Below are positions 1 through 64,000 of a DNA stretch of 64,000 nt, in pieces. The notes beneath the pieces are model-generated. The model ran no database searches. It was given only the letters and a program-made list of their open reading frames with translations, and was not told the DNA's origin. This DNA comes from Chryseobacterium gwangjuense (lineage in GTDB: Bacteria; Bacteroidota; Bacteroidia; Flavobacteriales; Weeksellaceae), in contig NZ_JAJTNP010000002.1 in NCBI RefSeq assembly GCF_021311115.1, positions 1-64,000 on the forward strand. The letters run 5' to 3'. Position 1 is the stretch's first letter. Every line of letters starts with the position of its first letter. A program made the position numbers and the translations under genes.

Positions 1-84
1 GAAAATTTTAAAGTTTTTTTTATTAACCTTAACCCCTCTCTAAACCTTCAATCTCACTCCTGCGCTTCCCGTTTTACCGGACTG

Positions 85-114
85 CAAAGATACAAAAAAT
101 TTTAACTCACGCAA
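85..114 (-). promoter_or_regulatory. Strong Bacteroidetes-type promoter (P1), reading left
   Basis: On the minus strand TTG (114-112) is followed after exactly 19 bases by TATCTTTG (92-85), the Bacteroidetes -33/-7 consensus (TTG, TAnnTTTG). Transcription would leave the window on the left. The leader contains a short CCG/CGG hairpin and then GCGCAGGAG, a word that recurs almost unchanged after P2. Confidence 0.7.
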
Positions 115-232
115 CTTTTATTTTAAAAAGTTTTGATTGTTTTTTTCTGTACTTTCAAAAGTGATTTCTTAATCTCTATGCCCATTCAAAGGCTCTTCTG
201 CGCTTACTGAGATACTCTCGTTTTCAGTGGGG

Positions 233-265
233 CAAAGATAGAACAACTATCCATTACAATCCAAA
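233..265 (-). promoter_or_regulatory. Second tandem Bacteroidetes-type promoter (P2), reading left
   Basis: On the minus strand TTTG (265-262), a 21-base spacer and TATCTTTG (240-233). It lies 148 bases upstream of P1 in the same orientation, and its leader contains GCGCAGAAG, like P1. Together with P1 it fills the gene-free stretch 1-413. Tandem promoters of this strength are typical of rRNA operons, but the gene they drive is outside the window. Confidence 0.65.
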
Positions 266-402
266 CTTTATTAACCTTTAATTTACTTTTAATTCATATT
301 TAATCCTAACTAACTGAACCTTCGAGTGAAAAATTTTAAAAGATTTTTGGAAAGAGGCTATATATAGAAATAAAGAGACTTTACTACAGTCTATATAAAA
401 TA

Positions 403-430
403 AAAAGCAAAGTTTAATTACTTTGCTTTT
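403..430 (-). terminator. Hairpin terminator overlapping the stop of the 414-1100 gene
   Basis: Perfect 11-bp stem (403-413 with 420-430, AAAAGCAAAGT) and a 6-base loop. Read on the minus strand it ends in a T-rich run, so it probably terminates the leftward rfbD-side transcript before P2/P1. Confidence 0.7.
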
Positions 431-1100
431 GTTCTTGATAGATGGTACTTAAAAATTCTGCGTAAGATTTTTCTAATCCTATAATATCTCCACTTTTTAG
501 ATTTAATCCTCCTCTTCCTGATTCGTCAGGTTTTATTTTTGCTGAAGAAATCTGAAAGTATTGATTCCCGTCACCAGATTTAGGTTGTAATTTTATAGTA
601 GAACCTAAAATCTTCTTTGTGGAAATCACGTATACTTCTTCTTGTTTAGGTTTTAAAATGAAAAAACTTCTGGGTGAAAGAATAAAATCTTTTTTATTGA
701 TACTTATTTTTTGTTCTTTATCTGATGATGCGAATAAATAAATATTCTCGGTCTGATTTAAAAGCTTATCTCTTGGGATAAAATATAAATTCAGTCTATA
801 ATTAGATGGGTTGAATTGCTGAGCAGAACCATCGACATTTTCAAAAGGTTTTAATGAAAAAGCATTGGCCCCAATCTCTTTGGTTTTTTTATACACTGAT
901 GAAAATATAACTGCATCATCTTTTGAAAAACCCTGAACTTCTATTTCACCCAAATACACTGCATCCTTTATTTCCTCATTTATTTTAAATAAAAGTTGAT
1001 CAGTGTTATCGTTCGTTTTCTCAACCTTAGTAAGGAATACATTTTGTGCAACCAAAGATTGGGTTAAAAAAGCAAAAACAAGTATTATTACATTCTTCAT
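414..1100 (-). CDS. Secreted protein, unknown function
   Basis: 228 residues starting with a clear signal peptide (MKNVIILVFAF..., cleavage near LVAQN), so it is exported. No family is recognised. The body is rich in short beta-type segments, and loosely recalls periplasmic pilus-type chaperones, but I see no diagnostic motif. It starts 6 bases after the rfbD stop and is the last gene before a terminator, so it is probably co-transcribed with rfbD. I would annotate it only as an exported hypothetical protein. Confidence 0.6.
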   Translation of the reverse strand: MKNVIILVFAFLTQSLVAQNVFLTKVEKTNDNTDQLLFKINEEIKDAVYLGEIEVQGFSKDDAVIFSSVYKKTKEIGANAFSLKPFENVDGSAQQFNPSNYRLNLYFIPRDKLLNQTENIYLFASSDKEQKISINKKDFILSPRSFFILKPKQEEVYVISTKKILGSTIKLQPKSGDGNQYFQISSAKIKPDESGRGGLNLKSGDIIGLEKSYAEFLSTIYQEQKQSN

Positions 1101-1106
1101 TCTATA

Positions 1107-1967
1107 TTATTTTGAAAGAATTTCAACACATTCTTCTAAACTGTTCTCCCAATGTTTAGGCTCAATTCCATATACTCTTTCAATTTTGTCAAGAGACATC
1201 GTACTTCTCTTTGGTCTTTTTGCTGGAGTTGGGTATTGTTCGGTTGTAAGCGCATTTAGTTTGATGTTTGATTTTGAAAATTCTGCAATTTTTTTTGCAA
1301 AATCAAACCAGGTCGTTTCCGGGTAGTTTGAAAAATGGAAAACTCCAAATGTTTTGTTTGAGGCACCAATAATTGTCATGATTGCTTCAGCCAAATCATT
1401 CGCATTCGTTGGCTGACCAAATTGATCTGCAACGATCCCCAATTCGTCTTTTTGAGAAAACAAGTTCAGCATTGTTTTTACAAAGTTTTTATTAAACTCT
1501 GAGTACAGCCAAGAAGTTCTTAGAATAATTGTTTTAGGGTTAAGATCCAAAGCCAACTCCTCTCCTTTTAACTTCGATTCTCCATAAACTCCGATAGGAT
1601 TCGTAAAATCATCTTCAGCATAATCCAAGTTAGTTTCTCCATCGAAGACATAGTCTGTGGAAACATGAATAAGAATGGTCTTAAAGTCAGCACAAACTTC
1701 TGCTAAATTTGCAACACCTTCTGCATTTACGGCAAATGCTTTCTCAGGTTCTTTTTCTGCAAGATCTACTGCTGTATATGCGGAAGCATTTATACAAAAA
1801 TCAGGTTTGTTATCGTAAAAGAAACTCTGTACCTGATCATTGTTTGTAACATCTAAATTTTGTGAATCGGTAAAGATAAATTCGTATTTATTCTCAAAAT
1901 TCTCTGCAATCTTTTTGATACAGTTTCCTAATTGACCGTTACTTCCTACTACTACTATTTTTTTCAT
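1107..1967 (-). CDS. rfbD: dTDP-4-dehydrorhamnose reductase
   Basis: 286 residues, the normal family length. Extended short-chain dehydrogenase fold: N-terminal Rossmann motif VGSNGQLGN (about 7-15), NASAYTAVDLAE (about 60-71), STDYVFDG (about 103-110) and catalytic YGESK (about 128-132). The enzyme reduces dTDP-4-keto-L-rhamnose to dTDP-L-rhamnose in the cytoplasm for surface polysaccharide. The rest of the rfb set is not nearby, although polysaccharide genes start at 8 kb. It starts 7 bases after the thioesterase stop, so the two are probably translated from one mRNA. Confidence 0.9.
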   Translation of the reverse strand: MKKIVVVGSNGQLGNCIKKIAENFENKYEFIFTDSQNLDVTNNDQVQSFFYDNKPDFCINASAYTAVDLAEKEPEKAFAVNAEGVANLAEVCADFKTILIHVSTDYVFDGETNLDYAEDDFTNPIGVYGESKLKGEELALDLNPKTIILRTSWLYSEFNKNFVKTMLNLFSQKDELGIVADQFGQPTNANDLAEAIMTIIGASNKTFGVFHFSNYPETTWFDFAKKIAEFSKSNIKLNALTTEQYPTPAKRPKRSTMSLDKIERVYGIEPKHWENSLEECVEILSK

Positions 1968-1974
1968 CTTTATA

Positions 1975-2460
1975 TTATGAGTTTTTTGCGTTTTGGGATC
2001 TTAGAAATTTAACTCTGGACTGAAAATCTTTTTGTTCCAAATCTACATGGTATTTACTAAACAGATCCACCAGTTCTTGAGGCTGTACCTCTGAACGTCT
2101 TGTTTTTACATTAAAATAGATTACGGAAAGCCAGAAAACAGCATAGATTGTTTTTCCGTCTTCACTTTTCATCAACATTTCCACTTTCGAAGTTCTATCT
2201 TGAATTTCTATGGTTTTACTTGTAATAACAACAATTGTATTATACTTTACTTCTTTCAAATAGGCGATTTCATTCTGAATTGTAACCCAAGTACAACCTG
2301 TTTTCTTAGTATAGTCTTCGTAAGTAAAGCCATAAAAATCCTCAACATGATCTTCTCTTGCATTCAGCATGTAATCTAAGTATCTTACATTATTAAGATG
2401 ACCAAGAGGATCACAATCTATAAAACGGATTTTAACCGTTTTTGATACTTCTTTTCCCAT
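1975..2460 (-). CDS. Hotdog-fold acyl-CoA thioesterase family protein
   Basis: 161 residues with the 4HBT signature near the N-terminus (RFIDCDPLGHLNNVRYLDYM, about 12-31), where the Asp of DPLGH is the usual catalytic or substrate-binding residue. The family hydrolyses acyl-CoA or acyl-ACP thioesters in the cytoplasm. The substrate cannot be told. It lies just upstream of rfbD and is separated from the Skp gene behind it by a terminator hairpin, so it begins its own transcript. Confidence 0.8.
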   Translation of the reverse strand: MGKEVSKTVKIRFIDCDPLGHLNNVRYLDYMLNAREDHVEDFYGFTYEDYTKKTGCTWVTIQNEIAYLKEVKYNTIVVITSKTIEIQDRTSKVEMLMKSEDGKTIYAVFWLSVIYFNVKTRRSEVQPQELVDLFSKYHVDLEQKDFQSRVKFLRSQNAKNS

Positions 2461-2476
2461 TGTGCAAAAATAGAAA

Positions 2477-2499
2477 AACCACCTCGAATAGAGGTGGTT
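2477..2499 (-). terminator. Terminator behind the second Skp gene
   Basis: Stem AACCACCTC (2477-2485) with GAGGTGGTT (2491-2499), 5-base loop, followed on the minus strand by a T-rich run. It sits 3' of the 2530-3033 gene. Confidence 0.75.
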
Positions 2500-2529
2500 G
2501 ATTTTATAAATCTTTGTTAATTTCCAAAA

Positions 2530-3033
2530 TTATTTAAGACCTAATTCTTTTTTAACATCAGCAGTGATATCTGGTCCGTTTTTGTAGATAAGAGCAGATG
2601 AATTAGCATCTAGTACAAAATCAATTGTGTTTGCTTTTGCTACTTTTTCAATAGCAGCATTCAATTTTTTCTCAATTGGATCATACAATGCATCTTGCTT
2701 AGCCTGGCTGTCTTTCATTGCTTTATCCTGCATTTGAGCAATTTCTTCTTGCAATTTCTGTAGTTCTCCCTCTCTTGCTTTGTTTTCTTCAGCCGTTTTT
2801 TTAGGAGCTTCTTCTGTATATTGCTTTACTTTTACTTGTCCAGCATCTCCTTTCTTTTTAATTTCAGCTTGTTTAGTATCAATGAATGCTTTTAAATCAG
2901 CATCTGCTTTAGTTTTCTCAGGCATCGCATTAAGAACAGCTGCAACATTTAAAGTAGCTGACTTTTGAGCTTTTGCCATACCTACAGACACAACCATCAT
3001 TATTGCTGCAAATAATACACTTAATTTTTTCAT
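2530..3033 (-). CDS. OmpH/Skp-family periplasmic chaperone (second copy)
   Basis: 167 residues with a signal peptide (to about AKAQ at 20-23), then a long Lys/Glu/Gln-rich coiled coil (about 45-110), the tentacle shape of Skp. Skp binds unfolded outer-membrane proteins in the periplasm and hands them to BamA. It follows a similar gene at 3125-3664 with a gap of 91 bases, giving a tandem pair behind bamA, a common Bacteroidetes arrangement. A terminator follows it. Confidence 0.85.
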   Translation of the reverse strand: MKKLSVLFAAIMMVVSVGMAKAQKSATLNVAAVLNAMPEKTKADADLKAFIDTKQAEIKKKGDAGQVKVKQYTEEAPKKTAEENKAREGELQKLQEEIAQMQDKAMKDSQAKQDALYDPIEKKLNAAIEKVAKANTIDFVLDANSSALIYKNGPDITADVKKELGLK

Positions 3034-3124
3034 AATTGGTAAATAAATAATTTAATTTTTAAGATTGCAAATTTCTATAAAAGTTAATTTCAAAACAAAT
3101 TTAATTATACTTTTTAAGGAAATT

Positions 3125-3664
3125 CTAATTCTTTTTCTCTTTTCCTGTTGTTCCTTTTAATAAAATATCTAAGACTTTATCGGTATAGTCATATCTTTTC
3201 TGAAGGAAAATAACGTTAACGTCATTACTTTTATCAAGAACTATGCCCAATCCATTTTTTTCAGACATCGTCTTGATTGCATTCCAAATCTGATCCTGAA
3301 AAGGCTGAACAAGACTTGCTCTTAGCTTACTGATCTCTCCGTTAGTACCAAAACGCAAACTGGTTGTTGTTTTAATATTCTTATCAAGATCTGTCACTTC
3401 TTTTTCTCTAAGCTTTAATTGATCTCCTATTAGCAAAACTTTTTCGTTTTCAAAAGCAGATCTTTTTTTCTCATACTCTGCCTGTAAGTTTTGAAGATCC
3501 GTCTGCCAAGTATCAATTTGTGAATTTAATCTTGCTTCGGCCTCTTTGTATTGAGGAAACTTATCCAAGATAGCTTCTGTATCAACAACACCTACTTTTT
3601 GGGCATTTGAGATTCCGAAACATATCAGAAAGAAAATGGTGAAAATTGTCTTAAAGTTCTTCAT
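3125..3664 (-). CDS. OmpH/Skp-family periplasmic chaperone (first copy)
   Basis: 179 residues, signal peptide (cleavage near SNAQK), then a coiled-coil region (about 45-110) and a conserved C-terminal strand-rich part (GLGIVLDKSNDVNVIFL). It starts 4 bases after the bamA stop, so it is in the same operon and probably serves the same outer-membrane protein folding pathway. It is distinct in sequence from the copy at 2530-3033, so the two may have different clients. Confidence 0.87.
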   Translation of the reverse strand: MKNFKTIFTIFFLICFGISNAQKVGVVDTEAILDKFPQYKEAEARLNSQIDTWQTDLQNLQAEYEKKRSAFENEKVLLIGDQLKLREKEVTDLDKNIKTTTSLRFGTNGEISKLRASLVQPFQDQIWNAIKTMSEKNGLGIVLDKSNDVNVIFLQKRYDYTDKVLDILLKGTTGKEKKN

Positions 3665-3668
3665 ATTG

Positions 3669-6206
3669 TTATAAAGATTGGTTCATCAAGAAATGGGTCT
3701 TCCAACCGGAAGGTTCTGTAGCATTGATTGTTTTATCAAATCCATAAGCAAAATCAAATCCAATAAGACCAAATGCTCCCATATATACTCTAACACCTAC
3801 CCCTACTGATCTTTTCAACTGGAAAGGATTATACTTGTTCCAAGAGTTCCATACGTTACCTCCTTCAGCAAAAGTAAGTGCATAGATCTTAGCTGTTTGA
3901 CTCATTGAAATCGGATATCTCAATTCTAAAGTAAATCTATTGTAGATAGTTCCTCCTCCTCTTTGAGTAATATCTTCGGAAGTACCTCCATAAGTAGATG
4001 CATTTTCATATCCTCTTAATGGAATAAGCTCTCTACCATCGTATCTACCTCCGAATAAACCTGTACCTCCTACATAGTATCTTTCGAAAGGCGGTGCTCC
4101 AAGTTCTTTGTTATATCCATCCATAAAGCCCATCTCAGCAGAAGATCTTAACACAAGCTTTCCTACAATTTCGTTATAAATATCTGCTTTGAATTTTACT
4201 TTATAAAATTCCATCCACTTATATTTATCTACAGGATCCATTGTTGAATAATCTTTATTACTGAACAATGAATAAGGAGGTGTAAATTTCGCCGTAAGTT
4301 CTACATTGGAACCTACCGTCGGGAAAATCGGATCAATACCCGCAGAGTTTCTACTTAATCCCAAGTTTATACTAAAGTTATTTGCATTTCCATAGTATTC
4401 GGTGCTATCACCAAATTCAAAAGGATAATTGCTAAACTTATATTTTTGAAACTGTAAACCTGTGTACAACGAGAAATAATCATCCGGCCAGTTCAATAAT
4501 CTATTCAATCCTACTGAAGCAGAGAAAATATTTAATTTCTGATCATTTCCGTAACCATCATTATATTTTACTCTGGAAGTATTCAAACTTACTGAAAGTG
4601 CAGTCGGTTTTGTTCCGAATAACCATGGCTCAGTGAATGAAATCCCATAATTCTGGAAGTATTGTCCTGCTTGTGCCTGGATAGACAACGTTTGTCCGTC
4701 TCCTTGAGGTACCGGTCTAAAGTCTTTTAACTTAAGGAAATTCTTTAACGAGAAGTTATTGAACGTTAATCCTAATGTTCCGATAAAGCTATTTCCTCCG
4801 TATCCGGCTTGTAGCTGAACCTGTGAAGATCCTTTTTCCACAAGTTTCCATCCGATATCAACAGTATTATCCTGTGCATTTGGCTGAATATCTTGTCCTA
4901 CTTGTTGAGGGTCAAAGAATGACATCCCTGCAAGGTCAAAATAAGTTCTCTTAATATCTGATTTTTTGAAAAGCTCTCCCGGTTTTGTTCTTAATGCTCT
5001 AAGAATAACATGGTCATGAGTCGTTACGTTTCCGCTCCAAGTTACTTTATTCCAAGTAGCCTTTTCACCTTCGTTGATACGAATTTCAAGGTTAATTTTG
5101 TCTCCATCAACAGATTTTTCCACAGGAGTTACATTTGAGAATAAGTATCCGTTATTCATGTAAATAGACTTGATATCAGAATCATCTTCTTTACCTCCGT
5201 CTTCTCCTACTTTTTTGTTGAATCCTACTGCATCGTAAATATCTCCTTTTTTGTAACCTAAAAGCCTCTGTAAATACTCTGTTGCAAATACTGTGTTTCC
5301 AGTGAAAGTAATATCTCCAATGTAATATTGTTTACCTTCACTTAGTTTTACGTTAATTTGATAGTTATCTCTTTTGTTTCTCCAAACAGAGTCTGAAACA
5401 ATGGCAGCATCTCTGTATCCTAGAGAGTTATAATAACTAATAAGATTTTGCTTATCTTCCTGATATTTTTCTTCAACAAATTTTGAAGATTTTAAAATAC
5501 CTCCAATCCCAAATCTTTTCTGTTTCGTTTCTTTGAATCCTTTGTTTCTTAACTTAGAATCAGTGATATTCTGATTACCTTCAAATTCGATATGATCGAT
5601 CTTGATTCTTTTGCCTTTATCAACTTCAATCGTCCAGTCTACCAAAGCAGGATCACTTGCATTTACTTTATCCTGAATGGTAATCTTAGCATCTGCAAAT
5701 CCTTTTTTAACGTAATCTTTCGGAATATTTGTTTTTAAGCTTGAAACCAAATTTTGTGTAATTTTAGTTCCAGGCTTTAAATTATTGTCTTTAGCAAGTT
5801 TTTCATTTTTAGACTTACCAATTCCTTTTCCAGTAAATTTTACTTCACCAAGCTCTTTTAAATCCTCCAAGTAAAATTTCAAAACAACTGTTTCTCCTTC
5901 AATACTCTCAATATACACTTCTACTTCAGAAAATGATTGAGTATCCCAAAGTTTTTTAACAGCTGTACTGATTTTCTGTCCCGGAATATCTACAGATTCT
6001 CCTTTCGTTAAACCCGTAAATCTTAAAATTTGAGCTGGTGTATATTTTTTCACCCCATCAACGACGATATCTTTTAATGTATATGTCCCTGCTTGATTTT
6101 CTGCATGTACAGAAGCGTTTACTTTTGTACTATCCTGCGGTGTTACTTGTCCATAAAAATGTGCAGAAGCAGCAAACATTATGATGGGTAATAATCTAAA
6201 CTTCAT
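3669..6206 (-). CDS. bamA: Outer-membrane protein assembly factor BamA
   Basis: 845 residues with a signal peptide, several N-terminal POTRA domains (about 40-440) and a C-terminal 16-strand barrel with the conserved VGG-TGLFGGRYDGRELIPLRG segment (about 710-735, Omp85 lid-lock type). BamA inserts barrel proteins into the outer membrane. It sits between uppS and the Skp genes, all leftward. The C-terminus ends in FLMNQSL rather than a terminal aromatic residue. Confidence 0.95.
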   Translation of the reverse strand: MKFRLLPIIMFAASAHFYGQVTPQDSTKVNASVHAENQAGTYTLKDIVVDGVKKYTPAQILRFTGLTKGESVDIPGQKISTAVKKLWDTQSFSEVEVYIESIEGETVVLKFYLEDLKELGEVKFTGKGIGKSKNEKLAKDNNLKPGTKITQNLVSSLKTNIPKDYVKKGFADAKITIQDKVNASDPALVDWTIEVDKGKRIKIDHIEFEGNQNITDSKLRNKGFKETKQKRFGIGGILKSSKFVEEKYQEDKQNLISYYNSLGYRDAAIVSDSVWRNKRDNYQINVKLSEGKQYYIGDITFTGNTVFATEYLQRLLGYKKGDIYDAVGFNKKVGEDGGKEDDSDIKSIYMNNGYLFSNVTPVEKSVDGDKINLEIRINEGEKATWNKVTWSGNVTTHDHVILRALRTKPGELFKKSDIKRTYFDLAGMSFFDPQQVGQDIQPNAQDNTVDIGWKLVEKGSSQVQLQAGYGGNSFIGTLGLTFNNFSLKNFLKLKDFRPVPQGDGQTLSIQAQAGQYFQNYGISFTEPWLFGTKPTALSVSLNTSRVKYNDGYGNDQKLNIFSASVGLNRLLNWPDDYFSLYTGLQFQKYKFSNYPFEFGDSTEYYGNANNFSINLGLSRNSAGIDPIFPTVGSNVELTAKFTPPYSLFSNKDYSTMDPVDKYKWMEFYKVKFKADIYNEIVGKLVLRSSAEMGFMDGYNKELGAPPFERYYVGGTGLFGGRYDGRELIPLRGYENASTYGGTSEDITQRGGGTIYNRFTLELRYPISMSQTAKIYALTFAEGGNVWNSWNKYNPFQLKRSVGVGVRVYMGAFGLIGFDFAYGFDKTINATEPSGWKTHFLMNQSL

Positions 6207-6236
6207 TTTATCGTAGTCTTTCTTTTCTTAATTCTT

Positions 6237-6986
6237 TTACTGAATCTTTATTTGTTCTCCGGTTTTTCCGTACCTCCTTTCTTTGTTTTGGTAATCTAAA
6301 ATACACTGAAAGAAAATATCTTTTGTGAAGTCTGGCCAAAGTATATTTAAAAACTGTAGCTCTGCATAAGCAATCTGCCACAGTAGAAAATTACTGACTC
6401 TAACTTCTCCACTTGTTCTTATCATTAAATCAACCGGGGGAAAATCTTTTGTATATAAATAACTCTCAAATGTTTTTTCATCGATCTTCTCTGCATCCAA
6501 CTTTCCGTCTTTTACATCTGAGCTGATTTCTTTTACCGCATTCAAAATCTCATTCTGAGAACCGTAACTAATTGCCAGTATCAGATTACCTTTTGAGTTA
6601 TTTTTGGTGAGTTCCACCACTCTCAGTAATTGATCTTTTACAAGTGACGGCAGTTTTTCTAAATTCCCAATGACATGCATTCTTAACCCTTTGCTAAAAA
6701 TCTCTTCAGCTTCAAGCAATAAAGTTTCCATAAGTAAATTCATTAATGTATTTACTTCATCATCTGGTCGGTTCCAGTTTTCTGAGGAAAAAGTATAAAG
6801 GGTTAAATAAGGAATATTAATTTCGTTACAAGCATTAATAGCATTTCTTACCGCATCAATGGCATTCTTGTGACCAAATGTTCTTTCTTCTCCCCGAGAT
6901 TTCGCCCATCTTCCGTTTCCATCCATAATGATGGCAACATGTTGTGGCAGATTTTCGGGATCTATTTTATCTTTTAACAACGACAT
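6237..6986 (-). CDS. uppS: Isoprenyl transferase (undecaprenyl diphosphate synthase family)
   Basis: About 249 residues from ATG at 6986 (MSLLKDKIDPEN...). An upstream in-frame start at 7022 would overlap the preceding gene by 29 bases and adds residues the family does not have. Signature HVAIIMDGNGRWAKSRG near residue 16 contains the catalytic Asp; RTSGEVRVSNFLLWQ is the C-terminal substrate loop. It makes the C55 lipid carrier used by peptidoglycan and by the polysaccharide genes to its right. Confidence 0.93.
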   Translation of the reverse strand: MSLLKDKIDPENLPQHVAIIMDGNGRWAKSRGEERTFGHKNAIDAVRNAINACNEINIPYLTLYTFSSENWNRPDDEVNTLMNLLMETLLLEAEEIFSKGLRMHVIGNLEKLPSLVKDQLLRVVELTKNNSKGNLILAISYGSQNEILNAVKEISSDVKDGKLDAEKIDEKTFESYLYTKDFPPVDLMIRTSGEVRVSNFLLWQIAYAELQFLNILWPDFTKDIFFQCILDYQNKERRYGKTGEQIKIQ

Positions 6987-6993
6987 ATTTTGA

Positions 6994-7887
6994 TTAATCA
7001 CAATAACACGGGGGTCTTCCAAAAGAATAGGTAAGTCCTAAACTAAAAGTATTTAACCAATCTCTTGAATCTCCGTCTCCTATATTTCTAGTTCCTTTGT
7101 ATGCAGCTTCTCTTTCTTTTGAAACAATGTAATAATTCCCAGTTCCTAATAATGAACCTCCACTTGAAGGATCTAAAATATCAGAATTATAAGTTGACTT
7201 TACATCTTTCGGTAAAATTTTGCTATAATCTAGCTGGTCTGTTAATGTAAGTCTGAATGTTGCTTCAGCAAAAATAGCCCAGTTGTGATTGAATTTATAT
7301 TTCAAACCAACCCCAAACGGAACATTCATTGATGTTTTTTTACCTGTAGAGTATACTGCTGTAGTAGTAAAATCTTCTTCATTAATCGGCGCTTGTGCTA
7401 CTCCGTCTGCATCTCTTTTGAAATCATGTACTAAAGTAGCTTTCGGAGCATTATACATAATTGCTCCAATTCCCGCAAAAATATATGGGCTCAACATTCC
7501 CATCTGCTCATTATTCACCGGGAAAAAATTATATTCAAAGCTTAAGCTCGCTTCATAGATATCATTTTTACCGAAGGCATTTCTGTTTCTTCTATATTCT
7601 TCCTTAGCAGCTTTATCGCTAAACTGAACCTGATTGTATCCCAAATCTAATCTTACCGTCTGATAAGGGTTAAAATTAAATCTATATAATAAACCACCAT
7701 AAAACGGAACTCCCCAATCAGAAACTCTATCCATATTCAACGGTTTTTGTAAAATATAATTGGTATTTCCTACATCTCCTACCAGGTTACTCATTCCTAG
7801 TCGAATTCCCAATTCATTTCTTTGTGCCTTCATGCTTACCATTGTTCCTATAACGGTAAGAAAGCTAAACAATAATTTTTTATTCAT
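6994..7887 (-). CDS. Outer-membrane beta-barrel protein, DUF6089/PorT-like
   Basis: 297 residues from ATG at 7887 (MNKKLLFSFLTVIG, a good signal peptide); the longer frame from 7932 adds a 15-residue leader before it. Contains many alternating beta strands, a YIFAGIGAIMYNA strand and a C-terminal FSLGLTYSFG strand. Bacteroidetes DUF6089 proteins lie next to uppS/bamA in this way. The function is unknown; the context suggests envelope assembly. A -7 like element (TATATTTG, minus strand, 7937-7930) lies upstream but no good -33 box was found. Confidence 0.75.
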   Translation of the reverse strand: MNKKLLFSFLTVIGTMVSMKAQRNELGIRLGMSNLVGDVGNTNYILQKPLNMDRVSDWGVPFYGGLLYRFNFNPYQTVRLDLGYNQVQFSDKAAKEEYRRNRNAFGKNDIYEASLSFEYNFFPVNNEQMGMLSPYIFAGIGAIMYNAPKATLVHDFKRDADGVAQAPINEEDFTTTAVYSTGKKTSMNVPFGVGLKYKFNHNWAIFAEATFRLTLTDQLDYSKILPKDVKSTYNSDILDPSSGGSLLGTGNYYIVSKEREAAYKGTRNIGDGDSRDWLNTFSLGLTYSFGRPPCYCD

Positions 7888-8096
7888 AAAAGAATATGGA
7901 TTTATGGTTATTTTAAAAATTAATTTTTGCAAATATAAAACATTTTTATATTAATGATATTCTTAATGTTTAGTTAAAAATAAACAAAAAAACATAATTT
8001 GTTATAAAGTAAACGGTAAAGTCATTAAAATATTTCTTTTTCTGCATAAACAGGAAATTCATTTCAACAATTTCAGTTTTACAGTTGGCTAAAATA

Positions 8097-10586
8097 TTAC
8101 TTCTTTCCTAATATTTGTTGAATTTTATTTCTTATTCTTATTAATAGTGGTTCTTTGTAATTTTTATCCTCATCAAAATAGCCGTAACCGTAGCCATAAC
8201 CATAGCCGTAACCATAGCCATAACCTTGTCTTGGATTATAATCATTATAAACAAGCCCCAGATTTCCAACTTCCTGATTATGGTATTTTTCAGTAATCAT
8301 CTTGAGCATATATTTTTCGGTGTATTCATGACGAACGACGTAAATATTAGCGTCTGAATGCTTCATCAATTCATAAGAATCGGCCACCAATCCTACCGGT
8401 GGAGAATCTATAATGATAAAATCATACATTTCTTTAAGCTTTTCAAGGAATTCTATGTTCTTTGCGCTCATCAGAAGCTCTGAAGGATTGGGAGGTATAG
8501 GTCCTGAAGTTGCCACATCTAAATTAGGAATCTTCGTATTATTAATAATCTGATCTATCGAAACCTCTCCAGTAAGATAGTTCGAAATCCCATATTTATT
8601 GTCAATGTTGAAATCACCAAAAATCTTAGGTTTTCTCAAATCCATTCCCAATAAAATAGTTTTTTTGTCACTTAACCCTAAAACAGAGGCTAAATTAATT
8701 GAAACATAGGTCTTTCCTTCTCCACCAATGGAAGAGGTAATCAAAATAATTTTACTTTTTTCGCCTTCATTCAACAAAAATCTGACATTTGCCCTTATTC
8801 CTCTAAATGCTTCTGAAACAGAAGACTTCGGAGACTGCAGAACGGTAAGCATATTCTCGTTATTGTTATTCCCGATTACACCCAGTAACGGTATTTTTGT
8901 AACCCCTAAAAGCTCTTTAATATTTCTGACTTTATTATCTAAAACTTCTCCAATAAAAATAAATAACAATGGTAAGAACAATAATCCTCCTATAATTCCG
9001 AATTCGGTTCCTTTTTTATTGGGTCCTACCGGTGACTGTCCCAGGTTTTTAGCCGGGTCAATTACCGTAATATCAGACTGGTTGGTCGCCACTTTCATTT
9101 GCGCCTCATTTTGTCTTCCCAGCAAGCTATTGTAAGTAGCTTCAATCATGTTATACCCTCTTTCGGCATCAAGATATTTTCTCTGCTTTTCAGGGTACGA
9201 AACAAGATCAGTATTAGCTTCTGCTACTTCATTATTAATTTTATTAATTTCATCGTAGTAATGAGTATAATAATTTCTTAACGAGTTTGACGAACCTAAT
9301 TTAGCTTCATTAATAAGCCTGTTAATTTCTCTCATCGGCTCAGAATTCGGCTTATAAATAGTCGCCATCTCCCTTCTTTTAAGGTATAATGCTTTTAATT
9401 CCGATACGGAAGCATTAAAGAATCCATCTTCAAATCCTGCTGCATTGGTACTGATCATCCTTTCAAAATTCTGATTATCGATCGTATTTTTGATAGAATT
9501 CAGAGAGTTTACTTTACTTAGAAGATCTGCTTTTTTAGCTTCCAGGTCTTTTATCTTATTCAAAGATTTTTCGTCTCTGTCTTTGATGTCATATAGTTTT
9601 TCAGAAGTTTTTAAGTAATTCAGTACTAAAGCACTTGAATCAAGTTTTTTTCTGATCCCGTTTAAGCTATTCTGCAGATATACATCTGTGTTTTTATTAA
9701 TGATATTTTTATCTGCCAGTCTTTTCTTTTGAAGCTCTGCTACAGATTTATTCAAGAAATTCACGGTTCCATTTAGATTAAACCCTGTTTTTGTAATAAT
9801 CATAATGGTATTGATTTCTTTATCAAAATCAACATTAATGGTCGAAACGATACCATTTACCGTTTGGTTTACCGTCTCCAAATTTACAATGATGTTATCC
9901 AGCTTTATAGTCGGCGTAACAGGATTGGATACTAACTTAAATCTTAAGTTAGGTGTCGTAAACCATTCATTTAATTTTATTGTTTTATTTGCAGGTTTTG
10001 GAAATTCTGCAACATTTTGAAATCCTTCTATCTCATAATTATATAAGTTTCCGGAATGTCCTTCTTCAGGCAAAACCACTTCGTATGTGTTATTTCCTTT
10101 AGGTAATAAAGTAATTGGATAATTAACCTGCTGCAAATGTTTTTTATCTACCTCTAAAAAAACCGGAGAGTCATTTTTATCCAGATAAGTAGATTTTAAA
10201 GTCCCTTTTGTAGAAAAATTTACAAAAAGCCCTAATTCTTTCACCAAAAACTCATTATGAGATCGTGATAAAAGCATTTTTTTCAGATAAATTCCATCCT
10301 GATTACCACCTTGTCCCCAGATAAAATTGATCGACTGGTTAGGTGTAAAATAACTTGCCGTATTATTGGAAACACTTAAAGATAAATTGGATGCATAAAT
10401 ATTTTGTGCATAATATTTACTATACACCCAGGAAAGAGTATATCCAAGGAAAAACATCAGGATAAACCAATACCAGTTTTTTATGATTCTTCTTATGAAA
10501 TTTTCAATATCAAATAAAGAAAAAGCTCCGCTCCTATCTTTCGAGGAATCATTTTTCGCCAGACTAATATATTTTTCAGGAATCAT
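8097..10586 (-). CDS. Wzc-like polysaccharide co-polymerase / tyrosine autokinase
   Basis: 829 residues. N-terminal Wzz domain with a membrane segment near 37-52, a long periplasmic coiled-coil part, a second membrane segment near 528-547, then a BY-kinase domain with Walker A (GGEGKT, about 615), Walker A' (LLGMDLRKP) and Walker B (FIIIDSPP). The tail carries eight GY repeats, the tyrosine cluster phosphorylated in this family. It controls chain length and export of a capsule or exopolysaccharide. Its start lies 3 bases beyond the Wza-like gene stop, so the two are one transcriptional unit. Confidence 0.92.
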   Translation of the reverse strand: MIPEKYISLAKNDSSKDRSGAFSLFDIENFIRRIIKNWYWFILMFFLGYTLSWVYSKYYAQNIYASNLSLSVSNNTASYFTPNQSINFIWGQGGNQDGIYLKKMLLSRSHNEFLVKELGLFVNFSTKGTLKSTYLDKNDSPVFLEVDKKHLQQVNYPITLLPKGNNTYEVVLPEEGHSGNLYNYEIEGFQNVAEFPKPANKTIKLNEWFTTPNLRFKLVSNPVTPTIKLDNIIVNLETVNQTVNGIVSTINVDFDKEINTIMIITKTGFNLNGTVNFLNKSVAELQKKRLADKNIINKNTDVYLQNSLNGIRKKLDSSALVLNYLKTSEKLYDIKDRDEKSLNKIKDLEAKKADLLSKVNSLNSIKNTIDNQNFERMISTNAAGFEDGFFNASVSELKALYLKRREMATIYKPNSEPMREINRLINEAKLGSSNSLRNYYTHYYDEINKINNEVAEANTDLVSYPEKQRKYLDAERGYNMIEATYNSLLGRQNEAQMKVATNQSDITVIDPAKNLGQSPVGPNKKGTEFGIIGGLLFLPLLFIFIGEVLDNKVRNIKELLGVTKIPLLGVIGNNNNENMLTVLQSPKSSVSEAFRGIRANVRFLLNEGEKSKIILITSSIGGEGKTYVSINLASVLGLSDKKTILLGMDLRKPKIFGDFNIDNKYGISNYLTGEVSIDQIINNTKIPNLDVATSGPIPPNPSELLMSAKNIEFLEKLKEMYDFIIIDSPPVGLVADSYELMKHSDANIYVVRHEYTEKYMLKMITEKYHNQEVGNLGLVYNDYNPRQGYGYGYGYGYGYGYGYFDEDKNYKEPLLIRIRNKIQQILGKK
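8178..8225 (-). repeat. In-frame 6-bp repeats coding eight Gly-Tyr units
   Basis: Sixteen codons alternate Gly (GGT/GGC) and Tyr (TAT/TAC) in the C-terminal tail of the tyrosine kinase. The unit is 6 bp, so copy-number change would add or remove phosphorylatable tyrosines without a frameshift. Confidence 0.85.
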
Positions 10587-10588
10587 GA

Positions 10589-11449
10589 TTACAGTGTTTT
10601 TACAAGTAGGTAGATCGATAAAGCAGTTGTGATAAGAGAAACGCCCGTAGTTAAAGTCTGTACAGGATCTTTTCCAAAGCCATTCAAGCTTTTTGCTCTT
10701 GTATTAAGATAAATCTCATCACCATTTTGAACATAATAATAAGGGGAATTCATCACATCTTCACGGGTAAGGTCTATTTTAGCAATTTTGATCCCTTCCG
10801 GAAGTTTTCTATGAATGACAATACTTTTTCTGTCAACGGTTCTGTTAAGCCCCCCATTCATAGCAAGAGCTTCGGTAATGGTAAGGGTGTTTTTATGCGC
10901 CACTTTCTCTCCTGTAACTCCTGTAGTTTCCACATCTCCAAGAATATAGTAAGTAATACCATCTGTGTTGAGTCGAACTTCAGATTTCCCATCCTGAAAA
11001 TTTTCATTTACCTTCACCTGAATCTCCTCAGTTACCTCTTCAATCGTTCTTCCTTCCGCTTTTATATAACCAATTCCGAAAATATTGATATCTCCTTTTG
11101 AATCTACTTTAAGCCCGTTAAAATAAAAATTCAGGTTACCACCAGTTCTTCCCGCATTACCACTTATGTTCGTCATTGCATTATTGACAACCTGTCCGGA
11201 AGTACTGCCACCCGAAGTATTATAGGTCGAGTAAAACTGAGCAGCATCCCCTTTAGGAGTAGTGATAATATTAAGATTAAGGATGTCATTTTTTGTAATT
11301 CTATACACCGGTATATTGTATGGAACAAGCCCTTCTTCATTAATGACCAAACTCTCATTTGGCTGCATATATCTTACTTCTTTTGTGGTGATACAAGAAG
11401 TCATTACCAGGGATAGTAACAAAAGGAATAAATTTTTATAATTCTTCAT
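10589..11449 (-). CDS. Polysaccharide export lipoprotein (Wza-like, SLBB)
   Basis: 286 residues. N-terminal lipoprotein signal with lipobox MTSC (Cys about 19), a Poly_export domain (VYRITKNDILNLNI, about 50), then an SLBB-type segment (YYILGDVETTGVTGE, about 165) and a C-terminal hydrophobic helix (SLITTALSIYLLVKTL) that could cross the membrane. It forms the outer part of the export channel that works with the Wzc-like kinase directly downstream. A minus-strand -7 like TATTTTTG (11474-11467) lies just upstream without an evident -33. Confidence 0.9.
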   Translation of the reverse strand: MKNYKNLFLLLLSLVMTSCITTKEVRYMQPNESLVINEEGLVPYNIPVYRITKNDILNLNIITTPKGDAAQFYSTYNTSGGSTSGQVVNNAMTNISGNAGRTGGNLNFYFNGLKVDSKGDINIFGIGYIKAEGRTIEEVTEEIQVKVNENFQDGKSEVRLNTDGITYYILGDVETTGVTGEKVAHKNTLTITEALAMNGGLNRTVDRKSIVIHRKLPEGIKIAKIDLTREDVMNSPYYYVQNGDEIYLNTRAKSLNGFGKDPVQTLTTGVSLITTALSIYLLVKTL

Positions 11450-11478
11450 CAGATTTAAGTTGTTTGCAAAAATAAAAA

Positions 11479-12606
11479 TTAAAAGTATTGCTTTTTATTA
11501 TTTCTTAAATAGAATATAAGATTTGGTAAATATGCACCAATAAACCCTAACAACAAAACAATTACCAATAAAAGGTTCACATTTATATGTCTCAAGAAAT
11601 TAGCTACCACTATTATAAAAAGATAATACGAAATAATATAAAAAGTAGACCTTCGATGAGTAAGACCCAGCTGAATCAGTTTATGATGAATATGGTTCTT
11701 ATCTGCTTTGAATAAAGATTTCCCATGAATTAATCTTATAATCATCACATTCAAAGTATCTACAATCGGTAAAATAAGGATGGCAACAGCAATAGCCGGA
11801 GCTGCAGGCAAATGATAACGGGGAACGTACGGATCCGACTTATCAATAAAAATATCAATAAAACAAACGCTAGTAAAAGCAAGCAAAAAGCCTAACAACA
11901 TTGACCCTGTATCTCCCATAAATATCTTAGTGGCCCTATAATTTGACAAATTATAATACAAAAATGCCAAAACAGACCCGACAATGACCGCTGAAAACAC
12001 AACCAAAGGATAATTATATTCCCCCAAACGATAATAACTGATCCCGAAAAGAGCACTGCATATCAAAGAATAGCCTCCCGCTAATCCATCAATTCCGTCT
12101 ATGAGATTGAATGCATTAATCAGTACAATAAACGTAAGAATGCTGAATACAACACTCACATAATAATTAATTTCATACACTCCACATATCCCGAAAAGGC
12201 TTCGGATTCTGATATCCGAACCTATGACTACCAATGATGAAACCACAATTTGTGCAACAAGTTTCTTATAGGCTCTCATCACCACAATATCGTCCATTAT
12301 CCCTACATAAAGCAGGATCACCAACGATGCAAATAAAAACTTATAGAGTTCAAAAAGTTCATAGGCAAAAATAGAGGCACATACTCCGATAGAATAAAAG
12401 ATAGCAGCTCCTCCAAGGTTCGGAATCTTTCTCAAATGAGAGCTTCTAACCCCCGGTTCATCCATTAAATTCTTTCTTTTGGAAATTTTTATGATGGTAG
12501 GAACGGAAAAAAGTGTGATTAAAAAAGAAAACAAGAAGCCCAATCCTATTTTTATGTAAAAAATAGAAATACCTTTTTCTACTAAGAACAGCTCAAAACT
12601 CTGCAT
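11479..12606 (-). CDS. MraY/WecA-family undecaprenyl-phosphate sugar-1-phosphate transferase
   Basis: 375 residues, about 10-11 membrane helices. Diagnostic motifs: DEPGVRSSH (about 49), NAFNLIDGIDGLAGG (about 163-177), FMGDTGSMLLGF (about 229-240) and the HIHHKLIQLG loop (about 306). The family moves a GlcNAc-1-P-type sugar onto undecaprenyl phosphate, starting glycan assembly at the inner membrane. Placed before the export pair, it probably starts the polysaccharide they export; the exact sugar is not readable. Confidence 0.9.
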   Translation of the reverse strand: MQSFELFLVEKGISIFYIKIGLGFLFSFLITLFSVPTIIKISKRKNLMDEPGVRSSHLRKIPNLGGAAIFYSIGVCASIFAYELFELYKFLFASLVILLYVGIMDDIVVMRAYKKLVAQIVVSSLVVIGSDIRIRSLFGICGVYEINYYVSVVFSILTFIVLINAFNLIDGIDGLAGGYSLICSALFGISYYRLGEYNYPLVVFSAVIVGSVLAFLYYNLSNYRATKIFMGDTGSMLLGFLLAFTSVCFIDIFIDKSDPYVPRYHLPAAPAIAVAILILPIVDTLNVMIIRLIHGKSLFKADKNHIHHKLIQLGLTHRRSTFYIISYYLFIIVVANFLRHINVNLLLVIVLLLGFIGAYLPNLIFYLRNNKKQYF

Positions 12607-12703
12607 TCTTTATTGTTCAGGCATTTAAAGTGCTTTGGAGAAGTTGACAAAAGACACCTTATTACATTCAGGATCTTTCAATTACCTCTACCTGCATTTG
12701 TGT

Positions 12704-13705
12704 TTATATTAATTTTCTTATCAGTTTTTTCTGGTCTGCAAAAAAAAGCAGATAAAAAATTCTCTTCCTTATAGACAAAGATAAAATATAATTCTTATCA
12801 AAACGACTGTAAATCAATATATCTTTAATTTTAATGTTCCTTTTTTTCCTGAAAACATCAAGCTTAGCACTCATTTCGTAAAATAACTTTTCATCTTTTA
12901 CAAAAGCAAGATAGGCTAAGAAGGTATAAACTCCCTCCAAAATCTGAAAGTTTTTGAGTTCTTTACGCATGTGAGAATAAGCAGATCTTTCAAAAGCTAC
13001 CTCCGCATCTTCAACAGCCTGAAGAATATCCAAGCCTTTTTCATTATGTGTTTTCGAGATGGAATTTTCACGTTCAAGATACTGATAATGGAAATGCTGG
13101 GTCTGAGCAATCGTTTTACATTCTAAAAGCAATTGTGGAATCAGTTGAATATCCTCAAAAGAAACTCCTTTTTTAAATCTTTTGGTCGCGAAAAGATCTT
13201 TCTTAAATAATTTGTTACAGGCAAAATAACTAATATCCGAAAACACTGAAAAATGAGTTTCAAGATCTATTTTTTCAGGCATATTGGGAATCTGCGTCAG
13301 TTTCTGAATAACATTTCCTTTCTCATCTACTTTCTGAATATTACAGATTACCATTTCAGCTTCGTGTTTTTCAGCAAGGCAAAACATTTCTTCAAACATG
13401 GTTTCTGAGACAGAATCGTCACTATCCACAAAACCAATATATTCTCCGGTTGCGTTGTCAATTCCGACATTACGTGCATCGCTTAATCCTCCGTTACTTT
13501 TATGAAAAGCTTTGATTTTATCCGGGAATTTCTCTGAAAAATCATTAATAATCCTCTCAGAACCATCTTTACTTCCGTCATTCACTACCAGAATTTCAAT
13601 ATTTTGATACGTCTGATTAATCAAAGAATCAAGGCATTTTGTCAAATAATTTTCGACATTATAAACCGGGACAATGATGGAAACTTTTGAGGGAACGCTT
13701 CTCAT
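12704..13705 (-). CDS. Family 2 glycosyltransferase
   Basis: 333 residues. GT-A fold: KVSIIVPVYNVENYLTKCLDS at the N-terminus, VVNDGSKDGSE (about 40-50) and the DXD-type FVDSDD (about 93-98). It is a cytoplasmic sugar transferase of the kind that extends lipid-linked glycans. It lies 3 bases before the stop of the arginase-fold gene and about 100 bases before the WecA-like gene. Donor and acceptor are unknown. Confidence 0.88.
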   Translation of the reverse strand: MRSVPSKVSIIVPVYNVENYLTKCLDSLINQTYQNIEILVVNDGSKDGSERIINDFSEKFPDKIKAFHKSNGGLSDARNVGIDNATGEYIGFVDSDDSVSETMFEEMFCLAEKHEAEMVICNIQKVDEKGNVIQKLTQIPNMPEKIDLETHFSVFSDISYFACNKLFKKDLFATKRFKKGVSFEDIQLIPQLLLECKTIAQTQHFHYQYLERENSISKTHNEKGLDILQAVEDAEVAFERSAYSHMRKELKNFQILEGVYTFLAYLAFVKDEKLFYEMSAKLDVFRKKRNIKIKDILIYSRFDKNYILSLSIRKRIFYLLFFADQKKLIRKLI

Positions 13706-13708
13706 ATC

Positions 13709-14779
13709 TTAAATTTTCGTCAGTCGCTCATTCAGCCAGCCTCTTTTGGCCTCGTCGAAATCTTTTCTCGAGCAAGGAATACAGTTTTCTATATTTTCAT
13801 CCTCACCGAAATACCAAAGATTGCTAAAAGTATCACGTTTGAAAGCATATTGTCTGTCATCTACCAATACATAAAACACCTCGTAATGCCTTTCTTTTGG
13901 ATGTGATTTTTGAATATTAATCCCTTCAATCAGATACCAGATCATTTGGGCAAGAAGCTGATGATTCAATTGATTTTCAGAATAAATATTATAATTAAAA
14001 ATTCCTACGGATTTTAGGTTTTCACTGAGACCTATTTCCTTCATATAAGCGCAAATTTCTCTTCGGTTCAACCCATTGACTTGCGGATTCATAGAAAAAG
14101 GTTCGCTGAAACTTTCGATGGCATCACAATTTACCGTTACCAAATCTGCTTTTCTGAAGAAAGGTTCGGTTTTTTCCGTAGAATTCATCATTTCTGCCAA
14201 GCGGATGATATCAAACTCCACTTCTTTGATCAGTCTCACAGAATCAACTTCATTCAGATGCTTTTGATAGCCTAAATGATGATAATTTTTAATGGCAAAA
14301 TTCTTAGCTCCGAACATTTTACTTAAAAAAGTATGTTCATTGATCATTTCTCCTTGCTTCAAAGAAATAATATTGCTGATCTGAGTATAATTAATGCTTT
14401 TTGTATGGAAATTTAAAGCCGAAAAAAGCGAAAAAGCAAAATCATTAGAACCACCTACAATAACCGGGATTGCTCTTTTGTAGTGACAAGCCGACAAGAC
14501 TTCCTGTAAAATATAATGAGAATCCTGAACTGATTTTCCCGAAACCAAATCTCCTAAATCCACAATAGGAATTTCAAAATCCAGTTGTGACAGTTTGTAA
14601 AATTCTTTTCTGATTCCTGTGAAATCCTGTACTTCTGCATCTCCATTCGCTCCTCTGTAATCCGAAACAAACAAAATAACAATACTGTCTTCTTTTATTT
14701 CTTTTGTGATACGATTTCCGATTTGCCAGCTTTCAGTTTTGAAATTTCTTGGTGAAATGATAAAGTCTTCAAAGTTCAT
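13709..14779 (-). CDS. Arginase/formimidoylglutamase-fold protein, metal motifs degenerate
   Basis: 356 residues with the ureohydrolase outline (AIPVIVGGSNDFAF near 105-118; ADLVTVNCDAIESFSEP near 213-229). The canonical metal ligands are not where expected: GGxH reads GGSN, the DAHxD motif reads YTQISN, and SFDxDxxDP reads NCDAIESFSEP. Bacteroidetes copies are usually annotated formimidoylglutamase. On sequence alone I doubt metal-dependent hydrolase activity. No hut genes are near it. A -7 like TAAGTTTG (minus strand, 14808-14801) lies before it, but the only TTG is 13 bases away. Confidence 0.75.
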   Translation of the reverse strand: MNFEDFIISPRNFKTESWQIGNRITKEIKEDSIVILFVSDYRGANGDAEVQDFTGIRKEFYKLSQLDFEIPIVDLGDLVSGKSVQDSHYILQEVLSACHYKRAIPVIVGGSNDFAFSLFSALNFHTKSINYTQISNIISLKQGEMINEHTFLSKMFGAKNFAIKNYHHLGYQKHLNEVDSVRLIKEVEFDIIRLAEMMNSTEKTEPFFRKADLVTVNCDAIESFSEPFSMNPQVNGLNRREICAYMKEIGLSENLKSVGIFNYNIYSENQLNHQLLAQMIWYLIEGINIQKSHPKERHYEVFYVLVDDRQYAFKRDTFSNLWYFGEDENIENCIPCSRKDFDEAKRGWLNERLTKI

Positions 14780-14904
14780 GTATAATCCGCATTAGTTCCA
14801 CAAACTTACAAAAAACCTCATCAACTTAAAGTCATGTCGTATTTTTATTGTTAAAAACACAGTATTGACTTAAGCTTAAATCAATAATTCATTGCAAATA
14901 AAAA

Positions 14905-14928
14905 AGCACGGATTAAAAAATCCATGCT
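14905..14928 (-). terminator. Terminator behind topA
   Basis: Ten-bp stem (14905-14914 with 14919-14928), 4-base loop. The one non-Watson-Crick pair is a G-U wobble only in minus-strand RNA, and a T run follows on that strand, so the orientation is clear. Confidence 0.8.
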
Positions 14929-14936
14929 TTTCAAAT

Positions 14937-17498
14937 TTATTTCTTTTTAGCAACTGTTTTCTTCACCGTTGTCGCCTTTTTAGTTGTTGTAGCTTTTTTT
15001 GCAGCCGGTTTCTTTTTCTCTGCAAACGCTTTTGGATCCTGATCGGTAATCCATTTTTTAACCTCATCTAAAGAAAGCTCTTTCAATTCATCTGCTTCAT
15101 ATTTCGTATCATCTGCTTTCTTCGGAATTTTGAACATCGCTTTTCCGAATTTGATGAAAGGACCCCATCTTCCGTTTTCAATAGAAATTTTTTCTTTTTC
15201 CCATTGCTGGATATATCTGTTGGCTTCTTTTTCCAGTTTAGCATCGATCAATTCGTTGATATCGCTTTGAGAAAGATTTTCAAAATCATATCTCTTCGGC
15301 ACATTTACAAAGATGCTTTGATATTTGATAAAAGGTCCGAATCTTCCCGTTCCTTTTGTTACAGGCTCTCCTTTGTACGTAGCAATCGGCGCATCTGCAA
15401 TTTTCTTTTCATTGATGATTTCTTCTGCACGTTTCTGATCTACTGAAAGCGGATCTTCACCTTTTGGAATACTGATGTACGTTTCACCCCACTTTACATA
15501 AGGTCCGAATCTTCCGACACCAACAGCAACTGATTGCCCGTCAACTTCATTTAAATCAAATGGAAGCCTGAACAATTCTAATGCTTCTTCAAAAGTAATG
15601 GTTGCAATATTCTGACCAGCCATTAAGGATGCAAAAACCGGCTTTTCTTCATCATCCGTTTCTCCAATCTGGATCATTGCTCCGAATCTTCCAATTCTCG
15701 CATGAACATTTTTACCTGTTTTCGGATCAACTCCTAAAAGTCTGTCTCCTGTTGCTCTTTCTGCATGTTCTTCTACCTCTTCAATTCTCGGATGGAATTT
15801 TGAGTAGAAACCCGTCATCATTTCTTTCCATTTCTGATCACCATTTGCAATTTCGTCGAAACTTTCTTCAACTCTTGCAGTAAAACCGTAATCTAAGATT
15901 TCTTTGAAGTTATCTGTTAAGAAATCACTTACTACTTCACCTGTATCCGTAGGAACAAATTTATTTTTATCCCCTCCGAATTTCTCGTCAAGGATTTCTT
16001 TTTTAATTCTATCTTTTGCTAAAGACATTTTCACCACTTCTCTTGTCTGTGGATCGATCTCTCTTTTGTCAACATATTCACGATTCTGGATCGTCTGAAT
16101 CGTTGGTGCGTAAGTCGATGGACGACCAATTCCCAATTCTTCCAGTTTTCTCACCAAACCAGCTTCCGTATATCTAGCACTTGGTCTTGTGAATTTTTCT
16201 GTTGCCGTGATTTTTTTATAGCTTAAAACCTCTCCAACAGTCACTTTCGGAAGTAATTTATCATTGTTCTCCTCATCATCCTCTTCCGTTTTTACGATTC
16301 CGTAAGCTTTTAGAAAACCATCAAAAATGATCACTTCACCCTGCGCTTCAAAATGCTGATGAAGTTTTGCATTACCAATTTCAATAACCGTCTTCTCTAT
16401 TTTAGCATTTGCCATCTGAGAAGCTAAAGTTCTTCTGTAAATTAATTGATATAATCTGTTTAATTGAGCATCTCCGATACTTGTTACCGCAAAATCAGTC
16501 GGACGGATCGCTTCGTGAGCTTCCTGTGCCGATGCAGATTTCGTAGTATAGTTTCTTGGTGAAGAATATTCTGCTCCGTATTCTGAAGTAATTTGCTTTT
16601 TTGCTCCTTCAATTGCTTCCTGAGATAGGTTTACCGAGTCTGTTCTCATATAGGTAATGTACCCTTCTTCATACAGTCTTTGTGCAAGACGCATTGTATT
16701 GGTCACATTATATCCTAATCTTGAAGAAGCTTCCTGCTGTAAAGTCGAAGTTGTAAATGGTGCAGACGCAGAACGTGTTCCTGGTCTTGTTTCAACATTT
16801 AAAACTTTGAATTCGGTAGTTTTTGCTAATTCTAAGAATTTTTCTGCCTCTTCTTCTTTTTCGAAGTCTTTTTTAAGTTTTGCAGCAATTTCCTGCTCCG
16901 TTTTATTTAAGAAAATCCCATCAAGCTTGAAACTTGCCTTTGGAGTAAACTCACGGATTTCTTTTTCTCTCTCAACAATTAATCTCACTGCAACCGACTG
17001 TACTCTTCCAGCTGACAATCCCGGTTTTACTTTTTTCCAAAGAACCGGAGACATTTCAAAACCTACAATTCTATCCAATACTCTTCTTGCCTGCTGTGCA
17101 TTGACTAAGTTTTGGTCTATGTCTCTAGGATTTTCGATTGATTTTAGAATGGCATTTTTAGTAATTTCGTGAAAAACAATTCTTTTTCTGTTTTCCGGCT
17201 TTAGTTTCAGTTCTTCCGCCAAGTGCCATGCAATAGCCTCTCCTTCGCGGTCTTCATCGGAAGCCAGCCAAACCATTTCGGCTTTTTTCACAGCGGCTTT
17301 CAATTCTGTTACCAGCTTCTTTTTATCTGCAGAAACTTCGTAATCGGGAGTAAAGGTTCCAAGATCAATCCCCATTCCTTTTTTAGGTAGATCCCGGATA
17401 TGACCGAAACTTGATTTTACTTCGAAATCTTTACCTAAATATTTCTGAATAGTTTTTGCTTTTGCCGGTGACTCGACGATTACTAAATTTTTCGACAT
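14937..17498 (-). CDS. topA: DNA topoisomerase I
   Basis: 853 residues from ATG at 17498 (MSKNLVIVESPAKAK); an upstream frame start at 17516 only adds six residues. TOPRIM domain with SDEDREGEAIAWH (about 66-78), catalytic tyrosine in GYITYMRTDS (about 285), four C-terminal topoisomerase repeats (GRFGAMIQIG, GRFGPYVKWG, GRFGPFIKYQ, GRWGPFIKFG) and a Lys/Ala/Thr tail. No zinc fingers, as is common in Bacteroidetes. It relaxes negatively supercoiled DNA. A -7 like TACTTTTG lies at 17521-17514 on the minus strand. Confidence 0.96.
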   Translation of the reverse strand: MSKNLVIVESPAKAKTIQKYLGKDFEVKSSFGHIRDLPKKGMGIDLGTFTPDYEVSADKKKLVTELKAAVKKAEMVWLASDEDREGEAIAWHLAEELKLKPENRKRIVFHEITKNAILKSIENPRDIDQNLVNAQQARRVLDRIVGFEMSPVLWKKVKPGLSAGRVQSVAVRLIVEREKEIREFTPKASFKLDGIFLNKTEQEIAAKLKKDFEKEEEAEKFLELAKTTEFKVLNVETRPGTRSASAPFTTSTLQQEASSRLGYNVTNTMRLAQRLYEEGYITYMRTDSVNLSQEAIEGAKKQITSEYGAEYSSPRNYTTKSASAQEAHEAIRPTDFAVTSIGDAQLNRLYQLIYRRTLASQMANAKIEKTVIEIGNAKLHQHFEAQGEVIIFDGFLKAYGIVKTEEDDEENNDKLLPKVTVGEVLSYKKITATEKFTRPSARYTEAGLVRKLEELGIGRPSTYAPTIQTIQNREYVDKREIDPQTREVVKMSLAKDRIKKEILDEKFGGDKNKFVPTDTGEVVSDFLTDNFKEILDYGFTARVEESFDEIANGDQKWKEMMTGFYSKFHPRIEEVEEHAERATGDRLLGVDPKTGKNVHARIGRFGAMIQIGETDDEEKPVFASLMAGQNIATITFEEALELFRLPFDLNEVDGQSVAVGVGRFGPYVKWGETYISIPKGEDPLSVDQKRAEEIINEKKIADAPIATYKGEPVTKGTGRFGPFIKYQSIFVNVPKRYDFENLSQSDINELIDAKLEKEANRYIQQWEKEKISIENGRWGPFIKFGKAMFKIPKKADDTKYEADELKELSLDEVKKWITDQDPKAFAEKKKPAAKKATTTKKATTVKKTVAKKK

Positions 17499-17546
17499 TC
17501 TAAAAATTTTTTGCAAAAGTAAAGCTTTTTTATTATATCGGTCAGC

Positions 17547-18701
17547 TTAGAGCATTTTATTTAATAATTCCAGCGGAGCAATGCAGGTTCTATAGATGAA
17601 TCCTTCGAACGTAAAACCCCTTCCGGACATTTCAATACGATAGATTAATGAGAAAACAATAATCAGCAGAGTAATGTAAAATTTTTTATTGACAATGATT
17701 CCTTCTGAAGCGTATGCAGAATCAGTTTTCTTTAAAAACAGTGTAAAAAGAATGATCATAAAAATCATGTGAATATACATCCATCTTCCCCAATCAATAG
17801 CGAGATAAAAAAGAGGTAAAGTGAAAAGAAAAGCACCTGTTAACAAAATAGACAATACCTTTCGTGCTTTTAGATATTTTAAATAAAACGCCAAATGAAA
17901 AACGCTGATTCCCAAGCTCAGAAAGTACAATTTATATTCATTAAAATGTGCTGATATATATTGTCTTTCATTTATATGCCAAAAAAAGATGCCTTTGGTA
18001 AAAATAACCCCTCTATCTTTCAAAATACTTAATGACTGCCCTTCATTGATTTCTTTTCCAAAAAGTATCAACAAAGCTGCCGGAATAAAAACGGCAAGAC
18101 AATATTTCAAATATCTTACAGGTTCTATTTTCCCAGTTTTCAGATATAATGTTATCAAAAAATAGGGGATAAAAAATAAGGTAACTTCATGAAACAATGT
18201 AGCCACAAAAAGAGCAATACAAAATCCCCACTCCCGGTTTCTCGTAAGCTTTTCATGATCTATCAGATAGACAAAAACGGTAAATAGCAGGAAGATAATA
18301 AATTCTTTTTTCCCCACATAGTCTACACAATTAAACAACCCTACAAAACCTATTGAAGACAATAAAAGAGAAAGGTATAAAAAGGTGGTTTCTTTATACT
18401 GTATAAGTTTAAAGTAATAATAAAAAAACAATGAGATAATAACCGCCTGAAAGCAATACACTAAAACATTCAACTTTAACCCCGTAATATCCTGCAAAAG
18501 GAAAAAGAAACTTCCGGACAAGCCTCTCCTTTTAAACCCTCCATCCTGATAATTAACCAGCCAGTCTCCCAAAATATATCCATCGGAACGAATGTTGTGC
18601 AGAAAAGTAAAAACCAACGTATACACCGCTGTTGCAACAACAAGAAAATAAATAAAAATTTTAGTATTGAAATGCGATACGATTTTGTCTAGCTTTATCA
18701 T
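17547..18701 (-). CDS. Multi-pass membrane protein, unknown function
   Basis: 384 residues from ATG at 18701 (MIKLDKIVSHF); a GTG at 18728 would add nine. About 9-10 hydrophobic helices, with a loop containing GDWLVNYQDGGFKRRGLSG near 45-63 and a conserved-looking FNCVDYVGKKEF. The outline recalls polytopic glycosyltransferases or polymerases of envelope glycans but I recognise no family motif. It lies between topA and a terminator, so it may form its own unit read into topA. Confidence 0.55.
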   Translation of the reverse strand: MIKLDKIVSHFNTKIFIYFLVVATAVYTLVFTFLHNIRSDGYILGDWLVNYQDGGFKRRGLSGSFFFLLQDITGLKLNVLVYCFQAVIISLFFYYYFKLIQYKETTFLYLSLLLSSIGFVGLFNCVDYVGKKEFIIFLLFTVFVYLIDHEKLTRNREWGFCIALFVATLFHEVTLFFIPYFLITLYLKTGKIEPVRYLKYCLAVFIPAALLILFGKEINEGQSLSILKDRGVIFTKGIFFWHINERQYISAHFNEYKLYFLSLGISVFHLAFYLKYLKARKVLSILLTGAFLFTLPLFYLAIDWGRWMYIHMIFMIILFTLFLKKTDSAYASEGIIVNKKFYITLLIIVFSLIYRIEMSGRGFTFEGFIYRTCIAPLELLNKML

Positions 18702-18732
18702 GATTCTACATGCTATGGGAATTTCCACAAAA

Positions 18733-18823
18733 AAAAAGAAACATATAGAATTTTATTTTTTAACCATACATTCCTATCAATCAAAAGTATGAATTTAAAA
18801 ACATTTTAATACTATATGTTTCT
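18733..18823 (-). terminator. Long-loop terminator behind the T9SS-secreted protein gene
   Basis: A perfect 12-bp inverted repeat (AGAAACATATAG at 18737-18748, CTATATGTTTCT at 18812-18823) encloses a smaller CATAC/GTATG stem. On the minus strand it is followed directly by nine T residues. Confidence 0.6.
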
Positions 18824-18846
18824 CTCGAAATAGATCAGATGCTAAA

Positions 18847-21800
18847 CTATCTTTTAATAATCTTCGTTATTGTTTCGTCATTATTAATTTTAACTAAATA
18901 AACACCAACTGAAAGACCGGAAAGATCTGCTTGATTATTTTTAAACTGACCAGACAGAACCAGCTGTCCCGCTGCATTATATATTTGAAATTGATACAAC
19001 TTCCCTGAAGTTCCTTTTATATACAAAACATTACGAACAGGATTTGGATACAAAATCGGTTTATCATTTTGCGTATCTACTTCAATTGTTGCTAAGCTTG
19101 GAGGATTATTGAGTCCTGCAGTTACAGGATCTTTAGGAATCACTCCTAATTCTTCTCCATTCTGATCATATTTTACTTTCACACATCTGCAATTCATCCC
19201 AAAGTAAGGATCATTATTATCATGAAAAGCAATCATACGATTAGCGCTTGATGCTGCATCAAAAAGAATATTAACCGCTCTCCCAATATAGTTTGAATTG
19301 AGCACACCCGACCATATTCCCGGATATTGAAAGTTGTTTATATTAAATGTTCCCTGAGCGGTTTGATTCCCCATTACACTTCTAAAACCTCTGGATCCTG
19401 AATTTGGATAATTCCCAAGCGGATAATTAGCATCACTATACATATAACCTATGGTAGTAGAAGTACTATTCCTAACCCGAGTTCCTAAATAATCAGTCAT
19501 CACATTATAACCTGTCGCTACATTTTTATCTTTTTTATACCATGGAGAAATACCAAAATCCTTATTGCTTACTATGGTAACCCCTGTGAAATCCGGAATT
19601 CTCCATCCTTCAGGACAAGGGTCAAAAGGGGATTTTTCACCACCTCTACCCCATCGATCTGCCGCAAGATTCGGTTCTGTAGCCAACCAGTCTGTTCCGT
19701 TTGTATAGTTCGGTACAGCTGAGTTAAAAGGCGCAAAACTACTCGGAATCATATACACCAAAGGATGTCCCACTGAATAAGAAAGCACTTTTGCAATTTT
19801 CTGCGAAGGTCTATCAGCAGGCAAAACATTAGCATTCGATGCATCCGAATAAGTATTATAAGGTACAATATAATTACCGGCAAGATCATTATAAACTGCA
19901 GGAGTAAGAGTAGTATAAGCCACACTTCCATTGCTTGCCACATTTCCTAAAAAAACATTATAGTTCGATCTGTTATCGGCATTTTGGAATGAAGGAATCG
20001 GATCCTTCCTCCCCCACTGATATTGCAGCCCTGTTGACGCTCTAATTTTTGTAAGTTCGGCTGCAGTTGGAGTAAGAGGGTCTACAACCTGAGGAAACGC
20101 TTCAGTCGCTCCCAGATTCCTATCCATAAATTCCGTTTTCAGAATATCACCTTTAGAAACATAGTTTACATAGTTAGTTGCAGTAGCATCCGGCAATTCA
20201 GTAGCATAATTATAGCTTCCCACTGCCGTATCTGTCACCCAAATATGCCATGACCAATAAACAGGATTTGTAATACTTCCGTTATGCAATGTTACGACTG
20301 CATTACCACTCTGATTGGGGTTAATTTCAACAACAATTTTTGAATTATTCAATCCCGCAACTGATCCCGGAGAAGGGTTCGTTACACTTACCGTATTAAT
20401 CAGTGAGGTATTGGTTGACCAAAGGACATTCGCTTTTAAATTATTAAAGTTCGCAGCATTTAAAATAGCTTCATTTCCTAATAATTGACTTTGTACAGAG
20501 AATGCTTTACTTACAGGGATTTCAATACTAGACGAAGATGTACTCTTTACAATTTGATAGGTATTCGGATTATTTAAACCTTCTCTATATTCTGTAGTTG
20601 TACTGAAATACTCCGTTGGAAAATCATAATCATCAATTACATATAAAGGATCTTTTATACATCTACAGGCATTAGCATCTGAGGTTTTTACCGCAGACAT
20701 CGGCTTATACCAATATCTTCCTTTAATAGTAGGCTTGGAAGGATCTGGAACATCGTTCTGGTATAGATCAGGAACCATAAATAATGATCTCGCACCTACA
20801 GCCGGAGTCGTATCAAAATGCCTTACCATTGTTGCTGTCCATAATCCCACCTGATGCTGGTCTGTATATTGACCTCCTTGTAAATCCACTGCCAATTGAC
20901 CGGTTCCAGGAAAAACACCCATATTAAATCCTCCTACATTAGAGAAATCAAAACCTAAATTGGGATATACTTTTGCCCCTTGTAAAAATGATGGAACATT
21001 CACATCAGTAGGCTTAATAATATGATATTCGTTTGATTCGAATATATTTCTCCCTAATGAAGTTCGTACTCCGAAAGGAGAAAAATCTACACGAATATCG
21101 TCTACGTAAGATGCAGAAGCCAAATTCGCCGATAGCATTGAAGGGATTCTCCATCCATTCGGACAAGGATCAAATGATGATTTATCTTTATAGACCGCTG
21201 CATTATCCGGATTGTTATAATCTGCTATTATTTTCCCTTCAGCATTATCAGACCACAAATTAAGTTCAGGTAGTTTATTATCTGTTATTGTGGAAGATCT
21301 CCCAAACCAGTTCACCATTAAGTTCGTATTGTTATTGTAATAAGCAGGTCCGGAATTATCATCCTTATTTACATAGATTAAACTTAACGGATTTTTTACA
21401 GCAAGCTGAATATTATTATTTACCGTAGCATTTGAAAACAAAACAAACTGTCGGAAATTGTCAAAATTCGTAGCATTATTAAAGTTTTTCGCTCCTCTGT
21501 GTCGAACCCGACCTATCGAACCCGAAACTTCATAAAAATCACCACCTTTCATTACCAAAGGAGGAATAGGATCTTTTCTTCCCCATTGATAAAGTAAGCC
21601 TCCGTTTCGATTCCATTCGGTTCCTGTTATAGAACCGCTTATAGCTCCTAAATTCCGATCCATCCATTTCCATTCCGAATCAGGAATTACTTCCACAGTT
21701 CCGTCATTTCTTTTTCTTTTAACTCCTGGAAAACTTTTGTACGACGACCCGTTACTAGGATCTTCTGTAACCCAGACATGCCAGGACCAAAAAATCTCCC

Positions 21801-22296
21801 CATTTATTCTAAATGCAATGACAGCATTTCCTTCTCTTGATTTATTAATCGGAATCTTAATTTTCGCATCTTCTCCAGATCCAATGATTTCCAGACTGTA
21901 ATTTGTATTTGCTTTTACCAGACCATGAATATCTTCCCACAAAACATCTGCCGTCACAGTACCGGAAGGCAATCCCGTTGCACCCAAAAATCCATTAGTC
22001 TGCCAAACAGCATACGCTTTTTTTACAGGAATATAAATACCTTCATAAGAAGAGCGAGGATCAAAAACATAACTATTGGGTGCTTTTGTCCAGTCTTTCA
22101 ATAAGGTGTTAAAATATTGATTTTTTTGTTGTTTTAATTTTCCTGTTTCCTCCTTAAATTCTTTTGATATTTCAACCTTTAAAGAGTCCTTTTTTACATT
22201 AGAAAAACACAAAACAGGTAATAAACACAGTATATGCAGAGACGTTCTCGAACTTATTATTCTCCTAAAAGTGAATTTTACAAAACCGTAAATCAT
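18847..22296 (-). CDS. Large T9SS-secreted protein with two FISUMP-like modules
   Basis: 1149 residues: an N-terminal signal region (hydrophobic about 17-33), two related modules of roughly 500 residues, and a type A T9SS C-terminal sorting domain (PILYPNPVRNVLYIKG to KIIKR). Each module repeats the same landmarks: WSWHVWVTED/WSWHIWVTD, MDRNLGA, YQWGRKDPIP and FDPCPxGWRIP, as in the Fibrobacter-type major paralogous domain. It is expected to cross the outer membrane through the type IX system and stay on the surface or be released. The ligand or activity is unknown. It has its own promoter (22429-22400). Confidence 0.85.
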   Translation of the reverse strand: MIYGFVKFTFRRIISSRTSLHILCLLPVLCFSNVKKDSLKVEISKEFKEETGKLKQQKNQYFNTLLKDWTKAPNSYVFDPRSSYEGIYIPVKKAYAVWQTNGFLGATGLPSGTVTADVLWEDIHGLVKANTNYSLEIIGSGEDAKIKIPINKSREGNAVIAFRINGEIFWSWHVWVTEDPSNGSSYKSFPGVKRKRNDGTVEVIPDSEWKWMDRNLGAISGSITGTEWNRNGGLLYQWGRKDPIPPLVMKGGDFYEVSGSIGRVRHRGAKNFNNATNFDNFRQFVLFSNATVNNNIQLAVKNPLSLIYVNKDDNSGPAYYNNNTNLMVNWFGRSSTITDNKLPELNLWSDNAEGKIIADYNNPDNAAVYKDKSSFDPCPNGWRIPSMLSANLASASYVDDIRVDFSPFGVRTSLGRNIFESNEYHIIKPTDVNVPSFLQGAKVYPNLGFDFSNVGGFNMGVFPGTGQLAVDLQGGQYTDQHQVGLWTATMVRHFDTTPAVGARSLFMVPDLYQNDVPDPSKPTIKGRYWYKPMSAVKTSDANACRCIKDPLYVIDDYDFPTEYFSTTTEYREGLNNPNTYQIVKSTSSSSIEIPVSKAFSVQSQLLGNEAILNAANFNNLKANVLWSTNTSLINTVSVTNPSPGSVAGLNNSKIVVEINPNQSGNAVVTLHNGSITNPVYWSWHIWVTDTAVGSYNYATELPDATATNYVNYVSKGDILKTEFMDRNLGATEAFPQVVDPLTPTAAELTKIRASTGLQYQWGRKDPIPSFQNADNRSNYNVFLGNVASNGSVAYTTLTPAVYNDLAGNYIVPYNTYSDASNANVLPADRPSQKIAKVLSYSVGHPLVYMIPSSFAPFNSAVPNYTNGTDWLATEPNLAADRWGRGGEKSPFDPCPEGWRIPDFTGVTIVSNKDFGISPWYKKDKNVATGYNVMTDYLGTRVRNSTSTTIGYMYSDANYPLGNYPNSGSRGFRSVMGNQTAQGTFNINNFQYPGIWSGVLNSNYIGRAVNILFDAASSANRMIAFHDNNDPYFGMNCRCVKVKYDQNGEELGVIPKDPVTAGLNNPPSLATIEVDTQNDKPILYPNPVRNVLYIKGTSGKLYQFQIYNAAGQLVLSGQFKNNQADLSGLSVGVYLVKINNDETITKIIKR

Positions 22297-22399
22297 AAAT
22301 GATAAAAATTATTAATAATTAAAAATTAATACATTTAAATTAAATAAAAAATAAACATATTTAGTTACTAATAAATTATTCATCATTTTTGTGTCGATG

Positions 22400-22429
22400 C
22401 AAAAATATAATAATATTACACAGAAACAA
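22400..22429 (-). promoter_or_regulatory. Promoter of the T9SS-secreted protein gene
   Basis: On the minus strand TTG (22429-22427), a 19-base spacer, TATTTTTG (22407-22400). This matches the Bacteroidetes consensus and leaves a leader of roughly 95 bases before the ATG at 22296. Confidence 0.65.
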
Positions 22430-22473
22430 TTAATTTATGATTAATTTTAATTCAACTACACAGAATAAAAAAA

Positions 22474-22492
22474 GCGATGCATTCCGCATCGC
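22474..22492 (-). terminator. Terminator behind the EpsG-like gene
   Basis: GCGATGC (22474-22480) pairs with GCATCGC (22486-22492) over a 5-base loop, followed on the minus strand by a run of seven T residues. Confidence 0.8.
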
Positions 22493-22517
22493 CCTATTTA
22501 AAGCAAAAAGTATATAC

Positions 22518-23657
22518 TTATGGTAACAAATGATTTCGATACAGATCTATCGTAAATTTACCGTTCACAATATTTTTAAAACTTGAGAATACAATAAAAT
22601 TAAACATGACTAAAGCAATAATAAAGGTATAGATTGTCTTCTTCGTATTCTCAGAAGCTACATACATTGCATTGGGAATAATGATATACGAAAACCCAAT
22701 AAATGCACCCGCCAAACGCGAAGAGAAAATAGGGTTGTTTCTAAAAATAAAGTAAAAACAGATTCCGACAACCGCATAGTTTCTATGGTATTCGTAATAC
22801 GGAAACTTCTCTTTCATGTCAGAATCGAAGAAGAAAAGGAAAAAGGTAAGAATAATCATCATCACCTCTGGAATCCCGAATCCACCATTCAACCTTTGCA
22901 CAGATTCATCAATATATCCATTGAAACCTTCCACCAGTTCACTTTGAGAAGCAATACTCGTTAAAAAATCCCCGAAAACACGATATACCTCAAAAGGTGA
23001 AAGTATTACAGAAACAATAATAAGTATCAACATCCAGGTTTTGTTCAAAGGAACACGAACCAGCCAGTACATTGGCAAGAACAAATAGCAGACATTATGA
23101 ATTCCCGCTCCTATATAAATAAACAACAGATAGTACAAGAGTTTCCGCTGTTTAATAAACTTAATGGCAAAATAGACAATAAACGAACCTAAACACTGTC
23201 TGATCTGTCCACTCTCTCCAATAAAAAAGCCGGGAATGAACATAAACAACATAAAGGTAAACGGATAAAAAGTATTATCCTCAATATAATCGATCTTAAA
23301 AATTATCGTAAAGATGGCAATTACAAACGTAAGCATGTAAAAAGGAGCCTCGAAAACATTAAGTAAAATCTTATTAATCAATACAAACAACCATTCCAAC
23401 TCCATTGGCTGTGGTCCATCCATATTGAGGGCTTTCATAAAAATGCTTATATAATCTTTTGTTCCGGAATAAATATAGATTCCCCGGTAACTTCCATAAT
23501 CTGGCCCTACCTGATCTCTAAGCCCCGCAACAATCATAAGGTAAACACCCAAAATCCAAAGCCATTTTTTATCAACCCTCTTGGAAAACACTTCCTGAAA
23601 GCTGAAAATCATCATATAAATGATCGCAATAATATAATATGGATGCAATAAACTCAT
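22518..23657 (-). CDS. EpsG-family membrane protein (polysaccharide polymerase-like)
   Basis: 379 residues, about 10 membrane helices, with the EpsG hallmark GLRDQVGPDYGSYRGIY (about 45-61) in the first large loop. EpsG-type proteins are thought to polymerise exopolysaccharide repeat units at the inner membrane. Its start overlaps the stop of the 23654-24646 gene by 4 bases, so the two are translationally coupled and probably act together. It ends at a terminator. Confidence 0.75.
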   Translation of the reverse strand: MSLLHPYYIIAIIYMMIFSFQEVFSKRVDKKWLWILGVYLMIVAGLRDQVGPDYGSYRGIYIYSGTKDYISIFMKALNMDGPQPMELEWLFVLINKILLNVFEAPFYMLTFVIAIFTIIFKIDYIEDNTFYPFTFMLFMFIPGFFIGESGQIRQCLGSFIVYFAIKFIKQRKLLYYLLFIYIGAGIHNVCYLFLPMYWLVRVPLNKTWMLILIIVSVILSPFEVYRVFGDFLTSIASQSELVEGFNGYIDESVQRLNGGFGIPEVMMIILTFFLFFFDSDMKEKFPYYEYHRNYAVVGICFYFIFRNNPIFSSRLAGAFIGFSYIIIPNAMYVASENTKKTIYTFIIALVMFNFIVFSSFKNIVNGKFTIDLYRNHLLP

Positions 23658-24646
23658 GAAGTGGTTTTATAGTTTTTAAACTCATGAGAAGCCATAACAA
23701 AGCCGGTCAAGAGTAAGGGTATAAAAAGTCTGGTCTCCCAAAAAATTCCAACAAAAGCAATCATCAATAGATAAGGAGATGAAAAAAGAATATATTTTTT
23801 TAAAATAATTTGCTGATCTGAAGTACAAAGTGTGAATGTAAAATACAAACCCAAAACACCGAAGCATAAGCCTAACAAATTAAAAGGACTTGTAAAATTA
23901 TTGACTAAATAAACTCCTTCCGCAAAAGAAGCATCTTGAGGGATGAAAAACTTCAATCCAAAATAAGGCAGCACAAAGACAATGACAAGAAGTACTATTT
24001 CTTTAGCATAAGCAAAATCCAACTTTCTTATATTCATAAAAAGTGCAGTAAAAAACGCAATATTCAAACAAGCTGTTTCTCTTATAAAAGTTGAGATAAA
24101 AACCACGGTAAGCAATCCTAAAAAATCAATATTCTTTTTATAATGGAAATATCTTAGACTTAACAAGACTCCGAAAAGATAAAAGAAAAATGCAATAATA
24201 TCACAATTTGTAGGTACATATTGTGTAATTACGATAAAAAAAACAGCTACCAAATGGACGAGTCTTCTTATTTTACTCTCCTGAAAAAAAGCAACAGGTT
24301 TCAATTTAAAAATTAAATGCAAAACAGCAGAAGACAAAATAAAGAACAGACTGTTAATGATAAAAACACTATGATAAAAAAGGCTTCCGTGTTTCAGCAA
24401 AAAAGTTTTTAATTCAGGAAAGCCGCTCATGATTCGGGTAAGAATTCCAGCACTATGAACACTCAAATAATTAGGAATCACACGATAAGCATACACCGAA
24501 GAAAACATAAAATCCGGTGCTTTTTCCCACATTTTCATATTCACATAAGAAGATTCAAAGCCATAATATGACATGAATAGAAGAAGAAACGGGAAAATTA
24601 TGACAAATAAAAAGTCATTTACTTTTTCATCAAATAGTTTCTGCAT
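23654..24646 (-). CDS. Multi-pass membrane protein, unknown function
   Basis: 330 residues with about 8-9 hydrophobic helices and a charged conserved-looking segment FISTFIRETACLN (about 184-196). No family recognised. The 4-base overlap with the EpsG-like gene suggests a shared role in surface glycan synthesis. It is divergent from the flexirubin cluster. A -7 like TACTTTTG (24719-24712, minus strand) lies upstream without a clear -33. Confidence 0.6.
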   Translation of the reverse strand: MQKLFDEKVNDFLFVIIFPFLLLFMSYYGFESSYVNMKMWEKAPDFMFSSVYAYRVIPNYLSVHSAGILTRIMSGFPELKTFLLKHGSLFYHSVFIINSLFFILSSAVLHLIFKLKPVAFFQESKIRRLVHLVAVFFIVITQYVPTNCDIIAFFFYLFGVLLSLRYFHYKKNIDFLGLLTVVFISTFIRETACLNIAFFTALFMNIRKLDFAYAKEIVLLVIVFVLPYFGLKFFIPQDASFAEGVYLVNNFTSPFNLLGLCFGVLGLYFTFTLCTSDQQIILKKYILFSSPYLLMIAFVGIFWETRLFIPLLLTGFVMASHEFKNYKTTS

Positions 24647-24785
24647 ACAAAACAGTTCCTCAAATTAGAATAATTTTGTTTCAAAAAGTCTCTTTACAAA
24701 GACATTATTTGCAAAAGTATAAGTTTTTTTCATTCGGGCTAGAAATATTTTATTGATTTTCAAGTCAAAGTTTATCCCTAAATAT

Positions 24786-24815
24786 TTTGAACTCCCCCCT
24801 AAAAATTTAAATTTG
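24786..24815 (+). promoter_or_regulatory. Promoter of the rightward flexirubin operon
   Basis: TTTG (24786-24789), an 18-base spacer and TAAATTTG (24808-24815), fitting the Bacteroidetes consensus. The MMPL gene start is 21 bases further on, giving a very short leader. It is the best-formed promoter in front of the long rightward run. Confidence 0.7.
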
Positions 24816-24836
24816 CAAACTTGATTTTATAATGTA

Positions 24837-27800
24837 ATGCATCGTTTCTTCATATTTTTATATTATCTCATTTCAAAAAATAAGATTCTTTCTGTACTTT
24901 TTGCAACAGGAATAGCTGTTTTATGCATTTTCTTTGCCTCAAAAATCAATTTCGAGGAAGACATTAATCAGATAATACCCAAAAATGAGAAGTCGGATCT
25001 TACTGCAAAAGTTCTGAAGCAACTCAATTTTTCAGATAAAATCATCGTCATTATTGAAAACAAGTCTAAGGAAGACAGTTTTCAGCTTTCAGAAACAGCA
25101 GATACTTTTTTAAATAAAATAGAACCTTTACAAAAATACATTGGTTCGGTCCAGGGGAAAGTAAATGACAATGAAATTTCAGAAACTTTCGATTTCGTCA
25201 ATCAAAACCTCCCTCTATTCTTAAATGAAAATGACTACAAAGAGATTGAAAGAAAACTTCAGAAAGACAGCATTGCCAAACAGGTTGAAAACAATTATGT
25301 CTCTTTAGTTTCGCCTACGAGCTTAGTGACCAAAGAATTCATTAAAAAAGATCCGCTTGGAATCACTTTTCTGGGCATCAAAAAACTCAATGCTTTAAAT
25401 ATCAGTAAAGATTTTAAGCTTGAAGACAGTTATATCGTTACCAAAGACGGAAAAAATCTTCTACTTTTCATCGATCCGAAAAATAAAAGCAATGACACAA
25501 AAAACAATGAAGTTTTTATTAATCAGCTGAATGAAATAAAAGACAACCTCAACAAACAATTCAAAGGGAAAACGGAAATCAGCTATTTTGGCTCTCCTGT
25601 GATTGCGGTTGCGAACGCCCAACAAATCAAGAAAGACATTCAAAATACGGTCATTATTTCAATGACAGTTCTTTTGCTTTTATTGATTTATTATTTCAGA
25701 AACGTTTTCACCCCAATCATTGTTTTTCTGCCCACGGTTTTCTCAGTTTTATTAGCTCTGTTGATTTTATACTTTATTAAAGATAAAATTTCTGCAATAT
25801 CTTTAAGTGTCGGAGCCATATTAATAGGAATCACCATCGATTATGCGCTCCATATTTTAACGCATTACAAACACAACAATAACATTGAAGAGCTTTACAA
25901 AGAAATCACACAACCTATTATTCTGAGTAGCGCTACTACAGCAGTTTCGTTTCTGTGCCTTGTTTTTGTACGTTCGGAAGCTTTGAAAGACTTAGGTCTT
26001 TTCGCCGCAATTACAGTTATTTTATCCTCAATCACAGCTTTGATAATTGTTCCTCAATTATACACGCCAAAAACAAAAGAAAAAGCTACAAATACCAACT
26101 TCATAGATAAAATCGGGTCTTATCCTTATGAAAAAAACAAACCTCTGATTATCGGATGTTCGATTATTATTTTGGTCTGTCTTTTCGGCTTCAGACATGT
26201 TGGTTTTAACGAAGATATTGGCGATCTCAATTATATTCCAAAAGATCTAAAAATAAGTGAAGCGAAACTGGAAAAACTTTCAGACATTACTTCAAAATCA
26301 ATTTACACGATTTCCTATGGAAATTCTGAGAGTGAAGCATTGACCAGAAACTCACAACTCAGCCAGTTTTTAGAAAAAGAAAAAAAAGACGGGAAAATTT
26401 TAAGCTACAATTCTCTTGGAAATGTTGTTTTATCAGAAAAAGATCAGAAGAAAAAAATAGAAGAATGGCAAAAATTCTGGAATACCAACAGAAAAAACCA
26501 GACGATTTCCGAATTGGTTAATAATGGAAACAATTTCGGATTCAATAGTTCTGCATTTGATCAGTTTAATGAAAACCTAAACAAAAACTACTCTACTCTA
26601 ACCTTAAAAGACTACGAAAAAGTAAAAGCATTACAGATCTCCGAGTTTTTAAGCAATGAAAACGGTTTTTACACCGTATCGAATGTCGTAAAAGTTAATG
26701 AAAAGAAAAGAGATGCTTTTATTAAAGATGTTGAAAAAAATCATGATGCTTTGGCAATTGACCGTCAACAGATGAATGAAAACTTTTTAGGATTGTTAAA
26801 AAAAGATTTTAACACCCTGATTAATTATTCTCTTTTGGCCATTGTTTTAACGATTATTGTTTTCTTCAGAAATTTTGAACTGACTCTTTTAACAATGTTC
26901 CCCATTGTTTTAACAGGAGTTGTGACTGCAGGGATTTTGTATTTCTTAGGATTAGAACTCAACATTTTCAGTACGGTTGTTTGCACCTTGGTTTTCGGAG
27001 TCGGAGACGACTTCAGTATATTCTTAACGCAAGCCATGCAAAAGGAACATACAACAGGGAAAAATGAGCTCCCTACCTACAGAACATCTATTATTCTAGC
27101 GGTTTTCACGACAATTTTATCCATCGGTTCTTTAATTTTCGCAAAACATCCTGCGTTACATTCATTAGCTTTGGTTGCATTAATCGGGATGTTTTCCGTC
27201 ATTATCATCACCTCAACATTATACCCGTTTTGGTTTAGACTGTTGATCACAAACAGAGCAAAGAAAGGGCTTTCACCAATAACCATCAGATTATTCGTAC
27301 GTTCGGTATTATCATTTTTATATTACGGATTGGGCGGACTTTTCTTTTCTTTCTTCGGACATTTCTTCGTAAAAAAAGCAAAAGGAAAAACATTAGACAG
27401 CATCAAAAAAGTGATTGCTTTATTTTTGAAATCAGTATTGCATGTTACTCCGTTTGTTAAGAAAACGGTCATTAAAAACCCGAATGAGAATTTCAGCAAA
27501 CCTGCCGTCATCATTGCAAATCATACTTCTTTTCTAGATACATTAGCATTGGCCATGGTCACCCACAAGATTGTTTATTTAGTGAATGACTGGGTTTATG
27601 ACTCACCGATTTTCGGGAAACTGGTAAAAGCTTTAGGTTTCTTCCCGGTTTCCAGAGGCATTGAAAACGGAATGGATAAACTGAAAGAAAAAATAGATGA
27701 AGGATATTCTTTGATGATTTTCCCAGAGGCAGAACGTTCTTATACCAATGATGTGAAAAGATTCCACAAAGGAGCATTTTATATTGCTGAAGAATTTGGG

Positions 27801-28490
27801 CTAGACGTTGTCCCTGTTTACATCCACGGAAATTCGGAAGTATTGCCAAAAGGAGATTTTGTTATTTATGATGGAGCCATTTCGGTGAAAGTAGGTGAAA
27901 GAATTCACAAAGACGATTTCAGTTTTGGGAAAACCTATTCAGAAAGAACAAAAAAAATAAACGCCTATTTCAGAAATGAATTTGCAAAGCTCAGAAACGA
28001 ACTGGAGGGTGAAAACTATTTCAAAAAGAAATTATTTTTAAGCTTTCTATATAAAGATGCTGAAGTAGTGAAGGAAGTAAAAGAAGATTTTAATAAAAAC
28101 AAATCGGTTTATTTTGAATTGAATAAACACCTTCCAAGTGATAAAAACATTTTGCATATTTCCGATGATTATGGACAAAAAGATGTTTTACTTGCATTAC
28201 AACAGGCAGCAAGAAGCATATTCAGTTTTAATACCAATGCAGAGAAACGTGAAGTTGCGAAACATAATTATATTGTAAAACAAAGGAAAATCAAATACAT
28301 TACCGATTTTTCAGAAATCAATAAAGAAGTTGACACCCTTTTGATCTCCACGGACTCTTTTAACCTCAACAATCTGAAAGTGTTTCCTTCAAAAATCATT
28401 TTTATCAATCAAGAAAATATTTCTTTTAACCATACAGATTACATAGTAGAATTCAGCTCACTATCAATAAAAATATATAGACATACATAA
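24837..28490 (+). CDS. MMPL/RND-type exporter fused to an acyltransferase
   Basis: 1217 residues in three parts. Residues 1-about 820 form an MMPL transporter with two sets of membrane helices and two large periplasmic loops. Then comes an LPLAT domain with NHTSFLD (His about 896) and FPEAERSY, the H-X4-D and glycine-type acceptor motifs. The last about 110 residues are extra and resemble no family I can name. Flexirubin and aryl polyene clusters usually encode MMPL exporters. The fusion suggests acyl transfer coupled to export of the pigment to the outer membrane. It is the first gene after the operon promoter. Confidence 0.88.
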   Translation: MHRFFIFLYYLISKNKILSVLFATGIAVLCIFFASKINFEEDINQIIPKNEKSDLTAKVLKQLNFSDKIIVIIENKSKEDSFQLSETADTFLNKIEPLQKYIGSVQGKVNDNEISETFDFVNQNLPLFLNENDYKEIERKLQKDSIAKQVENNYVSLVSPTSLVTKEFIKKDPLGITFLGIKKLNALNISKDFKLEDSYIVTKDGKNLLLFIDPKNKSNDTKNNEVFINQLNEIKDNLNKQFKGKTEISYFGSPVIAVANAQQIKKDIQNTVIISMTVLLLLLIYYFRNVFTPIIVFLPTVFSVLLALLILYFIKDKISAISLSVGAILIGITIDYALHILTHYKHNNNIEELYKEITQPIILSSATTAVSFLCLVFVRSEALKDLGLFAAITVILSSITALIIVPQLYTPKTKEKATNTNFIDKIGSYPYEKNKPLIIGCSIIILVCLFGFRHVGFNEDIGDLNYIPKDLKISEAKLEKLSDITSKSIYTISYGNSESEALTRNSQLSQFLEKEKKDGKILSYNSLGNVVLSEKDQKKKIEEWQKFWNTNRKNQTISELVNNGNNFGFNSSAFDQFNENLNKNYSTLTLKDYEKVKALQISEFLSNENGFYTVSNVVKVNEKKRDAFIKDVEKNHDALAIDRQQMNENFLGLLKKDFNTLINYSLLAIVLTIIVFFRNFELTLLTMFPIVLTGVVTAGILYFLGLELNIFSTVVCTLVFGVGDDFSIFLTQAMQKEHTTGKNELPTYRTSIILAVFTTILSIGSLIFAKHPALHSLALVALIGMFSVIIITSTLYPFWFRLLITNRAKKGLSPITIRLFVRSVLSFLYYGLGGLFFSFFGHFFVKKAKGKTLDSIKKVIALFLKSVLHVTPFVKKTVIKNPNENFSKPAVIIANHTSFLDTLALAMVTHKIVYLVNDWVYDSPIFGKLVKALGFFPVSRGIENGMDKLKEKIDEGYSLMIFPEAERSYTNDVKRFHKGAFYIAEEFGLDVVPVYIHGNSEVLPKGDFVIYDGAISVKVGERIHKDDFSFGKTYSERTKKINAYFRNEFAKLRNELEGENYFKKKLFLSFLYKDAEVVKEVKEDFNKNKSVYFELNKHLPSDKNILHISDDYGQKDVLLALQQAARSIFSFNTNAEKREVAKHNYIVKQRKIKYITDFSEINKEVDTLLISTDSFNLNNLKVFPSKIIFINQENISFNHTDYIVEFSSLSIKIYRHT

Positions 28491-28532
28491 TATACCATTG
28501 AAAAACATATTTTTGTAAATAATAACAAACGC

Positions 28533-29447
28533 ATGAAGAAGAATATACTTGTAATATATTATACTCAGACAGGTCAACTCGAAGATATTGTAAAAAACAT
28601 AGCCCGTCCTTTTGAAGAAAAAAAAGACGAATACCATGTTACTTATTACAATATCAAAATGAAGGAAGACTTTCCTTTTCCATGGCCAAATGACGTATTT
28701 TTCAACACTTTTCCTGAGTCTTATTTACAAATTCCAAGTGAAATCCTTCCTCCCTCTGATGATGTGCTGAATAAAAAATATGATCTTATTATTTTTGGAT
28801 ATCAGGTTTGGTATTTAACGCCTTCCATCCCTATCATTTCATTCTTAAAAAGTGGTTATGCAGAACAAATCCTAAAAGACACTCCCGTTGTTACCGTTTC
28901 CGGCACAAGAAATATGTGGATGTTCTCTCAGGAAAAACTGAAAGTATATTTAAAAAATATGAAAGCCAAGTTGGTCGGAAATATTGCTTTGGTAGATAGA
29001 CATGACAATTATACAAGTGTATTGACCGTTGTTCGATGGATGATCGGCGGACAAAAAGAAAAATCAGGAATACTTCCCGCAGCCGGAGTTTCGGATCAAG
29101 AAATAAATGATTCTGTGAAATATGGAAAAATTATTGAAACCCATTTCAGAAATAATGATTTTGAAGGTCTGCAGCCTGATCTTGTGAAAAACGGAGCAAT
29201 AGAAATAAGACCTTTCTTAGTGCGGGTAGAAAAGGTAGGAAACAAAATTTTCACCATTTGGTCAAACCTTATTATAAAGAAAAAAGAAAAACGACCACTG
29301 CTTATCAAATTCTTTAAGGTATATTTGATGGCAGCGATATGGATTATCTCACCCGTCGTTTTAGTGTTACATTTATTAACAACACCCATTTTTTGGTTCA
29401 AAAGACAGAAAGAAAAAAAATATTTACAAGGAATTAATTTAAAGTAG
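28533..29447 (+). CDS. darA: Dialkylresorcinol biosynthesis protein DarA
   Basis: 304 residues. Flavodoxin-like start (ILVIYYTQTGQ, 5-15), then DLIIFGYQVWYLTPSIPIIS (about 83-102) and a C-terminal hydrophobic helix near 268-290. In the published model DarB joins two beta-ketoacyl units to a cyclohexanedione that DarA converts to the 2,5-dialkylresorcinol. It precedes darB by one base, the conserved pairing. A lone -7 like TATTTTTG at 28508-28515 could be an internal promoter but has no -33. Confidence 0.9.
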   Translation: MKKNILVIYYTQTGQLEDIVKNIARPFEEKKDEYHVTYYNIKMKEDFPFPWPNDVFFNTFPESYLQIPSEILPPSDDVLNKKYDLIIFGYQVWYLTPSIPIISFLKSGYAEQILKDTPVVTVSGTRNMWMFSQEKLKVYLKNMKAKLVGNIALVDRHDNYTSVLTVVRWMIGGQKEKSGILPAAGVSDQEINDSVKYGKIIETHFRNNDFEGLQPDLVKNGAIEIRPFLVRVEKVGNKIFTIWSNLIIKKKEKRPLLIKFFKVYLMAAIWIISPVVLVLHLLTTPIFWFKRQKEKKYLQGINLK

Positions 29448-29448
29448 A

Positions 29449-30588
29449 ATGTACGACGTATTTATAACAAAAGCATCAAAATACCTACCCAACGAACCCG
29501 TTTCAAATGATGAAATGGAAACTTATCTTGGGTATATAAATGGTGCAAAATCTAAAGCAAAAGCAATTATTTTAAGAAATAACAAAATTACCACAAGATA
29601 TTATGCTTTAGACAAAGAAGGAAACCCTACTCATACGAATGCACAATTGACGGCAAAGGCAATTGAAGGACTTTTTGACGAAAAATTCAAGAAGGAAGAC
29701 ATGAAACTATTATCCGTGGGAACTACTTCTCCGGATCAGATTCAGCCTTCACACGCTTCCATGGTTCACGGTGAACTCAACATCGGAAAATCTATTGAAA
29801 TTAATACCGCAACAGGACTTTGTAATTCGGGAATGAATGCTTTGAACTACGGATTCCTTTCCATTAAAGCCGGAGTTCAGGAACAAGCCGTTTGTGCAGG
29901 TTCTGAAAGAATGTCTTCTTGGATGACCGCAGATAAATTCAACCATGAAGCAGAAAATCTAATTTTATTAGAAGAAAGACCCATCATCGCTTTCAAAAGA
30001 GAGTTTTTGAGATGGATGCTTTCCGACGGAGCAGGAGCTTTCTTATTGGAAAACAAACCAAGAGAAAATGAAACCAATCTAAAAGTAGAATGGATCGATT
30101 TCTATTCTTACGCTCATGAAATCGAAGCTTGTATGTATGCAGGTTGCGAAAAACAGGAAGACGGAAGCTTACAATCTTGGGCAGATTACCCTTCTGATGA
30201 ATGGCTGAAACAATCTATTTTTGCTTTAAAACAAGACACAAAAATCTTAGACAAATATATTCTGGTAAAAGGTGCAGAAAGTTTAAGAGCATCTTTTGAC
30301 AAACATCAGCTGGAACCGGAATCTATTGATCATGTTTTAGCGCACATCTCATCAGGATACTTTAAAGAAGGATTGAAAGACGAGTTTGCAAAAGTAGGAT
30401 TGGATTTCCCTTGGGAAAAATGGTATTACAACCTTTCAGACATCGGGAACATTGGTGCAGGTTCTATTTTTGTGGCTTTGGAAGAATTAATGAATTCAGG
30501 AAAACTGAAAAAAGGAGAAAAAGTACTCCTTTGCGTTCCTGAAAGTGGAAGATTCGCATACTCTTGCGCTTTATTAACGGTTTGCTAA
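29449..30588 (+). CDS. darB: Dialkylresorcinol ketosynthase DarB (KAS III-like)
   Basis: 379 residues. Thiolase-fold enzyme with active-site Cys125 (ATGLCNSGMNAL), His in HVLAHISSG (about 292) and Asn in SDIGNIGAG (about 334). In the known pathway it condenses two acyl thioesters head-to-head to build the resorcinol ring of flexirubin. Its stop codon overlaps the start of the next gene (TAATG), showing tight coupling. Confidence 0.92.
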   Translation: MYDVFITKASKYLPNEPVSNDEMETYLGYINGAKSKAKAIILRNNKITTRYYALDKEGNPTHTNAQLTAKAIEGLFDEKFKKEDMKLLSVGTTSPDQIQPSHASMVHGELNIGKSIEINTATGLCNSGMNALNYGFLSIKAGVQEQAVCAGSERMSSWMTADKFNHEAENLILLEERPIIAFKREFLRWMLSDGAGAFLLENKPRENETNLKVEWIDFYSYAHEIEACMYAGCEKQEDGSLQSWADYPSDEWLKQSIFALKQDTKILDKYILVKGAESLRASFDKHQLEPESIDHVLAHISSGYFKEGLKDEFAKVGLDFPWEKWYYNLSDIGNIGAGSIFVALEELMNSGKLKKGEKVLLCVPESGRFAYSCALLTVC

Positions 30589-31019
30589 TGGAAAACAAAT
30601 TACCAACAACTGACCAGAATTTCGTGGAGAGCTTAATTCCTCAGCGATTTCCTTTCGTAATGGTAAACAGCATTACAGAATATTCCGAAAATCATTTGAT
30701 TTCCGGATTTCAGATAAAAGAGGAAAACATTTTTGTTCAGAATGGGGTTTTTCAGGCTTCCGGATTGGTAGAACATCAGGCTCAGAGTGTGGCTTTACAC
30801 ACCGGCTACAAGTTCTATTTATTAGGAAAAGAAGCTCCGACAGGTTATATAGGTGCAATCAAAACCTTTGAAGCAGAAGCCCTGCCAAAAGTTGGAGACA
30901 CGCTGAAAACAGAAGTGAAGATTCTGAATGAAATAATGGGAGTAACATTAGTAGATATAGTTACAAAGCTTAATGATACACTCATTGCAAGCTCCCAAAT
31001 GAAAACAGTTGTAAAATAA
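30588..31019 (+). CDS. Hotdog-fold dehydratase-like protein (first of a pair)
   Basis: 143 residues from ATG at 30588 inside the darB stop (TAATG); a longer frame from 30564 would overlap darB more. FabZ-like layout: LIPQRFPFVMVNSI, then FVQNGVFQASGLVEHQAQS, where FabZ has HFPGxPxxPGVLxxE. The usual HFPG histidine is not visible. It is similar to the next gene (KEENIFVQNG against KEDNVFVHNN), so the two probably form a heteromer working on beta-hydroxyacyl-ACP in polyene or resorcinol synthesis. Confidence 0.78.
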   Translation: MENKLPTTDQNFVESLIPQRFPFVMVNSITEYSENHLISGFQIKEENIFVQNGVFQASGLVEHQAQSVALHTGYKFYLLGKEAPTGYIGAIKTFEAEALPKVGDTLKTEVKILNEIMGVTLVDIVTKLNDTLIASSQMKTVVK

Positions 31020-31024
31020 TTGTC

Positions 31025-31468
31025 ATGGAAATCAAGGAAGAAAACATTATCAATATACACAATTTTCTCCCGCATCGCGAACCGATGCTGATGGCAGATT
31101 ATATTCTGGAATTGACCAAAGAAAAAGTGATTACTTCCTTTGAAATAAAAGAAGACAATGTTTTTGTTCATAACAATGAATTCGTTGAAGCAGGCTTGAT
31201 TGAAAATTTAGCACAAACCTGTTCATCCATTCTGGGACAAAGTTTCTTCGAAAATCCTGAAGCAGATACAAAAGTAATTGGTTTCATTACCAACATCAAG
31301 AAAATTGAAGTTTTTGCATTACCGAAAGTGGGTGATAAAATCATTTCAAAAGCTTCATTGATTTCTCAGTTTGAAAACATCTGTAACATCTTTTGTGAGA
31401 CATTCAATAATGAAGAACTGCTGATAAGAGCTGAAATTAATTTGTTTATTCAAGAAGTAAAACACTAA
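31025..31468 (+). CDS. Hotdog-fold dehydratase-like protein (second of a pair)
   Basis: 147 residues, paralogous to the gene just before it: FLPHREPMLMADYI, then FVHNNEFVEAGLIENLAQT with a Glu-Asn in place of Glu-His. This is the FabZ/ApeI-type hotdog layout. It lies 5 bases behind its partner. In aryl polyene systems such proteins remove water from 3-hydroxyacyl-ACP to make the conjugated double bonds. Which copy, if either, is catalytic cannot be read from the sequence. Confidence 0.75.
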   Translation: MEIKEENIINIHNFLPHREPMLMADYILELTKEKVITSFEIKEDNVFVHNNEFVEAGLIENLAQTCSSILGQSFFENPEADTKVIGFITNIKKIEVFALPKVGDKIISKASLISQFENICNIFCETFNNEELLIRAEINLFIQEVKH

Positions 31469-31472
31469 ACCG

Positions 31473-31877
31473 ATGAAAAAACAAGACCTTCCTCAAGACG
31501 AAAGCAATCTAAAATCAGCGAACATGACTGAAGTCTTGTATGTAACTGATGAAAATAACAACTACACGACTGCAAACAGCACTGGTTGGGACGTTAAAAA
31601 AGCAGCTTTGGACGAATCTTTAGCCTTGATTAACGAAAGAATTGAAGAAGCCAAACAAAACGTTGCTAATAATATCGTAAGTCCTATTATTTATTTCATG
31701 GAACTGAATAAAATGGATCTGCAGGTTTTGGCTGCCTATGTCGGAATGTGGCAATGGCGTGTAAAAAGACACGGAAAACCGAAAATATTTAAAACACTAA
31801 GCGAATCCGCTCTGAAAAAATATGCCGATGCTTTCGGAATTTCAGTGGATGAATTAAAAAACTTCGACGGAAAATAA
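31473..31877 (+). CDS. Small protein with an XRE-like helix-turn-helix region
   Basis: 134 residues. The N-terminal third is polar and probably flexible. The C-terminal half (MDLQVLAAYVGMWQWRVKRH ... LKKYADAFGISVDELKNF) has the spacing of an XRE-type HTH, ending in the typical A.A.GIS.DEL segment. The MWQWRVKRH stretch, with two tryptophans, is unusual. It begins 4 bases after the dehydratase. It may be a cluster regulator or a structural protein; I cannot tell which. Confidence 0.6.
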   Translation: MKKQDLPQDESNLKSANMTEVLYVTDENNNYTTANSTGWDVKKAALDESLALINERIEEAKQNVANNIVSPIIYFMELNKMDLQVLAAYVGMWQWRVKRHGKPKIFKTLSESALKKYADAFGISVDELKNFDGK

Positions 31878-31902
31878 TTTATCTTAAAGTAAACGTAAAA
31901 TT

Positions 31903-31936
31903 TGTCATTCTGAGGAACGAAGAATCTCTACAACAA
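31903..31936 (+). repeat. Single arm of the TGTCATTCTGA dispersed repeat
   Basis: Starts TGTCATTCTGAGGAACGAAG and continues AATCTCT, as in the repeats at 40484 and 47027, but the mirrored arm is absent. A separate small palindrome (TTATCTC-CT-GAGATAA, 31949-31964) follows. It lies between the XRE-like gene and the BtrH-like gene. Confidence 0.7.
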
Positions 31937-31980
31937 TTAAGACCTAAATTATCTCCTGAGATAAATAGATAAAAGCTCAA

Positions 31981-32976
31981 ATGGAACTTAATTTTGAACA
32001 TCACCAAACAGCACATTGCGAAAATGGTGTTGCCTCCAATTTATTATTGAACAAAGGACTAAAACTCAGCGAACCTATGATCTTCGGAATCGGTTCCGGA
32101 TTGTTCTTTGTCTACTTACCCTTTTTAAAAGTCAATTTTGCTCCGGGGTTTAGTTATCGTCCAATGCCCGGCGCAATTTTCAGCAAAGCAGCAAAAAGAC
32201 TGGGAATTAAAATCAAAAGAGAAAAATTCTCAAGCCCTGCTGAAGCACAGAAAGCCCTAGAAAGAAATTTAAATCAGAATATACCAACAGGTTTACAGGT
32301 GGGAGTTTTTAACCTGACCTACTTCCCTGAAGAATATAAATTTCATTTCAACGCCCACAATTTGGTTGTGTATGGAAAAGAAGACGGAAAATTCCTGATC
32401 AGCGATCCTGTGATGGATTATACCACAACCCTTACCGAAGCCGAGCTGGAAAAGGTGAGATATGCGAAAGGTGCCCTTCCTCCAAAAGGTCATATGTACT
32501 ACCCTACTTACATTCCAGAAAATGTAAACTTAGAAGAAGCTATTAAAAAGGGAATCAAAGATACCTGTAAAAACATGCTAGCTCCTGTCCCTCTAATTGG
32601 GGTAAAAGCCATGAGATGGGTGGCAAGAAGTATCCCGAAATGGGCTGAGAAAAAAGGCACGAAAGTAACGAATCATTACCTTGGTCAGTTAATCAGAATG
32701 CAGGAAGAAATCGGAACCGGTGGTGGTGGTTTTAGATTTATCTATGGAGCATTTTTACAGGAAGCTGCGGTAATTCTTAAAAATGATCAGCTAAATGAGC
32801 TTTCTAAAGAAATTACTGCTATTGGTGATCTTTGGAGAGATTTTGCAGTGGATATTGCAAGAGTTTATAAGAACAGAAACTCAAAAAGTGATATTTACAA
32901 CCAGCTTTCAAAAACAATGCTTCATATTGCAGATTTGGAAGAAGCTTTCTATAAAAAACTGAGAAAAGCGATCTAA
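31981..32976 (+). CDS. BtrH-like acyltransferase (BtrH_N plus C-terminal domain)
   Basis: 331 residues. The N-terminal half has a C39/BtrH-type papain-like layout: Cys13 in AHCENGVASN, His126 in HFNAHNLVVYG and Asp142 in FLISDP. The C-terminal half is helical. In butirosin synthesis BtrH moves an acyl group from an ACP onto an amine. Here, with ACPs and two pathway halves to be joined, it could form the ester between polyene acid and resorcinol; that is inference. The stop is immediately followed by the ABC ATPase start. Confidence 0.78.
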   Translation: MELNFEHHQTAHCENGVASNLLLNKGLKLSEPMIFGIGSGLFFVYLPFLKVNFAPGFSYRPMPGAIFSKAAKRLGIKIKREKFSSPAEAQKALERNLNQNIPTGLQVGVFNLTYFPEEYKFHFNAHNLVVYGKEDGKFLISDPVMDYTTTLTEAELEKVRYAKGALPPKGHMYYPTYIPENVNLEEAIKKGIKDTCKNMLAPVPLIGVKAMRWVARSIPKWAEKKGTKVTNHYLGQLIRMQEEIGTGGGGFRFIYGAFLQEAAVILKNDQLNELSKEITAIGDLWRDFAVDIARVYKNRNSKSDIYNQLSKTMLHIADLEEAFYKKLRKAI

Positions 32977-33732
32977 ATGGAGAACTTTATTGAGATTAAA
33001 AACTTATACAAAAAATATAAAAATGCAGAAGAATTTTCTGTAAATGATATCTCGTTGAATATTGAGAAAGACGAAATTTACGGAATTCTTGGTCCAAACG
33101 GAGCAGGAAAAACAACGTTAATTTCTATGCTTTCAGGGTTGATAAAACCCACTTCTGGGAGTTTTAAAATCAATGGACTATCTCCTCAGAAAGATGGTTT
33201 TAAACTAAGACAGATCATCGGGATCGTTCCGCAGGAATACGCTTTATATCCTACTTTAACAGCCAAAGAAAACTTAATGTATTTCGGAAGTTTATATGGT
33301 TTAAGCCACAAAAAATTAAGAAATACGATTGATGAATCCTTAGAAATTATGGGGTTATCAAAATTCGCAGATAAAAAAGTGGAACAGTTTTCAGGAGGAA
33401 TGAAGCGTCGTTGCAATTTGATTGCAGGAACCCTTCACAACCCTAAAGTTTTGTTTTTGGATGAACCAACAGTAGGTGTTGATGTTCAGTCTAAAAAAGC
33501 AATTATTGACCATCTTTTGGATTTAAATAAAAAAGGAACCTGTATCATTTATACATCCCATCACCTTTCAGAAGCAGAAGAATTCTGTACAAAAATCGCC
33601 ATTATCGACCATGGAAAAATTCATGCAGTCGGAACTCCCGAAGAATTGGTAAACAGAGTGGCCAATGCTGAAAATTTAGAAGATGTTTTCATTTCATTAA
33701 CCGGAAAAGAATTAAGAGATGTTGTTGTATAA
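32977..33732 (+). CDS. ABC transporter ATP-binding protein
   Basis: 251 residues with Walker A GPNGAGKTT (about 38-46), Q-loop PQEYALYPT, signature FSGGMKRR (about 137-144), Walker B VLFLDEPTVGVD and the H-loop TSHHLSE. This is the type-2 exporter (DrrA/CcmA-like) class. It overlaps its permease gene by 14 bases. In the cluster it probably helps move pigment or a precursor across the inner membrane. Confidence 0.93.
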   Translation: MENFIEIKNLYKKYKNAEEFSVNDISLNIEKDEIYGILGPNGAGKTTLISMLSGLIKPTSGSFKINGLSPQKDGFKLRQIIGIVPQEYALYPTLTAKENLMYFGSLYGLSHKKLRNTIDESLEIMGLSKFADKKVEQFSGGMKRRCNLIAGTLHNPKVLFLDEPTVGVDVQSKKAIIDHLLDLNKKGTCIIYTSHHLSEAEEFCTKIAIIDHGKIHAVGTPEELVNRVANAENLEDVFISLTGKELRDVVV

Positions 33733-34990
33733 ACTATGGAGAAGCTTCGTTAAAGAAGTCCTTTTACTGAAAAGAGATATCGGAGGAATCGTGATCATTT
33801 TCGTGATGCCTTTACTGCTGATCATTACCATTACACTGATTCAGGATTCTACTTTCAAAAATTTGGAAGGCTCAAAAATCCCGATCATTTTCATTGATAA
33901 CGACAAATCTGAAGTTTCAAAAAATATAAAACAGGAACTGGAAAGCAGTAAAACATTCCAGTTGCTGACCAATTATAATGAAAAATCTGCTCAGAATGCA
34001 GTTTTCTCAGGCGATTATCAGATGGCCATTGTCATCCCTCAAAATTTAACGAAAGATTTAAATTCAAATATCGATGCCAAAGTTCAGGCGATTGTAAGTT
34101 CATTTGGATTGGAGGAAAATACAGACCAAAAAGTTCCGATGCCTGCTGTAAAAGCAAAGGAAATTCACTTATATTTTGATCCTGCAACCAACGCCGGATT
34201 CAAAAACTCTGTAATGAATTCCGTGAACAAAATGGTTTTTGAAATCGAGAACAAAAAGATTTACAAAGCTTTTCAGGATCAATTGGGAACCACAGAAAAT
34301 CTTGAAGAAAATAAAAATTTAATCAGCTTTAAAGAAATCACTCCAAAAAAAGGAGAAATGGATATAATGCCGAATTCCGTTCAACATAACGTTCCGGCTT
34401 GGGCATTATTTGCAATATTTTTTATCGTTGTTCCTTTATCCATTAATTTAGTTAAAGAAAAAAGCCAGGGAACAAGTGTAAGAGCTAGAATCAGCCCTAC
34501 TCCTTATTTCATCCATATTTTAGGAAAAACATTTACCTATCTTATTATCTGTATCATTCAGTTTTTACTGATGGTCGCAGTAGGAGTTTATCTTTTCCCT
34601 TATATGGATTTACCACAGTTTGATGTCACAGGAAAAATGTTCCAGCTTATTGTGGTGACTTTATTCTCCGGTTTGGCCGCGATTGGTTTCGGAGTTCTAC
34701 TGGGAACCATTGCCGATACACAGGAACAGTCTGCACCGTTTGGAGCAACATCCGTTGTAGTTTTAGCTGCGATTGGTGGAATCTGGGTTCCGGTATTTTT
34801 AATGCCTGAATTCATGCAGCATGTTGCCAAATTCTCTCCGATGAATTGGGGGCTTAATGCTTATTACGACATTATTTTAAGAAACAGTGGAATTAGTGGA
34901 ATTGCAAAAGAATTAACATTCTTATTTTTATTCTATCTTGCCATGGTAGGGATTTCATTAATTTACGAAAGAAAACTCCATAGTGTTTAA
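33719..34990 (+). CDS. ABC transporter permease
   Basis: 423 residues, ABC-2 type: one N-terminal helix (about 20-40), a periplasmic domain of about 190 residues, then five to six C-terminal helices starting with PAWALFAIFFIVVPLSINLV (about 224). It pairs with the overlapping ATPase gene. The large outer loop is typical of the YhgE/DrrB-like exporters that flexirubin clusters carry. The substrate is inferred from context only. Confidence 0.9.
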   Translation: MLLYKLWRSFVKEVLLLKRDIGGIVIIFVMPLLLIITITLIQDSTFKNLEGSKIPIIFIDNDKSEVSKNIKQELESSKTFQLLTNYNEKSAQNAVFSGDYQMAIVIPQNLTKDLNSNIDAKVQAIVSSFGLEENTDQKVPMPAVKAKEIHLYFDPATNAGFKNSVMNSVNKMVFEIENKKIYKAFQDQLGTTENLEENKNLISFKEITPKKGEMDIMPNSVQHNVPAWALFAIFFIVVPLSINLVKEKSQGTSVRARISPTPYFIHILGKTFTYLIICIIQFLLMVAVGVYLFPYMDLPQFDVTGKMFQLIVVTLFSGLAAIGFGVLLGTIADTQEQSAPFGATSVVVLAAIGGIWVPVFLMPEFMQHVAKFSPMNWGLNAYYDIILRNSGISGIAKELTFLFLFYLAMVGISLIYERKLHSV

Positions 34991-35066
34991 GTATTGATGA
35001 AAAACATTTATCCTGGGAGTTTCTTGACGTCCTATAAAAACAATAAAAATACCGGAAGAAAACAAA

Positions 35067-35489
35067 ATGCAGTCTAAAGAAAATTTAACTTGTACAGAAG
35101 TCGTTCGTGTAAGGTTCAATGAAACAGATCCTTTGGGAATTGTTTGGCATGGACATTATATTGTGTATTTCGAAGACGGTAGAGAAGCTTTCGGCAGACA
35201 ACATGGTTTAACCTATCTTGATATTCAAAAAGCAGGATTTGTAACTCCGATTGTAAAAAGTACCTGTGAACATTTTCTTCCTTTAAAATATGGTGAAACG
35301 TTCAAGATTGTGACCACTTTTGTGAATTCCAATTCAGCAAAATTAATTTACAGATACGAGCTTTTTAACGAAGAAAATAAATTGGTATGCTCAGGAGAAA
35401 CCATTCAGGTGTTCTTAGATTCAGACAATAATTTATGTTTATATAACCCTGAATTTTTTCAGGCCTGGAAAGATAAAATGGGATTATAA
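35067..35489 (+). CDS. Hotdog acyl-CoA/ACP thioesterase (4HBT family)
   Basis: 140 residues with the family signature VRFNETDPLGIVWHGHYIVY (about 15-34), Asp being the catalytic type residue. It could release the finished acyl chain from ACP or edit stalled chains. Its last base is the first of the following ketosynthase gene, so the two are coupled. Confidence 0.85.
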   Translation: MQSKENLTCTEVVRVRFNETDPLGIVWHGHYIVYFEDGREAFGRQHGLTYLDIQKAGFVTPIVKSTCEHFLPLKYGETFKIVTTFVNSNSAKLIYRYELFNEENKLVCSGETIQVFLDSDNNLCLYNPEFFQAWKDKMGL

Positions 35490-36661
35490 TGAAGAGAGAA
35501 ATTTATATTACAGATTATAACTGCATCACGCCTTTAGGCTTTGATGTTCCTTCAAATTGGAATGCTCTTTTGGATGGAAAATCAGGCGTAGCTTTACATA
35601 AAATCATAGAAAATCAGGAGCCATTTTATGCTTCTATGATTGATTCTGAAAAACTGGAAAACGAGTTTAACAAATTCTTCGACTCCACTCAGAATGACAA
35701 TATGGTTTTCACAAGACTTGAAAAAATGTTTTTATTAAGCCTGAAGCCTTTGATTGAAAGACACGTCATTTCAGATGAAACGGCTTTTATTTTATCTACA
35801 ACGAAAGGAAATGTCAGCTTATTAAAAAATCAAAAAACTTTGCCGGAAGGAGTTTTCCTTTCCAGTTTAGCTCAAAAGATCGCTGACTTTTTCGGATTTA
35901 AAACCAAACCTATTGTGGTTTCCAATGCATGTGTTTCGGGAGTAATGGCAATTGCCGTTGCTAAAAACATGATTCAGGCAGGAAAATATAAAGATGCTTT
36001 TGTAATTGCCGGAGATGAAATTTCAGAATTTGTGATTTCAGGGTTCAATTCTTTTCAGGCGATTGGAACAGAGATCTGTAAACCTTACGACAAAACCCGT
36101 GACGGAATTAATATCGGTGAAGCAACAGCTGCGGTTTATATTACCCGTCATTACGAGGAACAAAGTGACGAAGCAATCTCACAAAACGAAAAATTTAGTT
36201 TTAAAGTATTGGGAGACTCATCAATTAATGATGCCAATCATATTTCCGGCCCGTCAAGAACCGGTGACGGATTATTTGCAAGCATCCAGAATGCAATGAT
36301 AGAAGCTAATGTTCCGACAGAAAAAATTGACTTTATTTCTGCCCACGGAACAGCAACAATATATAACGACGAAATGGAAGCCATCGCTTTCAACAGAATG
36401 GAATTACAGAATGTTCCTTTAAATAGCATGAAAGGTTATTACGGACATTGCTTGGGAGCATCAGGATTGTTGGAAAGTATTATTTCTATGGAAAGCGCAA
36501 GAAATAATATGTTAATTCCATCGAAAAATTTCAAAGAAACGGGAACATCTCAACCTTTGAATATTATCAAAGAAAACCAACCGGCAGGAATCAAATATAT
36601 TTTGAAAACAGCTTCAGGTTTTGGAGGGTGTAATGCAGCAATTGTTTTAGAAAAATGTTAA
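35489..36661 (+). CDS. Beta-ketoacyl synthase with an in-frame repeat insertion
   Basis: 390 residues, KAS II-type. The triad is intact: Cys148 (SNACVSGV), His286 ([11 protein letters not shown]) and His320 ([10 protein letters not shown]). It catalyses chain extension on ACP. Around residues 220-231 it carries [12 protein letters not shown], encoded by a dispersed repeat (36146-36180), between the strand AAVYIT and FKVLGDSS, where relatives have a short turn. The motifs on both sides are normal, so the protein is probably still active. One base separates its stop from the next gene. Confidence 0.9.
36146..36180 (+). repeat. Dispersed repeat (CGTCATTACGAGGAA family) inside a ketosynthase gene
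   Basis: A 35-bp copy of the short repeat whose usual form is, from memory, CGTCATTGCGAGGAA..GAAGCAATCTC in many bacterial genomes. It is in frame and reads [12 protein letters not shown]. Its outline resembles the TGTCATTCTGA family found three times in the window. Confidence 0.75.
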
Positions 36662-36662
36662 G

Positions 36663-37211
36663 ATGAAACCGATGAAAAAAACAGACATTTGCACCATAGA
36701 AAACTCAAAAATTATTCTCAACAATAAAATTATTTTTGAAACTCAGACCGAAAACTTTTCAGACTTTGCAAAAGAAGCTTATAAAAGTTTAGAGCTAAAT
36801 TATCCTAAGTTTCACAAAATGGATAGCTTAAGCAAACTTGCTTTTCTTGCCTCTGAAATGATTTTAAAAGATGAAGACCACAGCAGGACAGCTTTGGTTT
36901 TCGCCAACAGATCATCAAGTTTAGACACCGACTTTAAGTACCAAGAAAGTATCAATTCTCAGGAAAATTATTTCCCGAGCCCTGCGGTTTTTGTGTACAC
37001 TTTGCCTAACATTTGTGTAGGTGAAATCAGTATTAAACACAAAATGCAGACAGAGAATGCTTTTTTTGTGTTGGATGAATTTGATGAACAATTTTTAAAC
37101 GATTACTCAGAACAGATTTTACAGTCAGGAAAGGCTGATAAAGTATTGTGTGGCTGGGTAGAGCTTTATCAAGATAATTATAATGCTTTCGTATATTTGC
37201 TAAACAGATAA
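36663..37211 (+). CDS. Stand-alone ketosynthase N-terminal half, no catalytic Cys
   Basis: 182 residues (ATG at 36663; a second ATG at 36672 is possible). It resembles only the first half of a ketosynthase: [35 protein letters not shown], ending in [16 protein letters not shown]. The nucleophile position reads [13 protein letters not shown] rather than TACSSG, and the C-terminal His motifs are absent. It is therefore probably a structural partner of a ketosynthase. The gene follows one by a single base. This is not a truncation scar: ends are clean. Confidence 0.75.
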
Positions 37212-37248
37212 AAATAAACATTTAAATCTATATAAAATTTCACAAAAT

Positions 37249-37809
37249 ATGAAACATCTCTTTTTATTGCTAACTTTTATACTAGGATTTACAAGCTGTG
37301 CTCAAAAAGTTAAAATTGAGAATTTCAATTTAATAAGTTATGATATTAACTCATCTAATAAAGTTGAATTTAAATCATATTCTACTATAGATAAAAATGG
37401 GAAACTAAATGTTTATATCAATGGTTATAAAGGAGAGACTTACTATTCTTATCAATTGAATGATGAAGAAATTACAATAATAAATCAATTAGATAAAGAC
37501 AATCTTGAATACTTTATTTCAAAAAAGCAATTGGAACCCAATCATTTTTATGCAGGAGACAGAGATTATATTTCATTTCAAAAAAAGAAAAAGAAAAAAG
37601 AAATATGCTTTATCCTTCCTTTAATGAGCCAAGAGTTTCAAGGAATTTTGAAAATGCTTGAAGACAAAATTTACTCGCAGCAAAATACTGCAGAAATTTC
37701 AAAATTTAATATTGATTTCAATCAATTAGAAAAAAATATTTTAAAACAAAATCAAATTGACAATTATCTACCACAAAAAACATTACCTCCTCCCCCAATG
37801 TCAAGATAA
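37249..37809 (+). CDS. Lipoprotein, unknown function, probable late insertion in the cluster
   Basis: 186 residues with a lipoprotein signal (LLLLTFILGFTSC-type, lipobox FTSC near 17-20). The rest is polar, with a run of lysines (QKKKKKKEI) and a proline tail (LPPPPMSR). The base composition is visibly more AT-rich than its neighbours, and nothing in it suggests a pigment role. It separates the Cys-less ketosynthase half from ACP. No family recognised. Confidence 0.6.
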   Translation: MKHLFLLLTFILGFTSCAQKVKIENFNLISYDINSSNKVEFKSYSTIDKNGKLNVYINGYKGETYYSYQLNDEEITIINQLDKDNLEYFISKKQLEPNHFYAGDRDYISFQKKKKKKEICFILPLMSQEFQGILKMLEDKIYSQQNTAEISKFNIDFNQLEKNILKQNQIDNYLPQKTLPPPPMSR

Positions 37810-37869
37810 TAACTTTTGAATTATGGAAGGATAAGTAATTGTTTTGTGGTAACTATTATAATAAAATTT

Positions 37870-38127
37870 ATGGAAAACTTAAGAGAAGAATTAAAACACA
37901 AAATCATCGAAGTTCTTAACCTTGAAGACGTTGCAGTAGAAGAAATCAAAGATACAGATCCTTTATTCGGAGGAGGTCTTGGATTGGATTCTATCGACGC
38001 TCTTGAATTGATCGTTCTACTTGATAAAGAATACGGAATCAAATTAGCCGATCCTAAAAAAGGAAAAGAGATTTTCGCTTCTATCGAGACTATGGCGAAA
38101 TTCATTGAAGAAAACAGAACGAAATAA
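37870..38127 (+). CDS. Acyl carrier protein (first in cluster)
   Basis: 85 residues from ATG at 37870 (MENLREELKHK); an upstream TTG-started frame adds an unlikely hydrophobic leader. Phosphopantetheine serine in GLGLDSIDALEL (about Ser39). Acidic, four-helix ACP layout. It carries the growing polyene or the beta-ketoacyl chain. A hairpin repeat lies just 3' of it (38141-38188). Confidence 0.9.
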   Translation: MENLREELKHKIIEVLNLEDVAVEEIKDTDPLFGGGLGLDSIDALELIVLLDKEYGIKLADPKKGKEIFASIETMAKFIEENRTK

Positions 38128-38140
38128 AATAATTTACCGA

Positions 38141-38188
38141 TGTATCAATGTAACAGTCTAGCAATTGGTAAACTGTTATATTGATACA
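38141..38188 (+). repeat. Hairpin repeat 3' of the first ACP gene
   Basis: Arms 38141-38157 (TGTATCAATGTAACAGT) and 38172-38188 pair at 16 of 17 positions over a 14-base loop. It shares the words CAATGTAACA and CAGTCTA(G/A)CAA with the larger inverted repeat at 49706-49772. Confidence 0.75.
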
Positions 38189-38205
38189 TTGTTACATTTT
38201 GCAAA

Positions 38206-39405
38206 ATGGGTCAAAAAATTGCCATAACAGGAATGGGCATCATTTCCTCCATCGGAAACAATGTGGAGGAAAATTTGAGTTCGTTAAAATCCGGAAAACA
38301 TGGAATTTCAGACATTCAGTTGTTTGAAACACGTCACGCCGGAACTATAAAAACGGGCGAAATCAAATGGTCTAATGAAGAGCTTGTACAGAAACTTCAG
38401 TTACATGAAGATAATAATGCTACAAGAACCTCTTTATTAGGAATGGTTGCCGCAAAAGAAGCCGTAGAAAGTGCTGGAATAACCGACATTAATGGATATA
38501 AAACAGGTTTGATTTCCTCAACAAGTGTTGGCGGAATGGATATTACCGAAAAATATTTCTACAGCTACGAAGACTTTCCTGAAAAACAAAAATATATTGA
38601 CGCTCATGATGCAGGAAATTCATCATTGCTGATTGCAGATTATTTGGGTTTAAAAGGAATGGTTTCTACCATCAGTACAGCCTGTTCTTCTGCAGCCAAT
38701 GCGATTATGATGGGTGCAAAATTGATTAAGAACGGAGTTTTAGACCGTGTAATTGTCGGCGGAACAGATTCTCTTTCAAAATTTACTTTGAATGGTTTCA
38801 ATACGTTGATGATTCTTACCGACTCATACAACACGCCTTTCGATAACGACAGAAAAGGTTTGAATTTAGGGGAAGCAGCTGCTTTCATTATTTTGGAATC
38901 TGATGAAGTCGTGAAAAAGGAAAATAAAAAAGTTCTCGGTTATCTTTCTGGGTATGGAAACGCCAACGATGCTCATCACCAAACCGCTTCTTCAGAAAAC
39001 GGACAAGGAGCCTATTTAGCGATGGAAAAAGCATTGAAAGTTTCTGGTTTAGATAAAGAAAATATCGATTATATCAATGTTCACGGAACGGCAACTCCCA
39101 ATAATGATTTATCGGAAGGAATTGCCATGATCAGAATTTTTGGAGAAAACAATGTTCCGGAATTCAGTTCTACGAAAGCATTTACAGGTCATACCTTAGC
39201 CGCTGCTGCTGGAATTGAAGCGGTGTATTCTTTATTGGCCATTCAAAACAATCTTATTTTCCCGAATCTGAATTTTAAAACAAAAATGGAGGAATTTGAT
39301 TTGACGCCGGTAACTGAACTCAAAGAGAAAAACATTAACCACGTTCTTTCCAATTCATTTGGTTTTGGAGGAAACTGTTCAACTTTAATTTTCTCAAAAT
39401 CATGA
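38206..39405 (+). CDS. Beta-ketoacyl synthase (KAS II-type)
   Basis: 399 residues, full length. Triad intact: Cys160 (STACSSAANAI), His in NVHGTATPNND (about 302) and His in GHTLAAAAGIEA (about 329). Its stop overlaps the start of the Cys-less partner (39402) by 4 bases, the classic ketosynthase plus chain-length-factor arrangement of aryl polyene and type II polyketide systems. It is likely to be the main polyene elongation enzyme. Confidence 0.93.
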   Translation: MGQKIAITGMGIISSIGNNVEENLSSLKSGKHGISDIQLFETRHAGTIKTGEIKWSNEELVQKLQLHEDNNATRTSLLGMVAAKEAVESAGITDINGYKTGLISSTSVGGMDITEKYFYSYEDFPEKQKYIDAHDAGNSSLLIADYLGLKGMVSTISTACSSAANAIMMGAKLIKNGVLDRVIVGGTDSLSKFTLNGFNTLMILTDSYNTPFDNDRKGLNLGEAAAFIILESDEVVKKENKKVLGYLSGYGNANDAHHQTASSENGQGAYLAMEKALKVSGLDKENIDYINVHGTATPNNDLSEGIAMIRIFGENNVPEFSSTKAFTGHTLAAAAGIEAVYSLLAIQNNLIFPNLNFKTKMEEFDLTPVTELKEKNINHVLSNSFGFGGNCSTLIFSKS

Positions 39406-40463
39406 GTGTAGTTTACATCAACAGTGCAGCCTGTATCTCGGTTCAGGACACTTTAAATGATAATTTCTTTCAAAATTTACAGCCTATACATTCACCTCAG
39501 ATTGTAAAAGCTATCGAACCCAATTACAAAGAATTCATCCCTCCTGCAGCCAGCAGAAGAATGTCTAAAACTGTAAAAATGAGTTCTGTGGCTTCGCATT
39601 ATGCTTTGAAAGAAGCTGGAATCGAAAATCCTGATGCGATTATTGTAGGAACAGGAATGGGATGTTCCCAGGATTCTGAAAAGTTTTTAAAAAATGTGAT
39701 TGATAACAATGAAGAGTTTTTAACTCCGACTTATTTTATTCAATCTACACACAATACCGTTGCAGGGCAAATTGCTTTAGGTTTGCAATGTCATGCTTAC
39801 AATTTCACTTATGTAAATACTTCTTCGTCTCTGGAATTCTCTTTTTTAGATGCAAAACTGCAGATTAATGATGACGAAGCAGAAAATGTCTTGGTAGGTT
39901 CAACTGACGAACAAACCGACAGAACAATGGAATTGTATCAATTAAACAAAACCATTAAAGAAGAAAAAAATCTTCCCTTTGATTATCTGAACTCAACAAC
40001 AGACGGTGTAATTTGGGGAGAAGGAGCCAGTTTTTTTGTTTTAGGAAAAGAGAAAACGGAAAGTTCTTATGCTCAACTGAAAGATATTCAAATCAGCAGC
40101 AGATTAGATTTAGATGAAACTCAATCATTTGTTGAAGAATTTTTAGCTAAAAATAAGTTAACTGCGAATGATATTGATGCTGTAATTTTAGGTTTCAGCG
40201 GAGATGCAAAATCTGATGTGTATTATACAAAAACAATGGATTTATTTCAAAATTCAGCTTTATTGTATTACAAACATTTAAGTGGAGAATTCAATGCAGC
40301 GAGTGGTTTTTCAACATTTATGGCTTGTCATATTCTTAAAAACCAGGGAATTCCGGAAGTCATGATGATTAATTCTTTAAAGAAAGAAGAAATTAAAAGC
40401 ATTCTGCTTTATAATCATTTGGGAGGGAATGATCACAGCTTGGTTTTGTTGGAAAAAGCTTAG
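39402..40463 (+). CDS. Ketosynthase-like chain-length factor
   Basis: 353 residues, ketosynthase fold but with Ser (about 141, VNTSSSLEF) where the nucleophilic Cys belongs, and shortened C-terminal motifs (LGFSGDAKSD, YYKHLSGEFNAASG). This is typical of chain-length factors, which form a heterodimer with the active subunit and set product length. The 4-base overlap with the 38206 gene supports an obligate pair. Confidence 0.85.
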   Translation: MSVVYINSAACISVQDTLNDNFFQNLQPIHSPQIVKAIEPNYKEFIPPAASRRMSKTVKMSSVASHYALKEAGIENPDAIIVGTGMGCSQDSEKFLKNVIDNNEEFLTPTYFIQSTHNTVAGQIALGLQCHAYNFTYVNTSSSLEFSFLDAKLQINDDEAENVLVGSTDEQTDRTMELYQLNKTIKEEKNLPFDYLNSTTDGVIWGEGASFFVLGKEKTESSYAQLKDIQISSRLDLDETQSFVEEFLAKNKLTANDIDAVILGFSGDAKSDVYYTKTMDLFQNSALLYYKHLSGEFNAASGFSTFMACHILKNQGIPEVMMINSLKKEEIKSILLYNHLGGNDHSLVLLEKA

Positions 40464-40483
40464 TTTGTTTAAAATATTCCAAT

Positions 40484-40631
40484 TGTCATTCTGATGAAGG
40501 AAGAATCTCTTAATAATCTTAACTCCTTAAGCTAAAACTTAATGGTTATAATTGAAACATTAAGAGCTATTTAGAGATTAAGAATAGTAAGCTTAGATTC
40601 TTCATTTCGCTTCGCTGCATTCAGAATGACA
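40484..40631. repeat. Complete TGTCATTCTGA inverted-repeat element
   Basis: Ends are perfect 11-bp inverted repeats (TGTCATTCTGA at 40484-40494, TCAGAATGACA at 40621-40631), each followed inward by a GAAGAATCT-type segment; the centre is AT-rich. It has no ORF and no flanking direct repeat. It lies in the 220-base gap between the chain-length factor and the deacetylase and is the longest copy in the window. Confidence 0.8.
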
Positions 40632-40683
40632 GAATGAAAACATATTGAGAGTAATATAGACCAAAACTCAAAAACAATAAAAG

Positions 40684-41439
40684 ATGAAACATTATTTATT
40701 TATCCTATTTTATCTTTTCTGTAACGTTTTTATTTATGCGTTTCACGGTACTTTTTGGGTCTATTTTTTCTGTTTTCTTGGCTTTACTGCCATTCTGACA
40801 TGGGGTTCATTTGATATTACATTAGGCTATTTTATCAACAGCGTTACTCATAAAAGAACAAGGGTCAAAGAAGTTGCTCTGACTTTCGATGACGGACCGA
40901 CAGAATTCACTCCGAAGTTTTTAGATCTATTAAAAGAAAACAATGTAAAAGCCACCTTTTTCTGTATTGGCAAACAGATTGAAAAATATCCTGAAACCTT
41001 TCAACGAATCATTGCTGAAGGTCATACTATTGGGAATCACACCTATTCACATTCCAACACTACAGGATTTTTATCCGCTTCAAAAGTGGTTGAGGAAATT
41101 GAGAAATGTGATGAAGTGATATTGAAACATGGTAATCTAAAAACCGATTTATACCGTCCTCCTTTCGGAGTTACCAATCCAAGTATTGCAAAAGCCATCA
41201 AAAAAACTCATAAAAAAAGTATCGGCTGGAATGTCCGTTCTTTAGACACCATTACAGAGGATGAGAAAAAAATTTATAAAAAGGTTACCAAAGGACTCAA
41301 AAAGGGGAGCATCATTCTTCTGCACGACACTTCAGAAAAAACGTATAATGTGTTGGTGGATTTATTAGTATTTTTGGAACGTGAAAACTACTCAACGTTT
41401 GCGGTTGATTCAATGATTAAAAAACAAAAAAATGATTAA
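40684..41439 (+). CDS. Polysaccharide deacetylase family protein
   Basis: 251 residues with two N-terminal membrane helices (about 1-55), then a NodB domain: ALTFDDGPTEFTP (about 67), GHTIGNHTYSHSN (about 116), and LYRPPFG and LLHDT further on. All metal-binding motifs are present. The family removes acetyl or acyl groups from sugars or lipid-linked substrates. Its role in the pigment cluster is unclear. It overlaps lolA by 8 bases. Confidence 0.85.
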   Translation: MKHYLFILFYLFCNVFIYAFHGTFWVYFFCFLGFTAILTWGSFDITLGYFINSVTHKRTRVKEVALTFDDGPTEFTPKFLDLLKENNVKATFFCIGKQIEKYPETFQRIIAEGHTIGNHTYSHSNTTGFLSASKVVEEIEKCDEVILKHGNLKTDLYRPPFGVTNPSIAKAIKKTHKKSIGWNVRSLDTITEDEKKIYKKVTKGLKKGSIILLHDTSEKTYNVLVDLLVFLERENYSTFAVDSMIKKQKND

Positions 41440-42058
41440 AAATATTGCTTTCCTCGCCTATTTATTGGTTTCAGGTTTCTTTTTTGCACAAAATACGGCA
41501 ATGTCGGGAGCTGAAGCTAAAGCATTTGTCAATAAGGTCTCATCGGAAACTAAAGAAATAAAAACCTTACAAAGTGATTTTACTCAAACCAAGAAAATGG
41601 ATTTTTTGGATAAGAGCATTGTAACCTACGGGAAAATGTCCTTAAAAACTCCGAATATCCTGGCTTGGAAATATACAAAACCGTATCAGTACAGCATTGT
41701 TTTTAAGGATAATAAAATCTTCATCAACGATCAAGGGAAGAAATCTTCAGTTGATGCTAAAAGCAAAACTTTTGAAAAAATCAATAAACTGATTGTAGGG
41801 AGCTCAAACGGACAAATGTTCAACGATCCTGAATTTTCGGTGTCTTATTTGAAAAATGCTAATTTCAACATTGCAAAATTCACCCCAAAATCAGCTCAAT
41901 TACTGAAATATATCAAGCAAATTGAATTGAGTTTTCCGAAAGGACAATCCACCGTTTCGCAGGTAAATATGACGGAAGCTTCAGGAGATACAACAAATAT
42001 TGTTTTCAAAAACACAAAAATCAATGCGCCGATCGCTGCTTCAGAATTCAGTTTATAG
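41432..42058 (+). CDS. LolA-like outer-membrane lipoprotein carrier
   Basis: 208 residues with a signal peptide (cleavage near FFAQN). LolA fold: LQSDFTQTKKMDFLDKSIVTYG (about 46-67) followed by KMSLKTPNILAWKYTKPYQYS. In flexirubin and aryl polyene clusters a LolA-like protein is thought to move the lipid product across the periplasm. It overlaps the next gene by 35 bases. Confidence 0.85.
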   Translation: MIKNIAFLAYLLVSGFFFAQNTAMSGAEAKAFVNKVSSETKEIKTLQSDFTQTKKMDFLDKSIVTYGKMSLKTPNILAWKYTKPYQYSIVFKDNKIFINDQGKKSSVDAKSKTFEKINKLIVGSSNGQMFNDPEFSVSYLKNANFNIAKFTPKSAQLLKYIKQIELSFPKGQSTVSQVNMTEASGDTTNIVFKNTKINAPIAASEFSL

Positions 42059-42659
42059 TCTGATTCTGCTATTGTTTGTATCCTGTAAAACTTACACACT
42101 TACAGACGTAAAATCTATTTCCAATTCTGAAAAATCGGTTGAAAATTTATACTTTTCATCCAATGACGATTATGTTTATAAATGTCAAATGGATATTTAT
42201 AAAAATCACGTCAGCGGAATTTTAATTATTAAAAAAATCAACGAAACGACGCATCGTGTTGTCATGACTTCGGATTTTGGAAACAAACTCATTGATTTTG
42301 AAATTTCAGATAATGATTTCAAACTGAATTATGTTCTTCCGGATCTGGATAAAAAAATTGTCATTAATTTCTTAAAAAACGACTTTCAACAACTTTTAAA
42401 AAGACAATACCCTGTATCTGAAAGTTTTGAAAATGAAAATTCGAAGATCTACCTTTCTAAAATTGATAAAAAGGGTTATTATTTATTTTTTAACAAAGAA
42501 AATGGCTTACTGAAGCAAATCATCTATACGAAAAACAATAAGGAAAAAATCGATTTTACTTTTGATGCAAAAAAACATATCTTCGCGGATAGTTTAAATC
42601 TTCAACATAAAGATTTCAAAATCAATATAAAACTATTTCAAATAACCGAAACGGAATAA
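42024..42659 (+). CDS. Lipoprotein of the LolA/exporter group
   Basis: 211 residues from ATG at 42024 (MRRSLLQNSVYSLILLLFVSCK), a good lipobox (FVSC) within 22 residues. It starts inside the lolA gene; other ATGs are too late to leave a signal. The rest is a beta-rich soluble domain without recognised motifs. By position it may correspond to the outer-membrane lipoprotein found next to LolA and MMPL proteins in aryl polyene clusters, but I cannot show homology. Confidence 0.7.
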   Translation: MRRSLLQNSVYSLILLLFVSCKTYTLTDVKSISNSEKSVENLYFSSNDDYVYKCQMDIYKNHVSGILIIKKINETTHRVVMTSDFGNKLIDFEISDNDFKLNYVLPDLDKKIVINFLKNDFQQLLKRQYPVSESFENENSKIYLSKIDKKGYYLFFNKENGLLKQIIYTKNNKEKIDFTFDAKKHIFADSLNLQHKDFKINIKLFQITETE

Positions 42660-42665
42660 CTTATC

Positions 42666-43268
42666 ATGAAAAAATTATCACTTATACTGATCATTCTTAT
42701 TTCAAGTTTATCATTTGCACAGGTGACTTTTAACCCTGGAATACGTGCAGGAGCAAATTTTGCAAAATTTACCCAATCTGATAGTGGTATTTATAACTGG
42801 TTTGATGAAAATTCCGGATCACATTCTTCAGGTTCCAAAGAAGAAACAGATTTTATTACTGATTTCTATATCGGATTTCAGGGAAATATAAGATTTGCAA
42901 AATTTTATGCCTTGCAACCTGAATTGAATTATTCAAGACAAGGAAGTAAAATAAAAGTGGATAATAAAACATATGAACCTAAACTTTCCTATTTCTCTTT
43001 CCAGATTGTTAACAAATTTTATTTTGACAACTTCAATATCCACGTTGGTCCATCGATAGACTTTGTATTGGCAAATAAAAATTTTGAACCTTCAAACAAT
43101 GTAGATTTAGGCTTTTTATTAGGAGCAGGCTATGATATTACTCCTAACTTCGGTATTGAAGCCAGAGTAAAAAAAGGAATTATAGAAGTAGCTTACAGCG
43201 GTGATGAAAACAGAACGAATGTTTTGCTTCAGGCAGGAGTTTACTATACATTTAATATGAAAAAATAA
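42666..43268 (+). CDS. Outer-membrane beta-barrel protein (PorT/OMP_b-brl type)
   Basis: 200 residues with signal peptide (cleavage near SFAQV) and an eight-strand small barrel: GIRAGANFAKFT, DFYIGFQGNIRF, LQPELNYSRQGSKI, LLQAGVYYTFN. Such barrels are common in Bacteroidetes; this one sits within the transport part of the cluster, so it may help house the pigment in the outer membrane. That role is inferred. Confidence 0.8.
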   Translation: MKKLSLILIILISSLSFAQVTFNPGIRAGANFAKFTQSDSGIYNWFDENSGSHSSGSKEETDFITDFYIGFQGNIRFAKFYALQPELNYSRQGSKIKVDNKTYEPKLSYFSFQIVNKFYFDNFNIHVGPSIDFVLANKNFEPSNNVDLGFLLGAGYDITPNFGIEARVKKGIIEVAYSGDENRTNVLLQAGVYYTFNMKK

Positions 43269-43271
43269 TTT

Positions 43272-43649
43272 ATGCAGACCATTCTTACAGACTTTTATAC
43301 CTTAGAATCATACGATAAGACGGAAAACGGAAGTTATACAGCCCATATTAATCTGAATAAGGATCATGACATTTTCAAGGGTCATTTCCCTGGAAATCCT
43401 GTAACTCCGGGAGTTTGTATGATGCAGATTGTAAAAGAGCTGACAGAAGAATTCACAGGTAAGAAATTATTTTTAAAGTCAGCTTCCAATGTAAAGTTTA
43501 TGGCCATTATTAATCCTTTTGAAACTCCTGAATTAACTCTTCAACTTGATATTTCTGAAAACGAGGAGGAAGTAAAAGTGAAAAATACAACTTCTTTTGG
43601 CGAGACAATTGCATTAAAAATGTCAGTAAACTATAAAAATCTGATCTAA
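43272..43649 (+). CDS. FabZ/FabA-like hotdog dehydratase
   Basis: 125 residues. Contains HFPGNPVTPGVCMMQIVKE (His about 35), matching the FabZ histidine motif, but the catalytic Glu position reads Gln (MMQ rather than LxxE). It probably dehydrates 3-hydroxyacyl-ACP during polyene extension or acts as an assisting subunit. The stop and the next start share the last base, so the genes are coupled. Confidence 0.82.
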   Translation: MQTILTDFYTLESYDKTENGSYTAHINLNKDHDIFKGHFPGNPVTPGVCMMQIVKELTEEFTGKKLFLKSASNVKFMAIINPFETPELTLQLDISENEEEVKVKNTTSFGETIALKMSVNYKNLI

Positions 43650-44125
43650 TGAAACTTATCATATCATTGCTAACAGCATTTCTTGTTTTTTTTCAAAGTG
43701 ATCTTGAAACCTTGAGAAACAGCTATTCTAAAGCTAATTTGTCTACTACCAATTTAGAAGCTTTTGTAAATACTGCTGAAAAACAAACCGGTTCTGATGC
43801 TGTAACTAAAGGTTATAAGGCAGCAGCTCAGATCATGGAAGCGAAAATCGCTAAAAAGAATAGAAAATCTCTGGTAAAATCCGGTGCTACCAATTTAGAA
43901 AGTATTATAAAGGCTAATCCTAATAATGTTGAACTACGTTTGATCAGACTAAGCGTTCAGGAAAACATTCCGAAAATCGTAGGATACAGAGGTAGTTTAA
44001 AAGATGATAAAGCCTTCATCCTCAACAATTATGGTAAGCAAAATATTGCCTTAAAAAACTATATTAAAAATTTTGCATCACAATCTAAAACCATTTCGGC
44101 AGAAGAAAGAGCAACTTTAAAATAA
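43649..44125 (+). CDS. Small exported protein, unknown function
   Basis: 158 residues with a hydrophobic N-terminus (MKLIISLLTAFLVFF) and a helical body (ANNVELRLIRLSVQENIPKI-like). No family recognised. It is held tightly between the dehydratase and GT2 genes, which supports a role in the cluster. Possibly a periplasmic helper protein. Confidence 0.6.
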   Translation: MKLIISLLTAFLVFFQSDLETLRNSYSKANLSTTNLEAFVNTAEKQTGSDAVTKGYKAAAQIMEAKIAKKNRKSLVKSGATNLESIIKANPNNVELRLIRLSVQENIPKIVGYRGSLKDDKAFILNNYGKQNIALKNYIKNFASQSKTISAEERATLK

Positions 44126-44129
44126 AACA

Positions 44130-45302
44130 ATGACCCTCTCTGAAGTACAAAATGCAATTTCCGAAAAGAAAATCTGCGTTTTAATACCTACTTACAACAA
44201 TGAAAAAACTCTGAAGAGAGTAATTGACGGTGTTTTAGAATACACAGAAAATATCATTGTCGTAAATGATGGCTCTACCGATTCTACCGCTCAGATTTTA
44301 CAGAATTATCCGACTATTGAAGTTATTTCTTTATCTGAAAATAAAGGAAAAGGAAACGGACTGAAAACAGGATTTAAAAAAGCTAAAAAATCAGGTTTTG
44401 ATTATGTGATAACGATCGACTCTGACGGACAGCATTATCCGGATGACATTCCTGTTTTTGTAGAAGCTTTATTAAAGGAAAACGAGGATGTTTTACTCAT
44501 CGGAAACAGAAATATGTCTCAGGACGGAATTCCTAAAAAAAGCAGTTTCGGAAACCGTTTTTCTAATTTCTGGTTCTGGTTTGAAACAGGAATTAAACTT
44601 GAAGATACCCAATCCGGGTATAGATTATATCCGTTACACAGAATTCCAAAGAAATATTTCACTCCAAAATTTGAGTTTGAAATCGAAATTATTGTTAGGA
44701 CAGCTTGGAGACACGTTCCCGTAAAAAACGTTCCGATTAAAGTTTTGTATGACCCTGCGGAAAGGGTTTCTCATTTCAGACCTTTCAAGGATTTCACGAG
44801 GATCAGCATTCTGAATACGATTTTGGTGACGATTACCTTGCTGTATATTATTCCGCGAAACTTTATCAATAATTTCAAAAAAAAAAGCTTTAAAAGATTT
44901 ATAAAAGAAGATGTGTTGGAAAGTGACGGAACCAATCGCACAAAGGCATTTTCCGTTGCTCTCGGTGTTTTTATCGGGTTTTCTCCGTTTTGGGGATTTC
45001 AGACTTTATTGGTCATTTCTTTAGCCGTTCTTTTCAAACTTAATAAAGTACTGGCTTTTGTGGCTTCCAATGTGAGTTTACCTCCGTTTATTCCGTTTGT
45101 TATTGCTGCTTCCTTGTTTTTAGGAGCTCCTTTTGTGAGCGGAGATAGTAATGTTTTTAGTCAGGATCTGAACTTTGACTTGGTGAAAAACAATCTCCTT
45201 CAGTATGTAATCGGAAGTATGATTTTAGCGAGCACAACGTCTTTACTTTCAGGTATTGCTACATTTCTGTTTTTGAATAAAGTAAATCCTGAGAATAACT
45301 GA
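44130..45302 (+). CDS. Family 2 glycosyltransferase fused to DUF2062
   Basis: 390 residues. N-terminal GT2 domain with CVLIPTYNNEKTL, VVNDGSTD and ITIDSDGQHYPDD (about 93-105); then, from about 265, a DUF2062 membrane domain (VALGVFIGFSPFWGFQTLL, SLPPFIPFVI). Aryl polyene clusters often encode this type of protein. Whether the pigment is glycosylated is not known to me. It is the last gene of the rightward run and faces the C45 gene across a palindrome. Confidence 0.88.
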   Translation: MTLSEVQNAISEKKICVLIPTYNNEKTLKRVIDGVLEYTENIIVVNDGSTDSTAQILQNYPTIEVISLSENKGKGNGLKTGFKKAKKSGFDYVITIDSDGQHYPDDIPVFVEALLKENEDVLLIGNRNMSQDGIPKKSSFGNRFSNFWFWFETGIKLEDTQSGYRLYPLHRIPKKYFTPKFEFEIEIIVRTAWRHVPVKNVPIKVLYDPAERVSHFRPFKDFTRISILNTILVTITLLYIIPRNFINNFKKKSFKRFIKEDVLESDGTNRTKAFSVALGVFIGFSPFWGFQTLLVISLAVLFKLNKVLAFVASNVSLPPFIPFVIAASLFLGAPFVSGDSNVFSQDLNFDLVKNNLLQYVIGSMILASTTSLLSGIATFLFLNKVNPENN

Positions 45303-45320
45303 TTTTTCTAACTTCGTTAC

Positions 45321-45371
45321 TAGTTTCTAGGATTCGGCGGCGGCAAAGCCGCCGCCGAATCCTAGAAACTA
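45321..45371. terminator. 24-bp-arm GC-rich palindrome, probable bidirectional terminator
   Basis: Perfect inverted repeat (arms 45321-45344 and 45348-45371) with an AAA loop. The core is GGCGGCGGC/GCCGCCGCC, far more GC-rich than its surroundings. It lies exactly between the ends of converging genes, and the right arm includes the stop codon of the C45 gene. Confidence 0.75.
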
Positions 45372-47135
45372 CCTCAACTTCTTCAACGTTTTCTTCAAAT
45401 ACTTCTCCACATTTTCTTTATCCGGAACGGTTGTAATTTCTTTAGACAATACCTTTTCAAACTCAACTTTGGCTTTTTGATATTCTTTTTTGTTAAAATA
45501 ATATTTCCCAGCCTGATAATACACCAGCCAAAAGTCAGGATTTAGAGATTGATAAAAAGGTAAAAAGTCATCAGTAAGAAGAATACCTTTATTATGAATA
45601 GCATCATTAATTTTCGAGCTCATATTTTTATAATACTCATAATTTTCATATTCCTCAGAATCCACAAAAGGATCTTTGGTAATATTTAATTCTGATCTTG
45701 AAAATGTACCATTCTGTGTTCTTTTTTCCGAGAAGATCTCATTCAGATCATAACAGACAAATTCGCCTAATTGATACGGATTGGAAGATACCCAAACCAA
45801 TTTTTTCTGAGGCGAAAAAATCACTGCGTGATGTGCCAAAAGCTGATTGATTGCTTTCTCGTTACCATAACCAATACTTTCACCTTTCAACCCGGATTTA
45901 TCTCTTAAAATCGAAACCATTTTCTCAGGATTCAGCTTCTTATTTTCCTGTAAAAGTTCCTGCAATTTCTCGTACCTATATTCGGAATGGCTGTCTATAA
46001 TATGTTTCTGGTTTCTTTTATCATCTTTGTAAGCATCAGATTGAAAATGATTGGTACAAAAAACCCGGCTTGTATTTTCCACTTTGTATACCCCAAAATT
46101 ATTCGGAGATACTTCAATAATCACAGCATTTTTATCATTAGCGCTTCCAACCAAAATTGATTCCGAAACAAAAACTTTTCTCTTTTTAGCAATTGCAATA
46201 GCTTCATCTATATTTCTTGCATATTGTAAAATCTCTCGTGTCACCAAAGAAATTGGTGTTTTCGCCGTTAATGGAATTTTAGATTTTCCGGCATTGATGG
46301 TCACTGTAATTCCTTCTTTATTCATTCCGGAAACCACTCCGATCATTCCTGGCCAACTTACAGATAAATAGGGAATTCCGACTTCCGGTTCTACAAATTC
46401 CACCAGTTTATTTTTAGCAAAATCATCCCCTACGTAAAAGTCAAAATTTCTTCCGATGAGCAAGTCTCCATCTTCCGTATTTTCATTCCAAACGGCAAGA
46501 GACGTGCAACCCACCATCATCAAATCCTGCATAGCATGACCAATATCGTGAGCTCCATGCAGATACAAACTTCTCAGATATTTAGGTGCAATAAAATCAT
46601 ATTTATCAGATGAATACTGAGATAATCCGTACAATTCTGCCTGAAAATCATTTCTGACATTCAGATACATTTTCCGGTTGTACCATTTCAGGAAGTTTCT
46701 CAACAGGTATTGTTTAAATTTTGAAGGAACAAATCCTTCCACTTTAGAGAAAAAAATTTCTTCCTGTTTCTGCATTAGACTTTGGGTTAAAGCCCCATTA
46801 TTATAACCCAGCTGCAAAGGATTCCCTTTAATATACAACTCCCAAAGCTGCTGTTTGTTTTTCGTTAAATAATTTTGATTGAAACTAAAAGTAGAATCGT
46901 TGATCTTATTCACTTTCGGAATTTCAAGTGAATATTGTTTGACATCTGGAGTATGTTTGATTGATTTTCGAACACCACAAGACGTGAAGCTAGCAATAAA
47001 AAGAATACTAAATAAAAATCGCCAAATGTCATTCTGACGATAGGAAGAATCTCTATGAATTAATTTAGATTCTTCACTACATTTCATTCCGCTCAGAATG
47101 ACAGGTTGCAAAGTTATTTTGCTATTATTCCTCAC
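45369..47135 (-). CDS. C45-family acyltransferase/peptidase lipoprotein
   Basis: 588 residues. Cys210 in MMVGCTSLAVWN is the N-terminal nucleophile expected after self-cleavage in the isopenicillin-N acyltransferase family; GYNNGALTQSL and LIGRNFDF are family blocks. A lipobox (FTSC, Cys53) follows a hydrophobic stretch. The first about 35 residues are encoded by a dispersed repeat, so the real start is uncertain: GTG 47135 (11-base overlap with the previous gene) or ATG 47087. It could make or hydrolyse an amide or ester of the pigment. C-terminal part resembles TPR-like helices. Confidence 0.75.
   Translation of the reverse strand: MRNNSKITLQPVILSGMKCSEESKLIHRDSSYRQNDIWRFLFSILFIASFTSCGVRKSIKHTPDVKQYSLEIPKVNKINDSTFSFNQNYLTKNKQQLWELYIKGNPLQLGYNNGALTQSLMQKQEEIFFSKVEGFVPSKFKQYLLRNFLKWYNRKMYLNVRNDFQAELYGLSQYSSDKYDFIAPKYLRSLYLHGAHDIGHAMQDLMMVGCTSLAVWNENTEDGDLLIGRNFDFYVGDDFAKNKLVEFVEPEVGIPYLSVSWPGMIGVVSGMNKEGITVTINAGKSKIPLTAKTPISLVTREILQYARNIDEAIAIAKKRKVFVSESILVGSANDKNAVIIEVSPNNFGVYKVENTSRVFCTNHFQSDAYKDDKRNQKHIIDSHSEYRYEKLQELLQENKKLNPEKMVSILRDKSGLKGESIGYGNEKAINQLLAHHAVIFSPQKKLVWVSSNPYQLGEFVCYDLNEIFSEKRTQNGTFSRSELNITKDPFVDSEEYENYEYYKNMSSKINDAIHNKGILLTDDFLPFYQSLNPDFWLVYYQAGKYYFNKKEYQKAKVEFEKVLSKEITTVPDKENVEKYLKKTLKKLR
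47027..47103. repeat. TGTCATTCTGA inverted-repeat element at the start of the C45 gene
   Basis: Termini TGTCATTCTGA (47027-47037) and TCAGAATGACA (47093-47103); internal GAAGAATCT-type segments face each other. The centre is shorter than in the copy at 40484. The gene's reading frame runs straight through it. Confidence 0.8.
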
Positions 47136-48663
47136 TTTTATTTTTATTAATCATTTGTGTCAAGCTATTATCAATTCTATCTTTTCCTAAAATTTCAGCA
47201 CAGGTATTGAATGCACCAATAGTACAGCCTAAAATTCCGTGCATATTAACAGACTGGCCCGTGAGAAAGAGATTATCGATCTTTGTACGGGGGGAAACCA
47301 TTGTTTTTAAAGGATTTTCGGAGGTTTTGACATATCCGTACATATTTCCGTCAAAACTACCAATATAATCACGGTAAGATAGTGGCGAAGAAGTATACAC
47401 CTTTTTTATAGACTCTCTCAAACCGGGAATTTTTCGTTCGAGAGCAGCAATCATTTTTTCTGCTTTTTCAAGCTTGAATTGTTCATACAGTTTTCCTCTT
47501 TCATGTTCGTCTGCAACTGTATTGAACGTCTTTTCCCATTCTTTTACCTCATCAAAATCCATATAAGAAATCGCGGTTAAACTTTCTGCAAATTCAGGAT
47601 GATGTTTAGAAGGCGTTGTGGAAAGCATATAGGTTTCCGGCCAGGAATTTTTATCGTAACGATAGGCATTCCAAACCAACTCTTCAGATGAATAATGATA
47701 AATATTATAATCATTGTTCGGAACTGAATTCGGTTTCAGCACCAAATACACACTGAAACAAGAAGAAACAGGTTCCCAGCTCAGAACACGATTCAAAAAA
47801 GATTTTTTCAGCCTTTCTTTTCCAATTAATGGGATCAGTGATCGAATTTCTATGTTTGAAATAAATTTTTTCGCAGAATATTCTTTTCCTGATCTTGTTT
47901 TTACGGAAGTTAATCTATTCTCTTCGTTAAAATTCATTTCAGAAACTTCAGAATGACGATGAATTTCAGCTCCATATTCACGAAGCTTTTTCACCAAAAG
48001 TTTTGAAATCTGGCTTCCTCCTTTTGTACATTTATAAGCACTCTGTATATAGGAATTAACCGTCAATGCATGCACATAAAAAGGAGTGTTTTCAGAATCT
48101 CCGGCATAAAGAAAATTGGAGCCCAGCAATACCGCCTGCAATTTTTTATTCGAAGTTATGGATTCTATAAATCTTCTTGTATTTAAATGGAGGATTTCTT
48201 CGTTGTAATTATCTTTTCCTACGACATTATATCTAGGAAAATAATTGCAAATTTCCTGGATTTCCTGACAATAAATTTCTAAATTCTGTCTTTCTTCAGG
48301 AAAATACTGGGCCAGTTGATGGACGAAGTTTTCATAACCTTGCGCATGAGGATATTCTGTTTCATCTTCTCCAAAGGTGATTTTATCATACCCATCTTCA
48401 TTCATTTTATAGAGCTGAAGTTCATCCATAATTTCCAGATAAGAGAAAAAATGGTTTAGATTCTGACCTTCTGAAAGTCCTCCAATATAATGGACACCGG
48501 TATCAAAGATTAATTTATCTCGTGAAAACGTCTGTAAATTCCCTCCAAACTGATTATTTTTTTCCAGCACACACACTTTCTGCCCTTCTTTAGCCAGAAT
48601 AAGAGCCGAAACAAGACCTCCCAATCCACTTCCGATTACAAGTATGTCAAATTCTTTTTTCAA
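47125..48663 (-). CDS. CrtI/retinol-saturase-like FAD oxidoreductase
   Basis: 512 residues. Rossmann start DILVIGSGLGGLVSALILAK with LEKNNQFGGN, and a C-terminal FLTGQSVNMHGILGC (about 475) like phytoene desaturases and carotenoid isomerases. Its substrate here may be the polyene chain (desaturation or isomerisation) but no reaction can be assigned from sequence. It overlaps the C45 gene by 11 bases. Confidence 0.82.
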   Translation of the reverse strand: MKKEFDILVIGSGLGGLVSALILAKEGQKVCVLEKNNQFGGNLQTFSRDKLIFDTGVHYIGGLSEGQNLNHFFSYLEIMDELQLYKMNEDGYDKITFGEDETEYPHAQGYENFVHQLAQYFPEERQNLEIYCQEIQEICNYFPRYNVVGKDNYNEEILHLNTRRFIESITSNKKLQAVLLGSNFLYAGDSENTPFYVHALTVNSYIQSAYKCTKGGSQISKLLVKKLREYGAEIHRHSEVSEMNFNEENRLTSVKTRSGKEYSAKKFISNIEIRSLIPLIGKERLKKSFLNRVLSWEPVSSCFSVYLVLKPNSVPNNDYNIYHYSSEELVWNAYRYDKNSWPETYMLSTTPSKHHPEFAESLTAISYMDFDEVKEWEKTFNTVADEHERGKLYEQFKLEKAEKMIAALERKIPGLRESIKKVYTSSPLSYRDYIGSFDGNMYGYVKTSENPLKTMVSPRTKIDNLFLTGQSVNMHGILGCTIGAFNTCAEILGKDRIDNSLTQMINKNKSEE

Positions 48664-48796
48664 AGGAGAAAAGCTGTGTTTTTATGATTGGGGAATTATT
48701 CTAAAATTAAAAGCTAATTATTTTAAAAATACGGCTTTAATTCCTCAATTATGTTAATGGTTAAGTTTTTAAATTTGTGGAGGTAAAAGTATGGAA

Positions 48797-49681
48797 TTAA
48801 TCTATATCATCCCAAAAATCAAAGTAATTGAACCATTGCAAAGGATATTTTTCCAGCATAGATTCAAGATTTTGGGTATAAGAGTTTAAAAGTCCTTGTG
48901 CATCACGCTTTTTAACATTTTGTGCCACTCTTGCATATAAGTGATAATGAAGATTCTTTTCTTTCATTACATAAACATATACAACCGGAACTCCCAGTCT
49001 GGAAGCAATAAGAAACGGACCTGCCGGAAACTTCGCCGTTTTTCCAAGCAACTCCCCTTCCAGATATTTTGAACCTTCAAAATAACGATCTCCGGTAAAA
49101 CAGATCAGTTCGTTTTTAGATAAGGCTTCATTGATATCGAAAATATGCGACATATCTTCTTTCACATAGATGAACTTGATAGAACTCTTATTAACAGCTA
49201 CACTTTCAAGATATTCTTTAATAACGGTGACTTCCTGATCTGTAGTCACTAAATTAATCTGACAATCAAAGTCAATATCTGCAAAAAAGCGTTCGGCAAT
49301 TTCAAAATTTCCGATATGGGCACTTATTAGAACTCCTCCTTTTTTTTCTGCTAAAAGATTTTTAAGATTTTCAACTCCGTCAAATTCGTACGTAAATTTT
49401 TCTCTGAGACCTGCAGAAATTGCCGTTTTATCGATCAATACCTTACCAAATGTAAAATAGCTTTTGAAAACAGAAAATTTTGTTTTCCATGAGCTATAAT
49501 TCAGCCTTTTATGGAAATAATAAGAAATATATCGGTTGCTTTTTTTCAGAAATAAAAAATAGTAGGCAGCAACGAAATATAAAACTAGATATGAACTTCG
49601 GATCCCGATATTTCTAATGCACCAAACGAATATTTTATATCCTAAAATAGTGCCTTTAGATTTACCTTTCCATTTGTTCAT
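48797..49681 (-). CDS. LpxL/HtrB-like lysophospholipid acyltransferase
   Basis: 294 residues with one N-terminal membrane segment (about 25-50) and the acyltransferase motif LISAHIGNFE (His about 121, H-X4-E), then FTGDRYFEGS and a proline-rich PVVYVYV. The family transfers acyl groups from acyl-ACP to lipids at the inner membrane face. It is a second candidate for attaching a polyene acyl chain. An intergenic hairpin separates it from the ACP gene. Confidence 0.85.
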   Translation of the reverse strand: MNKWKGKSKGTILGYKIFVWCIRNIGIRSSYLVLYFVAAYYFLFLKKSNRYISYYFHKRLNYSSWKTKFSVFKSYFTFGKVLIDKTAISAGLREKFTYEFDGVENLKNLLAEKKGGVLISAHIGNFEIAERFFADIDFDCQINLVTTDQEVTVIKEYLESVAVNKSSIKFIYVKEDMSHIFDINEALSKNELICFTGDRYFEGSKYLEGELLGKTAKFPAGPFLIASRLGVPVVYVYVMKEKNLHYHLYARVAQNVKKRDAQGLLNSYTQNLESMLEKYPLQWFNYFDFWDDID

Positions 49682-49705
49682 AGTTCTAATTTAGCAATGC
49701 ATCAG

Positions 49706-49772
49706 TCTAACAATGTAACAATATTTTAAACATTGATAAACGGATGCATCGCTATATTGTTACATTGTTAGA
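49706..49772 (-). repeat. Hairpin repeat 3' of the second ACP gene
   Basis: Perfect 19-bp arms, TCTAACAATGTAACAATAT (49706-49724) and its mirror (49754-49772), over a 29-base loop. A further pair, TAGCAATGCAT (from 49692) against ATGCATCGCTA, overlaps it. It shares words with the hairpin at 38141-38188. Confidence 0.8.
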
Positions 49773-49791
49773 GTAGATTTTTAATCGATAG

Positions 49792-50046
49792 TTATGCGTT
49801 TTTTTCAGCGATTTTATTTTCAATTATCGTGTAGAAATCATCAAATGTTACCATCTGCTTAAAGTCTGCTTCCCCTAATTTCACACCGAAATTAGACTCT
49901 ATAACAACCACAAGATCAATATAATCCAAACTATCTAAGCCAAGGGTTTTCTTAAGATTAGCATCGTTGCTGATCTCATCCCCATCTACTTCAAATTCAT
50001 TAATCAAAAAATCATTTGCTATAGCAATAATTTTTTCTCTTTCCAT
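49792..50046 (-). CDS. Acyl carrier protein (second in cluster)
   Basis: 84 residues from ATG at 50046 (MEREKIIAIAND). Phosphopantetheine serine in LGLDSLDYIDLV (about Ser38). Its companion gene is the ketosynthase immediately upstream. Sequence differs clearly from the first ACP, so the two probably serve separate acyl chains, for example aryl polyene and alkyl resorcinol arms. Confidence 0.92.
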   Translation of the reverse strand: MEREKIIAIANDFLINEFEVDGDEISNDANLKKTLGLDSLDYIDLVVVIESNFGVKLGEADFKQMVTFDDFYTIIENKIAEKNA

Positions 50047-50050
50047 GTTT

Positions 50051-51271
50051 TTAATCAAATTTTTTAACTATTAATGCGGAGTTGGTTCCCCCAAATCCGA
50101 AAGAATTCGACAAAAATACATCAATTTTTTGACTTTTTGTTTTTGGGATCAGATTTATCTTTTGAGCGTCTTCGTCTGGAGTTTCCAGATTAATATTCGG
50201 AGCGATGAAATCATTCTGCATCATCAGAATGGAGTAAATCACTTCACTTGCACCTGCCATCCAACATTCATGTCCTGTCATCGATTTTGTAGAACTGACC
50301 GGAACTTCGCTTCCGAAGATTTCATAAATCGCTCTTGCTTCATTGGTATCTCCGATCGGAGTAGAAGTTGCATGAGCATTAATATAGTCTATATTTTCGG
50401 CTTCTAATCCTGATTGTTTCAAAGCTCTGTTCATCGCTAAAGCCGGCCCATCAACATTCGGTGTTGAGATATGACCTCCGTTTGAGGAGAATCCATATCC
50501 TACGATCTCTGCCAAGATCGGAACTCCTCTTCTTTGAGCAGATTCTAAACTTTCAACAATTAAAGTCGCTGCTCCTCCGCTCGGAATAAGCCCGTCTCTG
50601 GCTGAATCGAAAGGTCTTGACGCTTTTGTCGGTTCATCTTCTCTCACTGAAAAAACGCCTAAGCCGTCAAAACTTGCCATTGAATATTTATTAGTTTCCT
50701 GAGCTCCTCCACAAACAATCATATCCTGAAAACCATTCTTAATCATCATATAAGCCAATCCAAGGGAATGTGATCCGCTTGCACAAGCCGCGCTGATGGT
50801 AAGATTGATTCCTCTCAACTTAAATATCGTTGAAAGATTCATCGTAACCGTAGAGTTCATCGATTTGAAGATCGCTCCTGAACCCATCAATGTTGTATCT
50901 TTCTTTTCTCTGGCAATGTCGATAGATTCTACCACAGCCTGAGAAACACTGTCGTTTCCGTATAAAATCCCAACTTCATTGTCATCTAGGAAATCCTGAT
51001 CCAGGTTTGCCTGTTTAAGTGCATCAATTGTCGCAAGATAAGCGTATTCGCTTTCTTCTCCCATGCTTACACGTTGCCTTCTGTTCAAAAGATTTTTTAA
51101 ATCCGGTTTCGGAACGACTCCCGTAAGCCCCGATCTGAACCCAAATTCTTTTCTTTCTTTATCTAAAATAATTCCGGATTTACCTTGATATAGGGATTCT
51201 CTGACTTCTTCCAGAGAAGTTCCGATGCAAGAATAAATTCCCATTCCGGTAATTACAACCCTATTTTCCAT
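50051..51271 (-). CDS. Beta-ketoacyl synthase (KAS II-type)
   Basis: 406 residues. Triad: Cys163 (ISAACASGSHSLG), His in NAHATSTPIGD (about 300) and His in GHECWMAGASE (about 336). It lies 4 bases before the second ACP and 10 bases after FabG, so these three probably form a module. It extends the chain by two carbons per cycle. Confidence 0.93.
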   Translation of the reverse strand: MENRVVITGMGIYSCIGTSLEEVRESLYQGKSGIILDKERKEFGFRSGLTGVVPKPDLKNLLNRRQRVSMGEESEYAYLATIDALKQANLDQDFLDDNEVGILYGNDSVSQAVVESIDIAREKKDTTLMGSGAIFKSMNSTVTMNLSTIFKLRGINLTISAACASGSHSLGLAYMMIKNGFQDMIVCGGAQETNKYSMASFDGLGVFSVREDEPTKASRPFDSARDGLIPSGGAATLIVESLESAQRRGVPILAEIVGYGFSSNGGHISTPNVDGPALAMNRALKQSGLEAENIDYINAHATSTPIGDTNEARAIYEIFGSEVPVSSTKSMTGHECWMAGASEVIYSILMMQNDFIAPNINLETPDEDAQKINLIPKTKSQKIDVFLSNSFGFGGTNSALIVKKFD

Positions 51272-51281
51272 TTACTGATGA

Positions 51282-52013
51282 TTATGAATAAATTCCACCA
51301 TTAATATTAATTACTTCTCCCGTAATGTAAGAAGCTTTTCTTGACGCCAGAAATGCAACTAAATCTGCCACTTCTTCGGCTTCTCCAAATCTGTTTGCAG
51401 GAATCATGGCTTTTAATTCATCTTCATTAAAATCCTGTGTCATATCTGTTCTGATAAATCCAGGTGCCACTGCATTTACTGTAATATTTCTCTTTGCCAC
51501 TTCCTGAGCCAACGCTTTTGTAGCTCCAACCAAAGCTCCTTTTGCTGCCGAATAATTGGTTTGTCCAGCTGTTCCTTTCACTCCTGAAACTGAAACCATA
51601 TTGATAATTCTGCCATATTTGTTACGCAATAATTTCTGAATGAAGAAATTGGTAACGTTATAAAAACCATTTAAACTTGTATTGATCACAGAATTCCAGT
51701 CTTCACTCGGCATCCACATAAATAATCCGTCTCTTGTGATTCCCGCATTATTTACAATAACCTCAACCACAAAACTTGGATTTCTTTCCTGCCATTCTGT
51801 TAAAACCTTTTGAGTTTCTTCAGCATTTCCGACATCGAATTTCAGAATTTCTCCGGTTGCTCCCAGTTCTTCAATTGTAGTCAAAGTTTGTTTTGCTGCA
51901 GCTTCATTAGAAGTGTAGTTGATAAGGATATGATAATTTTTTTCTTCTGCGAGTTTTAAACAGATTGCTCTTCCGATTCCTCTGGAGCCTCCTGTTACAA
52001 TAGCACATTTCAT
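51282..52013 (-). CDS. 3-oxoacyl-ACP reductase (FabG-like)
   Basis: 243 residues, classic short-chain reductase: TGGSRGIGRAI (about 7-17), NNAGITRDG (about 87-95), catalytic Ser in MVSVSGVKG and Tyr-Lys in YSAAKGAL (about 151-158), and C-terminal FLASRKASYITGEVININGG. It reduces the beta-ketoacyl-ACP made by the neighbouring ketosynthase so that a hotdog protein can remove water and give the double bond. Only ketoreductase gene in the cluster. Confidence 0.93.
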   Translation of the reverse strand: MKCAIVTGGSRGIGRAICLKLAEEKNYHILINYTSNEAAAKQTLTTIEELGATGEILKFDVGNAEETQKVLTEWQERNPSFVVEVIVNNAGITRDGLFMWMPSEDWNSVINTSLNGFYNVTNFFIQKLLRNKYGRIINMVSVSGVKGTAGQTNYSAAKGALVGATKALAQEVAKRNITVNAVAPGFIRTDMTQDFNEDELKAMIPANRFGEAEEVADLVAFLASRKASYITGEVININGGIYS

Positions 52014-52065
52014 GGTGTTTTATTTCTTAATTTATATAGTATTGACAAGTAAACCATGTCAATAA

Positions 52066-53586
52066 TTACATGTTTTTAAAATATTTTTTTACTTCTTCCA
52101 GATATGGATACATGATCATATCTTCTGAAAAAGCAGGAATGATCTTTCTAATATCATCATACAACGCTTTCGTTGCCGAAGAAACTTTATCCTGATAGCC
52201 CAGATATTCAATCGCCTGAACAATTGTGATGGCCTCAATAGAAAGAACTTCAAATGCATTCTCAATCACCTTTCTGCAAATTACCGCCGCATTTGTTCCC
52301 ATGCTCACAATATCCTGATTGTCATTATTATTAGGAATACTATGAACATACATTGAATTTGACAACATTTGACTTTCTGCCGTAGTAGAAGTTGCTGTAA
52401 ACTGAACTCCCTGCATCCCGAAATTAAAGCCTAATTTACCTAAATTTACAAAAGGTGGCAAAATCTCATTGATCTTAGCATTCAAAAGATAATTTAGCTG
52501 TCTTTCAGCCAACATGGTCAGTTTAGTAACCACAATTTTTAACTTATCCATTTCCAAAGAAATATAGTCTCCGTGGAAATTTCCTCCATGATACACATGC
52601 TGATCTTCAACATTAATAATAGGATTATCATTTGCTGAGTTGATCTCATCTTCAAGAACTTTCTCGGTAAATTCCAATGTATCCAAAACAGGCCCTAAGA
52701 TCTGTGGAACACATCGTATTGAGTAATATTCCTGAACTTTATCTTTAAAAACTTTATCCTGTTCTTCAAAGTGAGTATAAAGATGTTCTTCTCTTTTTCT
52801 CACCAATTTACTGTCTGATAAATGATTTCTCATTTTCTCAGCAATTTTTTGCTGACCGGCATGTCTTTTTGTCCCGTTTAACGCTGCTGACAAGTGATCA
52901 TCATAAGCAAGAACAATTTCGTTAATCGCACAAGAGAGTTTGATCGAAATATCTGTCAATTGATTGGCTTTGTAAGCATTCACAGCACCAATTCCGGACA
53001 TTACGGAAGTTCCGTTCATTAAAGCCAAACCTTCACGAATCTCTACATGAATAGGTTCAAGCCCTTCGATAGCAAAAATTTCTTTTGTTGATCTTCTTTC
53101 TCCTTTATAAAAAACTTCACCTTCCCCGATCAGAACTAAAGCTAGATGAGCCAATTGTACTAAATCTCCACTCGCTCCTACTCCTCCGTGCTCGAAAATA
53201 AGTGGTGTAATATTTCTGTTAATAAGTTCTTGAAGCAAGTTCACCACAGAAATATGTACTCCGGAATTTCCCAATGATAAGGTATTCAATCTCGCCAGCA
53301 TAGCAGCTTTCACCTCATCTTCCGGCAAAGGATTTCCAATTCCTGAAGAATGGCTTCTGATCAAATTATACTGCAATTGATGTGTATCATCATCATTGAT
53401 TTTGAATTGAGCCATCGGTCCGAAACCGGTATTCACCCCATATATTACTTTATTTTTAGAAAAATCTTTCAGAAACTGAAAGCTTGCTTCAACTCTCTGC
53501 AAAACAGTTTCATTAAGCTCTATTGTTTCTTTTTCGATAATAATCTTCTGAAAATCCCTCAGTTCTAAAAAGTTATTTATTTTCAT
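52066..53586 (-). CDS. Tyrosine ammonia-lyase (aromatic amino acid lyase family)
   Basis: 506 residues from ATG at 53586. MIO-forming Ala-Ser-Gly at about 138-140 (GGVGASGDLV), catalytic Tyr in VIYGVNTGFG (about 49). The two substrate-selectivity positions are Ser78-His79 (LIRSHSSG), as in histidine lyases. From memory the characterised F. johnsoniae tyrosine lyase has the same segment. In the cluster it would make 4-coumarate, the aryl starter of flexirubin. It begins the leftward run. Confidence 0.9.
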   Translation of the reverse strand: MKINNFLELRDFQKIIIEKETIELNETVLQRVEASFQFLKDFSKNKVIYGVNTGFGPMAQFKINDDDTHQLQYNLIRSHSSGIGNPLPEDEVKAAMLARLNTLSLGNSGVHISVVNLLQELINRNITPLIFEHGGVGASGDLVQLAHLALVLIGEGEVFYKGERRSTKEIFAIEGLEPIHVEIREGLALMNGTSVMSGIGAVNAYKANQLTDISIKLSCAINEIVLAYDDHLSAALNGTKRHAGQQKIAEKMRNHLSDSKLVRKREEHLYTHFEEQDKVFKDKVQEYYSIRCVPQILGPVLDTLEFTEKVLEDEINSANDNPIINVEDQHVYHGGNFHGDYISLEMDKLKIVVTKLTMLAERQLNYLLNAKINEILPPFVNLGKLGFNFGMQGVQFTATSTTAESQMLSNSMYVHSIPNNNDNQDIVSMGTNAAVICRKVIENAFEVLSIEAITIVQAIEYLGYQDKVSSATKALYDDIRKIIPAFSEDMIMYPYLEEVKKYFKNM

Positions 53587-53610
53587 CAATTAAAAGTAAT
53601 AATATATAAT

Positions 53611-53643
53611 TTTGTAATATGTAATTAATTGTCACTAATTTTG
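53611..53643 (+). promoter_or_regulatory. Promoter of the halogenase-like gene
   Basis: TTTG (53611-53614), 21-base spacer and TAATTTTG (53636-53643), 40 bases before the ATG at 53684. A second TAATTTTG at 53607-53614 overlaps the -33 region and could be an alternative -7 box. Confidence 0.6.
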
Positions 53644-53646
53644 CGG

Positions 53647-53681
53647 CAAAGATAGAAGTAATTATCAAAATAAAAAATCAA
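53647..53681 (-). promoter_or_regulatory. Possible divergent promoter of the lyase operon
   Basis: On the minus strand TATCTTTG (53654-53647) is a good -7 box. The nearest TTG boxes give spacers of 11 (53668-53666) or 24 bases (53681-53679); the latter is just above the usual range. It lies almost on top of the opposing promoter. Confidence 0.45.
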
Positions 53682-53683
53682 AG

Positions 53684-54940
53684 ATGAACAAAGAATTTGT
53701 TGACGTTCTCGTAATCGGAGCTGGACCTTCCGGATGCGTATCTTCTTCATACTTAAAGAAGAACAATGTCAGCGTGAAAGTTGTTGAAAAAACAAAATTT
53801 CCCAGACTGGTTGTAGGTGAAAGCTTAATTCCTAGAGTAATGGATCATTTTGATGAGGCCGGACTTTTTCCTGCTTTGGATAAAATGGGATTTGAGAAAA
53901 AACTTGGAGCAAGATTTTTAAGAGGTGATGAAGTCTGCATTTTTGATTTTAGTGATAAATTCGGAGAAGGTTGGGATTGGACTTGGCAGGTTCCTAGAGC
54001 TGATTTTGATAATACATTGGCACAGGAAGTGATCAACAAAGGTATTGATCTGGAATTTGAAGCTGAAGTTATTGATATTCAATTTAACGGAACAGATTCT
54101 ATAACCACCGTAAAAAATAAGAACGGAGAAACTAAAGAAATTCATGCAAAATTCGTTATTGATTCCAGTGGTTACGGAAGAGTTCTCCCTAGATTATTAG
54201 ATTTAGAAAAGCCTTCGAAACTATCTCCACATTCCGCCATTTTCGCTCATGTAGAAGACATCAACAGAGAAGAAGGAGAAGAAGGGACATTGATTTCTTT
54301 TGATATTATTGAGACCGAAGTCTGGCTTTGGGTCATTCCTTTCTCAAACGGAAATACAAGCTTAGGAATTGTAGGACCAACTGATTACATTGAGAAATTA
54401 ATCGAAAACGGAGATGCAACAGAAGCGCTGAGAAAAGCAATTTCTCTTTCCGAATATTATGTAAAACGTTTCGGAAATGTAGATTTCCTTTTTGAACCGA
54501 GACATTTGAAAGATTATTCTTGCTCAGTAAAAAGCTTGTTCGGAGACGGATTTGCCTTGACAGGAAATGCTTCAGAATTTCTGGATCCTGTTTTCTCTTC
54601 AGGAATGGCATTTGCAACAGAATCCGGAATGTTAGCAGCAAAATTGGCTTTACGACAACTCAATGGAGAAAAAATCGACTGGCAAAAAGAATACACCGAT
54701 TATATTTTATACGGCGTAGATGTTTTCACTACCTATGTAAAAGAATGGTACACCGGAAATCTTCAGGAACTGTTTTTCCATCAACCGGAAAATCCTGAGG
54801 TAAAGAAGAAAATATGCGCTGTTTTAGCAGGATATGTATGGAACAAAGACAATCCTTTTGTAAAAAAACATGATACTGTCATCAAAAATCTAGCGAATCT
54901 CATTAAGCTGGAAAAACTTGAACAGCAAAATCAACAATAA
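53684..54940 (+). CDS. Halogenase/hydroxylase-like FAD-dependent oxidoreductase
   Basis: 418 residues. FAD-binding VIGAGPSGCVSSSYL near the start, then VGESLIPRVMDHF (about 46), and VWLWVIPFSNG (about 207-217), a W-x-W-x-I-P type segment typical of flavin-dependent halogenases; LTGNASEFLDPVFSSGM (about 290) completes the FAD site. Many flexirubins are chlorinated or hydroxylated on the phenol ring, so this is a candidate for that step. It is a single-gene unit with its own promoter and terminator. Confidence 0.85.
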   Translation: MNKEFVDVLVIGAGPSGCVSSSYLKKNNVSVKVVEKTKFPRLVVGESLIPRVMDHFDEAGLFPALDKMGFEKKLGARFLRGDEVCIFDFSDKFGEGWDWTWQVPRADFDNTLAQEVINKGIDLEFEAEVIDIQFNGTDSITTVKNKNGETKEIHAKFVIDSSGYGRVLPRLLDLEKPSKLSPHSAIFAHVEDINREEGEEGTLISFDIIETEVWLWVIPFSNGNTSLGIVGPTDYIEKLIENGDATEALRKAISLSEYYVKRFGNVDFLFEPRHLKDYSCSVKSLFGDGFALTGNASEFLDPVFSSGMAFATESGMLAAKLALRQLNGEKIDWQKEYTDYILYGVDVFTTYVKEWYTGNLQELFFHQPENPEVKKKICAVLAGYVWNKDNPFVKKHDTVIKNLANLIKLEKLEQQNQQ

Positions 54941-54974
54941 AAAAAGCGGTCTGAGATTCAGACCGCTTTTTTTA
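54938..54974. terminator. Bidirectional terminator between converging genes
   Basis: AAAAAAGCGGTCTGA (54940-54954) pairs with TCAGACCGCTTTTTT over GAT. A-run before and T-run after the stem allow termination in both directions, for the halogenase-like gene and the exported protein gene. Confidence 0.9.
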
Positions 54975-54975
54975 T

Positions 54976-55587
54976 TTATTTTCTCAAAGCTCTTTTGTAT
55001 TCTTTTCCCATCAATCTTTTTCCGGTAGCTTCAAATGCTCCTGCGATTCTTCCATACTCCATTACAAAATCTTTATTTTGTGGTTTCCCTAAAATTTTAT
55101 CCGCTTTTAGTTCTAACACGACTTTTGAAGGATCGTTCGTTTCCACAAATTTCATAATAGATGTCAGTTTTGCTTCCTGCCCCATGATTCCACCGTGCCA
55201 TCCCGCATAGATCCATTGTGCATCAATTATTAATGTATATTTTGCAGGAAGCTCATTTTCAAAAACTATTTTTGATTTACTGTTTGCACCCTTCATAAAA
55301 TATTTCAAATATTCTGAACTTTTAAATCTATCCCATTCTTCACTCCATTTCTGCCAATCTGTTTCAGTTTTTCCAGATCTTGCTAAAATATCTTTTTTCC
55401 TATTTTGAAGGTATTGCTCCTCTGTTAGATTCTCTACTTGATAAAGAGTATGATCAAATTTTAATTGTACATTAATTTCAGTTTCATCTTTTATAAAGTC
55501 AAAACTACCAGAAGTGATAGCCATCTCGTTCTGAGCAAAAGTTATCATCGAAATTGCTGTAAAGAACAATAAAAATAATTTTTTCAT
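54976..55587 (-). CDS. Exported protein, unknown function
   Basis: 203 residues with a signal peptide (MKKLFLLFFTAISMITFAQN). The rest has no motif I recognise; it includes WIYAGWHGGIMGQEAKL near 125-141 and a C-terminal GAFEATGKRLMGKEYKRALRK-type basic helix. Located between the halogenase-like and ligase genes. A -7 like TATATTTG (55613-55606, minus strand) lies before it. Confidence 0.6.
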   Translation of the reverse strand: MKKLFLLFFTAISMITFAQNEMAITSGSFDFIKDETEINVQLKFDHTLYQVENLTEEQYLQNRKKDILARSGKTETDWQKWSEEWDRFKSSEYLKYFMKGANSKSKIVFENELPAKYTLIIDAQWIYAGWHGGIMGQEAKLTSIMKFVETNDPSKVVLELKADKILGKPQNKDFVMEYGRIAGAFEATGKRLMGKEYKRALRK

Positions 55588-55679
55588 ATTTTATTTAAAT
55601 TTCCGCAAATATAAGACACCCCTATCAATAAAGGATTAAATCAACAACAATATTTCCTTTTTTGTTGAATAATTTTAAC

Positions 55680-56972
55680 TTACCTCAAATCAACAAAAGT
55701 AATTGGCTTACGACTATTAGGATGAAAAACAGTTTTAGATAAAATATCAAAATTGATTACCTCAATTTTCGGACTTACTCTAAGCTTTGCGCGAAAATGA
55801 TCTCTGACTTCGTTTACAAAATTCTCATCATTATTTTCTGTGCTCAACTTAATAATAATCTCATCCAAGCCTATCTCGTTAGTCTGAATAACAATCTGAT
55901 AACATGAAATTCCGTTAAAATCATTCAGAATATCATTCATCGCAGGCGGATACAAAGTTGTTCCTTTATATTTGATCATCTGCTGTTTCCTTCCGATTAC
56001 AGGACCTAAACGCATTGTATTTCTTCCACATTGGCAAGGTTCATAATGCGCCTTTACAATATCTCCCGTTTTAAATCTCAGTAAAGGAATCGCCTCAACT
56101 CCTAAAGTTGTTATCGTTAATTCTCCACTTTCTCCTTCCTGAACAGGCTTTTCTTCATCATCCAGAATTTCCGTAATGATCAGTTCTGGATGATGATGGC
56201 CTCCATGCTGAAATTCACATTCGGTAAAAGCGGTACTCATTTCTGTGGAAGCATACGTTGAGAATAATTTAATATTCCACTTTTCTTTAATTTTCTGGGA
56301 AAGAATATTATCTGTAAAATCCTGATTTTTGATGCTCTCCCCGATACAAACGGCACCGTAAACACTGGAATTTTTATAATCCAAACCATGCTTTTCAGCA
56401 TAATCAATCATTTTTAACAAAAATGACGGAACGGTAATCAAATATTTTGGTTTATATCTGAAAATAGAATCCCATTGCAATTCCGGAATTCCAGGCCCCA
56501 TTCTCACAACACTCGCTCCCATTTTTCTTAAGCCAAGAAAATAAGCAAGCCCAGCCATAAATCTTTTATCGATGGTGGTAATCATCTGCACAACATCTCC
56601 TTTTTGAATTCCTGCACACGCAAAAGAAATAGCCTCATTGTAAGCCAACCTTTCCAGATCATGATCAGACAACCCAAACGTTACAGGATCTCCCAATGTT
56701 CCTGAAGTTGTGCTGTAGTCAACAATTTTATCGGGAGTGATACAGAAAAAAACATTATTATTCTGCTGAATGTCATTCTTAACCGTTGTCGGAATTTTTT
56801 GCAAATCTTCCAAGGTTTGAATCTCAGCAATATTGATCTTATTTTCCTTGAAAAGTTTCTGATAGAAAGGAGAATGAGTTTCAAGATAAACCAACAGCTC
56901 CTGAAGTTTTTGCTCCTGAAACGTTTTAATTTCTTTACTCGTTGCTCTTTCGATAGATGGATAGAATTCCAA
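55680..56972 (-). CDS. Phenylacetate-CoA ligase-like AMP-forming enzyme
   Basis: 430 residues. Adenylate-forming motifs: YSTTSGTLGDPV (about 84-95), STYASTEMS (about 235), and GDIVKAHYEPCQCGRNTMRLGP (two Cys) with GRKQQMIKYKG. In the cluster it most likely activates 4-coumarate or a related acid to AMP and then thioester (CoA or ACP). Substrate inferred from the lyase. A -7 like TACATTTG lies at 57000-56993 on the minus strand. Confidence 0.85.
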   Translation of the reverse strand: MEFYPSIERATSKEIKTFQEQKLQELLVYLETHSPFYQKLFKENKINIAEIQTLEDLQKIPTTVKNDIQQNNNVFFCITPDKIVDYSTTSGTLGDPVTFGLSDHDLERLAYNEAISFACAGIQKGDVVQMITTIDKRFMAGLAYFLGLRKMGASVVRMGPGIPELQWDSIFRYKPKYLITVPSFLLKMIDYAEKHGLDYKNSSVYGAVCIGESIKNQDFTDNILSQKIKEKWNIKLFSTYASTEMSTAFTECEFQHGGHHHPELIITEILDDEEKPVQEGESGELTITTLGVEAIPLLRFKTGDIVKAHYEPCQCGRNTMRLGPVIGRKQQMIKYKGTTLYPPAMNDILNDFNGISCYQIVIQTNEIGLDEIIIKLSTENNDENFVNEVRDHFRAKLRVSPKIEVINFDILSKTVFHPNSRKPITFVDLR

Positions 56973-57229
56973 TTGTTTTCTTTTTTAAACAACAAATGTA
57001 TTTAATTAAATTAAAAGAGTAAAGCATTAAAAAATGTAAAATTCAATTGAATAAAAAGCTTCAAAAACGAATAATTCGAAATACACAATTCATAAAAAAT
57101 TAATCTTTGCATTTATATTTCTGAAATTGAACTTTTTAATAGATGATATCAAAATAAAACATATATTATAAACCGACAAATTTTAGTAAATTTGCCAACT
57201 TAATTAATCAACGATATTGAGATATTACA

Positions 57230-60200
57230 ATGAGCCAATTTAAAGAATACAAAAACCTCAACCTTATTGACGTAGCAGAGAATGTAGCGGAATTCTGGAA
57301 ACAGAACAAAACTTTCAATAAGAGTGTTGAGATTCGTGAGGGGCAACCTGAGTTTGTTTTTTATGAAGGTCCGCCTTCAGCAAACGGTATGCCTGGAATT
57401 CACCACGTAATGGCCAGAGCGTTGAAGGATATTTTCTGTCGTTATCAAACCCAGAACGGAAAGCAGGTTTTCCGTAAAGCGGGTTGGGATACACATGGAC
57501 TTCCGGTAGAGCTTGGTGTGGAAAAAGAATTAGGAATCACTAAAGAAGATATTGGCAAAAAGATTTCAATTGAAGATTATAACAAAGCATGTCGTGAAGC
57601 AGTAATGCGCTACACAGACGTTTGGAACAACCTTACTGAGAAAATCGGGTATTGGGTAGATCTTGACGATCCGTATATCACGTACAAGTCAAAATATATG
57701 GAGACGGTTTGGTGGTTGCTAAAGCAATTGTATGATAAAGAGTTATTGTACAAAGGTTATACAATCCAACCTTATTCTCCAAAAGCAGGAACAGGTCTTT
57801 CTTCACACGAATTGAATCAGCCGGGAACGTATCGTGATGTTTCGGACACTACGATTGTGGCTCAGTTTAAAGTAAAGAAAGCATCTTCTGAATTATTTAA
57901 TGATGTTGACGGAGATGTGAGCATCTTGGCTTGGACGACTACGCCTTGGACATTGCCATCAAACACAGCTTTGACGGTTGGAAGAGATATTGAATACGTT
58001 TTGGTTAAAACTTTTAATCAATATACATTCGAGCCAGTAACAGTTGTTTTATCAAGCGTTCTTTTACCTAAAGTTTTCGGTAAGAAATATTTTGAAGGAA
58101 CAGATGAAGATTTTGCGAATTATGCAGCAGAAAATAAAACCATTCCTTTTAAAATTTTAAAAGAATTTACCGGAGAAAAATTAGTTGGAACTCAGTATGA
58201 GCAATTAGTTCCTTGGTTTACGCCAAACGACAATCCTGAAAATGCTTTCAGAGTGATTTTAGGAGATTTCGTAACTACAGAAGACGGTACAGGTATCGTT
58301 CACACCGCTCCTACTTTTGGTGCTGATGATGCGAGAGTGGCTAAAATGGCTCAGCCTGAGATTCCACCGATGTTGGTAAAAGATGAAAACGACAATCTTG
58401 TTCCGCTGGTAGATCTTCAGGGAAGATTCATCAAAGGAGACAATGTTCCTGAATTATTCTCAGGAAAATATATCAAGAACGAATATTACGATGAAGGAAC
58501 TGCACCTGAAAAATCTTGGGATGTAGAATTGGCTATCTTGTTGAAAACAGAAAACAAAGCCTTTAAAGTAGAGAAATATGTACACAGCTATCCGCACTGT
58601 TGGAGAACTGACAAACCAGTATTATACTATCCGTTGGATTCTTGGTTTGTTAAGATGACTGCTGTAAAAGACAGATTGGTGAACCTAAACAAAGACATCA
58701 ACTGGAAGCCAAAAGCTACAGGTGAAGGACGTTTCGCTAACTGGCTGGAAAATGTAAACGACTGGAACCTTTCCCGTTCAAGATATTGGGGAATTCCTTT
58801 GCCAATCTGGAGAACAGACGATCTGAAGGAAGAAAAAATCATCGGTTCTGTAGAAGAATTATACAACGAAATTGAAAAATCGATTGAAGCAGGATTTATG
58901 AAAGAAAATCCGTTCAAAGGTTTTGTGATCGGAAATATGTCAGAGCAGAATTACTCTTTGGTTGACTTACACAAAAATGTAGTTGACAAAGTAATCTTGG
59001 TTTCAGATTCAGGAAGAGAAATGAAGCGTGAGAGCGACTTGATCGACGTTTGGTTCGATTCAGGTTCTATGCCTTATGCACAGTTACATTATCCTTTCGA
59101 GAACAAAGAATTAATCGACAATAATAAAGCATTCCCTGCAGATTTCATCGCGGAAGGAGTAGACCAGACTCGTGGTTGGTTCTACACACTTCACGCAATC
59201 GGAACCGCAGTTTTTGATTCGGTTGCTTATAAAAATGTAATGAGTAACGGACTTGTTTTGGATAAAAACGGTCAGAAAATGTCAAAACGTTTAGGAAATG
59301 CAGTTGATCCGTTTGAAACGCTTTCAGTGTACGGACCGGATGCAACGCGTTGGTATATGATTTCGAATGCCAATCCTTGGGAAAACCTGAAATTTGACAT
59401 CGAAGGAATAGATGAAGTAAGAAGAAAATTCTTCGGAACATTGTACAATACGTACTCATTCTTTGCTTTGTATGCGAATGTTGACGGATTCAATTATACT
59501 GAAAAAGAAGTAGAAAACAGACCTGAAATCGACCGATGGATCTTATCTGAATTAAATTTATTAATTAAGGAAGTTAAAGCATTCTACGAAGATTACGAAC
59601 CAACAAGAGTAGCAAGAGCGATCAATACTTTCGTGAATGATAACTTGAGTAACTGGTACGTAAGATTATGCAGAAGACGTTTCTGGAAAGGAGAGTACTC
59701 AGATGATAAAATCTCTGCTTACCAGACTTTGTATACTTGTTTGGAAACCGTTGCTAAATTATCAGCACCGATTGCTCCGTTCTTTATGGATCAGTTATAT
59801 CAGGATTTAAATAGGGTGACTGGTAAAGAAAACTGTGAATCTGTTCACTTAACAGACTTCCCGGTTGCTGATGAAAGCTTGATCGATGCTGATTTGGTTG
59901 AAAAAACTCATTTAGCACAGAACATCACAAGTATGGTTTTCTCTTTAAGAAAGAAAGAAAACGTAAAAGTTCGTCAGCCTTTACAAAAAGTATTGGTTCC
60001 TGTAATGGATTCTAAAGCAGAAGAGCAAATCCTGGCTGTTGCAGAATTAATCAAACAGGAAGTCAACGTAAAAGAACTACAATTAATCAATGCTGAAGAA
60101 GCATCTCACTTAATTGTAAAACAGATAAAACCGAATTTCAAAGCACTTGGTCCTAAATTAGGAAAAGACATGAAAACGGTGGGAGGAGCGATCGCAAATT

Positions 60201-60625
60201 TTGATGCAGAACAGATTTCAACCCTTGAAAAAGAAGGAAAAATAGACATTCAGGGATACGAAATCACCCTTGATGATGTAGAAATTTCTACAAAAGACAT
60301 TCCTGGATGGACAGTAACTTCTGACGGAAAAACAACTGTGGCATTAGATTTGACATTAACAGACGAGTTAAAATCTGAAGGTATTGCAAGAGAGTTCATT
60401 AACAGAGTCCAAAACTTGAGAAAAGACAAAGATTTTGAACTGACGGACAGAATACAAATTTCGATTGAAGAAAATTCACCATTCTTGGAGGATATCAAGA
60501 AAAATGAGGAATATATTTCTGCAGAAGTCTTGTCAAATAAAATAGAAATTGTATCTTCACTTTCAAATTTTAACGAAATCGAAATAGATGAAGTTAATTT
60601 CAAAGTAAATGTTGAAAAAAATTAA
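57230..60625 (+). CDS. ileS: Isoleucyl-tRNA synthetase
   Basis: 1131 residues, the long IleS type frequent in Bacteroidetes. Class I motifs: HIGH-like PGIHHVMARA (about 54-63) and KMSKR (about 682), editing domain around 190-400 (SILAWTTTPWTLPSNTAL) and a C-terminal anticodon-binding region. It charges tRNA-Ile. A -7 like TAAATTTG (57187-57194) lies 35 bases before the start, with no clear -33 box. Confidence 0.97.
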   Translation: MSQFKEYKNLNLIDVAENVAEFWKQNKTFNKSVEIREGQPEFVFYEGPPSANGMPGIHHVMARALKDIFCRYQTQNGKQVFRKAGWDTHGLPVELGVEKELGITKEDIGKKISIEDYNKACREAVMRYTDVWNNLTEKIGYWVDLDDPYITYKSKYMETVWWLLKQLYDKELLYKGYTIQPYSPKAGTGLSSHELNQPGTYRDVSDTTIVAQFKVKKASSELFNDVDGDVSILAWTTTPWTLPSNTALTVGRDIEYVLVKTFNQYTFEPVTVVLSSVLLPKVFGKKYFEGTDEDFANYAAENKTIPFKILKEFTGEKLVGTQYEQLVPWFTPNDNPENAFRVILGDFVTTEDGTGIVHTAPTFGADDARVAKMAQPEIPPMLVKDENDNLVPLVDLQGRFIKGDNVPELFSGKYIKNEYYDEGTAPEKSWDVELAILLKTENKAFKVEKYVHSYPHCWRTDKPVLYYPLDSWFVKMTAVKDRLVNLNKDINWKPKATGEGRFANWLENVNDWNLSRSRYWGIPLPIWRTDDLKEEKIIGSVEELYNEIEKSIEAGFMKENPFKGFVIGNMSEQNYSLVDLHKNVVDKVILVSDSGREMKRESDLIDVWFDSGSMPYAQLHYPFENKELIDNNKAFPADFIAEGVDQTRGWFYTLHAIGTAVFDSVAYKNVMSNGLVLDKNGQKMSKRLGNAVDPFETLSVYGPDATRWYMISNANPWENLKFDIEGIDEVRRKFFGTLYNTYSFFALYANVDGFNYTEKEVENRPEIDRWILSELNLLIKEVKAFYEDYEPTRVARAINTFVNDNLSNWYVRLCRRRFWKGEYSDDKISAYQTLYTCLETVAKLSAPIAPFFMDQLYQDLNRVTGKENCESVHLTDFPVADESLIDADLVEKTHLAQNITSMVFSLRKKENVKVRQPLQKVLVPVMDSKAEEQILAVAELIKQEVNVKELQLINAEEASHLIVKQIKPNFKALGPKLGKDMKTVGGAIANFDAEQISTLEKEGKIDIQGYEITLDDVEISTKDIPGWTVTSDGKTTVALDLTLTDELKSEGIAREFINRVQNLRKDKDFELTDRIQISIEENSPFLEDIKKNEEYISAEVLSNKIEIVSSLSNFNEIEIDEVNFKVNVEKN

Positions 60626-60684
60626 CATATAGTTATTGTTTTTTAAATTCCATTTCATAATTTTATTAAAAAAGAGAAACGAAC

Positions 60685-61065
60685 ATGTCAGACGAAAGAG
60701 TAAGATACAGTGATGCTGATTTACAAGAATTTAAAGCGGTCATTAAAGAAAAAATAGAAAAAGCAGAGAACGATTTAAAACTAATCAGAGAGAGTTTCAT
60801 CAATGATCAAAATAACGGAACAGATGATACTTCTCCTACTTTCAAAGCATTTGAAGAAGGTGCAGAAACCTTGAGTAAAGAACAGAATTCTATTTTAGCA
60901 GGAAGACAAGAAAAATTCGTGCGTGATCTTAAGAATGCTTTAATAAGAATTGAAAATAAAACATACGGTATTTGCAGAGTGACGGGTAAATTAATTCCTA
61001 AAGAAAGACTTTTAGCTGTTCCTCATGCAACACTGAGCATCGAAGCGAAAAATATGCAAAAATAA
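60685..61065 (+). CDS. TraR/DksA-like protein without zinc-binding cysteines
   Basis: 126 residues. N-terminal coiled-coil region (about 8-95) and the C-terminal DksA segment YGICRVTGKLIPKERLLAVP, but only one Cys remains where the family has CxxC and a second CxxC. This form is common in Bacteroidetes and may still bind the RNA polymerase secondary channel. Located 59 bases behind ileS and followed by a strong terminator. Confidence 0.87.
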   Translation: MSDERVRYSDADLQEFKAVIKEKIEKAENDLKLIRESFINDQNNGTDDTSPTFKAFEEGAETLSKEQNSILAGRQEKFVRDLKNALIRIENKTYGICRVTGKLIPKERLLAVPHATLSIEAKNMQK

Positions 61066-61090
61066 CCATAAAGGTTAGTGAAAATAAATT

Positions 61091-61135
61091 TGGGTTTATA
61101 TTGTATTCATAGGATACTTTATAAACCTAATTTTT
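61091..61135 (+). terminator. Terminator behind the DksA-like gene
   Basis: GGTTTATA (61093-61100) pairs with TATAAACC (61120-61127), with an inner GTATTC/GGATAC stem and a T-rich run after it. The inner G-U pairs fit RNA folding. Confidence 0.75.
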
Positions 61136-61146
61136 AATATACACTC

Positions 61147-61392
61147 ATGAGTCAATTATTAGTATTAGGAATTATCTTCATCGGAATCCTTGCTTTTTTC
61201 AATCGGGAATGGATTAAAAACAGGTTCTTTCCAGATAAAAAACGAAGTTATACAATTGATGACCAATTCAATTCCGACAAACGTGATCGGGAGAAAGAAA
61301 TTGACAGCCTTTTGAGTAAAATGGGTAAAAACGGAATCAACGATTTGTCTGCAAAAGACAGAAAACGACTTGACGAATTATCCAAAAAATAA
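61147..61392 (+). CDS. Small membrane-anchored protein (DUF6576-like)
   Basis: 81 residues: an N-terminal membrane helix (about 3-17) followed by a charged tail with EIDSLLSKMGKNGINDLSAKDRKRLDEL (about 50-78, split here only for reference), the short helical motif found at the end of Bacteroidetes rhomboid-type proteins. The tail would face the cytoplasm. Function unknown. A second small gene starts 19 bases after its stop. Confidence 0.65.
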   Translation: MSQLLVLGIIFIGILAFFNREWIKNRFFPDKKRSYTIDDQFNSDKRDREKEIDSLLSKMGKNGINDLSAKDRKRLDELSKK

Positions 61393-61411
61393 AATTTTAA
61401 ATTATTACAAA

Positions 61412-61603
61412 GTGGAATCAATAATCGTACACACCAAAAATGCAATGGAATTGAGCGCACTGAAAAGCGTCTTAAAGGAAATGAATATCAAATTCGAGAA
61501 ATTCCATACCAAAAATACACACCACAACAACAAGACCATCAAAAACATCGTTGATAAGAAAAACGAAAAAATAGGAAAACCTTTTAAACCCAAAGGACAA
61601 TAA
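61412..61603 (+). CDS. Small DUF2683-like protein
   Basis: 63 residues from GTG at 61412 (ESIIVHTKNAMELSALKSVLK); a longer frame from 61370 needs a TTG inside the upstream gene. The pattern IIVHTKNAMELSALKSVLKE matches what I remember of the short DUF2683 proteins of Bacteroidetes, followed by a Lys/His-rich tail. Its stop overlaps the lspA start (TAATG). Confidence 0.6.
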   Translation: MESIIVHTKNAMELSALKSVLKEMNIKFEKFHTKNTHHNNKTIKNIVDKKNEKIGKPFKPKGQ

Positions 61604-62241
61604 TGAAGAAGATAGCATTTGTAACCTTACTTATTTTATTAATAGATCAGATTTCAAAATTTTATGTAAAAACACATTTTGAATTAAATGACTTTAAAGA
61701 TGTTTTTCCTGGATTCAAAATAACCTTTGTAGAAAACCCGGGAATGGCTTACGGTTTTCATTTTGGAGGAATTATCGGTAAATATTTTCTGGTTATTGTA
61801 AGAATTTGCCTGATTGGAGGAATGGTCTATTTATTCAAAAAATGGCTACAAAAAGGAGAATCCAATTATCTGCTGATTCCAATGGCAATGATTTTTGCAG
61901 GCGCCATCGGAAATTTAATTGACGGAATGTTCTATGGAATGATTTTCGACAGCGGTACTGTTTTCGACGAAAGTACAGGAAGATGGATTGGTTATGGCGG
62001 AGTTTCTAAATTTGTTCCTTTCGGACATGGGTATTCAACTTTCATGAAAGGTTGTGTGGTAGATATGCTTCATTTTCCTTTAGTAGACTGGAATGTTCCT
62101 GAAAGCTGGCCATTGATCGGAGGAAAACATATTGAATTCTTTAAATACATTTTCAATGTTGCAGATTCAGCGATTACAGTAGGAGCAGCTTTGTTATTAA
62201 TTTTCAGAAAAAAGGCGTTTCCGAATGGTTTAGAATTTTAG
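61603..62241 (+). CDS. lspA: Lipoprotein signal peptidase (signal peptidase II)
   Basis: 212 residues, about 45 longer than E. coli LspA because of an insertion between the last two motifs. Four hydrophobic helices, LLIDQISKFYVK (first catalytic motif region), VENPGMAYG, GNLIDGMFYG with the catalytic Asp, and FNVADSAITVGA with the second Asp. Aspartyl protease that cleaves lipoprotein signals; it supports the many lipoproteins in the window. Confidence 0.95.
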   Translation: MKKIAFVTLLILLIDQISKFYVKTHFELNDFKDVFPGFKITFVENPGMAYGFHFGGIIGKYFLVIVRICLIGGMVYLFKKWLQKGESNYLLIPMAMIFAGAIGNLIDGMFYGMIFDSGTVFDESTGRWIGYGGVSKFVPFGHGYSTFMKGCVVDMLHFPLVDWNVPESWPLIGGKHIEFFKYIFNVADSAITVGAALLLIFRKKAFPNGLEF

Positions 62242-62256
62242 AACCGAATACACTCA

Positions 62257-62901
62257 ATGAAAAAAATTATTAAAACAATATTTAAATCTTTCCTGCTTCT
62301 TCTTGTCGCAGGAATTATTTTTATCGCCTGGGCGAATTACAGCATCAAAAAAGACAGCGCCACCTTTGTTTCCTACGCCATTGCAGATATTCCACAGACC
62401 AAAACAGCCCTTCTTTTGGGAACCGGAAAAAATCTAAGCAACGGAATGCCCAATGCTTATTTCTACAACAGAATACAGGCAACCGCAGATCTATACAAAA
62501 GCGGAAAAATACAATATATCATTGTAAGTGGCGACAACGGCACAAAAGATTATAACGAACCGGAAGATATGCAAATGGAGCTTATTAAAAACGGGGTTCC
62601 TCAGGACAGAATCATTTTGGATCATGCAGGTTTCAGAACACTGGATTCTGTAGTGAGAGCGAAGGAAATTTTTGGACAAACCAATTTGATTATTGTTTCG
62701 CAAAAGTTTCATAATGAAAGAGCTGTTTTCTTGGCTCAACAAAACGGAATCAAAGCTTTTGGATATAACGCCGCAGATGTCAACAAATATGCAGGTTTTA
62801 AAACCAATATACGGGAATATTTCGCTAAAGCTAAAGCTTATTGGGATTTGATTTTAGGGGTTCAACCTAAATTTGGAGGAGAGAAAATTTTGATTCCTTA
62901 A
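62257..62901 (+). CDS. SanA/YdcF-family membrane protein (DUF218)
   Basis: 214 residues with one N-terminal membrane helix (about 8-27) and a DUF218 domain: TALLLGTGKNLSNGMPNAYF (about 49-68), IIVSGDNGTKDYNEPEDM (about 88-105), DHAGFRTLDSVVRAKEIF (about 121-138) and IVSQKFHNERAVFLA. Homologues such as E. coli SanA are linked to envelope barrier function. It is 15 bases after lspA, so probably in the same operon. Confidence 0.85.
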   Translation: MKKIIKTIFKSFLLLLVAGIIFIAWANYSIKKDSATFVSYAIADIPQTKTALLLGTGKNLSNGMPNAYFYNRIQATADLYKSGKIQYIIVSGDNGTKDYNEPEDMQMELIKNGVPQDRIILDHAGFRTLDSVVRAKEIFGQTNLIIVSQKFHNERAVFLAQQNGIKAFGYNAADVNKYAGFKTNIREYFAKAKAYWDLILGVQPKFGGEKILIP

Positions 62902-63186
62902 TTTCATATAGACTTTTTCAACGCAAAGTTTTAATTTAACTAATTAAAAACTTTAAGTAAGCAAAGATTGATCAACAAGTTGATTTGATGAAGCTATGTT
63001 TCAAGCTTAGTGTAACAAATTGAGTTGTCCTTGTTTTCTAAAAAGAATGAGCTGAAAAATAAAGCCGTTGCATTTAAATTAACCCTTAAATAAGGATAAA
63101 ACACAATCATCTATTAAAATCCGTGGAATCTGCTGGAGAAATCCCTAAATTTGCAATTCATTAATTTTTAAAATAAATTTTAAACA

Positions 63187-64000
63187 ATGTCAAGAATTCT
63201 TACCGGCATTCAAGCCACCGGAACACCACACCTTGGAAACTTGTTGGGTGCAATTATTCCTGCAATTGAACTATCAAAACAGGAAGGAAACGAATCATTT
63301 TTATTTATCGCCAATCTGCATTCATTAACGCAGATTAAAGATGCAAAAGTACTTAAACAGAATACCTACGAGATTGCTGCGGCTTGGCTTGCTTGTGGAT
63401 TAGATACTGAAAAAACATTTTTTTACAGACAGAGTGATATCCCTGAGACCTGTGAACTTTCTTGGCATTTATCATGTTTTTTTCCTTATCAGAGATTAAC
63501 GTTAGCACATTCATTTAAAGATAAGGCAGACCGACTTCAGGATGTAAATGCAGGTTTGTTTACCTACCCGGTTTTAATGGCTGCAGATATTTTATTGTAT
63601 GATGCGGAGATTGTACCTGTAGGGAAAGACCAGCTTCAACACTTGGAAATTGCCCGTGATGTCGCTTCAAGATTCAATAATCAGATGGGAGAAGTTTTTG
63701 TTCTGCCTCAATCTGAGCTTCAGGAAGACACCAAATATGTTCCCGGAACAGACGGGCGCAAAATGTCTAAATCGATGGGAAATATCATCAATATTTTCTT
63801 ACCTGAAAAAGAACTGAAAAAGCAGGTCATGAGCATTGAATCAGATTCTAAATCATTGGAAGAACCTAAAGATCCTGAAACTGACAAAACATTTGCGATC
63901 TATCAACTGATTGCAACACCAGAACAAACTGAAGAGCTAAGAGCAAAATATTTAGCAGGAAACTTCGGTTACGGTCACGCTAAAAAAGAATTGTTGGATT
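63187..64000 (+). CDS. trpS: Tryptophanyl-tRNA synthetase (5' part, runs off the window)
   Basis: First about 271 residues. Class I features: ILTGIQATGTPHLGNLLGAI with the HIGH-like HLGN (about 15-18), TYPVLMAADILLYDAEIVPVG, and KMSKS-type GRKMSKSMGN (about 195). It charges tRNA-Trp. The 285-base gap before it holds a -7 like TAAATTTG (63146-63153), about 34 bases from the start, without a good -33. The 3' end is outside the window. Confidence 0.95.
   Translation, partial: MSRILTGIQATGTPHLGNLLGAIIPAIELSKQEGNESFLFIANLHSLTQIKDAKVLKQNTYEIAAAWLACGLDTEKTFFYRQSDIPETCELSWHLSCFFPYQRLTLAHSFKDKADRLQDVNAGLFTYPVLMAADILLYDAEIVPVGKDQLQHLEIARDVASRFNNQMGEVFVLPQSELQEDTKYVPGTDGRKMSKSMGNIINIFLPEKELKKQVMSIESDSKSLEEPKDPETDKTFAIYQLIATPEQTEELRAKYLAGNFGYGHAKKELLD

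What the first reader, a model, noticed from the sequence alone, without database searches (positions are those of the whole stretch)
49692..49772. A related, larger hairpin also lies 3' of the second ACP gene
The perfect 19-bp repeat at 49706-49772 follows the ACP gene on the opposite strand and shares words (CAATGTAACA, CAGTCTA) with the 38141 hairpin. Two members of one repeat family sitting downstream of both carrier genes in one cluster is a pattern, not obviously chance. It may be a conserved ACP dosage element.
Basis: partly seen in the sequence, partly recalled or inferred. Interest (0 to 1): 0.6.

Follow-up and report, generated by a model that had tools for sequence, protein, structure and literature searches.

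The report
Solo repeat palindromes of IVP-gene elements
The hairpin behind the second carrier gene is not a carrier-protein switch but one of about a dozen gene-less copies of a small repeat element that, in related bacteria, carries a gene for a protein known from ribosomal RNA inserts, which hints at what that unexplained protein may recognise.

Summary
The hairpin is real, and it belongs to the same family as the one at 38141. Each arm is four octamers RRTNTANC plus a final RRT: five cores spaced 8 nt apart, with little match beyond. The pattern was found in 35 of 36 genomes of the genus and 0 of 23 from other families of the order. Copies mostly fill short gaps between co-directional genes. 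Only 2 of 13 copies in this genome follow ACP genes, so an ACP dosage element is not supported, although the copy behind the first ACP gene is in 29 of 29 genomes where the gap could be read. In other species the same arms enclose a gene of the 23S-rRNA intervening-sequence protein family (IVP, PF05635). One orthologous gap shows solo copies, gene-carrying copies, copies with a decayed gene, and palindromes of other repeat families. Across the class about two thirds to three quarters of the IVP genes examined sit between inverted repeats, often of 7- or 8-nt units, and unit length clusters on the IVP tree. Best reading: gene-less remnants of IVS-like elements. That the IVP binds the repeats is inference.

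The parts
49688..49722 (+). arm of the element: AATTTAGC AATGCATC AGTCTAAC AATGTAAC AAT (five RRT-type cores, 8-nt spacing)
49732..49766 (-). opposite arm, read on the minus strand: AATGTAAC AATATAGC GATGCATC CGTTTATC AAT
38131..38165 (+). first arm of the related element between the first ACP gene and the next ketosynthase-like gene
38164..38198 (-). second arm of that element (shares 2 nt with the first)
49792..50046 (-). second ACP gene (PF00550), upstream neighbour of the element
48797..49681 (-). next gene, downstream of the element (acyltransferase-like; that name is recalled, not from a call)
37870..38127 (+). first ACP gene (PF00550)
38206..39405 (+). next gene, downstream of the 38131 element (ketosynthase-like; name recalled)

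Best explanation
Both window hairpins are gene-less (solo) copies of an IVS-like element. Its full form is two inverted arms, each with five cores at 8-nt spacing (4 x RRTNTANC + RRT), around a gene of the 23S-rRNA intervening-sequence protein family (IVP, PF05635). Shown: the anatomy; residence mostly in gaps between co-directional genes; full, decayed and solo forms at one orthologous gap; and a link between array unit length and IVP lineage across the class. Inferred: the IVP forms a ring that binds the tandem units, about one core per subunit, and through this the element was spread or kept; after loss of the gene the arms stayed as imperfect hairpins in the operon mRNA, tolerated or mildly useful as spacers. 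How the element moved is unknown.
For: Pattern in 35 of 36 genus genomes; reversed-pattern control 0 in most, up to 21 in a few. 13 places here, 12 between co-directional genes. In 154 two-arm rows match stops after four octamers plus RRT (the inner match is built in by the template, the outer drop is not). Octamer arms enclose the IVP gene at two sites of the genus: 28 loci (17 and 11), both arms in 27 (L476 lacks the second); also in Arenibacter L183. Of 17 distinct gaps at the first site: 3 solo octamer, 8 with intact or decayed IVP, 6 palindromes of other families, the last judged by eye. Inverted flanks: 40 of 60 genus and 22 of 29 class IVP genes, 2 of 60 neighbour genes. Lag 8 is strongest of lags 5-10 around 29 of the 30 best class relatives of this IVP, chosen by protein alone. 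Period labels cluster on a 76-row IVP tree: 11 and 9 changes, shuffled 25.2 and 23.2, 0 of 500 as low. Nearest solved chain 2rld, five chains of one sequence. PMC4990558 (passages): Xanthomonas S23p is a homopentamer; tandem heptamers precede the Coxiella IVS gene.
Against: This genome has no match to that IVP lineage at E 1e-20, so its copies have no partner here. 20 of 60 and 7 of 29 IVP genes show no inverted flanks at the threshold. Flank periodicity has no clean control: neighbour genes share an arm and also score high (52% at lag 7). The tree has few columns and over-represents relatives of this IVP, which makes clustering easier. No clear target-site duplication. The ACP1 copy is in 29 of 29 gaps and shows compensation in mid-stem, which suits a host function as well as a relic; different families share slots, as if the gap needed a palindrome. 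Ring binding is untested.
Confidence: 0.64

Rival explanations
1. Host-function intercistronic hairpin: the palindrome is kept as an mRNA processing, stability or translation-coupling element of long operons; IVP genes are later guests.
For: Fills the gap: median 3 nt after the stop and 7 nt before the next start in 156 co-directional cases. In 29 of 29 ACP1 gaps. In 26 two-arm orthologues there, octamer 3 position 4 matches across arms 16 times, 9.0 expected, and octamer 2 position 7 14 times, 9.5 expected (relatedness not corrected). Slots re-occupied by other palindromes.
Against: The tip octamer is kept mismatched there (position 4: 0 of 26 matched, 6.8 expected). Over 154 rows variable positions are anti-matched (octamer 4 position 7: 19 same, 58.3 expected unoriented, 54.7 oriented). 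Copy number differs greatly between species. The ACP2 gap is variable: 15 of 30 with two full arms, two with another repeat, one with none visible.
Confidence: 0.26
2. ACP dosage element.
For: Both ACP genes of this cluster have a copy behind them, and the ACP1 copy is conserved.
Against: 11 of 13 copies here and 126 of 137 in the scan loci are not behind these ACP genes; the loci of the other PF00550 matches lack it.
Confidence: 0.04
3. REP/BIME-type palindrome moved by a RAYT (Y1) transposase, unrelated to IVP.
For: Short intergenic palindromes in many copies; other REP-like repeats sit in some tips (14 and 5 of 153).
Against: IVP genes lie between the same arms and unit length clusters with IVP lineage. 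RAYT presence was not searched.
Confidence: 0.06

Closest known systems
23S rRNA intervening sequences (IVS) with S23p/IVP gene (Coxiella, Leptospira; PMC4990558, passages)
   Same: PF05635-type gene between terminal inverted repeats; short tandem repeats next to the gene (heptamers in Coxiella); decay of the gene while the element stays
   Different: Here outside rRNA, in gaps between protein genes; arms are octamer arrays; the window copies have no gene
ERIC / MITE-type intergenic palindromes (recalled)
   Same: Short imperfect palindromes, several copies, in gaps inside operons, with a full-length relative
   Different: Arms are tandem arrays with five cores; no clear target-site duplication; the gene of the full form is IVP, not a transposase
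REP/BIME elements (recalled)
   Same: Extragenic palindromes with variable copy number
   Different: Unit structure differs; the associated gene is IVP (RAYT not searched)
TAACTGA heptamer direct repeats of Beggiatoaceae (PMC4679880, passages)
   Same: Intergenic 7-nt tandem repeats close to start codons
   Different: Direct arrays with a single inverted case; no occurrence of S23, 23S or helix bundle in that text
TRAP ring binding tandem RNA triplets (recalled, no call)
   Same: Proposed analogy: a ring protein that binds one repeat per subunit
   Different: Unrelated protein; binding by IVP is not shown

Membership tests
23S rRNA IVS | lies inside an rRNA gene | tested here: not met
   copies lie between protein genes
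23S rRNA IVS | terminal inverted repeats that form a stem | tested here: met
   for IVP genes in general
23S rRNA IVS | encloses a PF05635 gene | tested here: not met
   met in relatives, not in the two window copies
23S rRNA IVS | excised from RNA by RNase III | not testable with these tools
   needs RNA experiments
MITE/ERIC-type element | short, no gene, inverted ends, several intergenic copies | tested here: met
MITE/ERIC-type element | target-site duplication | tested here: inconclusive
   3-nt direct repeats 18 of 152, 11.0 expected, largest shuffle 20; nothing above the shuffles at 4-10 nt
MITE/ERIC-type element | full-length relative with the same ends | tested here: met
   IVP-carrying copies in relatives; none in this genome
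REP/BIME with RAYT | RAYT (Y1) transposase in the genome | not tested
Intrinsic terminator | GC-rich stem followed by a T run, at an operon end | tested here: not met
   AT-rich stem, next gene in the same direction a few bases on; the terminator scan tool was not run

The most novel reading that the evidence does not exclude
IVP/S23 proteins are ring-shaped readers of tandem repeats. Each lineage recognises its own 7- or 8-nt unit, about five units per arm for a pentamer, and this pairing defines a large class of IVS-like elements in Bacteroidota operons, whose solo palindromes are a main kind of intergenic repeat in these genomes.
Probability: 0.38. Interest if true: 0.85.

Novelty: new variant of a known kind. 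Interest (0 to 1): 0.65.

Why it matters
PMC4990558 states that S23p-family proteins have no known function and that very little is known of the role of IVSs (passages). If array unit length is a property of the protein lineage, the obvious ligand is the repeat array, and a binding assay can test that at once. It would also give a set of intergenic palindromes in this genus and its relatives a common origin, and add a kind of element whose only gene is neither a transposase nor a reverse transcriptase.

Tried and rejected
A narrow pattern (CAATGTAACA, gap, TTACATTG) found nothing in this genome, because the arms vary at two positions per octamer. Rfam: no match in the window. ACP-specific reading: rejected. 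A stem kept perfect by covariation over the whole element: rejected, since over 154 rows the variable positions are anti-matched. Those rows include orthologues and a few alternative pairings of one arm (for example L110 5028). Mixed orientation of two unlike arms explains part of the effect; the rest may reflect inversion of the tip, as between G004 (L280) and G012 (L285), whose inner 24 nt are reverse complements with one difference (strings, compared by eye). Target-site duplications: none clear. A screen of 464 kb of this genome (window plus 20 stretches of 20 kb) found 8 of 125 co-directional gaps of 50-220 nt with inverted score 28 or more (5 gaps reach it in one of 12 shuffles), 3 of them also periodic, one being the finding itself. 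Rows dropped when counting 13 places: seven isolated 3-mismatch hits and C1:397347-397389 (best 2 mismatches), a different-looking array. The 60 genus IVP loci are 60 of 259 matches, from 8 of 30 genomes, not random; the class loci and the 30 relatives are the tool's best-scoring ones. From 126 IVP loci, 8 with stops or odd length were dropped, then rows over 75% alike, leaving 76. Literature listings showed no paper linking PF05635 genes to intercistronic tandem-repeat palindromes; only open-licence PMC text was searchable, and only passages of two papers were read. The host genus is inferred.

Full report
Observation. The 19-bp perfect repeat at 49706-49772 is real and folds better than all of 200 shuffles. 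It and the 38141 hairpin share one architecture: octamers RRTNTANC in tandem, inverted about a tip. In canonical form the finding is 49688-49766 and its relative 38131-38198.

How many and where. In this genome I count 13 places (four with one clear arm or weak; dropped rows are listed under Tried and rejected). With no mismatch the pattern matches 17 times, reversed control 0. 12 of 13 lie between co-directional genes, two behind ACP genes. The pattern is in 35 of 36 genomes of the genus and 0 of 23 from other families of the order. A collection scan stopped at its limit with 118 stretches, 80 of them listed: mostly Chryseobacterium, also Elizabethkingia, Cloacibacterium, one Arenibacter and some unplaced genomes; L177 and L183 are long arrays. 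Of 192 elements in fetched loci 156 were scored co-directional, 12 at a locus edge, 11 inside an ORF, 11 divergent and 2 convergent; several of the last three kinds look like artefacts of antisense ORFs, for example over the ACP gene in L128. Background in the same loci: 724 of 849 pairs co-directional. In co-directional cases the median distance is 3 nt from the upstream stop and 7 nt to the next start.

Anatomy. In 154 two-arm rows both arms match over four octamers plus RRT and fall close to background on either side. The template built in the inner match, not the outer drop. So each arm has five RRT cores. Variable positions are anti-matched between arms.

Conservation. The ACP1 gap could be read in 29 of 30 genomes (in the other the contig ends) and carries octamer arms in all 29, three of them (L259, L261, L275) short or irregular; 26 have two full arms. 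There the middle octamers show compensation while the tip is never matched at position 4; relatedness is not corrected. The ACP2 gap is less constant: 15 of 30 have two full arms, two have a CTTTGCG repeat instead and one has no visible octamers.

The gene inside. In several relatives the arms are parted by a small gene that Pfam names 23S_rRNA_IVP, PF05635. Of 98 genus genomes 52 have a relative of it at E 1e-20; this genome has none. Of the 30 loci fetched, 28 fall at two sites and 27 of those have octamer arms on both sides; the other two have more distant IVPs and a different octamer. Some IVP copies are broken by stops while their arms are intact (L490; L098). At the first site (which I recognise as paaI-paaJ) 17 distinct gaps divide into 3 solo octamer palindromes, 8 with IVP or its remains, and 6 palindromes of other families, among them this genome's own (families judged by eye). 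The second site (which I recognise as carA-carB) holds octamer IVPs in 11 loci and, in L327, L345 and L356, IVPs with 7-mer flanks (same site judged by eye).

Generality. PF05635 is in 30 of 30 genus genomes and 95 of 119 class genomes, and in none of 14 control genomes. Inverted flanks (score 24 or more) occur at 40 of 60 and 22 of 29 of the genes examined, 2 of 60 neighbour genes, and 78 of 681 genes in octamer-rich loci, where many genes lie between two copies. Strong flank periodicity at lag 7 is seen in about 60% and at lag 8 in about 18%; neighbour genes share an arm and reach 52% and 15%, so this is no clean control. Around 29 of the 30 best class relatives of the octamer-type IVP lag 8 is strongest, although the unit differs (AATTTGAA, GATTAGCT and others). 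On a tree of 76 IVPs period labels cluster, with few columns, many open forks and over-sampling of this lineage.

Mechanism. The simplest account is an IVS-like element with its own repeat-reading protein, whose gene-less copies persist in operon gaps. Five cores per arm match a pentamer: the nearest solved relative, 2rld, has five chains, and PMC4990558 (passages) describes the Xanthomonas protein as a homopentamer and reports tandem heptamers before the Coxiella IVS gene. For 7-mer families the estimate is cruder, mostly 3 to 5 units per arm. Binding, movement and any effect on mRNA are inferences.

Verdict. The pattern was worth following. The ACP reading fails, but the palindromes lead to a link between IVP proteins and tandem-repeat palindromes for which I saw no report in the searched library. 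On checking I lowered the main confidence from 0.66 to 0.64, the novel case from 0.40 to 0.38 and the interest from 0.66 to 0.65, because periodicity lacks a clean control and the tree over-samples one lineage.

Noticed in passing
window 45321-45371: Perfect 24-bp GC-rich hairpin between two convergent genes, terminator-like.
   Followed up: no
window 40464-40683 and 47001-47129: Another repeat family (GTCATTCTGA ... TCAGAATGACA) in gaps; repeats like it and a CTTCGACAAGCTCAGCATGACA family also sit in some tips of octamer palindromes (5 and 14 of 153).
   Followed up: partly
L231 and L250 (ACP2 gap of G026 and G001): A CTTTGCG repeat takes the place of the octamer palindrome at the same slot.
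   Followed up: no
L280 and L285 (ACP1 gap of G004 and G012): The inner 24 nt of the hairpin are inverted between two related species (by eye).
   Followed up: partly
L327, L345, L356 and L477-L488: What looks like one gap (carA-carB, names recalled) holds IVP genes with 7-mer flanks in some species and with octamer arms in others.
   Followed up: partly
L128, L146, L152 and others: In some species the first ACP gene has an octamer palindrome on both sides (8 of 137 scan elements lie directly upstream of it).
   Followed up: no
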